Source: an uncultured Dorea sp. (GTDB lineage Bacteria; Bacillota; Clostridia; Lachnospirales; Lachnospiraceae). Taken from it: DNA of 64,000 nucleotides. Location: positions 1 to 64,000 of the forward strand of contig CAMBRQ010000009.1 in assembly GCA_945870325.1 (NCBI GenBank). The letters run 5' to 3'. This document shows positions 1 to 64,000 of this stretch, one piece after another. Below the pieces are notes generated by a model, which saw only the letters and a list, made by a program, of their open reading frames with translations, made no database searches and was not told the DNA's origin. The translations under genes and the position numbers were made by a program. The first letter of the stretch is position 1; each line of letters begins with the position of its first letter.

Positions 1-70
1 CCAGAGCCACTAAGCCTCATCCTTGCGCCGTACACTTTCCAACACTCCACTTTCTACACTAAATTCCCAA
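1..70 (-). ncRNA. Structured element SE4, 5' part only (cut by window edge)
   Basis: Read on the minus strand, 70 to 59 gives TTGGGAATTTAG, and 35 to 28 gives GTGTACGG. These are the two 5' motifs of elements SE1-SE3 (34033, 34960, 57843), at the same spacing (about 23 bases) with the same GAAA-type purine patch between them. Positions 27 to 1 would be the left arm of the outer stem; its partner lies outside the window. Unlike the other copies, no gene clearly ends just before it; it points away from folC. Function unknown. Confidence 0.5.
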
Positions 71-159
71 TTAATTCCCCCACTTCCCCTTGTAGTAAAC
101 CCATTTTAGTGTTATGATTGACAACAGTGAAAATAAAATAAAGAAAGGAAACGAAGAAC

Positions 160-1452
160 GTGACCTATAAAGAAGCAAGGGTATATTTGGACAAAGTGTC
201 GAAATACGGAAGTGTACTTGGTTTGGATACGATTCGGGCGCTGTTGTGCGAACTTGGGAATCCTCAGGAAAGTCTTAAGTTCATACATATTGCCGGCACG
301 AACGGAAAGGGATCTGTACTTGCATACACTTCTACCATATTAAGCGAGGCAGGATACCGAACCGGACGATACGTATCGCCAACAGTGGTTTCCTATCTGG
401 AACGCATTCAGGTGGATGGAGAATGGATCCCGGAAGATGCGTTTGCCAGACTGACAGAGATTGTTCAGAAAGCTATTGCGCGCATGGAGGCAGCCGGAAA
501 GCCAAGCCCGACTGTATTTGAAGTGGAAACAGCAATAGCCTTTTTATATTTCAGAGAAACGAACTGTGATATCGTCGTCCTTGAGTGTGGACTCGGTGGG
601 GAACTGGACGCTACGAATATCATAGAGAATACTGTATGCGCAGTATTTACATCAATCAGCCGTGATCACCTTGGAATTCTCGGCAATACTTTGGAGGAGA
701 TTGCACAGACGAAATCCGGAATTATCAAGCCCGGATGTACGGTGATCACTACAACGCAGCAGCCGGAGGTTATGCAGGTATTGAAGGACCGTGCCAAACG
801 CCTGTCTTGTCCTCTCTTTGTTGCAGATAAACAGTACGCGACGGTCTCTCAGGAAGGTTTTGCGGGACAGACTATTTCTTATAAAGATTACGAGAAATTC
901 CACTGTCCTCTTGCCGGGCGGTATCAACTAGATAACGCAGTGCTTGCACTTGAGATTATGCGAATTCTTCCCACACTTGGATATCCGCTGTCTCAGGAAT
1001 CTATCCGCTTAGGCTTGGAGAAAACGGCATGGCCCGGCCGGTTCACCTGCCTGATGAAAAAGCCGCTCTTCTTCATCGACGGTGCGCACAATGAAGATGC
1101 GGCCAGAAGACTCAGAGAATCTGTTGAAACATATTTTCCAGGGAAACGGCTCATATTTATCATGGGTGTTTTTCGAGACAAAGAATACGAAAAGATTGCT
1201 GCCATTATGGCACCGCTAGCTAAGTCCGTGTATACCGTGAACCTTCCGGATGAAAACCGGACACTTCCGGCAGAGGAATTGACTCGAGTCATGCAGCACT
1301 ACTGTCCGGGAGATGTGCCGGTACAGTCAGAACAGAGTATTCAAGGAGCCGTGCATCATGCATTATCAGAAGCAGGCAGCGAAGATATTATTCTTTCGTT
1401 CGGCTCTCTCTCCTACCTGGGACAGATTATGGAAACCGTCAGCAAATGCTAA
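160..1452 (+). CDS. folC: Folylpolyglutamate synthase / dihydrofolate synthase
   Basis: Adds glutamate to dihydropteroate and/or folates using ATP, in the cytoplasm. At 430 aa it has the usual family length. The Mur-ligase-type P-loop GTNGKGS is at residues 46-52, followed by the [12 protein letters not shown] segment and the [19 protein letters not shown] segment typical of FolC. The start codon is GTG, preceded by AAGGAA about ten bases upstream. It is the first gene of a folate operon (folC-folE-HD-folP-folBK). No folA or pab genes follow, so DHFR and p-aminobenzoate genes must be elsewhere or absent. Confidence 0.93.
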
Positions 1453-1501
1453 AATAAGTATCGCATTTATAAAACAGATACATAGAAAAGGATATAGAAT
1501 T

Positions 1502-2059
1502 ATGATAGATCAAGAAAAAATCAAACAAGCCGTCCGTCTTCTGTTAGAAGGCATGGGGGAAGACGTAACCCGCGAGGGTCTGATAGAGACTCCTGACCGG
1601 ATTGCACGAATGTATGAAGAGATATACAGTGGCATGAAAGAAGATGCTGCCACACACCTAAGCAAAGTATTCCATGTAGACAGCAGTGAGATGGTAATTG
1701 AAAAAGACATCACCTTCTATTCTACTTGCGAACATCATATGCTGCCATTTTACGGGAAGGTACATATTGCCTACATTCCTGACGGAAAAGTTGTAGGCTT
1801 AAGCAAACTTGCCCGCACAGTAGAAGTATTTGCAAGACGACTGCAATTACAGGAACAATTAACCGGACAGATTGCGGATGCACTTATGACGCATATGCAG
1901 CCCAAAGGTGTCATGGTCATGGTTGAGGCAGAACATATGTGTATGACCATGCGCGGAATCAAGAAACCAGGAAGCCAGACGGTAACCGTTGCGCGCCGGG
2001 GTGAGTTCGAGACGAATCCTGCGCTGGAAGAACGTTTCTTCCGGATGCTGGGGAGATAA
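1502..2059 (+). CDS. folE: GTP cyclohydrolase I
   Basis: Converts GTP to 7,8-dihydroneopterin triphosphate, the first step of pterin synthesis. The 185 aa protein has the zinc and catalytic motif CEHH at residues 76-79 and the second zinc cysteine C147 in EHMCMTMRG, so the active site looks complete. The frame is open further upstream to 1313 inside folC, but the ATG at 1502 follows an AAAGGA ribosome binding site and starts the conserved family N-terminus. Its TAA overlaps the next ATG (TAATG), which suggests translational coupling. Confidence 0.95.
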
Positions 2060-2571
2060 TGAATCAAATGGAGAACACGATGTTAAGAATTTCCTATATC
2101 TGCAAACATCCCCTGTACCTTTCTTCTTACCAGAGGCTGCAGGAACTGGAACGCGAACGCATCTTCTGCTGCCATCAGATGAATCATCTGCTGGATGTAG
2201 CCAGAATCGCTTACATTCTGAACCTGGAAAGAGGACTGGGAATTTCCAAAGAAGTCATCTATGCAGCGGCAATTCTGCATGACATCGGGAAAGGCAGGCA
2301 ATATGAGTCGGGAATCCCACATGAACTTGCAAGTGCCGATATTGCCGAACAGATACTTGCTGATCTACCGAAGGAGCTTATGTTTACTTCGGATGAAAAT
2401 GAACAGATTCTTACGGCAATCCGCGGACACCGGAGACTTCGCAAGAGCGCCCAACCGCTGGAAGCACTGTTGTATGAAAGCGACAAAGCCTCCCGCTCCT
2501 GTTTCGCCTGTCCGGCAGAAACGGACTGTAACTGGAGCACTGAAAAAAAGAATATGGAGATTAGAATATGA
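2059..2571 (+). CDS. HD-domain metal-dependent phosphohydrolase in folate operon
   Basis: This 170 aa protein has H39, H74-D75 (LHDIGKG), H88 and H124, which together form a typical HD metal site, and a C-terminal SDKASRSCFACPAETDC stretch with three cysteines that could bind a metal. It overlaps folE by one base and folP by four, so it is fully embedded in the folate operon. HD proteins at this position recur in clostridial folate operons. A role as the missing dihydroneopterin triphosphate or monophosphate phosphatase is an inference from position; no substrate can be read from the sequence. ATGs at codons 1, 4 and 8 are all possible starts. Confidence 0.85.
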   Translation: MNQMENTMLRISYICKHPLYLSSYQRLQELERERIFCCHQMNHLLDVARIAYILNLERGLGISKEVIYAAAILHDIGKGRQYESGIPHELASADIAEQILADLPKELMFTSDENEQILTAIRGHRRLRKSAQPLEALLYESDKASRSCFACPAETDCNWSTEKKNMEIRI

Positions 2572-3392
2572 TAATTGGCAAAAAAGAATTCGACACACAG
2601 AAACACACTTATATTATGGGAATCCTGAATGTAACACCGGATTCTTTCTCAGATGGCGGCAGATTCCAGAATCTGGACGCGGCCCTGGCTCATGCTGAGG
2701 AAATGGTTGCTGACGGCGCTGATATCCTGGACGTAGGCGGCGAGTCCACAAGACCCGGACATGTGCAGATTACCGATGAAGAAGAGACCCTGCGTGTCGT
2801 ACCTGTCATTGAAAAATTAAAACAGGAATTCGATATCCCGGTATCCATTGATACCTACAAAAGTTCCGTAGCCGAGGCTGCACTTCAGGCAGGTGCAGAT
2901 CTTGTCAACGATATCTGGGGATTAAAATACGATGATCGTATGGCATCTCTAATCGCAAAACATGATGCGACCTGCTGCCTGATGCATAACCGTAACGAAG
3001 CGATTTATCAGGATTTTCTTGCAGATTTCATGGATGATATGCGTGGATGTATCCGCATTGCCAAAGAAGCCGGAATCAAAGACGAGAAGATCATCCTTGA
3101 TCCAGGCGTAGGATTCGGCAAGAATTATGAGATGAATCTGGAGATTATCCGTGAAGTCGGCAGGATGCAGGAACTGGGGTATCCAATTCTTCTTGGAACC
3201 TCCCGTAAATCTGTCATCGGACTGACTCTTGATCTTCCTTCCGACCAGCGCGAAGAAGGGACACTCGCAACTACAGTCTACGGCATGATGAACGGATGCT
3301 CTTTTGTCAGAGTTCATGATGTCAAGGCAAACCGCCGGGCAATTGATATGATGGAAGCAATCCTACGAGAGCATACAGTCGCATCTATATAA
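2568..3392 (+). CDS. folP: Dihydropteroate synthase
   Basis: Joins p-aminobenzoate to 6-hydroxymethyl-dihydropterin diphosphate; it is the sulfonamide target. The 274 aa protein has the full family signature: NVTPDSFSDGG at residues 21-31, DVGGESTRPG at 55-64, then the VSIDTYKSSV, DPGVGFGKN and LLGTSRKS segments. The start overlaps the HD gene stop as ATGA, so the two are probably translationally coupled. About 80 bases separate it from folBK. Confidence 0.96.
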   Translation: MIIGKKEFDTQKHTYIMGILNVTPDSFSDGGRFQNLDAALAHAEEMVADGADILDVGGESTRPGHVQITDEEETLRVVPVIEKLKQEFDIPVSIDTYKSSVAEAALQAGADLVNDIWGLKYDDRMASLIAKHDATCCLMHNRNEAIYQDFLADFMDDMRGCIRIAKEAGIKDEKIILDPGVGFGKNYEMNLEIIREVGRMQELGYPILLGTSRKSVIGLTLDLPSDQREEGTLATTVYGMMNGCSFVRVHDVKANRRAIDMMEAILREHTVASI

Positions 3393-3472
3393 AGCAAAAC
3401 ATGTATTTACTTTGATTAAATACATAAGAATGTTCTACTATATAATATTTTCAAATACAAAGGAAAGATATT

Positions 3473-4285
3473 ATGGATAAAATTAAGATACAGAATTTAG
3501 AAGTCTTCGCTAATCATGGCGTTTTCCCTGAAGAAAATGTACTGGGACAGAAATTTATCGTCTCGGCAACCCTCTATACCGACACGCGGACAGCCGGGAA
3601 GACAGACGATCTGACCGCTTCCATCCATTACGGAGAAGTCAGCCAGTTTATTGATCATTTCTTAAAAGAGCATACGTACAAACTTCTTGAACGTATCGCA
3701 GAAAGCCTGGCGGAAACATTACTTCTACAGACACCAGGACTAGAAAAGATACAGTTAGAGATAAAAAAACCATGGGCACCTGTTGGCCTTCCCCTGGAGA
3801 CCGTCTCTGTTGAGATCGAACGTGGCTGGCATACAGCCTATATCGCACTCGGCTCTAATATAGGCGATAAAGAGCAGTATCTGAATCAGGCTGTAAAGTC
3901 CCTGGACGAGACTCCCTGCTGCAAAGTAACCAAAGTCTCCTCGTTCCTTGTGACACCTCCTTACGGCGTCACCGATCAGGATGATTTCCTGAACGCCTGC
4001 CTGGAACTTCGCACATTACTGCCGCCACGAGAACTGCTTGAAGAACTTCATCGAATCGAAAAAGAAGCTGGACGTGAACGCATCATCCACTGGGGTCCAA
4101 GAACTCTGGATCTGGATATCATATTCTATGATGATCTGATTCTACACGAAGAAGACTTTTGTATTCCTCATGTAGAGGTACAGAAACGTGACTTTGTACT
4201 GAAGCCACTTCATGAGATTGCACCTTATAAACACCATCCCTGCAGCCATAAAACGGTGCGGGAGATGCTTGAGGAACTTAAGTAG
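3473..4285 (+). CDS. folBK: Dihydroneopterin aldolase / HPPK fusion
   Basis: A bifunctional 270 aa protein. Residues 1-118 are a FolB aldolase, which cleaves dihydroneopterin to 6-hydroxymethyl-dihydropterin (ANHGVFPEE N-terminus and the KKPWAPVGLPLETVSVEI end). Residues 122-270 are a FolK pyrophosphokinase (ALGSNIGDKEQYL and WGPRTLDLDIIFYDD). The fusion supplies two consecutive steps whose product feeds FolP, encoded just upstream. The ATG follows AAAGGAAAGAT. It is the last gene of the operon. Confidence 0.95.
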   Translation: MDKIKIQNLEVFANHGVFPEENVLGQKFIVSATLYTDTRTAGKTDDLTASIHYGEVSQFIDHFLKEHTYKLLERIAESLAETLLLQTPGLEKIQLEIKKPWAPVGLPLETVSVEIERGWHTAYIALGSNIGDKEQYLNQAVKSLDETPCCKVTKVSSFLVTPPYGVTDQDDFLNACLELRTLLPPRELLEELHRIEKEAGRERIIHWGPRTLDLDIIFYDDLILHEEDFCIPHVEVQKRDFVLKPLHEIAPYKHHPCSHKTVREMLEELK

Positions 4286-4306
4286 GTACACCCCTTTTGT
4301 TAACTT

Positions 4307-4339
4307 GGGACGTAGTAAAGTTGCACTTTACTACGTCCC
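4307..4339. terminator. Perfect 15-bp hairpin between convergent genes
   Basis: GGGACGTAGTAAAGT, a TGC loop, then the exact complement. It lies between the ends of folBK (+) and the phosphoesterase gene (-) and touches the latter's stop. Neither side has a clear T run, so a bidirectional terminator is likely by position but not proven. Confidence 0.6.
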
Positions 4340-4957
4340 CTATATATGCTCTCTGATATTTTCATCTTCATAATCGAACACACATCTTTCAAATGCATTG
4401 ATCACATGCGTATCCTGATATTTATCATACCTCTTATGCTTTCTTCCATACGACATATGAACATGTCCATGCAAAAAGAACCTTGGCCGGTACTTCTCAA
4501 GCAATGAAAGAAACACCTTGAATCCCTGATGTGGCAGATTCATCCCATCATTCAACTGATATGCCGGAGCATGGGTAACCAGAATATCGAACCCTCTGTG
4601 CCTCAGTAACTGAAACCAAAGTTTCCTGACTCTTGTCTTCATCTCCCATTCTGTATACTGATGATCGCCGCCACAATAACGCATAGATCCTCCAAGTCCC
4701 AGAATCCTGACTCCCTGATGCACATATATCTTATCTTCAATACAGATACATCCATCCGGATGTATCTGCTTATACTTATCATCATGATTGCCATGCACAT
4801 ATAGGATAGGTACTGATGTAAATGTTGCCAGAAAAGAAAGATATCTTGGATCTAAATCGCCGCAGGAGATGATCAAGTCTATTCCCTTAAGCTTACTCTT
4901 ATCAAAATGATCCCACAGATAACCGGACTCTTCATCTGCAATCGCAAGTATTTTCAT
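4340..4957 (-). CDS. Calcineurin-like metallophosphoesterase
   Basis: A 205 aa protein of the calcineurin-like fold, with the metal motifs GDLD (near residue 33), GNHDD (near 56), a THAP segment and HGHVH near 165. The first motif is D-x-E (IADEES) where the family usually has D-x-H, which is a mild deviation. Substrate unknown; cyclic nucleotides or phosphodiesters are typical. It lies eight bases after the BMP-fusion gene and is presumably co-transcribed with it. Confidence 0.85.
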   Translation of the reverse strand: MKILAIADEESGYLWDHFDKSKLKGIDLIISCGDLDPRYLSFLATFTSVPILYVHGNHDDKYKQIHPDGCICIEDKIYVHQGVRILGLGGSMRYCGGDHQYTEWEMKTRVRKLWFQLLRHRGFDILVTHAPAYQLNDGMNLPHQGFKVFLSLLEKYRPRFFLHGHVHMSYGRKHKRYDKYQDTHVINAFERCVFDYEDENIREHI

Positions 4958-4965
4958 AGATCCAT

Positions 4966-6876
4966 TTAACCCTTCTTCTTATCTATTCCCTGTTGCCATA
5001 CAACGGGCTTCGACTGTTCGTTCAACTCATCTTCTTTTGGAATGCTTCCAATTACATTCTCAGCCAGCCAATCCATCGTAACAATCTCTTCCGGAGAGAG
5101 GCTTCTTCCCGGATCACTCTGAATCATGCCATTCTGAGAATAAAGTACTCCTGAAAATGGATTGAATTTGCCTGTGCTGATTGTATCTTTCAAAAGTTCT
5201 ACCAGCCTCTTAGTTCCAATCGGCAGATTCTGAGAACAGATAACGTCAACCACGCCTGCAGACATTCCCCACCAATAATTAATCGCTTTATTAGAAGACG
5301 GATCATCATCATACTTCCAGGTGCCATCCATAATTGTACGTATCAACTGCTCATAGAACTTACCCCAATGCCACAACGGCATAGCAAGGCTTCTGACTAC
5401 TTCCCCATCCAGACGATAGATTCCAAAATTACGTGATGCATCTTCCGGGATTACCATATCTTTTCCAGAGATACAAACCGCCTGGCTGTGTCTAACATTC
5501 TCTACAACATTGCAATCCTTTCTTGCTGTCCATTCCAGATACACTTCCGCTCTCGGATTGATCATCTTTGCGCCCAACGCAAATGCATTGATATTCGCAA
5601 TTGATCCATAGATCGGATAATCTGCAATATATGCCAAACGATTATTCTCTGCCATCGCACCGGCAATTGCTCCCATCAGAAACTTCGCTTCATGCATACG
5701 TGCATAATAAGTCCTTATATAACGATGAGAAGTATTTACAGAACAATTCAATATCCGAATCTCCGGATTCGCAATCGCCGCCTTCACACTTGCCTGAACA
5801 AATGTAGGCGTTGTAGTAAATATAATGTTGCAGCCATTCTCAATAGCCTCCGTAATACACGCCTCAATATTATCCAGAGTAACATTATCATAATATACTG
5901 TACTTACTTCATCCGGGAATGTCTGATCCAGATGCAGTCTTCCTAATTCATGAGCATACGTCCATGCAGATGAACTTGGCGTCTTCTCATAGATGAATGC
6001 AACCTTAAGTTTCGGGCTTCCGGAAGGCAGGAGGCGGCTAAGAAGCGGCTTCTTCTCATTACTTGGATCCATCTTAAGTTCTACCTCTTCTCCTTCTCCC
6101 AGAAGTTTGAACTCCTCCCACGACTTCGTAATCAATTCCTTTAATTCTGTTGTTGTCTTCTCACTAATCTCCTCATATCCATATAGTGTAATAAACGAAA
6201 GGAAAGCATCTCCTACTGTAATAGATAGTTTTTCCTTATCCTTTGCTGTGTATTCCGCCTTGAATCTTGTATAGATCGAACTAAAACTCAGACGTTCATC
6301 TTCTGTCCACATTTCCTGCGGACCTTTTCCTACAGCCTCCTGTAATTTTTCAAAACTGCCTTCCTGCGAAAACCAGATATAATTAATCTTTGACAACTCA
6401 TAGAAATCCAGGAATTCATAATATATCTTATTCTCTTTCTCATCCGTTCGTTTTGGGATAATACGGGTCACTGTTCCAGGAACGGATACAACGCCAAAAT
6501 ACTTCATAACGCTGACACGCTTATTCCCCTCCTGAACGTAAAATTTATTCATATATTCATAAGCCTTGATCGGCTCGCGGATTCCTTCTTTTATATGGCT
6601 GGTGCTAAGCTGAGCCCATTTCTGCGCAAACTCCGTATTCTCTCTTAATATCGGCATAAAATTCGCCGCAAATGCATTGCTTCTTCCACCAGTCTTAGTC
6701 CCCACGATCTGATCGATCGGAATCTGAACCAATCCTAAAGGCACTTCTGAAAAAGTTCCCTTTGTCGGAATAATATCATCTAATACCTCCAAAGTTGGCG
6801 TAAGTCCGTGAAGCATCCGGTACTGGTATTCTTTTTTCCCTAACTTGCATGCTTTGGTATAATCGGTTAAAGCCAT
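4966..6876 (-). CDS. Cytosolic ParB-like / BMP ligand-binding fusion
   Basis: A 636 aa protein without signal peptide, lipobox or membrane segment. Residues about 45-130 resemble a ParB/Srx-type fold (the segments IPIDQIVGTKTGGRSNAF and YVQEGNKRVSVMKYFG). Residues about 290-600 resemble the BMP/Med (PnrA-type) nucleoside-binding receptor, with the segments KVAFIYEKTP, IIFTTTPTF, NRLAYIADYPIYG and VDVICSQNLP. BMP receptors normally sit outside the cell as lipoproteins of ABC importers, so this one probably senses or binds its ligand inside the cell. It is transcribed before the phosphoesterase gene. Precise function unknown. Confidence 0.75.
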   Translation of the reverse strand: MALTDYTKACKLGKKEYQYRMLHGLTPTLEVLDDIIPTKGTFSEVPLGLVQIPIDQIVGTKTGGRSNAFAANFMPILRENTEFAQKWAQLSTSHIKEGIREPIKAYEYMNKFYVQEGNKRVSVMKYFGVVSVPGTVTRIIPKRTDEKENKIYYEFLDFYELSKINYIWFSQEGSFEKLQEAVGKGPQEMWTEDERLSFSSIYTRFKAEYTAKDKEKLSITVGDAFLSFITLYGYEEISEKTTTELKELITKSWEEFKLLGEGEEVELKMDPSNEKKPLLSRLLPSGSPKLKVAFIYEKTPSSSAWTYAHELGRLHLDQTFPDEVSTVYYDNVTLDNIEACITEAIENGCNIIFTTTPTFVQASVKAAIANPEIRILNCSVNTSHRYIRTYYARMHEAKFLMGAIAGAMAENNRLAYIADYPIYGSIANINAFALGAKMINPRAEVYLEWTARKDCNVVENVRHSQAVCISGKDMVIPEDASRNFGIYRLDGEVVRSLAMPLWHWGKFYEQLIRTIMDGTWKYDDDPSSNKAINYWWGMSAGVVDVICSQNLPIGTKRLVELLKDTISTGKFNPFSGVLYSQNGMIQSDPGRSLSPEEIVTMDWLAENVIGSIPKEDELNEQSKPVVWQQGIDKKKG

Positions 6877-7040
6877 AAGCTCCTCCTTTAAACAAGAATT
6901 ATCTCTTTACACAATTATTATATCCAATTCCTGGGGTATCATCAAGCGCATATGTGCCTTGAATTTTCCAAGAAAATACTTTCATTTTATTGCAGATTAG
7001 ATAAAAGTCCATCCTCCTACCATTTTATATAAAAGCATAA

Positions 7041-7078
7041 AAGAGACGGGAGAATTTGAAAAATCCCCCGTCCCCTCT
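7041..7078. repeat. GGGGACGGGGG hairpin repeat, copy A (terminator for 7083 gene)
   Basis: An imperfect inverted repeat: GAGACGGGAGA, an AATTTGAAAAA-type loop, TCCCCCGTCCCCTC. On the minus strand it directly follows the Rrf2 stop and ends in TTTTATG, so it can act as that gene's terminator. Related copies lie at 16891, 23710, 33733 and 46047. Confidence 0.75.
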
Positions 7079-7082
7079 ATAC

Positions 7083-7529
7083 TTAAATATAATACATATC
7101 CTGACCATATGCCTCATGATCCAGATATTCTTTCTCAAGATCCGCCAATGTCAGATTCATCAATATATTCTCCAATTCCTGGTTCACCCGGTCAATCACC
7201 AACTTCTGAATCGCCGCCGATATCCCGACATTTTTGCTGTCTTCCGATGCCTGCTCGCTTTCGAACCGATAGTCTCCCTCCAGGGCTTCCAGAATCTCCG
7301 ATACCGTAATTTCACCTGCTGCATGGTTTAAAAGATATCCTCCTTGCGGTCCCTTGACACTCTTAACGATTCCTGCCCGTCTTAACGCGGCAAAGATCTG
7401 TTCCAGATATTGTGGAGATATTCCATTTTGCTCGGCAATACTATTCAATGCCACATGGCTGGACTTTGAATTCACTGCCAAGTCTATCAGCGCAATCATT
7501 CCATACCTGCTTTTTTTCGAGAATTTCAT
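7083..7529 (-). CDS. Rrf2-family regulator, CymR-like
   Basis: A 148 aa DNA-binding protein with the Rrf2 N-terminal winged helix (SKKSRYGMIALIDLA, SPQYLEQIFAALRRAGIVKS, GPQGGYLL). It has no cysteine in the region where IscR carries its iron-sulfur ligands, which fits the CymR subgroup; CymR works with CysK to repress cysteine synthesis genes. It is the last gene after cysK and metY, 30 bases downstream of metY. Autoregulation of this operon is an inference; a palindrome at the cysK promoter is a candidate operator. Confidence 0.85.
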   Translation of the reverse strand: MKFSKKSRYGMIALIDLAVNSKSSHVALNSIAEQNGISPQYLEQIFAALRRAGIVKSVKGPQGGYLLNHAAGEITVSEILEALEGDYRFESEQASEDSKNVGISAAIQKLVIDRVNQELENILMNLTLADLEKEYLDHEAYGQDMYYI

Positions 7530-7559
7530 ACACTACCTCCACTCTTATCATTCTTGCCA

Positions 7560-8870
7560 TTATTCAACGGCTTTAAATGCCTCATCCAGATCCTGAATAA
7601 TATCATCAATATTCTCTGTTCCGATAGACAGACGGATGGTATTCGGCTTAATTCCCTGATCCAGCAATTCTTCTTCTGTGCACTGGCTGTGAGTGGTTGT
7701 TGCCGGATGAATTACCAGAGACTTCACATCCGCCACATTCGCAAGCAGTGAGAATAACTCCAGATTATCGATAAAGTCTTTCGCTTTCTGTGCATCACCC
7801 TTAATCTCGAATGTAAAGATGGAACCTCCGCCATTCGGGAAATATTTTGCATATAATTCTTTCTGGCTCTCATCCTCTGTTACGGACGGATGATGAACCG
7901 CCTCCACCTGCGGATGATTGTTCAGATATTCTACGACACGCAGTGCATTCTCAACATGCCGTTCTACACGCAGAGATAAAGTCTCAAGTCCCTGCAGGAA
8001 GAAGAACGCATGGAATGGAGAAAGCGTCGCTCCCGTATCCCTTAACAGGATTGCCCGGATCTTCGTTACGAATGCCGCGGCTCCTACTGCTTTTGTAAAA
8101 CTGATGCCGTGATAACTTGGATTCGGCTCCGTCAGTGACGGGAACTTCCCGGATGCCTCCCAGTCGAATTTGCCGCTGTCAACGATCACGCCGCCGATAG
8201 TTGTTCCGTGTCCACCGATGAACTTCGTTGCAGAGTGTACCACGATATCTGCACCGTATTCAATCGGGCGAACCAGATAAGGTGTTGCAAATGTATTATC
8301 AATTACCAATGGGATCTTATGTGCATGTGCAATCTCGGCAACTTTCTCAATATCCACCACATCAGAATTCGGATTGCCTAAAGTCTCGATAAATACTGCC
8401 TTTGTGTTCTCCTGGATTGCCGCTTCCACTGCATCATAATCGAAGATATCTACGAATGTAGTAGCAATCCCATACTGAGGCAGAGTATGTGCCAACAGAT
8501 TATAAGAGCCACCGTAAATATTCTTCGCCGATACAATATGATCTCCATTCTGAGCCAGATTCTCGATGGTATAAGAGATAGCCGCTGCTCCTGATGCTAC
8601 TGCAAGTGCTGCCACACCGCCCTCCAATGCTGCAATCCTCTTCTCAAACACATCCTCAGTAGGATTGGTCAGTCGTCCATAAATATTTCCTGCATCTGCC
8701 AGCCCAAAACGCGCAGCTGCATGATCACTATTACGGAACACATAAGAAGACGTCTGATAGATTGGTACTGCTCTTGCATCCGTAACCGGATCCGGAGTCT
8801 CCTGTCCTACGTGTAACTGTAATGTTTCGAATTTAAACTTTCTATTTTCTCTTGTAATTTTCTCTCCCAT
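7560..8870 (-). CDS. metY: O-acetylhomoserine sulfhydrylase (PLP enzyme)
   Basis: A 436 aa Cys/Met-metabolism PLP enzyme. It probably makes homocysteine from O-acetyl-L-homoserine and sulfide; related enzymes also use O-acetylserine. The PLP lysine lies in [12 protein letters not shown], with YGRLTNPT at the N-terminal side and the long YHGISF insertion region typical of MetY rather than MetB. It is the second gene of the cysK-metY-Rrf2 operon, about 45 bases after cysK. Confidence 0.92.
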
Positions 8871-8915
8871 GGTACGCCACCTCTTCCTTTCTATTTTTTC
8901 ACATATATAGTTGGT

Positions 8916-9848
8916 TTATTCAGCAAATAATGGTGTGGAATAATATCTGTCTCCGGTATCAGGCAATAAAGCTACGATTGTCTTTCCCTTATTCTCCGGG
9001 CGTTTTGCCAACTGAATCGCTGCCGAAAGTGCAGCCCCTGAAGAGATTCCAACCAGAACACCCTCATGCTTTGCCAGAAGTTTGCCATATACAAATGCAT
9101 CCTCATTCTCAATCTTAATAATCTCATCATAGATTGATGTATTCAGCACCTCCGGTACGAATCCTGCACCGATTCCCTGAATCTTATGAGGACCACCTTT
9201 TCCTTCTGACAATACCGGAGAACTTGCCGGCTCTACTGCCACAATCTTCACTTCCGGATTCTGAGACTTCAGATACTCGCCTGCACCGGTAAGCGTTCCG
9301 CCGGTACCAACACCTGCAACAAAGATATCTATCTTTCCATCTGTATCCTTCCAGATCTCCGGTCCGGTTGTTCTCTTATGGATGGCCGGATTCGCCGGAT
9401 TCACGAACTGCCCTGGGATGAAACTGTTCGGAATCTCTTTCGCAAGTTCTTCTGCTTTCGCGATCGCTCCCGTCATCCCTTTCGCGCCTTCTGTCAGTAC
9501 GATCTCTGCACCGTACGCTTTCAGGATATTCCTTCTCTCAACACTCATAGTCTCAGGCATGGTCAGGATGATCCGGTATCCCTTCACCGCTGCGATCGCT
9601 GCAAGGCCGATTCCTGTATTACCGGAGGTTGGCTCGATGATAACGGAACCTTCTTTTAAGAGTCCCTTTTCCTCCGCGTCATCGATCATCGCTTTTGCAA
9701 CCCTGTCTTTGACGCTCCCTGCCGGATTAAAATACTCCAGTTTTACCAATACGGTTGCTTCCAGCCCTAATTCTTTCTCAACATTCGTAATCTCAACAAG
9801 TGGTGTGTTTCCGATCAATCCTAATGTTCCCTTATAAATATTTGCCAT
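8916..9848 (-). CDS. cysK: Cysteine synthase A (O-acetylserine sulfhydrylase)
   Basis: Makes L-cysteine from O-acetylserine and sulfide. This 310 aa fold-type II PLP enzyme has its PLP lysine in NPAGSVKDR, the substrate loop PTSGNTGIG, the phosphate-binding [10 protein letters not shown] and the C-terminal [15 protein letters not shown]. It is the first gene of the sulfur operon, behind a near-consensus promoter. In CymR systems CysK is also the co-repressor partner, which would fit a CymR-like gene in the same operon. Confidence 0.95.
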
Positions 9849-9977
9849 GTTTAATTTCCTGCCTTTCTTATTTCTAATTCTTTTTTCTAATCCTTTTCAT
9901 ATATGGATAATAACTTCATTGCCTGCTAATGCTGTAATGCATCTTTTTACTTTTCCTATCTATTTACTAGGTTTAAT

Positions 9978-10009
9978 GGAATTATATTCCTACTTCTCAT
10001 ATTTGTCAA
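9978..10009 (-). promoter_or_regulatory. cysK operon promoter with palindrome over the -10
   Basis: On the minus strand, TTGACA (10009-10004), a 17-base spacer and TATAAT (9986-9981) match the consensus exactly. The palindrome GGAATTATATTCC (9978-9990) covers the -10 box, so a bound regulator would block RNA polymerase. The Rrf2 protein of the same operon is the natural candidate. Confidence 0.85.
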
Positions 10010-10046
10010 CTACATTTTAAGATTTTTTAACCAGTCCTGTTATAGA

Positions 10047-10076
10047 AAATTTAAAGCCGGCTTACGCCGGCCTTAT
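10047..10076 (-). terminator. Terminator after HD-protein gene
   Basis: Minus strand: GCCGGC, a GTAA loop, GCCGGC, then TTTAAATTTTC. It sits 16 bases after the stop of the gene ending at 10092 and separates it from the cysK promoter. Confidence 0.8.
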
Positions 10077-10091
10077 ATGTACTGTTATCTT

Positions 10092-10682
10092 CTATGCCAT
10101 CTCTTGCTGCAAAATTTCCTGTACTTCTGCCTCACACGAACGCATCGCAAAGATTGTCTTCTGAATCAATTCACTCAATTCATATCCCAGCATATCTGCG
10201 CCACGCTCAATGACTTCCCGTGAGCATCCCGCTGCAAAATTAGCGCTCTTATACTTTTTCTTTACAGACTTTACTTCCATATCCTGCACGCTCTTAGACG
10301 GACGCATCAATGCCGCCGCTCCGATCAATCCTGTCAATTCATCTACCGCATATAGCACCTTCTCCATCTCATGCTCTGGCTTAACATCTACTGTCAATGC
10401 ATATCCATGACTGCACACTGCATGGATGATATCTTCACCTACACCAGCCTCTCGGAGAAGTTCCGGCGCTTTGATACAGTGTTCATTCGGATACTGCTCA
10501 AAATCTATATCATGCAGCAATCCCACGATTCCCCAGTACTGTGCATCTTCACCATATCCCAGTTTATTCGCATACCATTTCATAACACCTTCTACCGTCA
10601 GCGCATGCTGAATGTGGAATTGCTCCTTATTATACTTTTTCAACAACTCAAATGCTTTTTCTCTTGTAATGCAATCTCCCAT
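10092..10682 (-). CDS. HD-domain hydrolase
   Basis: A 196 aa protein with an HD domain: H in HIQHALTVEGVM, HD in LLHDIDFEQYP and later D in YAVDELTGLI. This form is close to a widespread family of small predicted HD hydrolases; substrate unknown. The open frame begins at 10715, but the ATG at 10682 is preceded by GGAGAG at the right distance and lies four bases after the Rrf2 stop, so I use it. It is the last gene of GNAT-Rrf2-HD and is followed by a terminator. Confidence 0.8.
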   Translation of the reverse strand: MGDCITREKAFELLKKYNKEQFHIQHALTVEGVMKWYANKLGYGEDAQYWGIVGLLHDIDFEQYPNEHCIKAPELLREAGVGEDIIHAVCSHGYALTVDVKPEHEMEKVLYAVDELTGLIGAAALMRPSKSVQDMEVKSVKKKYKSANFAAGCSREVIERGADMLGYELSELIQKTIFAMRSCEAEVQEILQQEMA

Positions 10683-10686
10683 ATTG

Positions 10687-11115
10687 CTATCTCTCCAATT
10701 CTTTGCCCTGTCCATCCTTCATCAGATCTGCCAGAGTAAATCCATCCATATACTCGTTAATTGTCTTCCAAAGACCTTCCCAGAAGGATAGCGTTGCACA
10801 CTGATTACTTCGCGGACAGCGATTCGGACTATCTTCAATACATGGGATCGGAGCCATGCTTCCTTCCGTCGTTCTTAGTATCTCCCCAATCGTATATTCT
10901 TCCGGCTTATGTGCCAGCATATAACCGCCGTTATTTCCCCTATAACTTCTTACATAACCCGCTCTCGTAAGAAGCGGCATAATCTGCTCCAGATATTTCA
11001 ACGTAATATCCTGTCTCTCCGAGATATCCTTCAGACGGATATATCCCCCGTTATCATTCTCCGCCAAGTCAATCATAATTCTTAAGGCATACCGTCCCTT
11101 TGTTGAAACTCTCAT
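10687..11115 (-). CDS. Rrf2-family regulator, Fe-S (IscR-like) type
   Basis: A 142 aa protein with an Rrf2 winged helix (STKGRYALRIMIDLA, LKYLEQIMPLLTRAGYVRS, GNNGGYML) and three cysteines spaced C-x7-C-x5-C (CIEDSPNRCPRSNQC). IscR uses three similarly placed cysteines to hold a [2Fe-2S] cluster, so this protein probably senses iron-sulfur status or redox state. The neighbours are not iron-sulfur assembly genes, so its targets are likely elsewhere. It follows the GNAT gene by 12 bases. Confidence 0.85.
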   Translation of the reverse strand: MRVSTKGRYALRIMIDLAENDNGGYIRLKDISERQDITLKYLEQIMPLLTRAGYVRSYRGNNGGYMLAHKPEEYTIGEILRTTEGSMAPIPCIEDSPNRCPRSNQCATLSFWEGLWKTINEYMDGFTLADLMKDGQGKELER

Positions 11116-11127
11116 ATTCTCACCTCT

Positions 11128-11658
11128 CTACCTGCCTATGCATGAACATAACATCTTTTCAAAACCTATTCTAAGATCCCCATCTTCACATCCCCCGACC
11201 AGCCTTATCTCTCCACAGGCAACAAATCCTGCCTTCGCAAGCGCTCTCTGCATCGGAAGATTCCCCGGATGCGTATCAATCCGCACAGAGCAAAATCCTG
11301 CCTTTCTTGCCATCTCGAATCCATAGGCGAACATCTTTCCTGCCACGCCTTTTCCTTTACAATCATCAGATACGCATACCCTATGCATAGACGCATATTC
11401 GCCATCTGTCAGCCATTCTCCGTCAATCACTGCATAAGAAGGATCCGGAGTCGTTTGGAATGCGAAGACCCCCAATATTTCCCCTTCTTCTACTGCAAGG
11501 TAGGAACATCCATCTTCTGCATCCTGCGTCCATACTTCTCTGCTCGGATAGCCCCTCTGCCATTGATCCAGTCCCAGATTCCGAAGTTGTCTCTTTGCCT
11601 GGTCTGTGATCTCACACATTCTATCTAAATGCTCTGTGGTAGCTACTATAAAATCCAT
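11128..11658 (-). CDS. GNAT-family N-acetyltransferase
   Basis: About 176 aa with the GNAT acetyl-CoA site: the VCVSDDCKGKGVAGKMF motif (V-x-x-x-x-R/Q-G-x-G/A type), followed by the RIDTHPGNLPMQRALAKAGF C-terminal motif. Substrate unknown. An ATG at 11664 is only one base from the GGAGGAGG ribosome binding site, while the ATG at 11658 has seven bases of spacing, so the latter is chosen. First gene of GNAT-Rrf2-HD. Confidence 0.85.
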   Translation of the reverse strand: MDFIVATTEHLDRMCEITDQAKRQLRNLGLDQWQRGYPSREVWTQDAEDGCSYLAVEEGEILGVFAFQTTPDPSYAVIDGEWLTDGEYASMHRVCVSDDCKGKGVAGKMFAYGFEMARKAGFCSVRIDTHPGNLPMQRALAKAGFVACGEIRLVGGCEDGDLRIGFEKMLCSCIGR

Positions 11659-11696
11659 CTCCATTCCTCCTCCGTATAAAAATATATTTTACCATA

Positions 11697-11735
11697 GAAA
11701 AAGAGAACCTGCAAAACATTTCACAGATTCTCTTC
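11697..11735 (-). terminator. Terminator after copA
   Basis: Minus strand: AAGAGAATCTG, a loop, CAGGTTCTCTT, then TTTC. It lies 50 bases after the copA stop and upstream of the GNAT gene. Confidence 0.85.
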
Positions 11736-11786
11736 CATCGCTCCAATCGAAAAACACCTAATTAAAAGCACGCCTCAGGCATCTTC

Positions 11787-11996
11787 CTACTCAATTCCAA
11801 GCACCTTATAATCCTGATCCTCTACCGTCTTCTTCAGTACATCATCTGCAAGTTCTGCACCAAGTGTCACTACCGCAGTTCCTGCCTCATGACTTACAAC
11901 CGCCTCGTCTACCTGCTCAAGTGCCTCTAAGCACTTCTTCACTCTTGCCTCACAGTGCCCACACATCATTCCTTCAATTTTCATTGTCTTTGTCAT
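11787..11996 (-). CDS. copZ: Internal CopZ-like copper chaperone start within copA
   Basis: An in-frame ATG at 11996 would give a 69 aa HMA protein ([19 protein letters not shown]...), the size of a free CopZ chaperone. It is preceded by AAAGGAGG, with the core AGGAGG at 12010-12005 and eight bases of spacing, a perfect ribosome binding site. In the fusion frame those bases encode the linker KEETT. I therefore expect two products: CopA with a tethered HMA domain and a free CopZ. The signals are visible in the sequence; actual use is inferred. Confidence 0.6.
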
Positions 11997-14387
11997 TGTT
12001 GTTTCCTCCTTTTGATCTTTTTCTTTCTCTAACATGACAATCTTTTTCTTATGTTTTTTATCCTTAGATGCATCATGCATCTTGAACCAATTTAATCTCA
12101 ATGCGTTCGTTACCACACAGAAACTTGACAGACTCATGGCTGCGGCGCCAAACATCGGATTCAGTTTCCATCCAAGTAAAGGATACCATATTCCTGCTGC
12201 CAATGGAATACCAATTACATTATAGAAGAATGCCCAAAACAGGTTCTCATGGATGTTCCGAAGTGTCGCTCTGCTTAACCGAATGGCGGCCGGCACATCA
12301 CTTAATCGACTCTTCATTAAAACTACATCCGCAGCATCAATGGCAATGTCCGTCCCGGCTCCAATGGCGATACCGATATCGGCTCTCGTAAGCGCCGGAG
12401 CATCGTTGATACCATCCCCCACCATTGCAACCTTTCCTTTATTCTTCAGTTTGCGAATGACATTTTCCTTTCCATCTGGAAGAACTCCTGCGATTACTTC
12501 ATCTACTCCTGCCTGTTTTCCGATGGCTTTCGCCGTACGCTCATGATCTCCTGTCAGCATCACCACATGGATTCCCATATTCTGCAATTCTTTTACTGCC
12601 TGCGGGCTATCCTCCTTGATGACATCAGCAACTGCAATGATTCCAATCAGTTTGCCATTCTTTCCGAAGAACAGTGGTGTCTTTCCTTCTTCTGCAAGTA
12701 ATTCCGCTTTCTTTTTCATCGTGACTGACACAAGTGCATTTTCACTGATGAATTTAAGATTGCCGCCAGTCAACCGGTCTTCTCCCCAATTGCCGGACAG
12801 TCCATTCCCAGGTACCGCCTGGAAATCTGTAACCTCTGTTCCATCTACGCCATAGTTGCCGCCATGAGCGCCTTCCTGAATCTTAGGGCAATCCTTTCCG
12901 CTAAGTCCTCTTTCCTCTGCTAATGCAAGAATCGCTCTCGCAAGTGGATGCTCACTCTTCTTTTCCAATACATAAGCCATCTTAAGCAATTCTTCCTCCG
13001 ACACGCCGTCTTCTGGTATCATATCGGTTACCTTCGGCTCGCCGCTTGTAATCGTTCCGGTCTTATCCAGGGCAACCATCTGCATCTTTCCAGTCTCTTC
13101 CAGCGAAACTGCTGTTTTAAACATAATTCCATTCTTGGCGCCCATCCCGTTGCCAACCATAATAGCAACCGGCGTAGCAAGACCAAGCGCGCACGGACAA
13201 CTGATGACCAGCACAGAGATTCCTCGTGCCAATGCGAATCCTACGCTCTGACCTGCAAGAAGCCACACAATAATCGTAATCGCTGCTATCGTAATTACCG
13301 CCGGCACGAATACTCCCGATACTCTATCTGCAATCTTGGCAATCGGTGCTTTTGTAGCCGCCGCATCGCTGACCATCTGGATGATCTGTGAAAGTGTTGT
13401 ATCTTCTCCAACCCTGGTCGCCTCACATCTTAGGAAACCGGATTGATTCAGGGTAGCCGCTGACACCTGATCCCCTGCCTCTTTATCTACCGGAATGCTT
13501 TCTCCCGTCAGGGCAGATTCATTTACCGCACTGGTTCCTTCCAGGACAATACCGTCCACAGGTATATTTTCCCCGGGTCTTACTACGAATATATCACCGC
13601 CTCGTACCTGATCGACCGGCACCTCCTGTTCTTTACCGCCCCTTACTACAACCGCCGTCTTCGGTGCAAGTTTCATCAAACTCTTTAGGGCATCCGTTGT
13701 CTTTCCCTTCGAACGCGCCTCCAGCATCTTGCCGACGGTAATCAGCGTCAGTATCATGGCTGCAGATTCAAAATAGAATTCATGCATATAAGACATAACT
13801 GCATCCATATCCATCCGCATCTGCGCATCCGTCATGGCAAATAAAGCATATGTGCTGTATACATAGGATGCCCCCGCTCCAAGCGCCACCAGGGTGTCCA
13901 TATTCGGCGAACGATGCCACAGACTTTTAAAACCGCTGATGAAAAACTTCTGATTGATAATCATAACTGCCGTTGTGAATAATAACTGTATCAATCCCAT
14001 CGCCACATGATTGCCTTCCAGAATCTTTGGAACCGGCCAGTTCCACATCATATGTCCCATGGAAAAATACATCAGAGGAATCAGGAAACATAGAGAGACA
14101 ATCAATCTCCTCTTTAAGACCGGCGTCTCCTTATCCTTTAAGAAGTCTTCATCTGCTGCCTTCGCCGCGGTCTTCCCCTGCGTTCCGGCGGTCTTCTGTG
14201 ACGCTCCATAACCTGCCGCTTCCACAGCTGCAATAATCTCCGAAGCCTGTGCGCTTCCTTCTACTCCCATGGAATTCGTCAAAAGACTTACTGAACACGA
14301 AGTTACTCCCGGCACTTTTGAAACAGCCTTCTCCACACGGGCACTGCATGCCGCACAACTCATACCCGTTACAGTATATTGCTCCAT
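11787..14387 (-). CDS. copA: Copper-exporting P1B ATPase with C-terminal HMA domain
   Basis: An 866 aa copper pump of the cell membrane. The N-terminal HMA domain has GMSCAACS at residues 8-15. Then come the membrane CPC motif ([11 protein letters not shown]), the phosphorylation site DKTGTIT, the HP locus (SEHPLARAI) and [10 protein letters not shown]. After the last membrane segments a lysine-rich linker leads to a second HMA domain ([11 protein letters not shown]) at residues 798-866, an unusual C-terminal location. That tail has its own internal ribosome binding site (see 11787-11996). The promoter carries a palindrome typical of copper-sensor operators. No csoR or copY gene is nearby. 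Confidence 0.95.
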
Positions 14388-14517
14388 TCACAATCCCTCC
14401 TGTCGTCTTTTCTTAGCAAATAAATCTTCCTTATCATCATTTCCCACTATGTAGATTACATACTGGGTATCATAAGTTCATGAATATCTATATTATTGCA
14501 TTTTCCCTTTCCAGCAC

Positions 14518-14546
14518 ATTATATACCCCAACGGGGTATAATGCAA
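14518..14546 (-). promoter_or_regulatory. copA promoter with palindromic operator in the spacer
   Basis: Minus strand: -35 TTGCAT (14546-14541), a 17-base spacer, -10 TATAAT (14523-14518). The spacer is almost wholly the palindrome TATACCCCAACGGGGTATA (14522-14540). The C4/G4 arms resemble operators of CsoR-type copper repressors. The fit of operator to spacer implies repression by direct occlusion. Confidence 0.85.
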
Positions 14547-14555
14547 TACCAAAAT

Positions 14556-14591
14556 AAAAAAGAACCAGAATATTTCCGATTCTTTTTTATC
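14556..14591 (-). terminator. Terminator after hxlB
   Basis: Minus strand: AAAAAAGAATC, a short loop, a partly complementary GGTTCTTTTTT and further T/A bases, about 20 bases beyond the hxlB stop. Confidence 0.75.
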
Positions 14592-14611
14592 AATAATTTT
14601 TATAAGGAAAT

Positions 14612-15175
14612 TTATTCAAGATCAGCATGCCTTAAGAACATCGTCTCAGAAGTCTCATTCATCCGTTCCATCAGTTCCAGAATCATCCCATCATAAGTCA
14701 AAAACGTGATCTGCTCAAATGCGGATCCCATCGGCTGAATCGATGTAAGATTCATTCCTGCATTCTTAAGTTTGGGCGATACACCCGGAAGTACTACGAC
14801 CACATCTGCCATCTGCGCGATTGTAGACGCATTATCCATGGTGATCAAAGCAATCTTCACACCATTCTTCTTCGCTTTCCTGGACATAGCAACCAGGCTC
14901 TCTGTCTCTCCGGAACCTGACCCTACAATCAGCAAATCTCCCGGCTGTGTGTGCGGATTGGATATCTCTCCCACACTGCTGACAGACAATCCCAGATGCA
15001 TCATACGATTGGTAAATGCCCGAATCGCTACTCCGCTTCGTCCTGCCCCTGCTGTGAAGATATGGTTCGCTTCCAAGATAATATCTACAAATCTATCTAA
15101 CTGTTCATCATTTACATATTGAAGATTATTCGTCAATTCCTTTAAAATCTCTGCCGTATTCTTTTTTACACTCAT
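14612..15175 (-). CDS. hxlB: 6-phospho-3-hexuloisomerase (SIS domain)
   Basis: Isomerises 3-hexulose-6-phosphate to fructose-6-phosphate. This 187 aa single SIS-domain protein has GAGRSGVAIRAFTNRMMHLG and VGSGSGETESLV, matching the HxlB/PHI family in length and motifs. It follows hxlA by 20 bases. In organisms lacking a full pentose phosphate branch, the pair can run in reverse to make ribulose-5-phosphate; otherwise it fixes formaldehyde. The sequence does not say which direction is used. Confidence 0.92.
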   Translation of the reverse strand: MSVKKNTAEILKELTNNLQYVNDEQLDRFVDIILEANHIFTAGAGRSGVAIRAFTNRMMHLGLSVSSVGEISNPHTQPGDLLIVGSGSGETESLVAMSRKAKKNGVKIALITMDNASTIAQMADVVVVLPGVSPKLKNAGMNLTSIQPMGSAFEQITFLTYDGMILELMERMNETSETMFLRHADLE

Positions 15176-15195
15176 AATTATCTATCTCCTATTTT

Positions 15196-15864
15196 TTATC
15201 TGCTTATTTTTTCATCTGACTCAGCATAATAATTTTCGATATGGCTTGCCAGTTCTCTGGCAACAGCAACCGGGTCTTCTGCATGTGCAATACCGCCGCC
15301 AACAATAATAATCTCCGGTTCATACGCAAGGTAATCATCAATCGTCTGGACATTCACCCCGCCAGCCACCGCGATAGCCGTGTGCTTTACACAGGAGCGC
15401 ATCTCTTTCAGATCATCTAATGGGGTTCTGCCCACTGCCTGTTGGTCTACACCTGTATGGACAGAGATTACATCCACTCCCATTTCTTCTATTTGGGCAA
15501 TTCTCTCCTTTAGGTCGGATACGCAGATCATATCTACCATTACTTTCTTGCCGGCTCTCTTTGCCGTGGATACTACATCTGCGATTGTCAGGTCATCGGT
15601 AACCGCAAGCACGGTTGCATAGTCAGCACCCGCTTGATAAGCAAGATCTGCTTCATAGCCGCCGGCATCCATAATCTTGCCATCACACAAAATCTCTAAT
15701 TCCGGGAAACATGCTCTAATCCTGCGTACAGCCTCCATTCCATATTCCATCATAAAAGGGGTTCCAACTTCTATAATATCAATACTATCTTGTACCTTAT
15801 GAAGCAATTCTAATGCTCCCTCCAAAGTAATATCATCCAATGCAATCTGTAATTTTGATCTCAT
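15196..15864 (-). CDS. hxlA: 3-hexulose-6-phosphate synthase
   Basis: A 222 aa TIM-barrel lyase of the HPS/KGPDC family joining formaldehyde and ribulose-5-phosphate, or the reverse. Visible motifs are LQIALDD, EVGTPFMMEYG, CDGKIMDAGGYEADLAYQAG, SVHTGVDQQA and VAGGV. Pairing with hxlB argues for HPS over 3-keto-L-gulonate-6-phosphate decarboxylase. The frame opens five codons earlier, but those codons are the AGGAGG ribosome binding site, so the ATG at 15864 is the start. It is divergent from a DeoR regulator. Confidence 0.9.
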   Translation of the reverse strand: MRSKLQIALDDITLEGALELLHKVQDSIDIIEVGTPFMMEYGMEAVRRIRACFPELEILCDGKIMDAGGYEADLAYQAGADYATVLAVTDDLTIADVVSTAKRAGKKVMVDMICVSDLKERIAQIEEMGVDVISVHTGVDQQAVGRTPLDDLKEMRSCVKHTAIAVAGGVNVQTIDDYLAYEPEIIIVGGGIAHAEDPVAVARELASHIENYYAESDEKISR

Positions 15865-15917
15865 CTTTTCCTCCTTCATGTCAACAGTATATTTATTTAA
15901 TTTAACAACTTATCGCA

Positions 15918-15946
15918 AGTATATAATTGTGTTTAGTTGTTGTCAA
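15918..15946 (-). promoter_or_regulatory. hxlA promoter
   Basis: Minus strand: TTGACA (15946-15941), a 17-base spacer, TATACT (15923-15918). One copy of the ATTGTGTTTA repeat lies inside the spacer. Confidence 0.8.
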
Positions 15947-15996
15947 TAGTTTTTATTGTGTTTTATTGCGATTTCAATTGTAATTAATTGCGATTT
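15926..15996. promoter_or_regulatory. Direct repeats, probable DeoR operators
   Basis: Four related decamers on the plus strand: ATTGTGTTTA (15926), ATTGTGTTTT (15955), ATTGCGATTT (15965) and ATTGCGATTT (15987). The last two are 22 bases apart, about two helical turns. They fill the gap between hxlA and the divergent DeoR-type gene, where DeoR proteins usually bind direct repeats. Confidence 0.6.
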
Positions 15997-16092
15997 TTTT
16001 AATTTATTTATGGTTTTTGTTGTTTTCTCTTGTTTTTTTTATTGATTCTGCTATCATAATAGATAAGAATAATCCCACTAAGGAGATCCTCT

Positions 16093-16866
16093 ATGGCAAA
16101 AAGATTAACCGCTGAAAGAAGAAATGAGATTGCCAGGCTTCTGGTACGTGATGGCAACATCAAAGCCAGTACCCTTGCCAAACATTTTAATGTATCTACT
16201 GAAACAATCCGTAAAGACTTGATTTATCTTGAAGAGCAGGGAATTGCACAGAAAAGTTATGGCGGAGCCATGGCTTCGAATGAATTGATTGAACGTCCGG
16301 TTGCTTTAAAAAAGATGGAAAATATGGATATCAAATCAGCGATTGCTAACAAGGCTTTAGAACTAATCCCGGAAAAAGGAGTCATCCTCTTAGACGCTGG
16401 TAGCACTACCTATGCATTGGCGAAACTTCTGCTGCTAAGAGACGACCTTACCATATTCACCAATTCCATCATGGCGCTGAATCTTTTGTCCGATTCTAAC
16501 AACCAGGTATTCGCACTTGGCGGGCGTGTCAGAGGCAGCAGCAAAGGAATCGTTGGCTCCTGGGCAATTCAGGCTCTTAAATCGCTCTATGTTGACATTG
16601 CATTCCTCGGAAGCGACGGATTCCGGAACCTGTCAGGACCTTCTACTGCTTCTTATGAAGAATCTGAATTGAAGCAGGCTGTGATAGAATGCTGTAACCG
16701 GACTGTGATTCTGACCGACAATACCAAGTTCCAGACCAACTCCCTGTTCCAGTTCTGTGACTGGCAGGATGTATATGCACTGGTTACTAACAGTTCTGAC
16801 TCTGCGGATTTTCAAACTCTCGCTGCTAAGATTGGAGAAAAAACAAAAGTGCTTCTTGTGGATTGA
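16093..16866 (+). CDS. DeoR-family sugar-phosphate regulator
   Basis: A 257 aa protein. The N-terminal DeoR helix-turn-helix spans residues 1-57 (RNEIARLLVRDGNIKASTLAKHF, STETIRKDLIYLEEQG). The DeoRC effector domain follows (LLDAGSTTYALAKLL, ALGGRVRGSSKG, FLGSDGF, TDNTKF). Such regulators respond to phosphorylated sugars. Divergent placement next to hxlA makes the hxlAB operon its likely target, with a hexulose or pentulose phosphate as effector; the effector is an inference. The start follows AAGGAGAT. Confidence 0.9.
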   Translation: MAKRLTAERRNEIARLLVRDGNIKASTLAKHFNVSTETIRKDLIYLEEQGIAQKSYGGAMASNELIERPVALKKMENMDIKSAIANKALELIPEKGVILLDAGSTTYALAKLLLLRDDLTIFTNSIMALNLLSDSNNQVFALGGRVRGSSKGIVGSWAIQALKSLYVDIAFLGSDGFRNLSGPSTASYEESELKQAVIECCNRTVILTDNTKFQTNSLFQFCDWQDVYALVTNSSDSADFQTLAAKIGEKTKVLLVD

Positions 16867-16890
16867 GTGAAGATTCTTGGGCACACAACG

Positions 16891-16975
16891 AAAAAGGGGA
16901 CAGGGCAAATCGAATTGGGGACGGGGGAAAATGAAAAAACCCCCGTCCCCAATTCGATTTGCCCTGTCCCTTTTT
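16891..16975. repeat. GGGGACGGGGG hairpin repeat, copy B (nested, ~36-bp arms)
   Basis: Two joined repeat units: outer arms with GGGACAGGGCAAATCGAATT and inner arms GGGGACGGGGG, around an AAAATGAAAAAA loop. Apart from one extra G the arms match completely. It lies between the convergent deoR-type and trmO genes and ends in TTTTT on the plus strand, so it should work as a bidirectional terminator. It is the longest of the five copies. Confidence 0.85.
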
Positions 16976-17669
16976 ACTCCATCTCATTCTTTCTAATCTC
17001 GCATACTGTCAATATTTCTTCCTGCACTTTGAACCGGACTTCCATCCCGGCATACTCCATCCCGTACACCCGGTCCGGATTCTTCTGATAGGACGGTCTT
17101 GGATCTTGTGACAATATCTGCTTTAACGATTCCCGTTTATCCCCAGGCACAACTGCGAGCCACTCCTCCGGGATCTCCACCTTCAGGCGATATCCCTTGA
17201 CCCGCTCGGCAAAGCCGCCTGTCGCTTCCGCATGGCAGTCCACATAAGGAAGATAAGGCTTAATATCATAGATCGGCGTTCCATCCATCAAATCTGCGCC
17301 CTTGATATGCAGCACAGCTCCTACTCCTTCCCGCATCTCAACTCTCTCTAATTTCACACAGGACAAGCCCACTGGATTCGGACGAAACGGTGAACGGGTA
17401 GCAAATACTCCCACCCGCTGGTTTCCACCCAGACGCGGCGGTCTTACCGTTGGACTCCACTCTTCTCTCACGGCTTCTGAGAATTCCCAGAGAAGCCATA
17501 GATGAGAGTATTCCTCGATTCCCCTTAGTGCATCCTGATTCCTGTATTCTGGCTCGAAGATAATCTCTCCTTGCGTATCTGCCAGACCGCTCTGCCGTGG
17601 AATACCGAATTTTGTTGGGAAATCAGTATGTATATATGCAATTGTCTTCAATGTCAGTCCGAATTTCAT
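16974..17669 (-). CDS. trmO: tRNA (N6-threonylcarbamoyladenosine37-N6)-methyltransferase
   Basis: A 231 aa TrmO/TsaA (YaeB-type) protein that methylates t6A at position 37 of tRNA-Thr using SAM. Visible motifs are FGIPRQSG, EYSHLWLLWEF, GVFATRSPFRPNPVGLS, DGTPIYDIKPYLPYVD and the C-terminal QDPRPSYQ followed by DRVYG. The frame opens eight codons earlier; the ATG at 17669, behind GGAGAG, begins the conserved part. Its stop lies inside the right arm of repeat copy B. Confidence 0.92.
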   Translation of the reverse strand: MKFGLTLKTIAYIHTDFPTKFGIPRQSGLADTQGEIIFEPEYRNQDALRGIEEYSHLWLLWEFSEAVREEWSPTVRPPRLGGNQRVGVFATRSPFRPNPVGLSCVKLERVEMREGVGAVLHIKGADLMDGTPIYDIKPYLPYVDCHAEATGGFAERVKGYRLKVEIPEEWLAVVPGDKRESLKQILSQDPRPSYQKNPDRVYGMEYAGMEVRFKVQEEILTVCEIRKNEME

Positions 17670-17722
17670 CTCTTCTCTCCCATACACGACCAATCATACA
17701 CAGATGATTCCCTCTTGTTATC

Positions 17723-18559
17723 CTAAATCGTATCTAACCTTGCTTTGATCATCGCGATTTCTTCCTTATGTCCCGCATCATCCAACGGCGTTTCCAGATA
17801 GAATGGCAGTTCCTTAAGCGCCGGATGCTTAAGTACTCCTAATAATGCCTCCCATCCGATCTCTCCCGCTCCAATCGTCGCATGCCTGTCCTTATGTGAC
17901 TCAAAAGGCATCATACTGTCATTCAGATGGATTGCTTTTAAAAGATCAAGTCCAAGCACGCGGTCAAACTCCTCGAGCACACCGTCCAGATCATGAATAA
18001 TATCATATCCCGCAGCGAATACATGACAAGTATCCAGACAAATTCCGATCCTTTCCGGATGTTTTACTCCGTCCCGGATTGCTTTCAGGTGCTCGAATCT
18101 TGCTCCAATCTCCGTTCCCTTTCCTGTCATTGTTTCCAAAAGTACCGTAATCTTCTCGTCTCCTGTAATTGCCTGATCAAGCCCGGCAATAATGTTCCGG
18201 ATTCCTCTCTCCACACCGATTCCTGTATGGCTTCCCGGATGGAATACCATATTCTCAATTCCGAGGGCATCCATTCTGGCAACATCCTCCCGGATGACCG
18301 TGCAGGCGAATTCATACACCTTCTCCTGATCGCTGGCAAGATTCATGGTATAAGGCGCATGGGCAAGCAGTGATCCGAATTGATGGTTTTTTCGTATCTC
18401 CTGAAATCTCCCTATCTCTTCCTCTGTATATATTTTAAAATTCGATCCCCTAGGATTGCGGCTGAAGATCTGCATGGTATTCGCTTCCATCTTCACTACA
18501 TTCTCGGCAGTCTTCGCCAGACCCTTGGCAATCGACATATGTGTTCCTATTGTCAGCAT
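17723..18559 (-). CDS. nfo: Endonuclease IV (AP endonuclease)
   Basis: Cuts DNA at abasic sites for base excision repair. The 278 aa TIM-barrel enzyme has the family segments [93 protein letters not shown] and YLETPLDD, which carry the three-zinc ligands. The reading frame stays open 45 codons further, but AGGAGG just before the ATG at 18559 fixes the start. Confidence 0.96.
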
Positions 18560-18654
18560 GATTTCCTCCTTATTGAATTTACCTAAAACCAAACTATGTT
18601 GTAGGGAAAACTTTGTTACGAGAATCATCACATCACAACAAAGAATACAAAAGC

Positions 18655-18701
18655 AAAACCAATGATTATGATACATTATCATGCACAAAATCATTGGTTC
18701 T
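18655..18701 (-). terminator. Terminator after cheY
   Basis: Minus strand: AACCAATGATT, a loop with its own ATGATA/ATCAT pairing, AATCATTGGTT, then TTGCTTTTG. It lies 40 bases after the cheY stop. Confidence 0.8.
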
Positions 18702-18740
18702 GTATTGATTTACATAAAAGATGCTTTCAATGCCCTGCCG

Positions 18741-19103
18741 TTATCCAATCACTTTTTTCACGACTTCAAGAACTCTTTCCGGAGCAAACGGCTTGACAAT
18801 AAAATCTTGGGCACCTGCCTGAATAGATTCTATCACCATTGCCTGCTGTCCCATAGCAGAACACATGACAACCTTGGCATCGGCATCAGCCTCTTTGATC
18901 TTCTTCAGAGCCTGAATTCCATCCATTTCGGGCATAGTAATATCCATCAGCACTAAGTCTGGGACAGTTTCCCTATATTTATCCACAGCCTTTATCCCAT
19001 TCTCTGCCTCACCTATGACATTGTAACCATTCTTATTCAAAATGTCCTTAAGCATCATCCTCATAAATGCAGCATCATCACATATTAAAATATTCTTTGC
19101 CAT
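18741..19103 (-). CDS. cheY: CheY-like single-domain response regulator
   Basis: A 120 aa receiver domain only. It has the acidic pocket DD at residues 9-10, phospho-acceptor D54 (LVLMDITMPEMDG), the switch residues in MCSAMG and the lysine in FIVKPF. It closely resembles chemotaxis CheY, but no chemotaxis or flagellar gene is present here and it has its own promoter and terminator, so the partner kinase is unknown. Confidence 0.85.
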   Translation of the reverse strand: MAKNILICDDAAFMRMMLKDILNKNGYNVIGEAENGIKAVDKYRETVPDLVLMDITMPEMDGIQALKKIKEADADAKVVMCSAMGQQAMVIESIQAGAQDFIVKPFAPERVLEVVKKVIG

Positions 19104-19339
19104 TTAAGATTCTCCCTCACAATAGTTTAAATTCATAGTTTATCAAACAAATTTTCTGATCTGTTGCTCTGTACATATATCATTATACATCGCTATTGTA
19201 GAAACTTCAAGCGCATAGGATTCTTTTCCGTCTCAGCCACGATCCATGACAAAGACTGATTTCCCGAATGACGCAGCAGCACGGCTCATAACGACGCAAT
19301 TCTGTGGACAAAAACTACGGAAATCCAAAATCAATTTTA
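19104..19339. other. Intergenic region between divergent cheY and 19442 gene
   Basis: It holds the cheY promoter and leader. The remaining part, about 19215-19335, has unusual mixed-composition sequence without a reading frame, and I could not match it to a known riboswitch or sRNA. Confidence 0.4.
19182..19210 (-). promoter_or_regulatory. cheY promoter
   Basis: Minus strand: TTGAAG (19210-19205), a 17-base spacer and TATAAT (19187-19182). It leaves a leader of about 75 bases before the cheY ATG. Confidence 0.75.
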
Positions 19340-19369
19340 TTGACTTCCTGCAGGTTTCTAATATATGAT
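19340..19369 (+). promoter_or_regulatory. Promoter of the 19442 gene
   Basis: TTGACT (19340-19345), an 18-base spacer and TATGAT (19364-19369). Confidence 0.7.
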
Positions 19370-19441
19370 ATATCAATAAGGAATGAGCACTAAGACAATT
19401 GGATCTATGACACCAATATATGTTGTGAGGGAGGAATGACT

Positions 19442-19858
19442 ATGGATTGGAAAGATAAGTGTTTTGCTGCGCTGACCGAACGGAACATGTTTGAGGATTC
19501 CTGGCACAAGACCCGCTTTAAGGAACTATTGGATTGTTACATACAGTCACCCTTTTTCTCCAAAGGATTATGTAAATGCATGTACCTTTCCGCATGGGAC
19601 GAAGAACACTTCTGTGTCATGCTGGAGATACTGATGGCAATGAGCCTGGGAAAGGATGAAGATACCAAAGAGATGAGGATCAACGGAGATATTCTCGCCG
19701 AAGAGCAGACAGGCGGAGAATACTATATCTATCAATTATCCAACGCATTCTTAGATGATGCGCCATTTCACCTGGACAAATCTGCTGCCATACCACCGGA
19801 ATATATGTACATCATCCGGCGGGCATTACAAGCAAGCAATATTATCGATCAATTATAA
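19442..19858 (+). CDS. Conserved-looking protein of unknown function
   Basis: 138 aa, acidic, no signal peptide or membrane segment. I do not recognise the family. The sequence is rich in Trp/Phe/Tyr and has two Cys-containing stretches (LLDCYIQSPFFSKGLCKCMYL). GAGGGAGG ends one base before an ATG at 19436, which is too close, so the second ATG at 19442 is preferred. It has its own promoter and a strong terminator, so it is a real single-gene unit. Confidence 0.7.
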   Translation: MDWKDKCFAALTERNMFEDSWHKTRFKELLDCYIQSPFFSKGLCKCMYLSAWDEEHFCVMLEILMAMSLGKDEDTKEMRINGDILAEEQTGGEYYIYQLSNAFLDDAPFHLDKSAAIPPEYMYIIRRALQASNIIDQL

Positions 19859-19865
19859 ACAGATC

Positions 19866-19908
19866 GCACCTGCATGTTGTAATCTTTACTACATACAGGT
19901 GCTTATTT
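19866..19908 (+). terminator. Terminator after 19442 gene
   Basis: GCACCTG...CAGGTGC with inner TTGTA/TACTACA pairing, followed by TTATTTTT. Confidence 0.9.
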
Positions 19909-19937
19909 TTCATGGATATCTCGTATTCTATTATTCC

Positions 19938-21569
19938 TTATGCTTCAGATGCGTTCATCTCTCTTACCTGTTTTCTGACTTTTAATACCATAGACGGTGC
20001 AACGGACAATTCATCAACTCCCATACGCACGAATTCTTCCGTAAGAGTCAGATCAGCGCCCAATTCTCCGCAGATTCCCGCCCATTTGCCATATCTGTGT
20101 GCATTCTCCACTACCATACGAATCATCTTCAAGATGGCTTTATGATGTGGATTGTAGAAATCATCCAGTTTCTCATTCTGCCTGTCTATCGCCAGGGTAT
20201 ATTGCGTCAGATCATTGGTTCCGATGCTGAAGAAATCTACCAGTTCCGCCAATTCATCGCTGACCATAACTGCTGCAGGCGTCTCAATCATAATTCCCTG
20301 CTCCGGAAGCTGATAAGGAACCTCTGCCTTCGTTAGTTCCTCCTCTACTTCCTTCACAATTACAAATATCTTCTCTATTTCCTCTACAGAAGTAATCATC
20401 GGATACATCACTGACAGATTGCCATATGTGGCTGCCCGAAGCAGAGCCCGAAGCTGTACCTTGAATATCTCCGGCTGTTTCAGGCAGATACGGATTGCCC
20501 GGTATCCCATCGCAGGATTCTCCTCCTGTCCCAGATTCAGATAATCCACCTGTTTATCGGCGCCAATATCCAGAGTACGTATGATCACCTTCTTGCCTGC
20601 CATCATCTGCAGCACCTGCTTATACGCTTGGAACTGCTCTTCTTCTGTTGGAAGATCATTCCGTCCAAGATATAAGAATTCACTTCGGAACAATCCGATT
20701 CCACCGGCATCATTTTCCAACACATATCCTACATCACCTACACTTCCGATGTTCGCATAGATGTTGATCTGCCTTCCATCCAGCGTCACATTCTCTTTCC
20801 CTTTCAGGTTCTGTAGAAGATGCAGTTTCTCTTCTTCTTCCCGCATCCGCTCTTTTGTCTGTGTACAGACCTCCTCGGACGGCTCAAGTATAAACTCTCC
20901 TCGGAATCCGTCTACTACTCCCTGCACACCTGTCTGAATCTCTTCCAGATCTATCGGAACCCCGATCAGCGCCGGAATATTCATCAGGCGCGCCAGGATT
21001 GCCGTATGAGAATTCGTAGAGCCATGTACCGTCACGAATGCAAGAATCTTCTCTTTATCCATCTGTACCGTCTCACTGGGACTTAAATCATCCGCCACGA
21101 TAATGGATGGCTTTATGGATGCAAGGTCTACCTCTCCTTGTCCAGTCAGATTCTTGACCAGTTTGTTAGAGATATCCTTTACATCTGCCGCTCTTGCTTT
21201 CATATAGTCATCATCCATACTTGCAAACATCTCCGAGAAATTATCCCCGGTAACTGCTACTGCATATTCTGCATTTACCATCTCTGTACAGATCATATTC
21301 TGGATTGCATCCAGATAGTCTTCATCCTCTAACATCATCTGATGCACTTCGAAAATAGCAGCACTGGCTTCTCCCACTTCTTTTACTGCTTTATCATAGA
21401 GTCCCTGAAGCTGTTTCTGCGCCTGTTCGCCTGCCTTCTCAAGTCTTGCCAGTTCACTTTCTGCATCCTCTATCTTTAGCCGCTTCACCTGATAATCATC
21501 ATTCTTCAGGACTACCACCGGTCCTGTCACGATTCCTTTATATACTGATTTGCCTATATATGTTTTCAT
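19938..21569 (-). CDS. ptsI: PTS enzyme I (PEP-protein phosphotransferase)
   Basis: Passes phosphate from PEP to HPr at the head of the sugar phosphotransferase system, in the cytoplasm. At 543 aa it is slightly shorter than the common ~570. The active histidine is in HGSTNSHTAILAR, the PEP-binding parts include FLYLGRNDLPTEEEQ, RTLDIGADKQ, GYRAIRICL and FFSIGTNDLTQY. No ptsH is adjacent, so HPr must be encoded elsewhere. Transcribed alone. Confidence 0.95.
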   Translation of the reverse strand: MKTYIGKSVYKGIVTGPVVVLKNDDYQVKRLKIEDAESELARLEKAGEQAQKQLQGLYDKAVKEVGEASAAIFEVHQMMLEDEDYLDAIQNMICTEMVNAEYAVAVTGDNFSEMFASMDDDYMKARAADVKDISNKLVKNLTGQGEVDLASIKPSIIVADDLSPSETVQMDKEKILAFVTVHGSTNSHTAILARLMNIPALIGVPIDLEEIQTGVQGVVDGFRGEFILEPSEEVCTQTKERMREEEEKLHLLQNLKGKENVTLDGRQINIYANIGSVGDVGYVLENDAGGIGLFRSEFLYLGRNDLPTEEEQFQAYKQVLQMMAGKKVIIRTLDIGADKQVDYLNLGQEENPAMGYRAIRICLKQPEIFKVQLRALLRAATYGNLSVMYPMITSVEEIEKIFVIVKEVEEELTKAEVPYQLPEQGIMIETPAAVMVSDELAELVDFFSIGTNDLTQYTLAIDRQNEKLDDFYNPHHKAILKMIRMVVENAHRYGKWAGICGELGADLTLTEEFVRMGVDELSVAPSMVLKVRKQVREMNASEA

Positions 21570-21720
21570 CTACTATTATTCCTTACCGATACCATATTAA
21601 TTCTTTTCGTTTTCTATACTATTCTTTTAGTATAGCAACGGAAAGACAGATAGTCAAAAAGAAAGCCCTGGTTCGAGATCTCTTTCCACACTTTTAATAT
21701 CGTATGAGATGTAACAAAGT

Positions 21721-22485
21721 TCACTTTTTATTATATACAATAACTGCGGCCAGCAATCCTAACACACCAAGCCCGATCGTTACCCATACCGCACACCAGT
21801 ATTCTTCTACACTGCCTGCGCCTGACAACATCCCGGAAGCCGCCAGAAGATGCGTGGGCAGAAACTTTCTCGCCTTCGGAATCAATCCAACGACATAACT
21901 GACCAAAGCGATACCTCCTGTCGCTGCCAGCACTGCTGAACTGGTCTGAAACACCGTTGACATCAGCAGCATAACTGCAATCAGCCAGATCCCCAGAATC
22001 CATACACACGCAGCCGCCAATCCTAGATGCGAAGCAATTCCATTTTCCCAGAAATACCAGTTATATCCATAGGTGATCCCGTAGCATAGCCAGTAGCACA
22101 CCGTCCATGTTGCGGTCATGATACAGCCCTTCGCCAGAATGACCTTCCATCTTGCCAGCCCCTTTGTCAGCATATTAATTAACGTCCCTTTCTGATATTC
22201 TGCTGTTAGAATCCCGCCAAACATCAACAGGAATATCACCATAGCAATCGGAATATTCTTGTAGAACTGCGTCCAGGATGTCATGGCATCTACCTTCACC
22301 GCTGCCACCGTAAGCCCCGTCTCCTTCAGACTATCCGCCATCATCTCCATCATCCACGGAGTCAGTTTCGCAACTGCTGGATTCATAATACCGAACAGAC
22401 TGAATAGAACCAAAAGAATCGCCAGCCTGCCAGTGCGAATCAGTTCAACCCACTCCTTTTTCGTAAATGCAAGAAAGGCTCTCAT
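21721..22485 (-). CDS. ABC-2 type permease (YxlG-like)
   Basis: A 254 aa integral membrane protein with about six hydrophobic segments and an ABC-2 profile (RAFLAFTKKEWVELIRTGR start, MLTKGLARWKVILAK in the first loop). Its start overlaps the stop of the ATPase gene upstream. With the ATPase and the small PLDc_N protein it forms a three-gene exporter resembling the YxlE-YxlF-YxlG part of the Bacillus SigY operon. Substrate unknown. Confidence 0.85.
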   Translation of the reverse strand: MRAFLAFTKKEWVELIRTGRLAILLVLFSLFGIMNPAVAKLTPWMMEMMADSLKETGLTVAAVKVDAMTSWTQFYKNIPIAMVIFLLMFGGILTAEYQKGTLINMLTKGLARWKVILAKGCIMTATWTVCYWLCYGITYGYNWYFWENGIASHLGLAAACVWILGIWLIAVMLLMSTVFQTSSAVLAATGGIALVSYVVGLIPKARKFLPTHLLAASGMLSGAGSVEEYWCAVWVTIGLGVLGLLAAVIVYNKK

Positions 22486-23417
22486 TGTCCTACCACCTCC
22501 ATGAATAGATTCTCAAGTGTCGTCTCCAGCATCTCTATGCTTCTTATAGCCATGTTATTTTTTACTACGAATTCCATAGCATGCGTCATATTTTTCTCCA
22601 CATATTTCATATTGTTTTGCATGTTATTTCCCATATTCCTCTCACAGAGAACTTTATAACCACCTTCACTTACGGTGCCTGGAAAATACTTTAAAAATAA
22701 CGCCACATCTTCCTTCCGATAGAACTCAATCTGGAATCCTCTTCCTTGCCGCTGACTCCGAATCTCCTCAAGTGTTCCTTGAAATTCAAGTTTTCCGTTA
22801 TGAAGAAATGCAATCTTATCGCAGATTCGTTCCACATCTGACAAAATGTGTGTTGAAAACAGTACTGTAGTATGCTCTTTTACAGTATGCAGAATATCCA
22901 GAATCTCTTTTCTCCCTACCGGATCAAGAGCAGAAGTCGGCTCATCACAGATCAGGAGTTTCGGTCGATTAAGCAGCGCCTGCGCAATCCCAAGCCGCTG
23001 TTTCATTCCTCTGGAAAACCCTTGAACCCTCTTCTTCCTTTCAGATAAGCCTACAAGTTCCAGCATTTCCTCGGATCTTCGCCGAATTTCCCGTTTTTCC
23101 ATACCTGTAATCTCACCGCATAATTCCAGATACTCTATCGGCGTTAAGAATCCATAGAACTCTGGCACATCCGGCAGATAGCCAATAAATTGATTGGTAT
23201 GATTCTGTCCATAGCAAACCTGCTTGCCATTCACCGTTATCACACCCGTATCCGCTCTTAACAATCCGAGAATTATCTTCATAGTGGTCGTCTTCCCGGC
23301 ACCATTCTGCCCGATAAAACCATAGACCGTATGCTCCGGAATACAAAACTCGAGATTCTCAATAACCCTATGCTGCCCGAATGACTTGGACACATGGGAA
23401 AGTGTTAATACATCCAT
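22482..23417 (-). CDS. ABC transporter ATP-binding protein (YxlF-like)
   Basis: A 311 aa ATPase for the adjacent ABC-2 permease. Walker A GQNGAGKTT near residue 38, signature FSRGMKQRLG, Walker [14 protein letters not shown], and the switch histidine in LFSTHILSDVER. Residues 220-311 form a C-terminal extension that includes a Met/Asn-rich stretch (MGNNMQNNMKYVEKNM). The start comes directly after the small membrane gene's stop. Confidence 0.92.
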   Translation of the reverse strand: MDVLTLSHVSKSFGQHRVIENLEFCIPEHTVYGFIGQNGAGKTTTMKIILGLLRADTGVITVNGKQVCYGQNHTNQFIGYLPDVPEFYGFLTPIEYLELCGEITGMEKREIRRRSEEMLELVGLSERKKRVQGFSRGMKQRLGIAQALLNRPKLLICDEPTSALDPVGRKEILDILHTVKEHTTVLFSTHILSDVERICDKIAFLHNGKLEFQGTLEEIRSQRQGRGFQIEFYRKEDVALFLKYFPGTVSEGGYKVLCERNMGNNMQNNMKYVEKNMTHAMEFVVKNNMAIRSIEMLETTLENLFMEVVGQ

Positions 23418-23618
23418 TTAAACATCTTCCTTTCCCAATAAAAAATATAACACCGGACCGATAAATTCCATCCCCACAATTACAACAATAAGCCACAGGA
23501 TTCTATTGCCACGCTTATAATGATTGTGAGTCAGAATATGCCATATTGATATAGCAAGCAATGTAAATTCCGCGATAATCAACGGGATGATGAATGGTAG
23601 AACTTCCTTAATATTCAT
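23418..23618 (-). CDS. Small PLDc_N-domain membrane protein (YxlE-like)
   Basis: A 66 aa protein with two membrane helices and the short PLD-nuclease N-terminal motif (NRILWLIVVIVGMEFIGPVLYFLLGK). It is the size of Bacillus YxlE and sits in the same order before an ABC ATPase and permease. In the YxlE case the protein antagonises the sigma factor; here no sigma gene is present. The frame runs 16 codons further upstream, but AGGAGGAGAG before the ATG at 23618 sets the start. Confidence 0.8.
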   Translation of the reverse strand: MNIKEVLPFIIPLIIAEFTLLAISIWHILTHNHYKRGNRILWLIVVIVGMEFIGPVLYFLLGKEDV

Positions 23619-23709
23619 GTCTCTCTCCTCCTGTATCATGCAAATCTGATATGTTCTTCGTTCCATATTATTATACTTCCCTTTTCATCAGATACTCAAT
23701 GGACGCGCA

Positions 23710-23783
23710 CGATACTTTGCGATACAAAGTCAACCATTAAGAAACGGGGACGGGGGTTTTTTCAATTTCCCCCGTCCCCGTTT
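23710..23783. repeat. GGGGACGGGGG hairpin repeat, copy C with 36-base flank
   Basis: The hairpin AAACGGGGACGGGGG / loop TTTTTTCAATTT / perfect complement is at 23742-23783. The 36 bases before it (23710-23745, with CGATACTTTGCGATAC) match 30 of 36 bases before copy D at 33733. Its loop is the reverse complement of the loop in the other copies, so the hairpin is flipped relative to the flank. Its right part encodes the last residues and stop of the 25915 gene. Confidence 0.8.
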
Positions 23784-25915
23784 TGTCTGCGTTCTATTTC
23801 CATTATAAGCAGGATTCTTTCACAATCCGCCCCCTCCATCGCATCAACTTCCATGATCTCGTTCAACCTCGCGATCCTTGGAAGCAGCGTATTACGATGT
23901 AACTTCATCTTTGCCGCGGTCGAAGCCACATTGCGCTTCATCCGCAGGTACCAGTAGAGTGTATCATAGAGTTCTTTTCCTTTTTCCAACTCCTCTTTAT
24001 TGATGATTTCCAGTTCCTCAAGATAGACTGATTCCTGTTCCATCCTCTCACTAATACATTCAACTGCCAGTTCGTGATAATAATTTTCTATCAGCCGGAC
24101 TTTTTCCCGTTCTTTTCTCTCCCGAGCAATCCTCATCACTCGTTCCTGTAATTTACAGTTTTCTTCTTTACTTGACACGTCCCCGAAACCATTTCCGACT
24201 AAGATACGCCCGTCCGAATCCCTCATGCATTTTCTACAGATACTGATCAGCCGTTTTCTGTCTTCTTTTCCCTGAATACGGGATACAAACATTTTTTTCC
24301 CATCCGGGAGCTCCGGTATTCCCTGGAATCCATCATCCTGTTTTAATGCACTATGGATTCGCTCAAGATCCCCTATATTCTCTGCGATCAACCACAAATA
24401 ATCCGGATATTCACTCGTCACTCCCTGTAAGAATTGTTTTTTCATACTGTAATTCTTAAGCAGGATATCCATAAGCTGCTCCGCCGTCTTCGCTGATATT
24501 CCAGGCATTACGTATGCGACAAATTTCCCCTGTCTATCCGGATACTCTTTTTCAATCTTTCTGGCTTCTGTCTCCGGTGTGATCTGATGAAAGCCTGCAC
24601 TGGCAGTGAGATGCCCATGCTTATCATATTCACCGATCGGTATCCCCGTATACTCCCAGATTTCTCTTAGGATATCCTGTTCAGAGTTCCCGGCATTGCT
24701 TCCCGACAGTACAATCTTATAACAGCAATTAATATCCACCTGCCGATCCTCTGAATTTTCAGCCTGTATCATTTCGATAAATGCAGCCAGCCTGGTCGAG
24801 ATCTGTCCATGATCCGCATTGGAATAGTCCGTATCAACGGCAATATAAGGAAGATGCTTCTCTTCATTTACAAACTTACGGATATAGAAAGATTCTGCTC
24901 CGGTAGAATGACATCCCGTCAGGATTACCTCCACTACCCCATCCACGTGATATTCGTCAATAATCTCACTGAGCAGTTCAATCCGGTTGTCATTCGGCGT
25001 CATGATCGAACATCCTGTTGACAGGTATTTTCTGGCAATCGCCCCGTAGATATCATCTGTATCTTCTTCCACCATCGTAGACAACGCACGCACACCGCTG
25101 CAATTCTCCGTTGCTACCACAACACCACCATTCTTCTCAATCGCACGGATTACCTTAAGACTGTCTCCTCCGACCGGACAGCCGGTCACAAGAATCCTTA
25201 CTCTCTTGTCTAGTTTCTTTCCCTGTTCATATTCCTCCAGAATCTTATCCCGGACACCTGCCACAATTTCCGGTGTCGTCTGAAAATCAAAACGATACTT
25301 GCTCCCCAGCACCATCCTCTGTATATCCTCTCCAGACACAGGTGCCGGATCCAGTTTCATAACTTCACATAGGTTCTTAAGGGATGTACGAATCTGATTG
25401 TTAAGATGAACCGCATCCCGGATCATCTTCTCGGTGATCACCACATGGAAGAACTCCTCCAGATACTCTTTTGCGCGTATGACCTCCTTTTTCCAGAATT
25501 CATAGCCGCGCTCAGACTGGCTGTTCGGGAGTTCCATAACATGAACCGCTTTGAATTCCATCATCATCTCATACATCTTTTTCTTCCCGTCACATGTCGT
25601 CTCTCCGATCACCAGATCTGTAAAATGAAAAAGAGGACATTTATCCGTGACTGCGAACCCATAACTGGACTTCACAAGCGGACACATACTTTTCGGCATA
25701 ACTTTCTCAGCCGCGGGGATTGTCTCGTCCGCAAACGAACATAAAGCCACCGGAATTGCTCCGGCGGCAATCGCAAGTTCCGGCGGGAAGTATGCACAAT
25801 ACATTCCCACAACCGGAATCCCCTTATCTTTATATTCTTTTATCTCCAGAAAAGATTTCCTTCTCTGTTCACCAAATTCACGAAATACTTCCGGCAACTC
25901 CTGTACAATCTTCAT
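23762..25915 (-). CDS. 2-Hydroxyacyl-CoA dehydratase-like Fe-S domain fused to PucR-type HTH
   Basis: A 717 aa fusion. Residues 1-385 follow the HgdB/double-cubane-protein pattern, with conserved cysteines in GMYCAYFPPELAIAAGAIPV, KSMCPLVKS, GETTCDGKKK and LTGCHSTGAES, and the ETDYS-type segment VDTDYSNADHGQ. Residues about 400-630 look like the GGDEF-like linker of PucR/CdaR regulators. The C-terminus is a PucR helix-turn-helix (LYDTLYWYLRMKRNVASTAAKM, LHRNTLLPRIARLNE). It may be a transcription factor that senses through an iron-sulfur site. It overlaps the preceding PucR gene by 38 bases. The final NGDGGN and stop come from repeat copy C. No HgdC-type activator is nearby. Confidence 0.8.
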   Translation of the reverse strand: MKIVQELPEVFREFGEQRRKSFLEIKEYKDKGIPVVGMYCAYFPPELAIAAGAIPVALCSFADETIPAAEKVMPKSMCPLVKSSYGFAVTDKCPLFHFTDLVIGETTCDGKKKMYEMMMEFKAVHVMELPNSQSERGYEFWKKEVIRAKEYLEEFFHVVITEKMIRDAVHLNNQIRTSLKNLCEVMKLDPAPVSGEDIQRMVLGSKYRFDFQTTPEIVAGVRDKILEEYEQGKKLDKRVRILVTGCPVGGDSLKVIRAIEKNGGVVVATENCSGVRALSTMVEEDTDDIYGAIARKYLSTGCSIMTPNDNRIELLSEIIDEYHVDGVVEVILTGCHSTGAESFYIRKFVNEEKHLPYIAVDTDYSNADHGQISTRLAAFIEMIQAENSEDRQVDINCCYKIVLSGSNAGNSEQDILREIWEYTGIPIGEYDKHGHLTASAGFHQITPETEARKIEKEYPDRQGKFVAYVMPGISAKTAEQLMDILLKNYSMKKQFLQGVTSEYPDYLWLIAENIGDLERIHSALKQDDGFQGIPELPDGKKMFVSRIQGKEDRKRLISICRKCMRDSDGRILVGNGFGDVSSKEENCKLQERVMRIARERKEREKVRLIENYYHELAVECISERMEQESVYLEELEIINKEELEKGKELYDTLYWYLRMKRNVASTAAKMKLHRNTLLPRIARLNEIMEVDAMEGADCERILLIMEIERRQNGDGGN

Positions 25916-27044
25916 AGTCAGTTTTGCTCCTTATTCCCTGTCCCGAGGCATCATTCATCATGATAAATGCCAGTAATTCTCTGGATATTACATGATCGTT
26001 TACATCAGTTTCCAGACACTCTTTAATCTGTTTCAACCGATAAACCAGCGTATTTCGATGGATATGCAATGCCTTCGCTGCTACAGTAACATTATTCTCA
26101 CAAAGCAGATAGGTTTTTAATGTGTGATACAGTTCCGTATGATTTTTCTCATCTTCCAGAAGCAGTCTATCAACGGAATAATCGCTTAAGCCAGCCTTCT
26201 CGATCAGTGATGCCGTATAAGTATAAAGCCCCTGCATAGACCATTCCTTTTCCCGCCGCATGACGGCAATCGTCCGAGATTCTCTCGCCAGCGCCATTCT
26301 TTTCAGGATGTTCTTCCTGCTCTTACACAGATAAATCTTCGAAAACACTTCACTGATACAGCACTTTATCTTCTCTGCCCCAATCTTTTCATAGATAGCA
26401 GACACATCTCTATTCGTTAAACGGTACAACAACAGGAAGACTTCTTCCTTCTCCTCATACAGATACATACAGCCCCATATATTACGCAGTCTGGCAATCG
26501 TCTCTTCTATCCTGCCATCCTTCTTACACAATAACGCAGCAATGTATTTCTCTTCCGGACAGTTCTTTTCCCCTGTCATCTTCGAAGCATCATCTTCAAA
26601 AAGCGTCCATCCAATCATATGCTCTCTCAGTGATTGAGTAAGAACATATTGCCTCTGTTCCTCCTCAAAATAACGCTTTACATTCTGTGCCAGAATCGTC
26701 CCCAATTCCTGAATAATCTCTTTTTCTTCTTTCTCATATGCCAGTACGATATAACCGGCAGCCATTCTGCCACTATATACAGTCGTTATGCATAAATATC
26801 TGTCACTGATTCCTTCTTTTTCAAATATGATCTCATAGTCTTCCAATATAAGATGCTCTTTTTCCACCGACATAGGGAATAGATTACTCCACAGACCGGA
26901 GTATGCCAATATTCTTCCTGTCCCTGATACGAACGCAACCCCTGCGTTCGTATATTGGTCAATTCCTTCTGCTATGCACCCAAGCACCGACGTTTCAAGC
27001 ATGGCTTCAAATATTATCTTGTAACAATTCTCAATTTCAAACAT
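25878..27044 (-). CDS. PucR/CdaR-family transcriptional regulator
   Basis: A 388 aa regulator. The N-terminal half resembles a sensory domain, the middle has a GGDEF-like fold, and the C-terminus has the PucR HTH (LYHTLKTYLLCENNVTVAAKALHIHRNT split by family spacing, then LVYRLKQIKECL). The family controls purine and amino-acid-derivative use. It has its own promoter and lies directly upstream of the dehydratase-HTH fusion, and both follow the ABC-M20-PatB genes, so that pathway is the probable target. Confidence 0.85.
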   Translation of the reverse strand: MFEIENCYKIIFEAMLETSVLGCIAEGIDQYTNAGVAFVSGTGRILAYSGLWSNLFPMSVEKEHLILEDYEIIFEKEGISDRYLCITTVYSGRMAAGYIVLAYEKEEKEIIQELGTILAQNVKRYFEEEQRQYVLTQSLREHMIGWTLFEDDASKMTGEKNCPEEKYIAALLCKKDGRIEETIARLRNIWGCMYLYEEKEEVFLLLYRLTNRDVSAIYEKIGAEKIKCCISEVFSKIYLCKSRKNILKRMALARESRTIAVMRREKEWSMQGLYTYTASLIEKAGLSDYSVDRLLLEDEKNHTELYHTLKTYLLCENNVTVAAKALHIHRNTLVYRLKQIKECLETDVNDHVISRELLAFIMMNDASGQGIRSKTDYEDCTGVAGSIS

Positions 27045-27066
27045 AAATATTCACTCCATTATGAAT

Positions 27067-27095
27067 ATTATTTCTTAGAAAATTGCATTTGTCAA
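27067..27095 (-). promoter_or_regulatory. Promoter of the PucR / dehydratase-HTH pair
   Basis: Minus strand: TTGACA (27095-27090), a 17-base spacer, AATAAT (27072-27067). Confidence 0.75.
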
Positions 27096-27158
27096 ATAGA
27101 TTTTAAGCGCGTTATCCGCCAGTTATCGACTTGCTCTATGATTGATTTTTATCAATCA

Positions 27159-28319
27159 TTAAGATAAATTCTCTACCAAAGCCTCCACGGCAATCTTTAC
27201 ATTCTCCAAAGAAGTGGCAAGATTCAATCGGATGAATGTCCCGAATCTCTCTCCGCCAAACCAGTCGCCAAAGTCTACCGCAAGACGGCACTTCTTCTGA
27301 ACCACTTCTTTCATCTCAGAAGCACCCAGATACGCACCCAGATCCACCCAGCAAAGATAGGTTCCCTCCAGAGGTGTCACCACCGCCTGCGGGAGTTTTG
27401 CGGCAAACTCTGCTTGTAAATATTCATAGTTCTCTGCAATCTGCTTTTTCACTTTCTCCAGCCACTCTTCACCCTTCTCATAGGCTGCCTGGGCTGCCAC
27501 ATAACCGAATGCATTCCCGCCGATCACTCTGTTTCCCTGTGTATACGCATCCCATTTTTCCCGAAGTCTCTCATCCGGAATGATCACGATAGAGTTCTGA
27601 CCTCCTGCAAGATTGAATGTCTTGGACGGTGCAGTCAAAGTCACGATGAGTTCCTGATAATCTCCAATCGAAAGTGACGGGATATGCGGATTCTCCCCGA
27701 ATATCAGATCCTGATGAATCTCATCGGAAATGATATACACTTGATGCTTTCTACATATCTCGAACAGCTGCTTTAGTTCTTCTTCCTTCCAGACTCTGCC
27801 CGCAGGATTATGCGGTGAACAGAGAATGAATAGTTTCACATGCTTGGAAACGATTTTCTCCTCAAAGTCTTGATAGTTAATCGTATATCTTCCATTCTGA
27901 TTGATAAGGTCTGAACAGATCAGTGTTCTATGATTGTTCTTAACGGCATTCAAGAATGGATAATATACAGGTGTATTGACGATTACCGCATCTCCCGGTT
28001 CTGTAAACATCTGCACCAGCCAGTGGAATCCTGCCACGACTCCCGGTGAAAACCGTATCCACTCCTTCTCTACCTCATATCCATGACGCTTCTTCTCCCA
28101 GTTTATAAATGCCTGATAATATTCCTCCGGGATCTTGTAATATCCATACACGCCTAACTGCACATATTCTTCCAGTGCATCCACAACACACTGTGCTACC
28201 CGAAAATCCATATCCGCAACCCACATTGCATGAAGGCCTTCTTCACCGAACATTCCTGTCTGTCCATCCCACTTATTACAATTCGTGTTCTTCCGGTCTA
28301 CATATATGATCTCTTCCAT
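27159..28319 (-). CDS. patB: PatB/MalY-type cysteine-S-conjugate beta-lyase
   Basis: A 386 aa fold-type I PLP enzyme that splits the C-S bond of cystathionine or cysteine S-conjugates to a thiol, pyruvate and ammonia. PLP lysine in APSKTFNLAG; other family marks are HAMWVADMDF, SPGVVAGF, LCSPHNPAGRVW, ISDEIHQDL and GTYLCWVDL. The ATG at 28319 is preceded by AAAGGAGA. It starts four bases after the M20 amidohydrolase, so the two are probably one unit that deacylates and then cleaves S-substituted cysteines. Confidence 0.9.
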   Translation of the reverse strand: MEEIIYVDRKNTNCNKWDGQTGMFGEEGLHAMWVADMDFRVAQCVVDALEEYVQLGVYGYYKIPEEYYQAFINWEKKRHGYEVEKEWIRFSPGVVAGFHWLVQMFTEPGDAVIVNTPVYYPFLNAVKNNHRTLICSDLINQNGRYTINYQDFEEKIVSKHVKLFILCSPHNPAGRVWKEEELKQLFEICRKHQVYIISDEIHQDLIFGENPHIPSLSIGDYQELIVTLTAPSKTFNLAGGQNSIVIIPDERLREKWDAYTQGNRVIGGNAFGYVAAQAAYEKGEEWLEKVKKQIAENYEYLQAEFAAKLPQAVVTPLEGTYLCWVDLGAYLGASEMKEVVQKKCRLAVDFGDWFGGERFGTFIRLNLATSLENVKIAVEALVENLS

Positions 28320-28323
28320 CTCT

Positions 28324-29562
28324 CTATCTCCTTTCCAATCTTCCCATACATCCATAATATCCAATCGCTGCAAATGCACCCGCCGCGCCGGCAAGCACAT
28401 CATCATCGAACCGGTAATCCGGACTGTGAAGTCCCGGAATCTCTTCTTTCTCCACCGGTCTGATTCCGATAAACATATATACGGACGGTACTCTGCTGCT
28501 ATATTCTGCGAAATTCTCGCCTCCAAGATTATCTTCTTCAATGATATATACTTGTCTACTGCCAAGAACTTCTGCTGCTGCATTCTTCACTCCATCCAGA
28601 AGATCCTGTGAATTCTCTACTGAGCCTCCATGAATCTGGACATCCACTTCACAAGATGCACCATATACTTCACATACGGCCTTCGCTTCTTTCTGAAGTT
28701 CCTCTCCCATCTTTTCCAGGGTCTCCCGCTTGGTTGCTCTCATTGTACCACCAAATTCGCATGTTTCGGGAATAATATTTCTCACGTTTACGTCTCCTGC
28801 CTGCATATAAGTAACAGACATGATCTTCGAATCTGTACCGCGGATCTTCCTTGCCAGGATTGCCGGGATATGCTGGTAGATCTCGCCTGCTGCCGCGATA
28901 GGGTCTATCGTCTGCTCCGGCCAGGATGCATGTCCTTTTCTGCCAATGACTTTAACCTTGAATGTTCCGACACATCCGAATGCATACCTTCTTGCAATTC
29001 CGATCTTGCCACTCTCTACAGAAGGCCAGCCATGTGCCGCAAATGCCATATCAACAGAAGGATTCTCAAGGACTTTATCTTCGCCAATCAGGGTATCCGC
29101 ACCTTTGCCGACCTCTTCTCCCGGCTGGAATACAAACTTGATACAGCCGCCCCATTCCTCACGGATATCGGATAAGATCTTCGCCGCGCCGATGATCCAT
29201 GTGGCATGTCCATCATGACCGCACGCATGCATACATCCCGTATTCTTAGACTTATAATCAAGTTCCAGATTCTCTTCTATCGGAAGTGCATCAATATCTG
29301 CCCTTAGAAGAATCGTTTTCCCTTCGGATCTTCCTCCCTTCATAACGGCAACAATCCCTGAACCTCCCGCTTTGTGTTCATACACTTCCAGTCCCGGTAT
29401 CTTCTTAAGTTCCCGACTGATAATCTCATGAGTCTTGGGAAGTTCAATGCCTAGTTCTGGATACTGATGGAGTTCATGTCTGATCCGTACCAGTTCCGGC
29501 TCTATCTCCTTTGCGGTCTTTTTCATTCTTTCAATTACCGCTTTCTGTTCCAATGCCTCCAC
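28324..29562 (-). CDS. M20-family amidohydrolase (N-acyl amino acid deacylase)
   Basis: A 412 aa zinc-dependent amidohydrolase. Metal motifs: LLRADIDALPI, MHACGHDGHATW, FQPGEEVGKGA, and a late HSPDYRFDD. It is close to HipO/AmaA and to Bacillus enzymes that remove the acyl group from N-acetyl-S-alkylcysteines. The open frame extends 56 codons upstream, but GTG at 29562, seven bases after AAAGGAGG, is the likely start. Context with PatB and an amino-acid importer suggests an S-conjugate substrate. Confidence 0.9.
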   Translation of the reverse strand: MEALEQKAVIERMKKTAKEIEPELVRIRHELHQYPELGIELPKTHEIISRELKKIPGLEVYEHKAGGSGIVAVMKGGRSEGKTILLRADIDALPIEENLELDYKSKNTGCMHACGHDGHATWIIGAAKILSDIREEWGGCIKFVFQPGEEVGKGADTLIGEDKVLENPSVDMAFAAHGWPSVESGKIGIARRYAFGCVGTFKVKVIGRKGHASWPEQTIDPIAAAGEIYQHIPAILARKIRGTDSKIMSVTYMQAGDVNVRNIIPETCEFGGTMRATKRETLEKMGEELQKEAKAVCEVYGASCEVDVQIHGGSVENSQDLLDGVKNAAAEVLGSRQVYIIEEDNLGGENFAEYSSRVPSVYMFIGIRPVEKEEIPGLHSPDYRFDDDVLAGAAGAFAAIGYYGCMGRLERR

Positions 29563-29639
29563 GCTGCGACCTCCTTTTTCATACTCATTCGAGCATCCCG
29601 TAATACATGCCTTCGGCTGGTGGGCTCTGCCCGATAATG

Positions 29640-29789
29640 TATATATTTTAAGGCCCGCACACAGATATGCGGACCTTCTCATTCGAACTTTATTCCCGGG
29701 AAGCAATGAGCCAGACAGCCGTGCTTGCACGGATATCTGGCGAATGCCGCGAGGGTCAGATACCCCGCAGCCTGCTGCCGGGTATCTGA
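29640..29789 (-). other. Row of three stem-loops between ABC and M20 genes
   Basis: Minus strand, in order after the ATPase stop: GTCAGATACCC...GGGTATCTGAC (29789-29754, perfect 11 bp); GCCAGATATCCGTG CAAG CACGGCTGTCTGGC (about 29743-29711); AAGGTCCGCA...TGCGGGCCTT followed by AAAATATATAC (about 29678-29651). The last resembles a weak terminator. Together they probably lower expression or protect transcript ends between the importer genes and the enzymes downstream. Confidence 0.6.
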
Positions 29790-30545
29790 CTATCGATTCA
29801 CAAAATTCAGGAACTGCTGAAGTCTCGGATTCTCCGGGTGGTCGATAATCTCCTCCGGGGTTCCGTCTGCTGCAATACGCCCACCGTCCATGAACAGAAT
29901 CCGGGTTGCTACCTCTCTGGCGAACCCAATTTCATGTGTTACAAGAATCATCGTGGTTCCGTCTTCCGCAAGAGACTTGATTGTATTCAATACTTCTCCT
30001 ACCAGTTCCGGATCCAGTGCGGAGGTCGGCTCATCGAACAATACCACATTCGGATTCACCGCCAGGGCTCTTGCAATCCCTACTCTCTGCTGCTGTCCAC
30101 CGGATAATTTGGATGGATAAAAGTCTTTTCTCTCTCCCATTCCTACCTTATCAAGAAGTTCAAGAGCAATCTTTTCCGCCTCATCCTTTGATTTTTTCTG
30201 GACAACAATCAGTGCCTCCATGACATTTTCAAGGGCTGTCTTATTCTTGAAAAGATTATATCCCTGGAATACCATCGACGAATGCTTACGCAATTCAATA
30301 ACATCCCTCTTCGTATGATGTTCGGCATCTACCGTAACATCACCAATTGTGATCCGTCCCTTTGTCGGTACCGTCAGATAATTCAGGCATCTGAGCAAGG
30401 TGGATTTACCGGTTCCTGATGGTCCAAGTATTGCAATTACTTCATTCTTATTGATCGTAAGATTGATATCCGTCAGGACCTTCGTATCTTTATCAAATTC
30501 CTTATATAGATGCTCAATCTTTACCAACTGTGTTTCTGTTCCCAT
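29790..30545 (-). CDS. Polar amino acid ABC transporter ATPase
   Basis: A 251 aa ATPase of the GlnQ/TcyC type: Walker [10 protein letters not shown] near residue 40, signature [15 protein letters not shown], Walker [15 protein letters not shown], and [10 protein letters not shown]. It powers the importer formed with the lipoprotein (30572) and permease (31508), all on one strand with short gaps. Confidence 0.94.
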
Positions 30546-30571
30546 AATTTTCTCAATCTTTCTGACTTAAA

Positions 30572-31429
30572 TTATTCTTGAATCAACTGTGTCATATCTG
30601 CATACATCCACTTTTCAGTGATCTTAGCAATCGTTCCGTCGTCCAGCATCTCCTGGATAACCTTATTAAGTTCTTCTGCGAGTTCTGCTCCTTCATCCGT
30701 CTTTGGCAGGAAATATGCTACGTTATTTGCCATCAGATTCTCTTCAAAGAATCGGAAATCAGCTTCTTCATTGTTGTGTGAAAATGCATTTACATTCGTT
30801 GTTGTGTTAGCATAAGCATCAATTCTTTCAAGCATCAGGTCGTTCATACCTACTGCGCTGTCCTCATAAAGTTTTACCTCAAATCCAATCTCAGCGCCAA
30901 GATCTTCGATAATTGTCTGTGCTGCCTGTCCGTTTGTACAACCAACAACCTTACCCTTAAGATCCTCTACTGTCTGGTAACTGCTGCTGTCGTTAACGAT
31001 TACACACTGTGCATCTCCATAATATGGAATCGTTGCATTATACTTCTCTGTTCTCTCCGGCTTAACTGCTGTACAGTTGGCAACCACATCTGCACGGGCT
31101 GTGTCAAGTTCTCCCCACATAGCATCAAATGCTGCCTGCTTTACTTCAACTTCCCAGCCTGTACGCTCCTCGATCTCAGCCCACATCTCAGCATCAATAC
31201 CTGTCCATGTACCGTCATCTGCCAGAAGTGTATATGGCTCGCCTGTTCCTGAAGTTACAAGGGTTACTTTCCTGTCTGAATATCCTGTGCCTGATCCCTC
31301 GTCGGATTCTTCCGTCTTTGCGGTAGTCTCTTCTTTCTCAGAATCATCGGAACTGCTGCTTCCACATCCAACTACAAATGTCATTGTCATTGCAGTCACT
31401 AATAATGCTGCTAATAAACGTTTTTTCAT
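30572..31429 (-). CDS. Amino acid ABC transporter substrate-binding lipoprotein
   Basis: A 285 aa extracellular receptor. The signal peptide ends in a lipobox (FVVGC, Cys22), followed by a Ser/Asp/Glu-rich linker. The mature part is a family 3 solute-binding protein (TYSGTGEP-type start, GIDAEMWAEIEERTGWEVEVK, VANCTAVKPERTEKY, GCTNGQAAQTIIEDLGAEI). Sequence alone cannot name the ligand; cystine, or an S-substituted or N-acyl cysteine, fits the downstream enzymes. Confidence 0.9.
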   Translation of the reverse strand: MKKRLLAALLVTAMTMTFVVGCGSSSSDDSEKEETTAKTEESDEGSGTGYSDRKVTLVTSGTGEPYTLLADDGTWTGIDAEMWAEIEERTGWEVEVKQAAFDAMWGELDTARADVVANCTAVKPERTEKYNATIPYYGDAQCVIVNDSSSYQTVEDLKGKVVGCTNGQAAQTIIEDLGAEIGFEVKLYEDSAVGMNDLMLERIDAYANTTTNVNAFSHNNEEADFRFFEENLMANNVAYFLPKTDEGAELAEELNKVIQEMLDDGTIAKITEKWMYADMTQLIQE

Positions 31430-31507
31430 GATACTTTTCTCCTCTTCTTATAAAAATACTCTATATCTTAACAGATCCCCATCGCGGTTCCCCGTTTAAG
31501 ATCCCAT

Positions 31508-32170
31508 CTAATACATCGTCTCGCACTTTTTCTCCAGAAACTTATGTACCAGTCCAAGCACAAATATGATTACCCAGTAAATGAGCATGACTGCTGCATA
31601 GATTTCAAAATACCGGAAGGTTCTTGCACCCTCTATCTTAGCCGCACCCATAAGATCCGGAACACCAAGCATAAATGCCAGCGATGTCTGCTTGATCAGA
31701 TTGATGATATCATTGAACAATGGAGGCAATGCAACACGAACCGCCTGCGGAATGATAATCCGGTATACCAGTTGGAAATTAGTCATTCCAAGCGAATACG
31801 CCGCTTCTTTCTGCCCTTCATCCACAGAGAGAAGCGCTCCTCTGATACTCTCTGACATGAACGCTCCCATATTCAGACTCATGACTACAGCAACCGCGAT
31901 CAACGGCGTCATATCACGGACGAATGCGCTGTAAAGGGCGATTCCATAATAGAAGAAATACAACTGTGCCACGATCGGGGTTCCTCTCATGATCGAAACA
32001 TACACCCGCGTGAACTGATACAGCGCCGGTATCTTGTAGTACCCGATGACAGCGATAATAACTCCCACTAACAAAGCAAAAATCGTTGCCGCAATCGTCA
32101 GCTCGAATGTGACATTAACCTTGCTTGCAATAACCGGGAGAACCTCCAAAAAATAACTCACTTTAAACAT
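31508..32170 (-). CDS. Amino acid ABC transporter permease
   Basis: About 220 aa with five or six membrane segments and the EAA loop (EAAYSLGMTNFQLVYRIIIPQAVRVALPP shortened here to its EAAYSLGM and IIIPQAVR marks). It belongs to the HisM/GlnP-type family. The frame opens 17 codons earlier; the ATG at 32170 has GGAG eight bases upstream. First gene of the importer-M20-PatB operon. Confidence 0.92.
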   Translation of the reverse strand: MFKVSYFLEVLPVIASKVNVTFELTIAATIFALLVGVIIAVIGYYKIPALYQFTRVYVSIMRGTPIVAQLYFFYYGIALYSAFVRDMTPLIAVAVVMSLNMGAFMSESIRGALLSVDEGQKEAAYSLGMTNFQLVYRIIIPQAVRVALPPLFNDIINLIKQTSLAFMLGVPDLMGAAKIEGARTFRYFEIYAAVMLIYWVIIFVLGLVHKFLEKKCETMY

Positions 32171-32432
32171 CTCATCTACTCCAAACTTTCTATTAGACTT
32201 TCTAACTAAATACAGTACCATTCTAACTTTTTTGACATTTTTTTCATCGTCATTTATTTACAAACCGAAAAATTTATTTTGTAATCTTCGCACATTTTCT
32301 ATGAGAATCTCTATTTATAGATATTTTCTATCTACACATCGCACCACTGAGCATAGCAACATCTCATCCTCGCTTATTATAGAAAGATAATTATGAAGCA
32401 ACCATACGCCGCGGAAAGATAATAATATACAC
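32171..32432. other. Upstream region of the ABC importer operon
   Basis: AT-rich leader of about 260 bases. It must contain the operon promoter, but I find no convincing -35/-10 pair, operator palindrome or riboswitch, and no reading frame of note. Confidence 0.4.
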
Positions 32433-32481
32433 AAAAAAACGGCAGACACCACACAACAAAAATATGGTACTGCCATCTTTT
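32433..32481 (-). terminator. Terminator after XRE regulator gene
   Basis: Minus strand: ATGGCAGTACCA, a loop, TGGTGTCTGCCGT, then TTTTTTT. Confidence 0.85.
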
Positions 32482-32526
32482 AAGCATCATAATCCCAAAT
32501 CTTCTATGACTCTGTCACAGATATTT

Positions 32527-33633
32527 TCATAAAAAAGACTGCCTCAGTCTCTTGTATTCATCACTCTCTTCTAATACCGCAAAGGCAGGGTGTGCAAATG
32601 TCTGTGCCAAACTATCCCATACAACTTTCCGGTCTCTCGGTGCATCCGGTCCAAGATCAAGTGCCTCAAACCAGGAATCCATCGCATCAAAGAAGGCATC
32701 TCCATGCAGTTTCATATTCTGGTCCAGCAACAGATAACGAATCACCTCAGAATATCTCTTCAATCTCTCCAGCGCTTCCGCTGTCTTTTGCTGCATACAC
32801 AATACAATCGCCGCCATATACTGATAATTCGCCGCAACATTCGGATGAAGATGCTCCAGATCAAAAGCCTCCGCCACCGAATCTATCCTCCGCATCGTTT
32901 CCTCGCAGACCTCCGACTGTCCAGCATGAAGCATCAGATATTGTGTTGCGCTACTGACCAAGCTGTTCAGATGCATATACATACTGATCTGCGTAAAACG
33001 ATTCGCCTTCTCTGGCTCTCCTGCCATCTGATATGCCTGAATCAGGCAACCATCCCCCTGATTCGCAAGACGATAAGGATTCAGCGTCTCTTCCAGAATC
33101 TCAATCGTCTCCTGCGCTCTGCCACACTGCAAGGCGAATATCGCCTTAAGTAATGACGCATCATTACAGATTCCCACATCCCCACAATTAGCTATAATAT
33201 GATCGCATAGTTCAGATGCCGACATCAGGATCTCCCTCTGCCGCTCCTCCTTTGCCAACATAAAATGATTCAGCCACAGAACACAGATCTGGAACAGAAA
33301 CGGATAACAAGAATAATACTTCTTCACCAGTTCCCGGCTTTTTTCCATCACTTCTTCAAATGGCTCCTTTCCAAAATCCTCCGCCAGTTCATGATAGATC
33401 TTCTGTATCTGCTCCCTGCTTAACTGTGACTCATATCCCAGCAATTCATCAATGGATACATCAAAGAATGTCGCAAGTGCCGGAAGCAGCATAATATCCG
33501 GCATACTAAGCCTGGTCTCCCACTTCGAAACAGACGCCTTCGTCACTCCCACAAACGTTGCTAATTCCTCCTGCGTAACGCCTTTCTCACGGCGCAGACG
33601 GGTAAGATTATCCGAAAAATTCAATTGATTCAT
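32527..33633 (-). CDS. XRE-family regulator with helical repeat C-terminus
   Basis: A 368 aa protein. Residues 1-66 form a Cro/C1-type helix-turn-helix (LRREKGVTQEELATFVGVTKAS, KWETRLSMPDIMLLPALA, FFDVSIDELLGY). The rest is all-helical and resembles TPR-type regulators that bind peptides or partner proteins. No adjacent peptide gene is evident. Monocistronic with a strong terminator. Target genes unknown. Confidence 0.85.
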   Translation of the reverse strand: MNQLNFSDNLTRLRREKGVTQEELATFVGVTKASVSKWETRLSMPDIMLLPALATFFDVSIDELLGYESQLSREQIQKIYHELAEDFGKEPFEEVMEKSRELVKKYYSCYPFLFQICVLWLNHFMLAKEERQREILMSASELCDHIIANCGDVGICNDASLLKAIFALQCGRAQETIEILEETLNPYRLANQGDGCLIQAYQMAGEPEKANRFTQISMYMHLNSLVSSATQYLMLHAGQSEVCEETMRRIDSVAEAFDLEHLHPNVAANYQYMAAIVLCMQQKTAEALERLKRYSEVIRYLLLDQNMKLHGDAFFDAMDSWFEALDLGPDAPRDRKVVWDSLAQTFAHPAFAVLEESDEYKRLRQSFL

Positions 33634-33732
33634 TCCGACAGCCTCCTCCTGTTATCTCTGCTAGATAAGCACTTTTCTTCTTATATGTGATAATTATACT
33701 CTACTTCAGATGACATCCTCAATAGATGAAGG

Positions 33733-33803
33733 CGATACTTTTCGATACAAAATCAACCAGCAGGAAATGGGGACGGGGGAAATTGAAAAAACCTCCGTCC
33801 CCA
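33733..33803. repeat. GGGGACGGGGG hairpin repeat, copy D with 36-base flank
   Basis: The hairpin TGGGGACGGGGG / AAATTGAAAAAA / CCTCCGTCCCCA (33768-33803) is preceded by a 36-base flank matching copy C. It lies upstream of the XRE gene and before the small gene at 33870. Confidence 0.8.
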
Positions 33804-33869
33804 TAGAATAGTATTCGATATATATGTACATTCTATCTTTGAAGTATCTAAGCAAAGGAGTATGCACGC

Positions 33870-34031
33870 ATGAAAGAGACGAAATCTTCTTTTACGACAG
33901 AAAAACCGATTGATTATACGGAGACTAAAGATGCTTATGATGGTAACCTGCGTTCTGACGAGAATGTTAAATCCGCAGAACCTCTGCCGGAAACTAAACG
34001 ACCACGGAAGGATGGACCGGGAGGGGAGTAA
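33870..34031 (+). CDS. Small conserved-looking protein, 53 aa
   Basis: A 53 aa hydrophilic protein (starts MKETKSSFTTEKPIDYTE, ends KRPRKDGPGGE). A good ribosome binding site (AAAGGAG) lies nine bases before the ATG. No signal peptide, membrane segment or known fold. The charged KRPRKDGPGG tail suggests an unstructured nucleic-acid- or protein-binding end. I believe related small proteins occur in Lachnospiraceae but cannot confirm it here. Structured element SE1 starts one base after its stop. Confidence 0.6.
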   Translation: MKETKSSFTTEKPIDYTETKDAYDGNLRSDENVKSAEPLPETKRPRKDGPGGE

Positions 34032-34032
34032 A

Positions 34033-34360
34033 TGGGAATTTAGTTCTTGAAGAGTGTATGTGGAGTGTACGGCAGAGAGGGGCAGTATGGGCGTTCATAT
34101 CCGACTCCAATCGCCTACAATTCGTAGGTTCAAAAGAGGTCTGGAATCAGGAATCGAATGTAATCGTCGGAGAAAATCTGAAAGATTTTTCCGACTCAGA
34201 CATTCTTGAATTCTGTGCTTGTGGCACAGAATTCATCCTGATTTCAGACCTCTTTTTTACCAACGGATTGTACGGCTCTTCTACGGATATGAACGCCCAT
34301 ACTGCCCCTCTCTGCCTGACATTCTTATGTGTGACTCTTCATGAACTGTGAGGATTCCTG
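34033..34360 (+). ncRNA. Structured element SE1 (candidate ncRNA or mobile element)
   Basis: Starts TGGGAATTTAG (34033-34043) and AGTGTACGGC (34064). A perfect 31-bp outer stem joins 34072-34102 to 34285-34315. A 21-bp inner stem joins 34132-34152 to 34236-34256. Hairpin A has GAATGT/ACATTC and an internal loop ending TCAG. Hairpin B (34208-34234) is a perfect 11-bp stem with loop TTGTG. CCTGAC (34315-34320) and GGATTCC (34352-34358) close the unit. A weak hairpin with TTTTT follows at 34351-34375. No protein-like frame. Confidence 0.7.
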
Positions 34361-34627
34361 AAAACAATCCTTTTTGAGCAAGGTATGAAAGCATGCATAG
34401 CCTTGCACTTGTAATTTGCACTATATTACATACCGCTGGGCGAGTTTCCTGCGATAAGGTATGTAAAATCACGCGGAATAGAGCATCTAATCCTCTTCAT
34501 TACATACTGGCTGCCTCCTTCCCCCTTCCTGTTCTTTTCACACGCCCACGCTTCCATCTTCCACCCAATATTTCTCCATGTATCGCCCCGGTATCCCCAC
34601 CAATACCGCTCCACACATCCACTCCCA
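34361..34627. other. Gap between convergent elements SE1 and SE2
   Basis: No credible gene. It holds two short hairpins, GCAAGG...CCTTGC (34378-34406) and TTACATACC...GGTATGTAA (34426-34466), then a pyrimidine-rich plus strand. The open frames seen here run through the repeats and have no ribosome binding site. Confidence 0.5.
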
Positions 34628-34960
34628 CCGGAATCCCACACACACAGGAGAAAGCCTTGAGTCCACGGAGATGTCAGGTGCAAGGGCAGGGAAGTTGTGG
34701 GCTGCGGCCGTATCATAAGCCTTAGACCTCGTTGCAGAAAAAGATACCGTTCGTTCGTGCGAAACCAGGACTACAAGTCCTGGTTTCGAGGGCATCTGAA
34801 TCGTAAGACCCTCAAGGGCTTACGACGAATATGCCCGGTTAGAACTGACGATATCTTTTTCTGTTACGAAGTCTTGGCGAAATAATCCGGCCACAGCCCA
34901 CAACTTCCCTGCCCTTGTACCGTACATTTCCGATAATCAATTTTCTCCCCTAAATTCCCA
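34628..34960 (-). ncRNA. Structured element SE2 (candidate ncRNA or mobile element)
   Basis: Minus strand: TGGGAATTTAG (34960-34950) directly after the TGA of the aldo/keto reductase gene; ATGTACGG near 34926; outer stem between 34918-34884 and 34713-34679 (33 of 35 paired); inner stem GAAAAAGATA...TATCTTTTTC; hairpin A GGGCAT/ATGCCC with internal loop ATTCG/TTCAG; hairpin B (34787-34761), perfect 11 bp with loop TTGTA; CCTGAC (34678-34673); GGATTCC (34636-34630). Same plan as SE1 but unrelated stem sequences. Confidence 0.7.
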
Positions 34961-35839
34961 TCAAATACGAGGAACCCCGTCGCGTTTATTCCTGCGCTCT
35001 TCCACCATTTTTACAAACCATTCCACCATAGCCGGGTCGTAATGGGCAAAGAAGGCACTTTTCGCTTTATCAAGCGCTGCGATCATCTTCATATCCTCAT
35101 CATCCAGCGCAAAATCGAATACCCGGAAGTTTTCTTCCATGCGTTCTTTGTGGGTAGATTTTGGAATCACTACCACACCACGCTGCAAATGCCACCGAAG
35201 CATAACCTGAGCGGTTGTCTTACCGTATTTCTGTCCAATTGCAGCAAGCACCGGATTCTCGAATAAGCCTCCTCTTCCTTCACCAAACGGAGCCCATGCT
35301 TCCATCTGCACCTGATACTTCTCCATATATTCTTTTGCCAATTTCTGCTGATTAAATGGATGGACCTCTACCTGATTTATCATAGGCTTGATGTTCGCAA
35401 AAGAGGCAATATCCACCAAACGATCCGGATAGAAGTTAGAGACACCAATTGCTCTTACCTTTCCTTCCTTATATAACTCTTCCAGCGCACGGTAAGCACC
35501 ATAATAATCAGAAAACGGCTGATGCAATAAGATCAGATCCAGATAAGAAGTCCCAAGTTTTTCCATAGACTCCAATACAGACTTCTTCGCCTGCTCATAT
35601 CCATAATGCTCAATCCACACCTTTGTCGTCAGGAAGATATCTTCCCTTGGAATGCCGGATTTGACGATGGCACTTCCTACCTGTTCCTCGTTAAAATAAC
35701 TTTGAGCTGTATCTAATGAACGATATCCAACCTCAAGCGCATCTAATACACAACGTTCACATTCCTCCTGTGTTACCTGATATACACCATAACCAAGCTG
35801 CGGCATCTTCACTCCGTTATATAAAGTTACATAATCCAT
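34961..35839 (-). CDS. Aldo/keto reductase
   Basis: A 292 aa NADPH-dependent oxidoreductase of the AKR5 (2,5-diketo-gluconate reductase-like) type. Catalytic residues in SLDTAQSYFNEE (Asp, Tyr), TTKVW (Lys) and LILLHQP (His); cofactor end VVIPKSTHKERMEEN. The frame opens seven codons earlier; GGAGG eight bases before the ATG at 35839 sets the start. It follows the flavodoxin gene by about 20 bases. SE2 begins right after its stop. Confidence 0.92.
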   Translation of the reverse strand: MDYVTLYNGVKMPQLGYGVYQVTQEECERCVLDALEVGYRSLDTAQSYFNEEQVGSAIVKSGIPREDIFLTTKVWIEHYGYEQAKKSVLESMEKLGTSYLDLILLHQPFSDYYGAYRALEELYKEGKVRAIGVSNFYPDRLVDIASFANIKPMINQVEVHPFNQQKLAKEYMEKYQVQMEAWAPFGEGRGGLFENPVLAAIGQKYGKTTAQVMLRWHLQRGVVVIPKSTHKERMEENFRVFDFALDDEDMKMIAALDKAKSAFFAHYDPAMVEWFVKMVEERRNKRDGVPRI

Positions 35840-35860
35840 TCTTATATCCTCCTCATACAT

Positions 35861-36463
35861 CTACTGAACAATCCCAAGTTCTTCCATCCACACCTGTACA
35901 TCCTCTTCAGACACACTTGACCGGAATCTTCTTCCAATCTGCCATTCTCCAGTTCCGGCCATTTTTTCTAACAGTTCCCCGCTCTCTCCCAAATCTGATG
36001 ATGCAGACGTGCAGAACGGAATCACTGTTTTTCCTGTAAAATCATTTGCTTTTATGAATCCGTCTACCGGCCATGCAGCGATGCCCCACCAGATCGGATA
36101 TCCGATGAATACCGTGCTGTAAGACTCCCAGTTATCAACCGCTGCAGATACAAGTTCTACATCCCTTTCCGCTTCATTGTCATGTTCCCTGCATACCCTG
36201 CTGTCCTCATTCGTCCAGTCAAGATCCTCTTCTGTATAGGCTTTAATTGGCTCCAGTTCAAAAACATCTGCACCAGTTGCTTTGGCAATCGCATCCGCAG
36301 CCTTTTCCGTATTTCCAGTCGCAGAATAATATACAACAAGTATATTACTTTGCGATTCTGCGTCATCTGATTGCCTACTTTCCGAATCAGGACCACATCC
36401 TACAAGCAAACTTAGTACCATTATACTAATTAAAATCATAGCAATAATTTTTCTGACTTTCAT
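35861..36463 (-). CDS. Flavodoxin-like lipoprotein
   Basis: A 200 aa protein. The signal peptide ends in a lipobox (LLVGC, Cys23). The mature domain is flavodoxin-like, with the FMN phosphate loop YYSATGNTEKAA and PIWWGIAAWPVDGF. It is probably a membrane-anchored electron carrier or quinone-reductase-like protein on the outer face. It lies between two aldo/keto reductase genes, a common neighbourhood for these flavodoxins in Firmicutes, with a divergent LysR regulator. Confidence 0.88.
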   Translation of the reverse strand: MKVRKIIAMILISIMVLSLLVGCGPDSESRQSDDAESQSNILVVYYSATGNTEKAADAIAKATGADVFELEPIKAYTEEDLDWTNEDSRVCREHDNEAERDVELVSAAVDNWESYSTVFIGYPIWWGIAAWPVDGFIKANDFTGKTVIPFCTSASSDLGESGELLEKMAGTGEWQIGRRFRSSVSEEDVQVWMEELGIVQ

Positions 36464-36579
36464 CTTGCCTCCACTCCTTTGATTTTACTTTTACGCTTCA
36501 CATTTTAAGCAATAATATCCTGTGGAACAATTCGCATTTCAAGGTGTTTCCATAAGAAAATCTTATACATACAATATCC

Positions 36580-37428
36580 CTATTCCTGACTGTCAAAATC
36601 CGGCGCAAATGCCAGATATCCCTGAAGCGCTTCTTCCGTTGCCGTATAATACCTGACATCCTTATCCAAGCCAGCGATTTTCTGCATCTCTTCCTCCGTA
36701 AGTGTAAAATCAAAGATATTGATATTATCCTTAATATGTGCTTCATTCTTAGATCCGGGAATTACAATATTGCCTGCCTGTGTATGCCATCTTAAGATAA
36801 TCTGTGCAGTAGTCTTTCCGTATTTTTCTGCCAGTTCTGTGAATATTGCTTCATTCAGCAGAGTATGATCGCCATGTCCCAGCGGATACCACGCCATGAT
36901 GAGCGTTCCCATATCTTTCAGATATTCTTTTAGTGCCGTCTGTGGATAATATGGATGGGCTTCTACCTGAAGTACTGCCGGCTTAATCTCTGTCACAGAG
37001 ATAATCTCCTGTATCTTTTCTATAGGGAAATTAGAAAGTCCAAGAGACTTCACCTTCCCCACCTTCACAGTTCGCTCCATTGCCTGATATGCACCAATAT
37101 AATCTCCAATCGGCTGATGCAGGAACAAGAGATCAATATAATCGGTATCTAACCTTTTTAAAGTGTCATCAATCGCTCGGTCCGCATCTGCATACTCGCT
37201 CGGCCACAGTTTGGTAGATAGACAAATCGCCTCTCTTTTAAGACCAGATTTCTTCATTCCGCGACCTACTGCTTTTTCATTCATATAGGCATTCGCTGTA
37301 TCGATCAATTCATAGCCATTTGAAAGCGCAGATACAATCGCATTTTCTGCATCCGATGGCTGTAATAAAAATGTTCCGATTCCTGTTGTGGGTATTTTTG
37401 TTCCATTGTTTAGATGTAAATATTCCAT
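36580..37428 (-). CDS. Aldo/keto reductase
   Basis: A 282 aa AKR paralogue of the 35839 gene, with LIDTANAYMNEKAVG (Asp, Tyr), STKLW (Lys), LLFLHQP (His) and IVIPGSKNEAHIKDN. Start at 37428 after AGGAGG; seven upstream codons are discarded. First gene of the AKR-flavodoxin-AKR set divergent from lysR. Substrate unknown; small aldehydes or ketones are typical. Confidence 0.92.
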   Translation of the reverse strand: MEYLHLNNGTKIPTTGIGTFLLQPSDAENAIVSALSNGYELIDTANAYMNEKAVGRGMKKSGLKREAICLSTKLWPSEYADADRAIDDTLKRLDTDYIDLLFLHQPIGDYIGAYQAMERTVKVGKVKSLGLSNFPIEKIQEIISVTEIKPAVLQVEAHPYYPQTALKEYLKDMGTLIMAWYPLGHGDHTLLNEAIFTELAEKYGKTTAQIILRWHTQAGNIVIPGSKNEAHIKDNINIFDFTLTEEEMQKIAGLDKDVRYYTATEEALQGYLAFAPDFDSQE

Positions 37429-37647
37429 TTGCTTTCCTCCTAGAATCATTCATATTTTAGATTATTTCTCTTACTTTTTCTCTGACAAGTATGTCTTATA
37501 AACAGAGTTTCCATCTGTTTCTAGAATTATTTTAGGATATTTTCCGAAATATGTACAATATCAGTTACATATTATGCTATACTTATAACGTATACTAAAT
37601 CATATATATAAAAGCATTGATATGGAATAAAATCGGAGGTATCTCTT

Positions 37648-38490
37648 ATGATTGAAATATATCTCTTGGAACATCTGCTGGCTTTCAATGAATATGGCAC
37701 ATTATCTGCCGCAGCAGAACATCTGAACATTGCACAGCCTTCACTTTCCCGCTCTATGCAGAAGTTGGAAGGGATTCTGAATGTGACTTTATTCGAGAGA
37801 CAGAAGAACCGTATTATATTGAATGAAACCGGAAAACTTGCCGCCGAATATGCGAGACGCATACTGGATATGGAATCAGAGATGGAACGTCATATCCGTG
37901 CATTCGACCGGAGCCAGCATACGCTGACGATTGGCAGCTGCGCTCCCGGTCCGCTTATGGTTCTTCTTCCGAAAGCAGCCGGAAGTTTTTCTGATATGAC
38001 CGTTTCTTCTGCGATAGATACGGAAGATAATTTAATAAAGGGATTAAGAAATTCTGAATATAATATAATCATTCTCTCTAAACCTCTGGAACATGAAGAT
38101 ATATACTGCAAAAAATACTGTACAGAGCAGCTCTATCTTTCAGTCACGCCCTTTCATCCTGCCGCTTCCTATCAGAAAGTATCTTTTGCCGACATGGATG
38201 GACAGAATTTCATTATGTATGCACATGTAGGATTCTGGGAGGATATCGTTCGTGAGAAGATGCCGCATGCGAAGTTCTTTAAGCAAGAGGATATGGAGGC
38301 AGTGGGTGAACTGGCTCACTTTTCTGATCTTCCGTCTTTCGCCAGTGATATTACTTTGAAGACTATGGAATCCAGGCACAATAACCGAATCCATATTCCT
38401 TTTTCTGACTCGGAAAGCCTTGCGGCTTATTATCTGGTCTGCGACCTAAGAAGCAAGACAAAATTCAATTCTTTGTTTCGCGCATTATAA
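37648..38490 (+). CDS. LysR-family transcriptional regulator
   Basis: A 280 aa regulator. The N-terminal helix-turn-helix spans residues 5-60 (HLLAFNEYGTLSAAAEHLNIAQ, LSRSMQKLEGILNVTLFERQ), followed by a substrate-binding-like effector domain. It is divergent from the AKR-flavodoxin genes, its likely targets, as is usual for LysR proteins. AAATCGGAGG precedes the ATG. Confidence 0.92.
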   Translation: MIEIYLLEHLLAFNEYGTLSAAAEHLNIAQPSLSRSMQKLEGILNVTLFERQKNRIILNETGKLAAEYARRILDMESEMERHIRAFDRSQHTLTIGSCAPGPLMVLLPKAAGSFSDMTVSSAIDTEDNLIKGLRNSEYNIIILSKPLEHEDIYCKKYCTEQLYLSVTPFHPAASYQKVSFADMDGQNFIMYAHVGFWEDIVREKMPHAKFFKQEDMEAVGELAHFSDLPSFASDITLKTMESRHNNRIHIPFSDSESLAAYYLVCDLRSKTKFNSLFRAL

Positions 38491-38546
38491 AAAGAGTCTA
38501 TATCCAGCACAATTTATAATTGCCAGATATAGACTCTTTACTATCA
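38489..38546. terminator. Bidirectional terminator, lysR / rhaD
   Basis: AAAGAGTCTATATC ... GATATAGACTCTTT, a near-perfect 14-bp stem between the convergent ends of lysR and rhaD, with A and T runs on both sides. Confidence 0.88.
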
Positions 38547-38607
38547 TTTACATCAACTTGCGGAACAACTCTTTCAGGTCTTCTACACAAGTATCTTTCG
38601 ATCTATG

Positions 38608-39438
38608 CTATTTTTCATATAAGAATTCCTCAGGCAATGTCACCTTGAAATCCACTGCCAGATCGCGGAAATTCTGTGGTGTGATCGTCTGCAGTTTGTC
38701 CGAACGCATAGACAGCATCTTCACCAGAATCTCTGCAGACTTCTCTACCGTATGCATCAGGCCAAATGTCAGATCAAAGTCCTCGCCGGAGCAGAACATT
38801 CCATGATGTGCCCAGATTGCTACGTCATATTTCTTCATCAGTTCACTGGTTGCAACTGCGATATCACGACCTCCCGGTACCATCCAGCCCACAACACCAA
38901 CTCCTGACGGGAATACAACCGGACACTCGGTAGCCATCTCCCACAGTTCTCTTGTAAATACTTCGTCCTTCAAAGGCAGCACGAAAGTAAGCGCGATTAC
39001 ATTGGTGGTATGTGCATGATAGATGACACGATGTGCTCCGCCAGATGCTGCCTTCTTCACCTCATGATTCATCAGGTGGCTTGGAAGTTCACTGGTCGGC
39101 CTGCCGCCATTTACCAAGCCCCAGCAGATTCTGTAATTCTCGCCCTTTTCATCCAGTTCGATTACACAGATACTGTCCTCCGGATCTAAGATAACGTTGC
39201 GGAAATATTTCCCACTTCCTGTTACCATGAAGAACTCTCCGGCAAGATCCGGTACGGATGTTCCGATTGGTTTCCACTCGCCATCAAAACTTAAGAAACT
39301 TCTGATTTCTTCTACTTCTTCTGCCTTCATACGATAAGACAGGTTGCCGCCATTTCTCTCATGCCATCCCTGTTCCCATCCATCATTACACATACGGATA
39401 AATCCCTGTACAAATTTTGCATCTAATATATTACTCAT
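38608..39438 (-). CDS. rhaD: Rhamnulose-1-phosphate aldolase
   Basis: Cleaves L-rhamnulose-1-phosphate to dihydroxyacetone phosphate and L-lactaldehyde. The 276 aa class II aldolase has zinc histidines in YHAHTTNV and a later AHHGMF, and GGNLSYR and TGSGKYFRN for phosphate binding. Last of rhaB-rhaA-rhaD. No lactaldehyde reductase (fucO) or microcompartment genes are in the window, so lactaldehyde is handled elsewhere. Confidence 0.95.
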   Translation of the reverse strand: MSNILDAKFVQGFIRMCNDGWEQGWHERNGGNLSYRMKAEEVEEIRSFLSFDGEWKPIGTSVPDLAGEFFMVTGSGKYFRNVILDPEDSICVIELDEKGENYRICWGLVNGGRPTSELPSHLMNHEVKKAASGGAHRVIYHAHTTNVIALTFVLPLKDEVFTRELWEMATECPVVFPSGVGVVGWMVPGGRDIAVATSELMKKYDVAIWAHHGMFCSGEDFDLTFGLMHTVEKSAEILVKMLSMRSDKLQTITPQNFRDLAVDFKVTLPEEFLYEK

Positions 39439-39577
39439 AACTTATATCTCCTCGTCTTATCTATTTTTATCCTCAATCATTTCATACCCATCTGCTCATG
39501 CTCATCTGCCTTTTCGCAGAAATTGTCTTGCAGAATATTCGAATAAGTATATTATCAGAATATCAGTATATTATATA

Positions 39578-40840
39578 CTAATTCCTCTGACTCAGCACTT
39601 CTTCCTCATATTTCACAACATCTTCAAACCATCCTTCTGCTGCCACGCCACATCTGCTGCAGTATTCTTCCCATACATCTCCGAATGGAAGTGTCTTACA
39701 TTCCTCCATCAATACCATCTTTTTCGACATCTGGTTGGTATCCTGCAGTTCTTTCAGCATCTCATTCGGTGTACACAACGCGCTAAGGAGCGCTTTCTGG
39801 AAACTTCTGAATCCGGTTACCCAGGCAGAGATACGATTGATGGATGCATCAAAGTAATCCAGTGCAATATAGGTACGCTCAATACCACCTTCACAGCGAA
39901 CGATCTCTTTTGCAATCTCTTTTGTCTCATCATCCAGCAATACTACATGGTCAGAATCCCAACGAATCGGACGGGTTACATGCAACGCAATCTCCGGGAA
40001 AAAGGTAAGAAGTGCCGGAATCTTATCCGATACCATCTCTGTCGGATGATAGTGACCGTTATCCATCAGTGGCAGGCATTTATCGATATTCGCTGCTGCA
40101 TAACTCAGGGAGAACTCCGCAGATCCTACCGTATATGCCTCTACACCAATCCCAAATACCTTGGATTCTACGCAAGGCTTCACCATCTTTGGATCGTATG
40201 GCTCAGACAGAATCTCATCAATGGATGCTTTATAGCGCATTCTTGGTCCCATACGGTCTGCCGGGACATCCTTGTATCCATCTCCGGTCCAGATATTCAT
40301 GACACAAGGAACTCCTGTCTGTTCTGCAAAATAAGAAGAGATACGAATGCAGGCTTTTCCATGTTCAATCCAAAAACGTCTTGTCTCTTCATCCGGACTT
40401 GATAATGTCAGTCCGTCTTTTACCTTATCATGAGAGAAGAAAGTCGGGTTAAAGTCCAGTCCCATTCCTCTTTCCTTTGCGAAATCCACCCATTTCTGGA
40501 AATGCTTTGGTTCTAGTTTATCACGGTCTGCGAACTCTCCATCCTCGAAGATCGCATAGCAGGCATGTACGTTGATTTTTTTCTTCCCCGGCATCAGGCT
40601 CATTGCCTTATCCATATCCGCAAGAAGTTCTTCCGGTGTTCTTGCTCGTCCCGGATAATCTCCAGTTGTCTGGATACCTCCGGTCAGAGGACCGTCATGG
40701 TCGAATCCGATGACATCATCTCCCTGCCAGCAGTGCAGAGATACCGGAATTGTCATACATTTCTCAATTGCTGCTCCTGTATCTACACCTAATTTTGCGT
40801 AGATTTCTTTTGCTGATTCATAACGTTTACTTGTTGCCAT
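39578..40840 (-). CDS. rhaA: L-rhamnose isomerase
   Basis: Converts L-rhamnose to L-rhamnulose. The 420 aa enzyme has the family segments VSLHCWQGDDVIGFD, KKINVHACYAI, FNPTFFSHDKV, SYFAEQTGVPCVMNIW, DNGHYHPTE and PIRWDSDHVV, which carry the metal ligands. Two ATGs are close to the AAGGAG site; the one at 40840 has normal spacing. About 30 bases after rhaB. Confidence 0.96.
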   Translation of the reverse strand: MATSKRYESAKEIYAKLGVDTGAAIEKCMTIPVSLHCWQGDDVIGFDHDGPLTGGIQTTGDYPGRARTPEELLADMDKAMSLMPGKKKINVHACYAIFEDGEFADRDKLEPKHFQKWVDFAKERGMGLDFNPTFFSHDKVKDGLTLSSPDEETRRFWIEHGKACIRISSYFAEQTGVPCVMNIWTGDGYKDVPADRMGPRMRYKASIDEILSEPYDPKMVKPCVESKVFGIGVEAYTVGSAEFSLSYAAANIDKCLPLMDNGHYHPTEMVSDKIPALLTFFPEIALHVTRPIRWDSDHVVLLDDETKEIAKEIVRCEGGIERTYIALDYFDASINRISAWVTGFRSFQKALLSALCTPNEMLKELQDTNQMSKKMVLMEECKTLPFGDVWEEYCSRCGVAAEGWFEDVVKYEEEVLSQRN

Positions 40841-40876
40841 AATCATTCTCCTTTTCTTGATTTTAATCCTTCCGTT

Positions 40877-42283
40877 TTAGATAGGCTTGTATTCTTTAAT
40901 ATCAAATGATTCTAATACACATCTTCTTGCTTCGGACAGACTCTGAAGTTCTCCGCTCCGAATCATCTGTGCCATCATATTTCCAATCGCGGTTGCCTCT
41001 CCCGGACCAGCAAGCACCTTTTTCCTGGTCGCATTGGCTGTCAACTGATTCAGATAGGAGGCATTGGAACCGCCGCCAATGATATGGATACAATCATATT
41101 CCTGATGCGTATTCTCCTCTATCTCACGTACCGTCCTGCCATAGCATTCTGCAAGACTCTGGTAGATCACGCTTGCCAATTCTCCGACCGACTCCGGCAC
41201 CTGCTGATCTGTATCCACGCAATAATCCTTGATTGCCTGAATCATACTGTCCGGAGCAAGGAATACATCATCATTTACATCCACTCTTGAAGGGAACTCC
41301 TTGCACGCTTCTGCCATTTCACAAAGTTCTGCAAAAGAATATGCATCTTCTAATTCATGTCTGACTGACTGGATCATCCACAGCCCCATGATATTCTTCA
41401 GATAACGGAAACGATAGTCATATCCGCCTTCATTGGTAAAGTTCGCTTTTCTGCTGTCTTCGGTACAGATGGCATCCACCACCTCTGTTCCCATCAATGA
41501 CCAGGTACCGGAACTGATATATAAGCCCGTACCCTCTTCTTTCGGCATTGCCATAACCGCAGAAGCCGTGTCATGGCTGGCACAAAGTACCACTGTAAGA
41601 TCATAGCCTACTTCTTTTTGCATCTCTTCTGTCAGATTGCCGACCACAGTTCCGGGCAATGACAGCGGCAGAAACATCTCTTTCGGATACCCCAGCCGGT
41701 CAAGCAAAGCCTCATCCCATTGATTCAGCAATGGACTTACTAATTGTGTGGACGTACCGTTGGTATATTCCGATACTTTATTGCCGGTCAGCAGGAACTG
41801 GAAATAGTCCGGCAGCATAAGGAATGTCTTTGCTTTACCTAGAAGTTCTGGCGTGCTCTGCTTCACTGCCATTAACTGGTAGATGGTGTTAAATATCTGC
41901 TTCTGGATCCCTGTCTTATGATAGAGGTCTGCTTCCGGAATCCGTTCATATACCTTCTCATCCATTCCTGTTGTTCTGCTGTCCCGGTAGCCATAGGTAT
42001 CACCAAGAATCTGATCCTTCTCGTCTAACAGCACATAGTCTACTGCCCAGGTATCTATGGACATGCTCACCGGTATCTGATTCAATTCTTTGCAGCGTTT
42101 CATTCCATTTACAATCTCTGTAAATATCCGGTCAACCTCCCATAATTTTTTACCGTCCTGATTCGCCATTCCATTTTCAAAACGGTAGATCTCTTCCAGA
42201 ACCATTCTGCCATTCTCCAGATGTCCCAGGATATGCCGCCCGCTGGAGGCGCCGATATCTACCGCAAGATAATATGTATGCAT
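40877..42283 (-). CDS. rhaB: Rhamnulokinase
   Basis: Phosphorylates L-rhamnulose to rhamnulose-1-phosphate with ATP. The 468 aa FGGY kinase has DIGASSGRHILG at the N-terminus, SIDTWAVDYVLLD, TTGMDEKVY, SHDTASAVMAMP, YISSGTWSLMG and the ATP-site IIGGGSNASYLNQLTA. First gene of rhaBAD; the AraC regulator gene lies just upstream on the same strand. Confidence 0.96.
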   Translation of the reverse strand: MHTYYLAVDIGASSGRHILGHLENGRMVLEEIYRFENGMANQDGKKLWEVDRIFTEIVNGMKRCKELNQIPVSMSIDTWAVDYVLLDEKDQILGDTYGYRDSRTTGMDEKVYERIPEADLYHKTGIQKQIFNTIYQLMAVKQSTPELLGKAKTFLMLPDYFQFLLTGNKVSEYTNGTSTQLVSPLLNQWDEALLDRLGYPKEMFLPLSLPGTVVGNLTEEMQKEVGYDLTVVLCASHDTASAVMAMPKEEGTGLYISSGTWSLMGTEVVDAICTEDSRKANFTNEGGYDYRFRYLKNIMGLWMIQSVRHELEDAYSFAELCEMAEACKEFPSRVDVNDDVFLAPDSMIQAIKDYCVDTDQQVPESVGELASVIYQSLAECYGRTVREIEENTHQEYDCIHIIGGGSNASYLNQLTANATRKKVLAGPGEATAIGNMMAQMIRSGELQSLSEARRCVLESFDIKEYKPI

Positions 42284-42372
42284 CTCATTCGCTCCTTTCT
42301 ATTGGTTTTTGCTTTTCATGCATTCTTCTTGTCTTTTTTCTTCCTTGTGATTCTAATATAGCAGATGGAGTT

Positions 42373-42397
42373 CTTGATTTTTAGATTCTCACTTGAT
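42373..42397 (-). promoter_or_regulatory. Direct repeat upstream of rhaB, candidate AraC site
   Basis: Two ATCAAG half-sites (42397-42392 and 42378-42373), 19 bases apart, about 90-110 bases before rhaB, an arrangement typical of AraC-family activators. The -35/-10 pair is not clear. Confidence 0.4.
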
Positions 42398-42481
42398 TAA
42401 AAAACTGTCCTTATTTTCCACATTAGGAATAATAGACATATTCAGGACCTGCCACCAACAGTTTCTTACAATTGTAGAACC

Positions 42482-42539
42482 AAAAAGAGAGTCACATGAA
42501 TTCCTATGTCCACACATAGATGAATCCATCTGACTCTCC
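42482..42539 (-). terminator. Terminator after the AraC gene at 43528
   Basis: Minus strand: GAGAGTCAGATGGATTC ... GAATTCATGTGACTCTC followed by TTTTTGG. Confidence 0.88.
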
Positions 42540-42544
42540 ACCTT

Positions 42545-43528
42545 CTATATCCTAATCTCCTGATCATCCTTATGCTCCAGCCGGTACTTCCTCGGTGTCA
42601 TCCCATATCTCGCCTTAAACTGCCGATAAAAACAACTCTGATTCTCATACCCCACCGCCGCTACAATCTCCTCCACCGAAAGATCTGATTCTACCAGAAG
42701 CATCACTGCCTTCTGGAATCGCTTCCGCTGCAAGAGTTCCTGAAAAGTGAACCCTGTACTCTGCTTAATCAACTTACTGAGTACAGACAACGACTGATGG
42801 AAATCCTCCGCGATCTTCGTCAGATTCGCCGTCTTATACCAGGTATCAATATAATTCAGTGTAGACTGAACAACTACATCCTTATAACTTTGGGAAGAAT
42901 TCTGCGTCAGACAATCTACATGTCTCAAAAGATACAAAAATACGATCCCCATAGTATATTGATTAATGCCGTCTTCATTGCGGTCATCATTCATCATCGA
43001 TGCAATCATATTTTCCATAAGATTCTCAATCGCCGGATCTTCCTCCAGTCGAAACAGTAGATAATGAGATACCGGATTATTCTGCCTAAGCGTATCTACC
43101 AAGAATTCCGCCAATACATTCTTCTCCTTAAGCATCTGAAGCGGTATGTCAAAGAACTCCGGAAGTGCAATGAAATTAATCCCGATATCATCATACCCCG
43201 CCTTTTGCACTCCATGCTGCACATGCTGATTCAAAAGCAGCATATCACCCTTTTGCATTGTAACTTCTTTTCCATCCAAATAATGCGTAATCGTTCCTTT
43301 GCACACATACATAATTTCTATATAATTATGCCTGTGGGCAGGGAATTCTATAAAACGGCTGTGAGGACGCACGGTAACCAGACGGCCTTCTTTTAAAAAC
43401 CGGTTCCGGTCTATTTCTAACGTATTTTTACTGGTATAGATATCCTTTTTAACAGCCATATCGCCATCCAGATAACTCTGCTCTTCCGGAGAGATCTCCT
43501 GCATCTTTCTGATTAATTGTTCATTCAT
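42545..43528 (-). CDS. AraC-family regulator, probably of rhamnose use
   Basis: About 327 aa. The N-terminal cupin sensor has PAHRHNYIEIMYVCKG and DMLLLNQHVQHG; the C-terminal double helix-turn-helix has TKIAEDFHQSLSVLSKLIK and VEEIVAAVGYENQSCFYRQF with MTPRKYR. It lies upstream of rhaBAD, so it probably responds to L-rhamnose or rhamnulose. The frame runs to 43606; I favour the ATG at 43528, but 43552 is possible. Confidence 0.85.
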   Translation of the reverse strand: MNEQLIRKMQEISPEEQSYLDGDMAVKKDIYTSKNTLEIDRNRFLKEGRLVTVRPHSRFIEFPAHRHNYIEIMYVCKGTITHYLDGKEVTMQKGDMLLLNQHVQHGVQKAGYDDIGINFIALPEFFDIPLQMLKEKNVLAEFLVDTLRQNNPVSHYLLFRLEEDPAIENLMENMIASMMNDDRNEDGINQYTMGIVFLYLLRHVDCLTQNSSQSYKDVVVQSTLNYIDTWYKTANLTKIAEDFHQSLSVLSKLIKQSTGFTFQELLQRKRFQKAVMLLVESDLSVEEIVAAVGYENQSCFYRQFKARYGMTPRKYRLEHKDDQEIRI

Positions 43529-43645
43529 CCCTGACGATTCCTTCCCTTGCATGTTTTGGCTGATTAAATTCCACAATATGATTAGTATACTAACTTTCTC
43601 CTTCAAAAATCAAGACTTGCAGAAAACATATCAAGGAATCGCAAG

Positions 43646-44128
43646 TTATTCCTTTCTCTTCTGCCAATACATGATGTGATACGCAATGTCCTTACTCACA
43701 TAATAAATCCTTCTATAATATGTAAATGTAGAGATGATAACGAACCCAATACTCATCCCCGCAAGTGACAGCACGCAATTCCTGGCATTGCTTAACATCT
43801 CCGGAATGTCCTGTAATATCAGATTAACTGCCGTGTTATAGAGCAGATCTCCGGGGATCAGCGGAATAATTGCTGGATATAAGAATACGGTAGACGGCAT
43901 CTTCTGATACATCTCCATGATCTCCGCATAGAGAGCAGCGAACATTGCTGCCAGTAACGTATAGAGAATCCTCTGATCCGTAATTTCTAACAAAAACAGA
44001 TAAGCACAGCGGGTCAATGCACCTCCAAGCCCTGCCCACAAAAGTTTCTTCTTCTCAATCCGAAATACGATACCGAAACCTGCCGAAGCTGTGAAAGAAA
44101 AGAGGATCAATTTCATATTTTCTACCAT
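43646..44128 (-). CDS. Threonine/serine exporter family, ThrE C-terminal type subunit
   Basis: A 160 aa membrane protein with about five hydrophobic segments, matching the DUF3815 half of ThrE (FVYLYPAIIPLIPGDLLY-like segment and the AxxYAEI loop). Overlaps the preceding 255 aa partner by seven bases. Together they make a split ThrE-like amino acid exporter. Confidence 0.88.
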   Translation of the reverse strand: MVENMKLILFSFTASAGFGIVFRIEKKKLLWAGLGGALTRCAYLFLLEITDQRILYTLLAAMFAALYAEIMEMYQKMPSTVFLYPAIIPLIPGDLLYNTAVNLILQDIPEMLSNARNCVLSLAGMSIGFVIISTFTYYRRIYYVSKDIAYHIMYWQKRKE

Positions 44129-44889
44129 CGTATCAGCCCTCCAAACATATAGATACTCAGAATCAGCCCCAATACGATTGCTATCGTCTCTAAAATCACT
44201 TTAAAGAATTCAATGATTCCATTCATCTCATTTCCACACAGAATATTCCTTACAGAGTTCACCAGTGGAATTCCTGGAATCATCATCATGCTGCTGGTAA
44301 TGATAATACTGAAGACATGCTCTCCGATTCCAAGACTGACCAGCACAATGGCAAGCGTTCCGGCGAACCACATACACAGTGTATTCACAACGATATGGTT
44401 CAGATTCGGTCTGGAAAGCCACCGGACGATCCAGTAAAGCGCAACCGTAATACAATCCGCTGCCACAATATCAAGGATATTTCCGCCAAAGATGACACAT
44501 AGACTAGTCATTGCAGCCAGATATCCAAGAATCACCGTCAACACAGAATACTCTTCTACCTGCTCTGCCTCTTCAAGCAATCCAGCCAATACTGCCGGTT
44601 CTGGTTTCTCTGCACATATGCGCCTGGATAAGCAATTCAGCCGGTTTAGTTTCTCCAGATGGATACTGGCGGGCGGCACTGTAATCTGGCGTGAACCATA
44701 AGCACCGCCTGCTGACCTTGCACTGACTATAATCGTGCTACTCAGCGAAAAGATACTGATCGATTCCAGGTGGTAACTAAGACAGATGCGAGTCATCGTA
44801 TCATCCACGCGCTCCAGATTCGCACCTGTATACAACATACGACTCCCAAGACCTGCCACAAAATCCAAAATATATTCCACATCATTCAT
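44122..44889 (-). CDS. Threonine/serine exporter family, ThrE N-terminal type subunit
   Basis: A 255 aa protein matching the DUF1212 half of ThrE: the cytosolic start GSRMLYTGANLERVDDTM, then five membrane segments with MMMIPGIPLVNSVRNILCG. Partner of the overlapping 160 aa subunit. Substrate predicted from family only. Confidence 0.9.
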   Translation of the reverse strand: MNDVEYILDFVAGLGSRMLYTGANLERVDDTMTRICLSYHLESISIFSLSSTIIVSARSAGGAYGSRQITVPPASIHLEKLNRLNCLSRRICAEKPEPAVLAGLLEEAEQVEEYSVLTVILGYLAAMTSLCVIFGGNILDIVAADCITVALYWIVRWLSRPNLNHIVVNTLCMWFAGTLAIVLVSLGIGEHVFSIIITSSMMMIPGIPLVNSVRNILCGNEMNGIIEFFKVILETIAIVLGLILSIYMFGGLIRW

Positions 44890-44916
44890 AGTTTTCTCCT
44901 TTATCGTGCCAGGACC

Positions 44917-45360
44917 TTACTCTTTCACACACAAAGTCTGTGTCATTTTGAATAAGAATGGAAATACTACCACCCCAACAATATATGCGAACACGAATGT
45001 AGCCGGAAAAGATGCTATGAAAGCAACGAGTAAGACTTTCGTAAATCCCATCTCCGAAAACATAACAAGAAAACTCATTGCCGCCGTCATAATCAGCACG
45101 ATCATAAAGATACGCAGGAAATAGAATACCGGATTCTTTTCATCTTTTATGAAGATTCCGGCGAATGCATTGCCTACCTTCACAAGTGGTATGTAGGAAC
45201 CAAGCACAAAGTTAATTGCAAAAGACGGCACAAAGCCCATCAAAAATGTCTCAAAAGTCAACTGACCATTCATGAATTTTACAAAAAAAGTAAGCGCCGC
45301 GCTAAATACAATCGAAAAAACCGTATTAAACACAATACCGAACTGCTCTCTTCTAAACAT
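44917..45360 (-). CDS. Four-helix membrane protein (DUF2798-like)
   Basis: A 147 aa protein with four hydrophobic helices. The repeated pattern of FNTVFSIVFSAALTFF and the later FLRIFMIVLIMTAAMSF suggests two DUF2798-like two-helix units. Function unknown. It sits between the broken GH43 gene and the ThrE-like pair. Confidence 0.7.
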   Translation of the reverse strand: MFRREQFGIVFNTVFSIVFSAALTFFVKFMNGQLTFETFLMGFVPSFAINFVLGSYIPLVKVGNAFAGIFIKDEKNPVFYFLRIFMIVLIMTAAMSFLVMFSEMGFTKVLLVAFIASFPATFVFAYIVGVVVFPFLFKMTQTLCVKE

Positions 45361-45375
45361 AGTTTTACCCTCTTT

Positions 45376-46028
45376 CTATAACATTACAACTGTTCCATCT
45401 TTGATTGCCAGATTCTTGAAAATCGGTCTCTCCTGATACTTATCATTCGGGAAATGTAACGTATATTTCATCTCTCCGTTATCTGTATAAAACATCATCC
45501 CATGACCGCCATTTTCGGGAAATACAGGCTCTGGCAATTGCCTCCATGGACCTTCGATCTGCCCGGAATCTGATACCGCAGTTCCAATTGCATATCCACA
45601 CTTACTCCAACTGGACCATAGCATATACAATCTTCCGTCTTCTCCATCAAATACAGAGTCCCATCAATGCTTGTCCACTCTTGCGGTGTCAGTTCTTCAC
45701 TATATATCTCAAAAGGTCCTTCCGGTCTGTCAGACTTTAACACGTATATTCCCTTCTTGATCGTCTCACTTCCTAACGTTGTCAACAGATAGTAAGCACC
45801 TTCATATTCATAACATTCCGGTGCCCAATAGAAACGGTCGGCAAAAAATCCCTCTGGTCTTTGGAAAATCTCAACCGGACCATCCCAATCTTCAAAATCC
45901 TCACTAATATAACAGTCGAAACCATCTGCCGGTCCCCAGCATGTCTCACTTCTGGTTCCATAGAGATAATATTTCCCCTTGGTATACAACACATAGGGAT
46001 CTCTGATATTTATATCGGTTACTTTCAT
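45376..46028 (-). pseudogene. Broken GH43 glycosidase gene (internal deletion plus frameshift)
   Basis: 46028 to about 45650 encodes a GH43 N-terminal half (INIRDPYVLYTKGKYYLYG, FYWAPECYEYEGAYYLL, WTSIDGTLY). In the next frame, 45630 to 45376 encodes the C-terminal quarter (MLWSSWSKCGYAIGTA, PENGGHGMMFYT). One A missing from the run at 45649-45651 would rejoin the frames. Even then the protein is ~217 aa, whereas the family has about 300, so roughly 70-80 residues of the middle, including expected active-site parts, are absent. Start at 46028 after GAGGAGGAG; an upstream extension is repeat copy E. Confidence 0.75.
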
Positions 46029-46046
46029 ATTCTCCTCCTCTTTTTT

Positions 46047-46092
46047 CGAATTGCGGACGAGGGAAAATGAAAAATCCCCCGTCCCCAATTCA
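46047..46092. repeat. GGGGACGGGGG hairpin repeat, copy E
   Basis: CGAATTGCGGACGAGGG / AAAATGAAAAAT / CCCCCGTCCCCAATTC; the left arm has two changes from copy B. It lies between pgmB and the broken GH43 gene and may end the pgmB transcript. Confidence 0.75.
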
Positions 46093-46096
46093 TCTC

Positions 46097-46729
46097 CTAT
46101 ATAGACAGTAAATCTGCAAATGTATGTAATGAATAATCTACTTTTTCATGCACTGCTGCCTCTCCAATGCCTGCACTGTGGAATCCTCCGGCAAGCGCCG
46201 CGTCTATTCCGGCAATCGCATCTTCGACCACCAGACAGTCTTTTGGATCTAGATCCAGGAATTCCGCTGCTTTTAAGAACACTTCCGGGTTCGGCTTTGA
46301 ATGCGTAATATTAGTTCCGTCACTGACAGCATCAAAATATTCTCCAAGCCCTAATCTCTCCAGAATTAATTTTGCATTCTTGCTGGATGAGCCAAGCGCA
46401 AGCCTGCATCCTCTGTTCTTAAGTTCATCCATCGTACTTTTTACTTCATCTGATAAGTCCGCTGGTGTCATCTGATGCAGAAGTTTCTTATAGAGTTCAT
46501 TCTTCTGATCCGCTAATATATCTTTCTCTACCTGCGTATATAACTTCTCGCTGCGTTCCAGTATGATATCAAGGCTTGCCATACGACTCACTCCACGAAG
46601 TCTATTATTAATCTTTTCATCAAAATATACCCCTATATCATCTGCCATCTTCTTCCATGCCTGGTAATGATACTTATCCGTAAAGCAGATAACTCCATCC
46701 AAATCAAAAATCACGCCTTTATAATTCAT
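46097..46729 (-). CDS. pgmB: Beta-phosphoglucomutase
   Basis: Converts beta-glucose-1-phosphate to glucose-6-phosphate. The 210 aa HAD protein has DLDGVICFTDKYHYQAWK, the LRGVSRMASLDI substrate cap, ALGSSSKNAK, HSKPNPEVFLKAA and VEDAIAGIDAAL. GH65 phosphorylases release beta-glucose-1-phosphate, so this gene directly serves the GH65 genes upstream. Confidence 0.95.
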   Translation of the reverse strand: MNYKGVIFDLDGVICFTDKYHYQAWKKMADDIGVYFDEKINNRLRGVSRMASLDIILERSEKLYTQVEKDILADQKNELYKKLLHQMTPADLSDEVKSTMDELKNRGCRLALGSSSKNAKLILERLGLGEYFDAVSDGTNITHSKPNPEVFLKAAEFLDLDPKDCLVVEDAIAGIDAALAGGFHSAGIGEAAVHEKVDYSLHTFADLLSI

Positions 46730-46786
46730 GTCCTCTTTCCTTTCCAGCCTCGTTTTATTCTAGTATCCTGACACTAGTGTAGTTTG

Positions 46787-47641
46787 CTAATTCCCAGTGC
46801 CGTACACCGTCATTAAAAGTTCCTTTTTAATAAAAATGCTGCTGTGTTTCCAACGTACCCTGCACAGATCCGGTGCTTTTGGATCCATCTCTATAAACGG
46901 ATGATTCAGTTTATCCTCAATCTTCGCCGTTCCGTCAAAGATGTGATCCACAAGTTCGATATATTCATCCAGATAACTCTTTGCCAACGGATATCCATTG
47001 TGATTGGGGAGCAGATAGTCATACTCCCCTGCCAGATTCTTCATCCTCTGTGTGTTCGATTGAAAGTTCAAAAGCCTTTCTTTCACATCATACGGTGCCT
47101 CCGGATTATTCGAATTGTCGTACATCAGTACCTGTGCTGCCTCCATCTCATCTCCGCAGAACAACATCCGGTGTCCGCGGTCAAGGAAGAACAGACTGCT
47201 ATTACAGTGCGCCGGTTTCACATCTAACACTTCAACCGTACGCCCACCCAGTTCTATCCTAAAGCCCTCTTCCACGAAGATCTTCTCATAATCCGGGTGT
47301 GGCAAAGCATTCAAGTCAAACGGCACTGCACCTTCTCCGTAAACGGATGGCTCATCCAACATAGCGCCCTTACTCATGTAAACTGCCTCGAATTCACCAT
47401 TTCCAGCCGCATGATCCGGATGAAAATGTGTATTTGCAACGATAACCGGTTTATCCGTCAAAGTCTCAACGAAGGCTTTTAAGTTCCCTACGCCATATCC
47501 GGTATCAATCAGAAGGGCCTTCTCCTCTCCTTCCAGCAGATACATATTCTCCGTTCCATTCATAAAATTGATAAACCATGTAGCATCATCTGCTTTCCAT
47601 GCAGTATAACTGCCAAAGATTTGCTCTAAAGTTGGTTCCAT
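46787..47641 (-). CDS. Metallo-beta-lactamase-fold hydrolase
   Basis: A 284 aa MBL-fold protein with THFHPDHAAGNGEF (first metal motif), KPAHCNSSLFFLD and a late LLPNHNG. The substrate cannot be told. Start at 47641 after GAGGTGGAG. Its position between GH65 and pgmB suggests processing of a sugar ester or lactone, which is inference only. Confidence 0.85.
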   Translation of the reverse strand: MEPTLEQIFGSYTAWKADDATWFINFMNGTENMYLLEGEEKALLIDTGYGVGNLKAFVETLTDKPVIVANTHFHPDHAAGNGEFEAVYMSKGAMLDEPSVYGEGAVPFDLNALPHPDYEKIFVEEGFRIELGGRTVEVLDVKPAHCNSSLFFLDRGHRMLFCGDEMEAAQVLMYDNSNNPEAPYDVKERLLNFQSNTQRMKNLAGEYDYLLPNHNGYPLAKSYLDEYIELVDHIFDGTAKIEDKLNHPFIEMDPKAPDLCRVRWKHSSIFIKKELLMTVYGTGN

Positions 47642-47715
47642 ACTCTCCACCTCTTTCATTTCTATAGGATAGTAATTTCCTACAATCAGGTATTACGGGA
47701 TGCCGGACGCATATA

Positions 47716-49705
47716 TTAACTCCAGATGGAAGAGATTCTCGGAAACAGATACTCTGCCGTCTCTCCCGCTTTTAATACAAAGTCTTTCTCATAGATTCCA
47801 AGCACAAGTTCCCCTATATTTTTTGCATCTGCAATTACCTGCATTCCCTGATAATCCAGAATCACCCGGTATCCCTGATCATGCCATACACAGTGGAAGG
47901 TCACCCGTTTCCACCACGGAATATAATGCGGTGTGCATACCACCTTATCCGGCGTCATCTTCATCCCGGCAACGCCTCTTACCACCGCCATCCAGGCACC
48001 TGCCGCACATCCGGAATGGATGCCATCCTGCGTGCCGCCATGCTTGTTCTTTAGATCCATCTCTGCCGTCTCCATCAGATAGCCATAAGTACTCTCCGGC
48101 ATATCCATATCTGCATAACAGATGGAATGAACACAGTAAGATAAAGAAGATGCCGCTTCACACCGTCCCTGATAATAGTCCAGATTCCTGCGGTAGATTG
48201 TCTTCGGCATATCCAGATTCTGATAAGCAAAAAGCATCAGTACATCCGGCTGCTTAATCACCTGACTTTTGTTATATAATCCTGCCTGCTTCATCTGGGT
48301 ATAACCACTCTTGCTTCCACCCTGTACTTCCAGTTCTCTTGACAGATCAAAATAACCGTCAAACTGCGGGATCATGCCCGTATCTTCATCCAACGGAAGA
48401 TAAATATATTCGGCGACGTGCTCGAACTCGGCACTCTCCCCCACCTTGAATCCAATCTTCTTTTTCAATTCATCCAGCCCGCTGCCATACTCATCCAGAA
48501 GACTGCATGTAGCCTTCAGTACACGGTATACACTGTAATTGGTATATGCATTGTTATCCACGTAGGGATGATGCTCATCCGTTCCGGTAACTTGAAGGAT
48601 CTCATAACGCTTCTTCTCTTCCTTCCATGTCACTCGTGACACCCAGTAACGGCAGATCTCAAGCAGCATCTCCATTCCATATTCTTTCACGAATGCATGA
48701 TCTCCCGTGGCAGTCAAATAATTAAGGATGGATAATCCTACATCCGACACGCAGTGAATCTGCATAAATGGATGCCGCACATCGGTCCAGATGGTCTCTT
48801 CTCCGGTGACGCCTGTGGTAAATGGATATCTGGCCCCCCGGCAGCCTTCTTTTACCGCCATTTCTCTCGCCTCTTTCAAATGAGAATAACGGAACATCAG
48901 CGGATTCCGGCTATACTCCGGCATGGTCTGCTGAAACACCGGAGCCTGGAAGATCTCTGCATCCCACCAGACAAAATTGTTATACATCTCTCCGGTCAGT
49001 CCCTTGGCTGAGAAACTATGTACATAATCATTTCTTTCAAGGGAAATCAAAGTATGATAGTTAGAGAACCGGATGGCACGGTCTGCAATATCATCTCCTT
49101 CGATCTGAATCTCCAGTTTTGCAAACAGTTCCTGATAAACCCTGCGATGTTTTTCATATTCTTTCTGATAAGAACTGTCCTGATATGCACAGAGATATTC
49201 CGCTATGCATTCGTCCAATTCCCGGTCTGTATCTCTGCTTGTAATAGTTGCAATCAATTTTTCCAATGTATAGATGTTTCCTTGCTCTGCCTCGAAGATA
49301 ATCTTTTGTGCTGCGATTCCATCCTCGCAGACATCATGACAGCACCTTTCCTTCCCACGGATAGAAAGTCTCACCACCGATCTCGAACCTCACCAGTAGA
49401 AAGTCCAGAAGATTAATAGCACGTTCCTGTTTCTCGAACTTCTTAAGCCTGTCTTCTTCTACATAATATTTCTTCATGTACATGTTGTCGCACATGGTAA
49501 TCCGCACTTCTACAACCTCGTCCATCACGCCCCGGATCCAGAATCCCTGGATGCCAAGGCTTCCGTATTCCTCAAGGCTTGCTCTCACACCCATATAGCC
49601 GTTGCCCGTTGTCAAAAGTGTTGCCACATTCGCTTCATGGAGCAGGCTGTACTCCTGCTCCACAAGTTTCTGGCTATCTTCAAATACAAGTCCTGAATAA
49701 CTCAT
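47716..49705 (-). pseudogene. Broken GH65 phosphorylase gene (internal deletion plus frameshift)
   Basis: 49705 to 49334 encodes a GH65 N-terminus (LLTTGNGYMGVRASLEEYG, ETFYPWEGKV) and stops. From about 49345, another frame encodes the rest (GNIYTLEKLIATITSRD, GLTGEMYNNFVWWDAEIFQ, VTGTDEHHPYVDNNAYTNY with the catalytic Glu, to 47716). By family comparison about 100-120 residues of the N-terminal domain are missing at the junction. The C-terminal frame alone has no good ribosome binding site. Start ATG at 49705 after AAAGGAGG, so the gene was once translated after the intact GH65. Confidence 0.78.
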
Positions 49706-49716
49706 ATTTTCCTCCT

Positions 49717-52011
49717 TTATAGCACGCATTTTTCTCCGTTCACTTCTAATTCAACCTGCTTTGTACCGGTCAGATTCTTCACGCTGACAGTGCCCTTCGT
49801 TACTTCTACCGCAAGTTTCTGGCCTTTCCAGATAATGGTATAAGAAAGTTTCGTCCACTCATCCGGAAGTGATGGATTAATTCTTAAGTTACCGCCTAAC
49901 ATACGCACACCGCCGAACCCATAGACGACACATTCCCACACACCGCCGAAGGATGCCGCATGGATTCCTGCATTGGAAGATCCCATGAATGGTCCTAAGT
50001 CAATCGTGGCCGCCTTACGGAACCGATCATACGCCATAGCCTTCTCACCCATATCACAAGCCAGTACCGAATGCGTAGACAATGATAAGGAAGAATCGTG
50101 AAGGGTACGTGCCTCATAGTGCTCCCAGGAGGCTTTCTTTACTTCCTGTGGGAAGATATCTTCCAACAGGAAGAACAGTACCAGCACGTCTGCCTGCTTC
50201 GATACCTGAATCTGGTTAATCTGCTCCAGATTATAATCCCGGGTAATGCCACCTACGTGTTCCTGTGCCTTGTATTTACTTAAGTCAATATCACGACAGC
50301 TTAAGTAGCGGTCATCCTGTGGAAGTACATTTTCTTCTGTCGGTGTCGGAAGATACAATTTCTCGCAAGCCTCTTTCCATGCGCCGTAAGCCTCATCCAG
50401 ATGAAGTTTCCCATTCAGTCTTTCATAGATCTCTGGCTTTTCTTCTTTCAGCAGATGATAGTATTCCATCGCTTTTTGCATGTTCCAGTGTGCCATATAA
50501 TTCGTAAATGCATTGTCATTGACATGCTCGCGGTATTCGTCCGGTCCTACCACATCATTGATGTGAAGTTTGCCGTCCCCGCCCTGTTCCAGACGGGATG
50601 CCCAGAAGATTGCCGTATCCATAATCAATTCATAACCGTATCTCTCCATATAGTCTTCATCGCCGGTAATAACGCTGTACTGCCATACGCCAAATGCCAC
50701 ATCCGAAGTAATATGCTGCTCAATAAATCCTGACCACACCTTATTGGGCTTACCTGTCAGAATATCCACATCCATATATTCCGGTGTAACCTCTCCGTCA
50801 TCCAGCCATGCAGACTCCCAAGGGAACATGGCGCCTTTGTAATTGTTGTGTTCTGCCTTCGCATGTGCTCCAGGCAAGGAAAGATAACGATATTCTTCCA
50901 GTTTTCTTGCTGTCTTTGGATCCGTGAAGATGTAGTAAGGAAGCAGGAACACTTCCGTATCCCAGAAAGTATGTCCCTTGTATCCCTCTCCGGATAATCC
51001 TTTGGCTCCGATATTCATACGCGCGTCATGTGCAGGTACCATCAAGCGCAAATGATACTGTGCAAAATGAACTGCGAAATTGTCCATTCCATTGCCTTCA
51101 ATCTGAATCGGCGCCAGATTCCACACCTCTTCTTCCCACTGCCTTGCAGATTCCTCCCTTAATGCCTCATATCCAAGAGATTCCAGTTCTTTGCTGGTCT
51201 CAAGTGCCAGTTCCTGTAACTGTGCAACCGTCTTTCCTTCCACGTCCAGATCTCTGCTCGTATATACACTGGAATATTTCTCAATCACAAGTGTCTGTCC
51301 TGCCTCTGCTTCCACAGTATATCCTGCGAAGATCTCACGTTTCTCGATATAGACTTCTGCCTCCAGTGGAAGCACGTTTCCTTCCAGTTCCAACTTATGT
51401 ACCGTGGTATCTACAAAATCAATCTTCGACTGTCCCGTTGTCTGTACGAACTGAATGATTCGTTTGTCATAAAAACGTTTATCACCATCAGAAAAATGCT
51501 GACTTCCTGTATTGGTCATCTTTCCGTTGATACCGCTTTTCAACTCCACTTTTACATCGCTATCCACAGCCGTAATCTCTACACGCTGTGCAATCACATG
51601 CAGCCGCTTCAGAGAAACGATTCTATAAAAGGCAAGTCTCACCTTTGTTCCTTTCGGAGAAGTCCATAGCATGCTTCTTTTTAACTCTCCGGTACGGATA
51701 TTCAGTTCTCTCGTGTAATCCTCGGTTGTTCCTTCTGTCAGAGAGAATTTTTCCCCGTTAATCGTAAGGCTCATGGCAGTCATATCTGCCGCATTGGGAA
51801 GTTCGGTCACTTCATTTTCATCGAATTTATTAAATGTTCCGGCCACAAAGAGTCCTCTGGTCTCATTCAGATAACGCTCTTCTGTCGCACTGCGAAGTCC
51901 CAGATAGCCATTTCCAAGACTCATGACAGCCTCGCATTTCCCCAGTTTTTCCGGATCAAAAGAATCTTCCCTAAGTATCCAGTCCTCAATTCTGCTATAA
52001 TCCATTCCCAT
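49717..52011 (-). CDS. GH65 glycoside phosphorylase
   Basis: A 764 aa enzyme that cleaves alpha-glucosides with phosphate to beta-glucose-1-phosphate. N-terminal beta domain (SLGNGYLGLRSATEERY), linker, then the (alpha/alpha)6 catalytic domain with NIGAKGLSGEGYKGHTFWDT and the acid Glu in DVVGPDEYREHVNDNAF. The specificity (kojibiose, nigerose, trehalose, glucosyl-rhamnose) is not readable. The setting beside GH78 and rhamnose genes makes a glucosyl-rhamnose phosphorylase attractive. Start at 52011 after AGGGAGG; gap to GH78 14 bases. Confidence 0.92.
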   Translation of the reverse strand: MGMDYSRIEDWILREDSFDPEKLGKCEAVMSLGNGYLGLRSATEERYLNETRGLFVAGTFNKFDENEVTELPNAADMTAMSLTINGEKFSLTEGTTEDYTRELNIRTGELKRSMLWTSPKGTKVRLAFYRIVSLKRLHVIAQRVEITAVDSDVKVELKSGINGKMTNTGSQHFSDGDKRFYDKRIIQFVQTTGQSKIDFVDTTVHKLELEGNVLPLEAEVYIEKREIFAGYTVEAEAGQTLVIEKYSSVYTSRDLDVEGKTVAQLQELALETSKELESLGYEALREESARQWEEEVWNLAPIQIEGNGMDNFAVHFAQYHLRLMVPAHDARMNIGAKGLSGEGYKGHTFWDTEVFLLPYYIFTDPKTARKLEEYRYLSLPGAHAKAEHNNYKGAMFPWESAWLDDGEVTPEYMDVDILTGKPNKVWSGFIEQHITSDVAFGVWQYSVITGDEDYMERYGYELIMDTAIFWASRLEQGGDGKLHINDVVGPDEYREHVNDNAFTNYMAHWNMQKAMEYYHLLKEEKPEIYERLNGKLHLDEAYGAWKEACEKLYLPTPTEENVLPQDDRYLSCRDIDLSKYKAQEHVGGITRDYNLEQINQIQVSKQADVLVLFFLLEDIFPQEVKKASWEHYEARTLHDSSLSLSTHSVLACDMGEKAMAYDRFRKAATIDLGPFMGSSNAGIHAASFGGVWECVVYGFGGVRMLGGNLRINPSLPDEWTKLSYTIIWKGQKLAVEVTKGTVSVKNLTGTKQVELEVNGEKCVL

Positions 52012-52025
52012 GAATATGTTCCTCC

Positions 52026-54761
52026 CTAACAATTTTTCAAATGTGTATTAAATGCTTCCATCTGTTCCGGTGTCAGACTTACAAACGGAGTCTCACTCAG
52101 CATCTCCACCGTCATATCCCGCATTCCTGCCGGTACTGCCTGCCAACCTGGGATAAAACTTTCCACTACAGTCAATGCCTCCGGATCTTCTAATAATTCA
52201 CTGAATGGTGACTTGGAAGAATAGACCTTGATAATCGGTACTTCCGGTATATAAGAATACTCATAAGTTCCGGCTGCTACTTCTTTTGGCTCCTGACTGG
52301 TATTTGGCAGAACGATCTTCGCCCCCGCGCCAAATGGAACGGTTACTTTCAGATGGAACTCTCCGCTTTTCTCCACCTGCCAGCTGATCTCATAGGTTCC
52401 GGCAATGGACCGGTACTTCATATCACAGGACGTAATGCGGTAATCCGGCTGCGGTGCAATCGTAACGTGTGTAAATCCAGGATGTTCTTCTTCTACATGA
52501 AGACCTGCCATGTTGCGGTACATCCACTCTACAACACTGCCATAAGAATAATGATTCAGAGAATTCATCTCCGTGCCACTGATCTTTCCGTCCGGCAGGA
52601 TCGAATTCCAGCGTTCCCAGATGGTTGTCGCTCCCATATTCACCGCATACAGCCAACTCGGACATTCTTCATTCAGAAGGAGTTTGTATGCAAGTTCATT
52701 ATTGCCGTAATCAGACAAGACTTTATTCAGAAGATAGGTTCCTACGAATCCCGTCTTCAGATATCCCTTATTCACCTTTAATTTCTCTTTCAGGAATTCG
52801 GCGATACGCTCCTTGCTGCCTTCCGGCGCAAAATCCATAGAAAGAGCTACCGCATAAGCAGTCTGTGTCGTCAGTGCAAGACGCCCGTTTGCGGTAAAAT
52901 ATTCTGCCTGGAGAGCTGCCTTAATCTCCTGAGCAAGCGTGCTATAGTATGCCGCCTCTTCTTCTTTTCCAAGAATCTTTGCTGCCTTTGCTACAATGTT
53001 TGCTGAATTGTAGTAGTATGCAGTTGCTATATATCCGTCTTCCGTTGCCCCTTTGAATCCGTCATCGCCTTCTCCGTCCAGGGCCAGCCAGTCTCCAAAA
53101 TGGAATCCCACATCCCAGAACCTTCTTCCGCCGGTTGCCTCATCAATTCCTTTGATGTAGTCCACCCACTGCCTCATACTCTCAAACTGCTCTTTCAGAA
53201 TCGTAGCATCTCCATAATACAGATATAGATTCCATGGCACGATGGTCGCCGCGTCGCCCCATACGGAGCAGGTTGGCCCATTCTCATGGAATGCAGGAAC
53301 AACAGAGGTCACATGCCCGTATTCCATCTGGGTCTCATACAGATCATGGCTGAATTTGCGCAGGAAATTATAACTGTCCATGTTAAAACATGCCGTGCCT
53401 GAGAATACCTGGGTATCTGCCGTCCATCCCATCCTCTCATCTCTCTGCGGACAGTCTGTCGGAACATCCACATAATTACACTTCTGTCCCCACATAGCAT
53501 TCTGAATCAGTTGGTTTACCTTCTCATGATTGGTAGAGATCCAGCCTGTCTGATCCAGATCACTGTAAAGTACACATCCGGTAAACTGATCCAGTGCAGG
53601 TTCTTTCGTAAAGCCTTCCACCTTAACATAACGGAAGCCATAATAAGTAAAATGCGGCTGTACATACTTTGCGATTCCATCTGAGATATAGGTGAATTCT
53701 GCCTTGGCCGTACGCAAGTTATCCCGGTAAAAATTCCCCTCCTGCAGCACTTCTCCAAACTGCATATGTATCTTCGTTCCCTTTGGCTCATCCACATAGA
53801 AGCGCAGGAAACCAGCCATATTCTGTCCCATATCGATGACTGTCTCGCCTGCAGGCGTGTGAATCATCTCAATCGGTTTCACTTCTTCTTTGATCACCAC
53901 CGGTTGTCCGTATCTTGCCATCAGACGCTCAGTAGGTCCTTCTAAGATTTCTGCCGGATAGCGTGCAGACTGATTCGAAGTCGGGACGAAAGTTTCTCCG
54001 TCATAAATATTGCTGAATACCACATCTCCTGCTGCCGCTTCCCAGGACTCATCCGAGACGATTCTGTCTTCATTCCCCTTTGCGTCCTGCATCACCAGTT
54101 CCAGGATCATCTTGTGCTGGTCACCATAATTATTCACCGCATGGTCCAGTCCGAATCTTCCCTTATACCATCCATCTGCAAGAAAGACTTCCAGTTTGTG
54201 CTGTCCACTCTTTACTTCCACTTCATAAGTCTGGTACTGAATCCACTGGTTATAATCCGTACATCCTGGTGTCAGATATTCATTGCCCACACGTTCACCG
54301 TCCAGATATAATTCATACAATCCAAGCCCTGTTACATAGATCCTGCTGTTTGGATAACTTTTTTCTGTCGTAAATTCCTTCACCAACATCGGATTGGTAT
54401 CTTTAAGCCTGTTACTTCCAATCCATCTGCCTTCCCACGGCTCTTCCATCTTGGCTGTCTCAAACCATGCGGTATCACTGCATGCATAATCTCCGTTGTC
54501 TCCCCATACTTCTGCCTTCCAGTAATATCTGGTACGAGGCTTTAATTCCAGATCAAGATCCGTGCCAATCATCGAAAGGTCTGATGAGTTCTGCGTATCA
54601 TATATGATTTCTTCAAAATCAGCATCCAAAGCCACCTGAATGCGGATACCGTCTGCCTTTTTTGCTTCGGTGTCCGTCACTTGAAAGGATACTCTTGGTG
54701 TCTGAATCTCATATCCCAGCGGATTGGTCAGATGGTTTGTCTGCATACCTGTAATCTTCAT
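52026..54761 (-). CDS. GH78 alpha-L-rhamnosidase
   Basis: A 911 aa enzyme releasing L-rhamnose from glycosides. N-terminal beta domains (TNPLGYEIQTPRVSFQ), then VDVPTDCPQRDERMGWTADTQVF split over the catalytic acid region (general acid Glu in DERMGW), and a C-terminal beta domain. No signal peptide, so it acts on imported small rhamnosides. Start at 54761 after AGGAGG. The rhamnose it frees can enter rhaBAD 10 kb away. Confidence 0.94.
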   Translation of the reverse strand: MKITGMQTNHLTNPLGYEIQTPRVSFQVTDTEAKKADGIRIQVALDADFEEIIYDTQNSSDLSMIGTDLDLELKPRTRYYWKAEVWGDNGDYACSDTAWFETAKMEEPWEGRWIGSNRLKDTNPMLVKEFTTEKSYPNSRIYVTGLGLYELYLDGERVGNEYLTPGCTDYNQWIQYQTYEVEVKSGQHKLEVFLADGWYKGRFGLDHAVNNYGDQHKMILELVMQDAKGNEDRIVSDESWEAAAGDVVFSNIYDGETFVPTSNQSARYPAEILEGPTERLMARYGQPVVIKEEVKPIEMIHTPAGETVIDMGQNMAGFLRFYVDEPKGTKIHMQFGEVLQEGNFYRDNLRTAKAEFTYISDGIAKYVQPHFTYYGFRYVKVEGFTKEPALDQFTGCVLYSDLDQTGWISTNHEKVNQLIQNAMWGQKCNYVDVPTDCPQRDERMGWTADTQVFSGTACFNMDSYNFLRKFSHDLYETQMEYGHVTSVVPAFHENGPTCSVWGDAATIVPWNLYLYYGDATILKEQFESMRQWVDYIKGIDEATGGRRFWDVGFHFGDWLALDGEGDDGFKGATEDGYIATAYYYNSANIVAKAAKILGKEEEAAYYSTLAQEIKAALQAEYFTANGRLALTTQTAYAVALSMDFAPEGSKERIAEFLKEKLKVNKGYLKTGFVGTYLLNKVLSDYGNNELAYKLLLNEECPSWLYAVNMGATTIWERWNSILPDGKISGTEMNSLNHYSYGSVVEWMYRNMAGLHVEEEHPGFTHVTIAPQPDYRITSCDMKYRSIAGTYEISWQVEKSGEFHLKVTVPFGAGAKIVLPNTSQEPKEVAAGTYEYSYIPEVPIIKVYSSKSPFSELLEDPEALTVVESFIPGWQAVPAGMRDMTVEMLSETPFVSLTPEQMEAFNTHLKNC

Positions 54762-54783
54762 TTCTTCTTCCTCCTGCTTATCG

Positions 54784-56493
54784 TTAGAACTTTGCACCCC
54801 AGATATTGCAGAATGGGTCTACCGGATTCACTCCTTTGAATTCAGATCTTCCCATGATTTTCTCAACTACCTGGTCAACCACTTCTTCACTTGGTGTGTA
54901 CGCATTGATGAAGGTCTTCAACATCGGCGCATCCACCAGATGATAAGGATTGGCAATAGAGATAAACATTGCCGGCACATCATTGATAAACCACGGTGCA
55001 TCTGCTGCCATCAGGTGTACCCAGTCAATTCTTCTTACAGACTGGTTACTTGCCGTATCGATACATGCAACATAGACAGCAAGATCGAATTTGCTCTTAA
55101 TATCTTCCACTCCGCCTTCAAACATCTCGTAGAAGTCTGGTTTGGTATAATCAAAAAGTGTCACTTCAAATCCTTCTTTTTCCAGTTTTGCCTTCACCTT
55201 ATCAATGGCGCCTTCACCGTCCTTGAAGCCTCCGCCGATCCGGTCCTCCAGAAGATACAGACGGATCTTCTTATATTTCTCAGGTGAGATTGGAAGCAGG
55301 TTCTGCGTATCTTTTACAAGAGTAACGCTCTCATCGGCACACTCTCTTGCCCATTCTTTATGCTCCTTGCAGGAAACATCTGCTAATGCTTCTTCTCCCG
55401 GTACAAGTTTGCCTTCTGCCTTTTTTTCAGGAAGTCCCATGGCTGCTTTCATAGCCAGAATTCTTGTCACCGCTTCATCGACTCTTTCCATCGTCAAGCG
55501 TCCATCTGCTAATGCATCACGGACGAACTGATAATCTTCACGGATATCCTTATTGAACAGGATCATGTCACAGCCGGATGCAAGCGCTGTTGGGATTGCC
55601 TCTGAACGCTTCATCGGCGTATTGAATCCGATCATAGGAGTTGCATCCGTCACGATCATTCCGTTGTATCCTAATTTCCCACGAAGAAGTCCCTGCAGAA
55701 TCTCTTTGGATAAGGTAGCCGGAAGGATCTCTTCGTCTTTCAGTTCCGAGTTGAAATATTTGCTATATGCCGGCTGCATGATGTGTCCGACCATGATAGA
55801 CAACGTTCCTGCATCTACTACCTCCTGCCAGATTGCTCCGTAAGTCTTGTCATATTCCTCCACAGACAAGCTATTCACGGTCACTGCCAGATGCTGGTCC
55901 CTTTCATCCACGCCATCTCCCGGGAAATGCTTCACAGCTGCAGCAACTCCATACTCTTTCAGTCCCTTTAACTGTTCTTTTACAAAACGAATGACCCTGT
56001 CCTGATCCGAACCAAAGGTACGCACATTCGTAATCGGATTCCTGTAATTCATATCCAGGTCACAGATTGGAGAGAATGCCCAGTTACATCCAACGGCTGC
56101 AGCTTCCTTTCCTGCAACAGCGCCCAGACGGAATGCATTTACCGGATGATCTGTTGCCGCAACTCCCATCGGTCTTGCAAAATAGGTTCCGTCAGCACAG
56201 ATTCCATTTCCTCCGGACTCCAGGTTCGCTCCGAACAGCATCGGCACCTTTGAATTCTCCTGCAAGAATCTATGGGTCTTCTGTACATCTGACGCCGGCA
56301 TCGGACGATACAGCATAGCCCCCGGCTGAAACTCCTCCACGAACTCTTTCAAGAATCCTTCTTCAATATTGCCGCCAATCGGACAGAACATCTGACCAAT
56401 CTTTTCTTCTGTACTCATAGATGCCAACGTCTCATGAACCCAATTTTCCTTTTCTTCATCCAGGAAAAACGGATTCGCTTTCAAATCTACCAT
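54784..56493 (-). CDS. GH3 glycosidase, NagZ-like type
   Basis: A 569 aa cytosolic protein: the GH3 barrel with NagZ-like KHFPGDGVDERDQHLAV and nucleophile region GMIVTDATPMIGF, plus a C-terminal alpha/beta domain. The KH...D/H pattern resembles beta-N-acetylhexosaminidases, but several GH3 glucosidases of gut Firmicutes share it, so the substrate is open. First gene of a GH3-GH78-GH65 operon. The ATG at 56493 follows AGGAGG; 35 upstream codons are discarded. Confidence 0.88.
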   Translation of the reverse strand: MVDLKANPFFLDEEKENWVHETLASMSTEEKIGQMFCPIGGNIEEGFLKEFVEEFQPGAMLYRPMPASDVQKTHRFLQENSKVPMLFGANLESGGNGICADGTYFARPMGVAATDHPVNAFRLGAVAGKEAAAVGCNWAFSPICDLDMNYRNPITNVRTFGSDQDRVIRFVKEQLKGLKEYGVAAAVKHFPGDGVDERDQHLAVTVNSLSVEEYDKTYGAIWQEVVDAGTLSIMVGHIMQPAYSKYFNSELKDEEILPATLSKEILQGLLRGKLGYNGMIVTDATPMIGFNTPMKRSEAIPTALASGCDMILFNKDIREDYQFVRDALADGRLTMERVDEAVTRILAMKAAMGLPEKKAEGKLVPGEEALADVSCKEHKEWARECADESVTLVKDTQNLLPISPEKYKKIRLYLLEDRIGGGFKDGEGAIDKVKAKLEKEGFEVTLFDYTKPDFYEMFEGGVEDIKSKFDLAVYVACIDTASNQSVRRIDWVHLMAADAPWFINDVPAMFISIANPYHLVDAPMLKTFINAYTPSEEVVDQVVEKIMGRSEFKGVNPVDPFCNIWGAKF

Positions 56494-56568
56494 TTCTTTT
56501 TCCTCCTGTTGTCTTATCGGAATACCCGTAATTGTTACTCCCAGTTTAGGGAAATTCCCATGCAAATA

Positions 56569-56603
56569 CCATGTAGATTCTTTCTGATTACCCGACATAT
56601 TTT
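56569..56603 (-). promoter_or_regulatory. Shared regulon site upstream of GH3-GH78-GH65 operon
   Basis: Minus strand: TGTCGG (56597-56592), 17 bases, ACATGG (56574-56569), preceded by an A/T run. The same layout is found before the symporter (61417) and before bglX (63807). Confidence 0.65.
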
Positions 56604-56705
56604 CAGATGTTCCCCAAACGTCCTTGCGGGTCTCTTTTTCTTCTGCTATACTTCCGATAAATCAAAGGAACCTGTATTTTATTCATGATTGATAAAGGAG
56701 TAATT

Positions 56706-57845
56706 ATGCCATACTACATAACCTACGGTGATTTTCAATACCATTTGAAAGAATATTATCAGAGAACCGGAAGCCGGATGCAGTTTCCGGAGATGACGGA
56801 CTACCTCTATTACAAAGGGTTATTATCCGACAAACCGCTGCCAGGGCTGCCTGCCAATAAGATGTATGGTTCCATGTCGGATGAAGAATTTGACAAGGTG
56901 ATGGATTCCTTCGTTCTGGCTCTGACCCCGAATACTTCCATAACTTCCAAGGTCGATGAGTCTGTAATCATCCCTCAGACCAGAGATGTATTCGTAATAC
57001 GCCATCCCAGATATACCCGTCCGGCTCCGCATATTCATAATTATTTTGAGATTGATTTTGTTGCCTCGGGACAGTGTACATTTGTCTTTGAAAACGAGAA
57101 ACGCACCCTGAAGACAGGAGAATTGTGCATCATTGCTCCGCATTCCAGACATGACCTGACGATTGATGATGAATCCACTGTTTTCTGCATCATGATACGA
57201 AAAAGCACCTTCAATACGACATTTTTTTCGCTCATGTCACAGAAGAATCTGCTGTCCTACTTTTTTAGAACCATTCTGCAAGGGGATTCGCATTCAAACT
57301 ATCTGATGTTTTATTCGGAGGATGTGGTCTGGCTGAAGAATATCATAAGAAATGCGATGTCTGAGTGTTACAAACGAGATGCGTTCAGTAATAATAATTG
57401 TATCAGTTGGATTCATCTGTTCTTCTCCCATCTGATCCGGGATTACAGTAAGACGATCCAGTTCTACAACTATCAGATGGGCACGGACTTTTCGCTGATC
57501 CTGCAGTATATCCAGCACAACTATCAGTCATTAACACTGGCTTCACTTGCAGAATTCTTCCACTACAGCGAACCGCATCTTAGCACACTGATCAAGCAAA
57601 ATACGGGATGCAGTTTTACAACGCTGGTGAAGCAGCTGCGGATGGCAGATGCTGTGTCTTATCTGACGAATACGCAGATGAAGATTAGTGAGATTGCAGA
57701 ATGTATCGGGTATAATTCGGCGGATCATTTTTCACGGGTATTTCGGGCGACACATAAGATGTCTCCGCAGGAATACCGGAAGAAACATCAGACGCAGGAG
57801 GAATTGTTTATGCCGTTTGAGGAGATTAAGGAGGGGAATTGGTAG
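56706..57845 (+). CDS. AraC-family regulator of the glycoside locus
   Basis: A 379 aa protein. A divergent ~100 residue N-terminal part, then a cupin sensor (PAPHIHNYFEIDFVASGQ, LCIIAPHSRHDL) and a C-terminal double HTH (LASLAEFFHYSEPHLSTLIK, ISEIAECIGYNSADHFSRVF, MSPQEYRKKH). Divergent from the GH3-GH78-GH65 operon. It is the best candidate to bind the TGTCGG-N17-ACATGG sites. Start at 56706 after AAAGGAG. Its TAG stop is also the first three bases of element SE3. Confidence 0.88.
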   Translation: MPYYITYGDFQYHLKEYYQRTGSRMQFPEMTDYLYYKGLLSDKPLPGLPANKMYGSMSDEEFDKVMDSFVLALTPNTSITSKVDESVIIPQTRDVFVIRHPRYTRPAPHIHNYFEIDFVASGQCTFVFENEKRTLKTGELCIIAPHSRHDLTIDDESTVFCIMIRKSTFNTTFFSLMSQKNLLSYFFRTILQGDSHSNYLMFYSEDVVWLKNIIRNAMSECYKRDAFSNNNCISWIHLFFSHLIRDYSKTIQFYNYQMGTDFSLILQYIQHNYQSLTLASLAEFFHYSEPHLSTLIKQNTGCSFTTLVKQLRMADAVSYLTNTQMKISEIAECIGYNSADHFSRVFRATHKMSPQEYRKKHQTQEELFMPFEEIKEGNW

Positions 57846-58163
57846 GAATTTGGTTGGGAAGAAGGTTTTTAGAGTGTACGGCGTGTGGAGAAATCGAAGG
57901 CTGGCAGCCGGAGTCCTGCGCTAAGAATATGTAACAGAGCAAGAGACAGAAATATCGTAACCGGACTGATTCAATCAATCATCTTGATGATGATTGCTTT
58001 CAGCAGTCCTCTCAACTTTGACTTGTGGTCAAAGTTTCGTACGGTATTTCTGTCTCTTGCTCTGTAACATATTCTAGTGCTTGTCCTACGGTTGCCAGCC
58101 TTCGATTCCTCCACACACCTGACGTTTCTAATGGGCGGTCTTTCTCAACGAGTAGGATTCCGG
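57843..58163 (+). ncRNA. Structured element SE3 (candidate ncRNA or mobile element)
   Basis: TAGGAATTTGG (57843-57853), whose TAG is the AraC stop; AGTGTACGGC (57873-57882); outer stem 57883-57910 with 58089-58116 (25 of 28 paired); long inner stem GAATATGTAACAGAGC...GCTCTGTAACATATTC; hairpin A GGACTG/CAGTCC with internal loop ATTCA/TTCAG; hairpin B (58014-58036), perfect 9 bp with loop TTGTG; CCTGAC (58118-58123); GGATTCC (58155-58161). The rest of the gap to 58279 is AT-rich, without a gene or clear terminator. Confidence 0.7.
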
Positions 58164-58279
58164 CGTGAGGCGTAATGAGAGATTATTGGAGTGGTAACAT
58201 GTTTCTTTTGGTATTGTTTTGTACAATTCAATACTCTTTTTGCATCTTTCCTTACGAACTTTTGGTTCTAATTTTTTTA

Positions 58280-59770
58280 TTATGCAATTGTAAAAGACGC
58301 AAAGTCTACCTCGCCGTCTGTTACTTTTATGTATAATGCATGTGTTTCTTCTACTTTTGTTAGTTTTCCTGTTACTTTGATCCATGTATCGGAATCGCAG
58401 TTTACAACTGCAATCTGTTCTCCGTCTGGTCTATCCAGCAGCGCCTGAACGGTGCCTGTTCCACGAAGTTCCAAAGTAATATTCTTCTCATCTCCGTCAA
58501 ATGCGAGATACTTGAATTCAGCTACTGCGCCTTCCTGAAGATTGGCGATGAAAGGCTTTAATCCCTTTTCGTAATCCGGATTCTCCTCTTCTGTAATATA
58601 TGGCATTTCCGGCGGAAGTGTCGGAACGGTCTCACCTGGTCCAGGTTCTACTACATGTCCGACTTTTGTGCGGTCTTTTTCGGTAAGGTGGCATGCGATA
58701 TAAGACTGATAGGTATTCTTTGCAGGAAGCGGTCCACCATTCAAGCCGCAGCTTGTAATCTCAATCTGTGCGATCGTACCATCCTCTGCGATATGAACTT
58801 TATCTGCGCATCCTTGTCTGGAGAATCCGGTGCCGTGAGTCTGACGATGCCAGAAGATGTAAGTCTCTTCCCCAATCTCCACAAGTCCGCCATGATTGTT
58901 TCCGGTATAGTTCACTGCAAGTTCATTTCCTCGATATCCCAAATCTCCGTTAGATACAATAACTCCTTTATATTCAAACGGTCCCTCAGGCGTTTTTGCC
59001 ATACCATAGCACAGTTCGTTCCCTTGCAGACTGGAATATACGAAATAGTACCAGTCACCAATCTTTCGTATGCTGGATGCCTCGAAGAACGGGTGAGCTT
59101 CATATGCCGTTCCTTTCGCAGTATCCGGACCATTTGCCACACATACCGGATCACTAATGATGGTATGCATGTCATCGGCAAGTCTCACCATCATAGATCC
59201 AGGGAAGATGACACCTTCCATCCCTGGGAAACGGAATACCGGCGCAAATCCGTAATATAAGTAATTACCGCTTTCTTCACTGAGAATTGCCGGATCAAAC
59301 CATCTTCCCACATCCGGGATTTCTCCATCTGCATTCCTTACATAATCCAGGAATTCGTAAGGACCTGCCGGAGTATCGCTTACAGCCACAGAAATCACAT
59401 TGGTAAAATCTAGCGAATAATACAAATAATATCTGCCGTCCGGTCCCTTTGCTATATCCGGTGCATATAACAGATGTGGATTCTCCGGAGTGCAAAACGG
59501 CATGTCGATCTTCGGAAGCACCCCGTCGTAATCAGCCCCATTCAGCGGGTCCTGATCCTTTCTATAACTAATACCTTCGCATCTCCAATTCCCAAGATCA
59601 TCTACAGGCGCGCTCCATACTACATAGTCTCCTTCACAGAACGACACACCATTCCTGCTGTCATGGCTTCCAAATATATACACCCTTCCATCAAATACAT
59701 GCGGTTCTCCATCCGGCACAAATTCCCATGACGGAAGATATGGGTTCAAACCTAATGTTTTTGTCTTCAT
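58280..59770 (-). CDS. GH43 glycosidase with C-terminal carbohydrate-binding-like domain
   Basis: A 496 aa enzyme. The five-blade GH43 propeller has its base Asp in GEPHVFDGRVYIFGSHD, a second Asp in WFDPAIL and the acid Glu in FFEASSIRKIGDWYYFVYSS. Residues about 390-496 form a beta-rich CBM6-like domain. Probably an exo-acting xylosidase/arabinofuranosidase-like enzyme; no signal peptide, so it acts on imported substrates. It follows the GPH symporter. Confidence 0.92.
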   Translation of the reverse strand: MKTKTLGLNPYLPSWEFVPDGEPHVFDGRVYIFGSHDSRNGVSFCEGDYVVWSAPVDDLGNWRCEGISYRKDQDPLNGADYDGVLPKIDMPFCTPENPHLLYAPDIAKGPDGRYYLYYSLDFTNVISVAVSDTPAGPYEFLDYVRNADGEIPDVGRWFDPAILSEESGNYLYYGFAPVFRFPGMEGVIFPGSMMVRLADDMHTIISDPVCVANGPDTAKGTAYEAHPFFEASSIRKIGDWYYFVYSSLQGNELCYGMAKTPEGPFEYKGVIVSNGDLGYRGNELAVNYTGNNHGGLVEIGEETYIFWHRQTHGTGFSRQGCADKVHIAEDGTIAQIEITSCGLNGGPLPAKNTYQSYIACHLTEKDRTKVGHVVEPGPGETVPTLPPEMPYITEEENPDYEKGLKPFIANLQEGAVAEFKYLAFDGDEKNITLELRGTGTVQALLDRPDGEQIAVVNCDSDTWIKVTGKLTKVEETHALYIKVTDGEVDFASFTIA

Positions 59771-59827
59771 ACACCTACTCCTATCATAATCATTGCTCCT
59801 ATAATTTCTCCGATAAGTATACAGAGA

Positions 59828-59866
59828 CGTGAAAAGGAGAAGTTACCCCTAACTTCCCCTTTCACC
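59828..59866. repeat. Intergenic hairpin between GPH symporter and GH43 genes
   Basis: GTGAAAAGGAGAAGTTA / CCCC / TAACTTCCCCTTTCAC, a near-perfect 17-bp stem without T run. It likely stabilises or partly attenuates the transcript between two co-transcribed genes. Confidence 0.65.
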
Positions 59867-59880
59867 ACTCAAACTATATC

Positions 59881-61353
59881 TTATTCTTCTACTGTCTCCG
59901 CCATATCATGCTCTGCCTTCATCTTTGCTTTCATCTCAGCAATTGCCGGGAAGTACTTCTTCAATGGATAGAATACCATAATGACCAAGATTAAAGCAGA
60001 CACAATTGCAGGTATCATAAAACGTACCAGGTTTGTACCTGTAAGTGCCATCTCAGACTGTCCTAATGGTCCAAGCTGAGCGTCGAATCCGCAGATTGCC
60101 AGTACTGCCAGCATACCTGAGTTAACAACTGTATTACCACATTTCTGTGCGAATCCCTTTACAGAAGACACAATTCCATTCAACTGTTTGCCTTCTTTCA
60201 ACATAATAAAATCAATCGTATCATTTACAAGTACATTCACCAGAGCATTTACCATCGCTCCTACTGCTGTCGCAACAAATGACAGGATACAGCAGTACAT
60301 AAAGTTCAGTTTTCCAGTAAAGAACAGAACAACATAACAGATAATGGTCAATAACTGAGAAACAATGATTGCCTTATATCCGGTCTTTAATTTCTTCAGC
60401 AAAATTGGCATTAATACCATCATAGAGATCAACGCTCCAACAGAGATGAAGCCCATGTAAGTGGAGATGGTTCCGCCGATGGTTCCACCAATCAATTTGC
60501 CAGCTGCAGCCTCATCTAATGTTGCCAGTTTCGCCATATCAATTCTTCCAGGTGCCAGGATATACTGTGCATAATATACGGAAGATGTAAACATGAATCC
60601 GTAGGAAATAGCCGCCAGACACCAGCAGAGCATAACCGGCCAGATCTCCTTATGACGGAATACATAGATCAACTGTTTCAAGCCCCCGTTCTCATCTTTT
60701 GGAGCCACATAACGCTCTTCGGATGTCTTATACAATCCCCAGAAAAAAACACATGCAAATACTGCGTAGAAACACATAATATTACGATAACTTCCGAAAA
60801 TCTGCACCAACTGTGTAGAGAAGGTAGAAGCAACTGTAAATGCCAGTGCACATACAGCAGCGCCTTTCGCAACGACATCGTTACGTTCCTGATCGTCCAG
60901 TGTCATTGCCGGCAGGATCGCCATCTGAGGCATGGTATACGCCGTTACACACATACCATATACCATATACGTAATGCAGACATAGACGCATTTTGCCATA
61001 GGACTTCCCTGAATGAATCCCGGATTGCTAAACAGCAGGAACATATCCACAAGCAGGAAGATAGGGGTAAATAAAAACCAGGTACGATAACGTCCCCATC
61101 TTGGATTATAAGAATCACAGATAACGCCCATTAATGGATCATTGATCGCATCCCATAAAGAACAGATCAACAGAATGATTGATAATTGAGCGGCAGTAAT
61201 GCCGATCTCTTCCTGTACGTACAGGGAAAAGTAAGTAGCAATCGTTGCAGCAATCGCCATTGCAGTACCATTAACAGAAGTTGCATGGAACCATACAAAT
61301 GCATTGCTGAGTTTGCCCTTTTTAGCCGTTTGGTTTGTTGGTTGTTTTGCCAT
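59881..61353 (-). CDS. GPH-family sugar:cation symporter
   Basis: A 490 aa protein with 12 predicted membrane helices of the MelB/XynB (GPH) family: SNAFVWFHATSVNGTA start, the WDAINDPLMGVICD motif in helix 2-3, RWGRYRTWFLF next to it, and a central loop. Imports a sugar or short glycoside with a cation. First gene before GH43, behind a TGTCGG-N17-ACATGG site, so it presumably brings in the substrates of the GH enzymes here. Confidence 0.93.
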   Translation of the reverse strand: MAKQPTNQTAKKGKLSNAFVWFHATSVNGTAMAIAATIATYFSLYVQEEIGITAAQLSIILLICSLWDAINDPLMGVICDSYNPRWGRYRTWFLFTPIFLLVDMFLLFSNPGFIQGSPMAKCVYVCITYMVYGMCVTAYTMPQMAILPAMTLDDQERNDVVAKGAAVCALAFTVASTFSTQLVQIFGSYRNIMCFYAVFACVFFWGLYKTSEERYVAPKDENGGLKQLIYVFRHKEIWPVMLCWCLAAISYGFMFTSSVYYAQYILAPGRIDMAKLATLDEAAAGKLIGGTIGGTISTYMGFISVGALISMMVLMPILLKKLKTGYKAIIVSQLLTIICYVVLFFTGKLNFMYCCILSFVATAVGAMVNALVNVLVNDTIDFIMLKEGKQLNGIVSSVKGFAQKCGNTVVNSGMLAVLAICGFDAQLGPLGQSEMALTGTNLVRFMIPAIVSALILVIMVFYPLKKYFPAIAEMKAKMKAEHDMAETVEE

Positions 61354-61416
61354 TCTCTCTCTCCTTTTTGGCTCTTTAGTTTATATACTAATTTTATCTT
61401 TGGGTGTTCCAACAAG

Positions 61417-61451
61417 CCATGTTATATCATTCTGTAAATCCGACATTTTTT
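61417..61451 (-). promoter_or_regulatory. Shared regulon site upstream of GPH symporter
   Basis: Minus strand: AAAAAATGTCGG, 17 bases, ACATGG (61422-61417). The last spacer bases and the motif give TGATATAAC, an extended -10-like sequence, suggesting an activator site overlapping the -35 region. Confidence 0.65.
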
Positions 61452-61502
61452 AACGCTGTCTCTGCATAGGAAAATGCCTGCAGAACCTGCCATTGACAAC
61501 GC

Positions 61503-61546
61503 GAAAAGAACGTCTTGCGATCTTCCTGCAAAACGTTCTTTTTGCA
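61503..61546 (-). terminator. Terminator after bglX
   Basis: Minus strand: AAAGAACGTTTTGC, loop, GCAAGACGTTCTTTTC. Confidence 0.85.
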
Positions 61547-61551
61547 TCTAT

Positions 61552-63720
61552 CTAAGAGAGGGCTAACTCTTCGACAATCGTATCTTGTACATTGCCGCCT
61601 ACGTATACTTTCAGTTTTCCTTCATAAGGAATCCTGTTCATCTCCCAGTCATAATACTCAAGATTGTCATTTGTAATCTTTAACTCTACCTGCTTCGCCT
61701 CGCCTGGCTCCAATGCAATCTTCGTAAAGGATTTTAATTCCCGTACCGGGCGTACACGCTTCGCATATGGCATCTGTGTGTAGCACTGTACGATTTCCTC
61801 TCCGGCTCTTTCCCCAGTATTGCGAACCGTTACAATCACATGAACTCCGTCTTCGTCTTTTTCAAATTTCAGATCTTCATATGCATAAGTCGTATAGGAT
61901 AATCCATAACCAAATGGATACAATGGGTCCACCGGAGCATCCAGATACTTGGATGTAAACTTGGACTTTCCGCCAGGTCTTCCGGTGTTCATATGCGCAT
62001 AATACATCGGACACTGACCAACTGTTGCTGGGAACGTAGTCGTAAGCTTGCCTGAAGGATTCACATCACCATACAGTACATTCAAAATCGCATTCCCTGC
62101 TTCTATCCCAAGATGCCATGCTTCTATGATAGCAGACGCCATCTGGTCAAGTTCCGGGATAGCAAGTGGTCTTCCGTTCAATAAGACAGCTACCACAGGC
62201 TTACTCGTTGCCTGTAAGTTTCTGACAAGCGCCAGATCTTCCGAATGTAGAGTAATATCCGCCCGGCTTGCCGCTTCTCCGCTTTCTTCCTTCCTCTCAC
62301 CAATCACCGCCACCAGAATATCCGATTCTGAAGCAATTTCCAGCAGATTCGAGCCATCTGTACTATATTGATAGGAAATTCCCCTCGCTTTCAATGCTTC
62401 TACAATACTGACACAATCATCCGGATTGGCTCCGATCGCCCATGCGCCGGTCATCTGTCCCTTATCCGCTGCCAGTGCGCCAAAGATTCCCACCTTTGCA
62501 TCAGATTTTAAAGGCAGAAGATTCTCCTCATTCTTTAACAGAACGATAGACTTCTCTGCGGCTTCCAGCGCAATCGCACGGTACTCTTCTTTTAGCATTG
62601 TCTGCTGTTCTCTCTCCTCATTCGTCCGATATGGCCGGTCAAATAGACCCAGTTCAAACTTGATCCGAAGGACGTCATCCACAGCCTCATCCAATACACT
62701 TTCTTCCACTTCTCCGTTTTCTACCAGTTCTTTCAGACATTCGATATAGGAATTAGAAGACATATCCATATCCATTCCGGCAAGAATTGCCTGTCTGGAT
62801 GCATCTCTCTTATCTTCTGCAATTCCGTGGTTCACACACTCAGCAATGGCGTTCGAATCACTGACTACCAGCCCATCGAATCCCCATTTTCCGCGCAGGA
62901 TATCACGAAGCAACCAGGAATTCACGGTACATGGGATTCCATTTATATCGTTAAATGCAGGCATGATTGCTCTTACCCCGGCATCAATGCAGGCTTTATA
63001 TGGCGGCAGATATTCTTCCCATAGTCTTTGCATGGACATATCCACCCGGTTATAATCTCTTCCCGCTTCCCCGGCACCATATGCCGCAAAATGCTTCAGG
63101 CACGCTGCCATGGCATCTTCTTTCGACAGATCATCTCCCTGGAATCCTTTTACTTTCGAGACACCATAAACACTGTTCAGCAGCACATCCTCGCCCGCTC
63201 CTTCACTGACACGTCCCCATCTTGCATCCTTCGCCACATCTACCATCGGGGCAAATGTCATATGTACACCGGCAGCAGTCGCTTCTTTTGCTGCGATTCT
63301 TGCCGTCTTCTCCCAAAGTCCAGGCTCCCATGCACAACTTTCTGCCAGTGGAATCGGCGTCACGGTCCGAAATCCATGAATGACATCATATCCAAAAAGA
63401 AGCGGAATCCCAAGCCGCGTCTCTTCCACTGCTATCTTCTGCAGACGATTCGCCGTCCCTGCATCTCCAATTCCATTGTAGGAACCGATTCTTCCTGCTC
63501 TTAAGTCCTCTTCATGGAAATCCTGCTCAGCAGTTCCCATCAACCTCTCAAACTCCTCCTGAGAGATTCTGCCGTCAAACATCATATTCAGCAGTTCTTC
63601 AAAACTAACCTCGAACGCTCCGACTAAGGATGGACCACACTGCTGTAACTGCCCGATCTTCTCTTCTAACGTCATCTTCTCCCGAAGTTCTTTGATCTGC
63701 TTTTCATAATTTTTCTTCAT
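61552..63720 (-). CDS. bglX: GH3 beta-glucosidase, BglX-like
   Basis: A 722 aa enzyme hydrolysing beta-glucosides or related beta-glycosides. Barrel domain with LLFGYDVIHGFRT, KHFAAYGAGEAGRDYN, nucleophile in GFDGLVVSDSNAI; alpha/beta sandwich with KSIVLLKNEENLLPL; fibronectin-III-like C-terminus (VRNTGERAGEEIVQCY). No signal peptide. AGGAGG before the ATG at 63720 sets the start, 11 codons inside the open frame. It has its own regulon site and terminator. Confidence 0.94.
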   Translation of the reverse strand: MKKNYEKQIKELREKMTLEEKIGQLQQCGPSLVGAFEVSFEELLNMMFDGRISQEEFERLMGTAEQDFHEEDLRAGRIGSYNGIGDAGTANRLQKIAVEETRLGIPLLFGYDVIHGFRTVTPIPLAESCAWEPGLWEKTARIAAKEATAAGVHMTFAPMVDVAKDARWGRVSEGAGEDVLLNSVYGVSKVKGFQGDDLSKEDAMAACLKHFAAYGAGEAGRDYNRVDMSMQRLWEEYLPPYKACIDAGVRAIMPAFNDINGIPCTVNSWLLRDILRGKWGFDGLVVSDSNAIAECVNHGIAEDKRDASRQAILAGMDMDMSSNSYIECLKELVENGEVEESVLDEAVDDVLRIKFELGLFDRPYRTNEEREQQTMLKEEYRAIALEAAEKSIVLLKNEENLLPLKSDAKVGIFGALAADKGQMTGAWAIGANPDDCVSIVEALKARGISYQYSTDGSNLLEIASESDILVAVIGERKEESGEAASRADITLHSEDLALVRNLQATSKPVVAVLLNGRPLAIPELDQMASAIIEAWHLGIEAGNAILNVLYGDVNPSGKLTTTFPATVGQCPMYYAHMNTGRPGGKSKFTSKYLDAPVDPLYPFGYGLSYTTYAYEDLKFEKDEDGVHVIVTVRNTGERAGEEIVQCYTQMPYAKRVRPVRELKSFTKIALEPGEAKQVELKITNDNLEYYDWEMNRIPYEGKLKVYVGGNVQDTIVEELALS

Positions 63721-63806
63721 GTTGCCTCCTAATGAATCAATATTTTCTATCATTATCCGTTGTCACACACTATAGTATTCATTTTAACTCATTGTGGCGC
63801 CTAAGA

Positions 63807-63841
63807 ATATGTACTATCATTTCAAAAATCCGACATTTTTT
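63807..63841 (-). promoter_or_regulatory. Shared regulon site upstream of bglX
   Basis: Minus strand: AAAAAATGTCGG (TGTCGG at 63835-63830), 17 bases, ACATAT (63812-63807). It shares the A6-TGTCGGATTT block and AATGATA with the symporter site. The remaining bases to 64000 hold only a CTGCCAAA...TTTGGCAG stem-loop (63948-63979). Confidence 0.65.
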
Positions 63842-64000
63842 CATCCTGTTTAACACTTATTTTCCCCTGTCCTGAGAACCCCACTATCCGCCTGTGGAAC
63901 CTGCCGCCGGCATTCTCCTCGGGATGCCTGACAACATACAGTACATACTGCCAAAAGTTCCTCTTAGATTCTTTGGCAGCAAAAATTCATAAAATATGCC

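Follow-up and report, generated by a model that had tools for sequence, protein, structure and literature searches.

Between two convergent genes of the window (the whole 64,000-nucleotide stretch of DNA analysed here), the hairpin halves SE1 and SE2 lie inverted to each other and make up one composite element, at 34033-34960, which occupies the interval from one stop codon to the other. These giant hairpins appear to form a DNA repeat family that spreads and has so far escaped description. We put at about one half the probability that they are a new family of DNA elements: giant, dispersed hairpins that are non-autonomous and work like oversized REP/REPIN palindromes. To the earlier note, which had recognised a family of structured elements from the letters of the window, the analysis adds the paired composite, five subfamilies, the position at stop codons, terminal inverted repeats and a spread over a dozen genera. 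In the literature searched, mostly open-access papers, we found no description of this hairpin family.

A composite element and its copies in the host genome

Three full copies (SE1, SE2 and SE3) and a fragment (SE4) had been claimed for the window, and all four were confirmed from the sequence (Table 1). SE4 is short because the window begins at base 1 of its contig. The opening motif TGGGAATTTRG, which the earlier note had described as shared, does not extend to SE3; this copy starts with TAGGAATTTGG and is therefore missed by a strict pattern search.

Table 1. Coordinates of the hairpin elements and of their flanking genes in the window
Feature	Position	Strand	Basis or remark
SE4, first 70 bases of one half	1..70	-	cut by contig end
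Small flanking ORF, 53 aa	33870..34031	+	read directly from sequence
Composite element	34033..34960	.	two rods tail-to-tail; termini pair in predicted fold
SE1, left half, subfamily 1 rod	34033..34359	+	inverted-repeat arms, fold, subfamily grouping
SE1 conserved core (middle bulge, inner stem, hairpins A and B)	34101..34288	+	model R1, 167.0 bits
Composite centre	34360..34627	.	TTACATACC...GGTATGTAA-type small hairpins and SE2 tail
SE2, right half, subfamily 3 rod	34628..34960	-	inverted-repeat arms, fold, subfamily grouping
SE2 conserved core	34707..34890	-	model R1, 168.8 bits
Aldo/keto reductase-type flanking gene	34961..35860	-	stop TGA 34961-34963 touches composite
AraC-type regulator gene, upstream of SE3	56685..57845	+	stop codon 57843-57845
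SE3, single rod, own subfamily	57845..58162	+	first G common to TAG stop of AraC-type gene
SE3 conserved core	57908..58092	+	model R1, 186.1 bits

The inverted-repeat ends of the composite, TGGGAATTTAG and CTAAATTCCCA, are paired in the predicted fold of the whole element (-450 kcal/mol), and a single base separates its left end from the TAA (34029-34031) of the 53-aa ORF. Short palindromic TTACATACC...GGTATGTAA units recur in the centres of many composites, including this one, up to several consecutively, and have the look of another repeat family lying within the first.

The host genome (2.6 Mb in 63 contigs, 82.5% complete) holds 30 matches to the strict 5' motif pair and none to the same pattern read backwards. 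Looser 5' and 3' patterns gave 58 and 49 matches, respectively, and their controls gave 0. The 64 half-elements examined lie mostly in tail-to-tail pairs, and the 22 composites measured span 483-1247 bp. Single halves are also present (SE3 and copies in L104, L106 and L123), as are truncated ones (L103, L105). Many host-genome contig ends, for example those of C4, C5, C9 and C14, break inside hairpin elements, so short-read assemblies undercount and fragment them.

Full halves could be drawn from 42 of the 65 half starts tried, and they group into five subfamilies of 18, 11, 10, 2 and 1 members, with identities of 0.56-0.67 between subfamilies and means of 0.82-0.90 within the larger ones. SE1, SE2 and SE3 fall in three different subfamilies. 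The proposal that stems are unrelated between copies does not carry over to the full set. The rods are about 321-335 nt long, with cores of 184-188 nt in representatives of all five subfamilies. Rod and tail identities are nearly uncorrelated (0.24), and rod pairs that are 95-100% identical have tails that are only 41-56% identical. Thus, rods have been exchanged apart from the composite centre; this exchange may have occurred either by movement or by gene conversion.

Covariation and the symmetry of stem mismatches

Each rod folds far more stably than its dinucleotide shuffles when folded alone (z-scores of -18.6 for SE1, -15.2 for SE2 and -16.6 for SE3), and inverted-repeat arms were found independently in all three: 41 nt at 93% in SE1, 91 nt at 79% in SE2, and 34 nt at 88% plus 36 nt at 94% in SE3. 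Two apical hairpins top the rod. Several unpaired motifs are conserved: (i) the foot, GGGAAT/ATTCC; (ii) the middle bulge, TTCGCnAAGAA...TAA / TAAC...TTCTAAnGCTC; (iii) an AC/TG internal loop; and (iv) the loop of hairpin A.

A consensus structure built on 11 representatives has 105 pairs, 75 of which show at least one double change. Using a covariance model of the core (R1), we gathered 126 copies, 120 of them distinct (alignment A6). Over the distinct copies, 94.4% of cells are paired, and changes on both sides affect 2735 cells (724 in shuffles). A6 was fitted to R1, its cells are not independent, and one of its rows repeats another copy on the opposite strand (L098). The covariation score of A6 is 0.911 against 0.210 shuffled, a value reached by none of 500 shuffles, and pairing falls to 35-44% when the partner is slid by 1-3 columns. 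Two of the five A6 statistics do not discriminate: pairs with a double change barely exceed the shuffles (61 against 58.1; 6/500), and further pair types show no excess (218 against 217.4; 252/500). Covariation in this hairpin family is very strong, as the earlier note had argued when it proposed selection for a fold. Its failure to match a named RNA family also holds, with 0 gathering-level Rfam matches in the window or in the loci of 20 relatives, and a permissive search of 33950-35000 returned one chance-level match only (E 9.5). A match to a named Rfam family or mobile element, or a lack of both further copies and significant covariation, had been named beforehand as counting against the proposal; we found no Rfam match, many further copies and significant covariation.

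Is the fold kept as RNA or as DNA? A fold kept as RNA is expected to tolerate G.U and to avoid A.C. Within subfamilies, where the alignment is safe, we found G.U:A.C cells at 45:40, 26:19 and 23:20 (94 against 79 in total) and columns at 27:25, 17:11 and 12:15. In the wider alignment the ratios are 45:60 for the host genome and 62:90 for the relatives. Mismatches of other kinds number 83 and 124 there, and misalignment may account for some of them; the counts exclude pairs in which fewer than 60% of cells are Watson-Crick (3/63 for host-genome rows, 1/63 for relatives). In contrast, 24 distinct tRNAs of the host genome, counted over their acceptor and T stems, gave G.U:A.C = 23:0 (Fisher p 7e-9, cells not being independent). 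Covariation with G.U tolerated and A.C avoided, the signature of an RNA, is thus displayed by the tRNA control and not by the rods. Since A.C is about as frequent as G.U in the stems, pairing seems to be kept strand-symmetrically, at the level of DNA and not as a folded RNA. The earlier note had left RNA and single-stranded DNA side by side; the symmetry favours DNA. In covariation scans, the ratio of G.U to A.C offers a simple test for separating DNA hairpins from structured RNAs.

Placement at stop codons, anatomy and spread

A dominant sense gene lies upstream of 45 of the 64 halves in the host genome, and for 38 of those halves the stop codon of that gene ends no more than 10 bases from GGAATTT. 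The bases before the rod foot vary and are usually the gene end itself; in nine cases the gene uses the element's own GGAATTTAG-type stop. Ten of the 22 composites are convergent, 11 tandem, one unclear and none divergent, with the window composite scored as tandem because its 53-aa left gene was lost to a longer reverse frame. Both stops lie within 10 bases in eight of the ten convergent cases. The proteins of purD, purA, dUTPase and cytX match their profiles to the end or nearly so, and natural C-termini are therefore kept beside the elements.

When two relatives were examined along with the host genome, most copies with an upstream sense gene began no further than about 10-15 bases from its stop. 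In the relatives overall, a sense gene precedes 61 of 82 matches. Its spacing to the core is fixed in G085 (22/25 matches, stop 67-83 nt before the core) and in G035 (9/13, 69-73 nt) and loose in G015 (9/13 with a sense gene, 88-214 nt), and a sense gene precedes 3/6 matches in G114 and 5/10 in G148. The stop-codon rule is thus weak or unproven in G015, G114 and G148.

Two related genes of G035 that share their final residues, at L158:1900-2808 (-) and L196:1743-2252 (-), both have an element sitting at their stop codon. NCBIfam gave them no name, and they resemble recombination-promoting nucleases. Another two genes carry elements in both G085 (L162) and the host genome (C46, C55), with protein identities of 77% and 82%; they are convergent around one composite in G085 and lie at the ends of two contigs in the host genome.

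Sense orientation and stop-codon spacing are what one would expect of a structured RNA at mRNA 3' ends, which would follow the stop in sense, protect the transcript or end transcription, and spread because its copies are useful. Some inner stems, read by eye, are indeed flanked by A-runs and T-runs like two-way terminators, but the T-runs are absent from other subfamilies, and in 11 of 22 composites one half has no preceding sense gene. As A.C mismatches equal or exceed G.U, unlike in tRNAs of the same genome, and Rfam holds no match, we consider such an RNA unlikely.

The strict pattern occurs in 1 of 299 genomes of the bacterial family, the host genome itself. The R1 core, in the covariance-model search that the earlier note had proposed, recovered further copies in the host genome and reached at least 13 of 150 family genomes taken one per genus, that is, at least 12 of 149 besides the host. 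A limited number of candidates was scored per genome (17 for the family, 6 for the class, 150 in a deeper search), so presence counts are lower bounds. The deeper search of eight genomes gave from at least 5 to at least 110 core matches with both strands counted, and its highest figures (at least 104 in the host genome, at least 110 in G015) take in weaker opposite-strand matches. Class-wide, at least 2 of 391 genomes match, the host genome and G383 of another family. The match in the latter, L257:500-656 (-), is a core-like hairpin with the same bulge motifs, at 55 bits.

G035, a closed genome of one contig with 13 matches, displays a different anatomy. Its elements are single, with no tail-to-tail pair within composite range among the 13, and each joins one rod to a second hairpin, with a terminal inverted repeat closing the unit. 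Both ends could be located in 10 of 12 copies examined, which are 362-476 bp long (438-476 bp in most) and end in AAATTCAGG-type and CCTGAATTT-type inverted repeats. Folded whole, one copy forms a long closing stem from its ends around the rod and second hairpin, and in two copies both ends have changed together to AAATATAGG/CCTATATTT or nearly so.

Such ends raise the alternative of a conventional MITE, whose terminal repeats would be recognised by a DDE transposase that moves it, with the internal rods as passengers. The clear terminal inverted repeats of G035, the paired ends in the host genome and the internally deleted copies that retain both ends all suit it. Yet no target duplication was found in the 22 host-genome composites (the best matches sum to 31, and to a mean of 35 after shuffling), and none was visible by eye in the G035 copies. 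No parent element was found either, rods are exchanged apart from tails and also occur single, and a passenger rod should not covary so strongly. We therefore regard the MITE as unlikely.

Alternatively, there may have been no transposition at all: old gene-end hairpins would owe their copies at other loci to gene conversion and their continued pairing to template switching. The differing histories of rod and tail would fit, and so would purD (90% protein identity between the host genome and G035), which bears an element in both, in each case of the type belonging to that genome. Conversion, though, requires a pre-existing copy at every place, and few of the sampled element-bearing genes are common to genera. 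The patchy spread also speaks against this idea, which we find highly doubtful.

The search for a mobilising enzyme and comparison with known systems

No mobilising enzyme was identified among the genes and genomes examined, and no copy examined has a gene inside. Nor is there a recurrent partner gene among the flanking proteins: 114 of 158 were used, trimmed to at most 330 aa with those under about 120 aa left out, and they match 156 Pfam families, the commonest of which has 3 members. Wider rod pairs in G114, G148 and G035 were considered as autonomous versions with a gene between two rods, and they enclose ordinary host genes. The host genome has an ordinary IS200-type Y1 transposase gene (L134, contig C38) and a broken Y1 fragment (L135); the rod motifs adjoining the former are scattered one-mismatch matches only. 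As for carriers, the strict pattern gave no viral match, the one viral match of a second pattern is unsupported by R1, phages and plasmids gave no blastn match to the elements, and three pattern matches in a wider collection of genome contigs are likewise unsupported by R1.

Y1 transposases as large as those associated with REPs are present in 7 of the 12 genomes that carry elements and in 5 of 30 that do not (6 with one weak partial match; p 0.019), the latter being genomes without a core among the matches listed. They are absent from G148, G114, G046, G118, G129 and the host genome, at its 82.5% completeness, and none of the nine such loci tested holds a rod core. One supported clade of the Y1 tree unites seven rows from element-bearing genomes with two from element-free ones. 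Labels are not significantly clustered over the tree, with 89 of 500 shuffles as low; one of its 17 rows was dropped for lack of a protein, and several rows are truncated frames. A link between these transposases and the elements may thus be taken as a lead only.

How would such elements spread? We propose that they probably travel as folded single strands of DNA; that they move, that an enzyme moves them, and why they sit at stop codons are what we infer. A DNA strand would fold during replication or transfer, a trans-acting enzyme would read the foot and bulges, and the folded single strand would be cut out and joined elsewhere. Recognition would hold loops and foot constant, and stems could drift because their mismatches would be corrected against the opposite arm, by gene conversion or quasi-palindrome correction. 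Imperfect palindromes are known to undergo correction by template switching (PMC3820800). Insertions would survive at stop codons, where the gene stays intact. A bolder version, possible and held tentatively, would make the elements a separate mobile-DNA class: self-folding hairpins of 330-1250 bp, moved single-stranded by an enzyme of a type yet to be identified, which settle at stop codons and often rebuild them, their stems being free and only shape and loop motifs being read.

Should the reading as oversized palindromes be right, this bacterial family carries a class of repeats whose structure is maintained in DNA, which is why earlier scans centred on RNA could not put a name to it. The elements would also provide a clean test system for the persistence of long palindromes in genomes, for the matching of arms during drift and for an enzyme that moves folded DNA to gene ends.

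At the ends of IS200/IS605 elements and the attC sites of integrons, imperfect hairpins whose unpaired bases are conserved are recognised as folded single strands. The rods share these hairpin features and differ in size, in their two-lobed form and in having no tyrosine transposase or integrase gene adjacent. With the large bacterial RNAs of Rfam they have a large conserved structure in common, but their mismatch pattern is unlike that of RNA. The MITEs of insertion sequences resemble them in terminal inverted repeats, in small size and in the lack of a gene in the copies examined; here, by contrast, there is no target duplication, the internal rods are under strong pairing constraint, and single and paired forms occur.

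The closest comparison is with REP, REPIN and BIME sequences and their TnpA-REP (RAYT) transposases. REP/REPIN palindromes measure 20-40 bp, whereas the rods, at about 330 nt, are about ten times larger; REP/REPINs bear a GTAG/CGTC tag at the foot, and the rods have no constant tag tetranucleotide. Because of size and tag, we do not file the elements as REP/REPIN members. Five freely diverged stems in one genome and the lack of a linked transposase set them apart as well. Inverted pairs are found in the host genome (the 22 composites), though not among the 13 matches of G035, and the extragenic position at gene 3' ends is common to both (38/45 within 10 bases, 0/22 composites divergent). Many extragenic hairpins, inverted pairs and mosaics, conserved stem mismatches, proximity to the 3' ends of flanking genes and element ends that supply stop codons are all shared (PMC3733652, PMC8266576, PMC3116915). 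REPs of Pseudomonas entomophila and Sphingomonas wittichii have the same placement close to 3' gene ends, and REPs placed convergently, less than 20 bp away from either gene, often provide a TAG stop codon (PMC3733652). TnpA-REP itself, as PMC8266576 describes it, reads folded single-stranded hairpins and requires their bulge.
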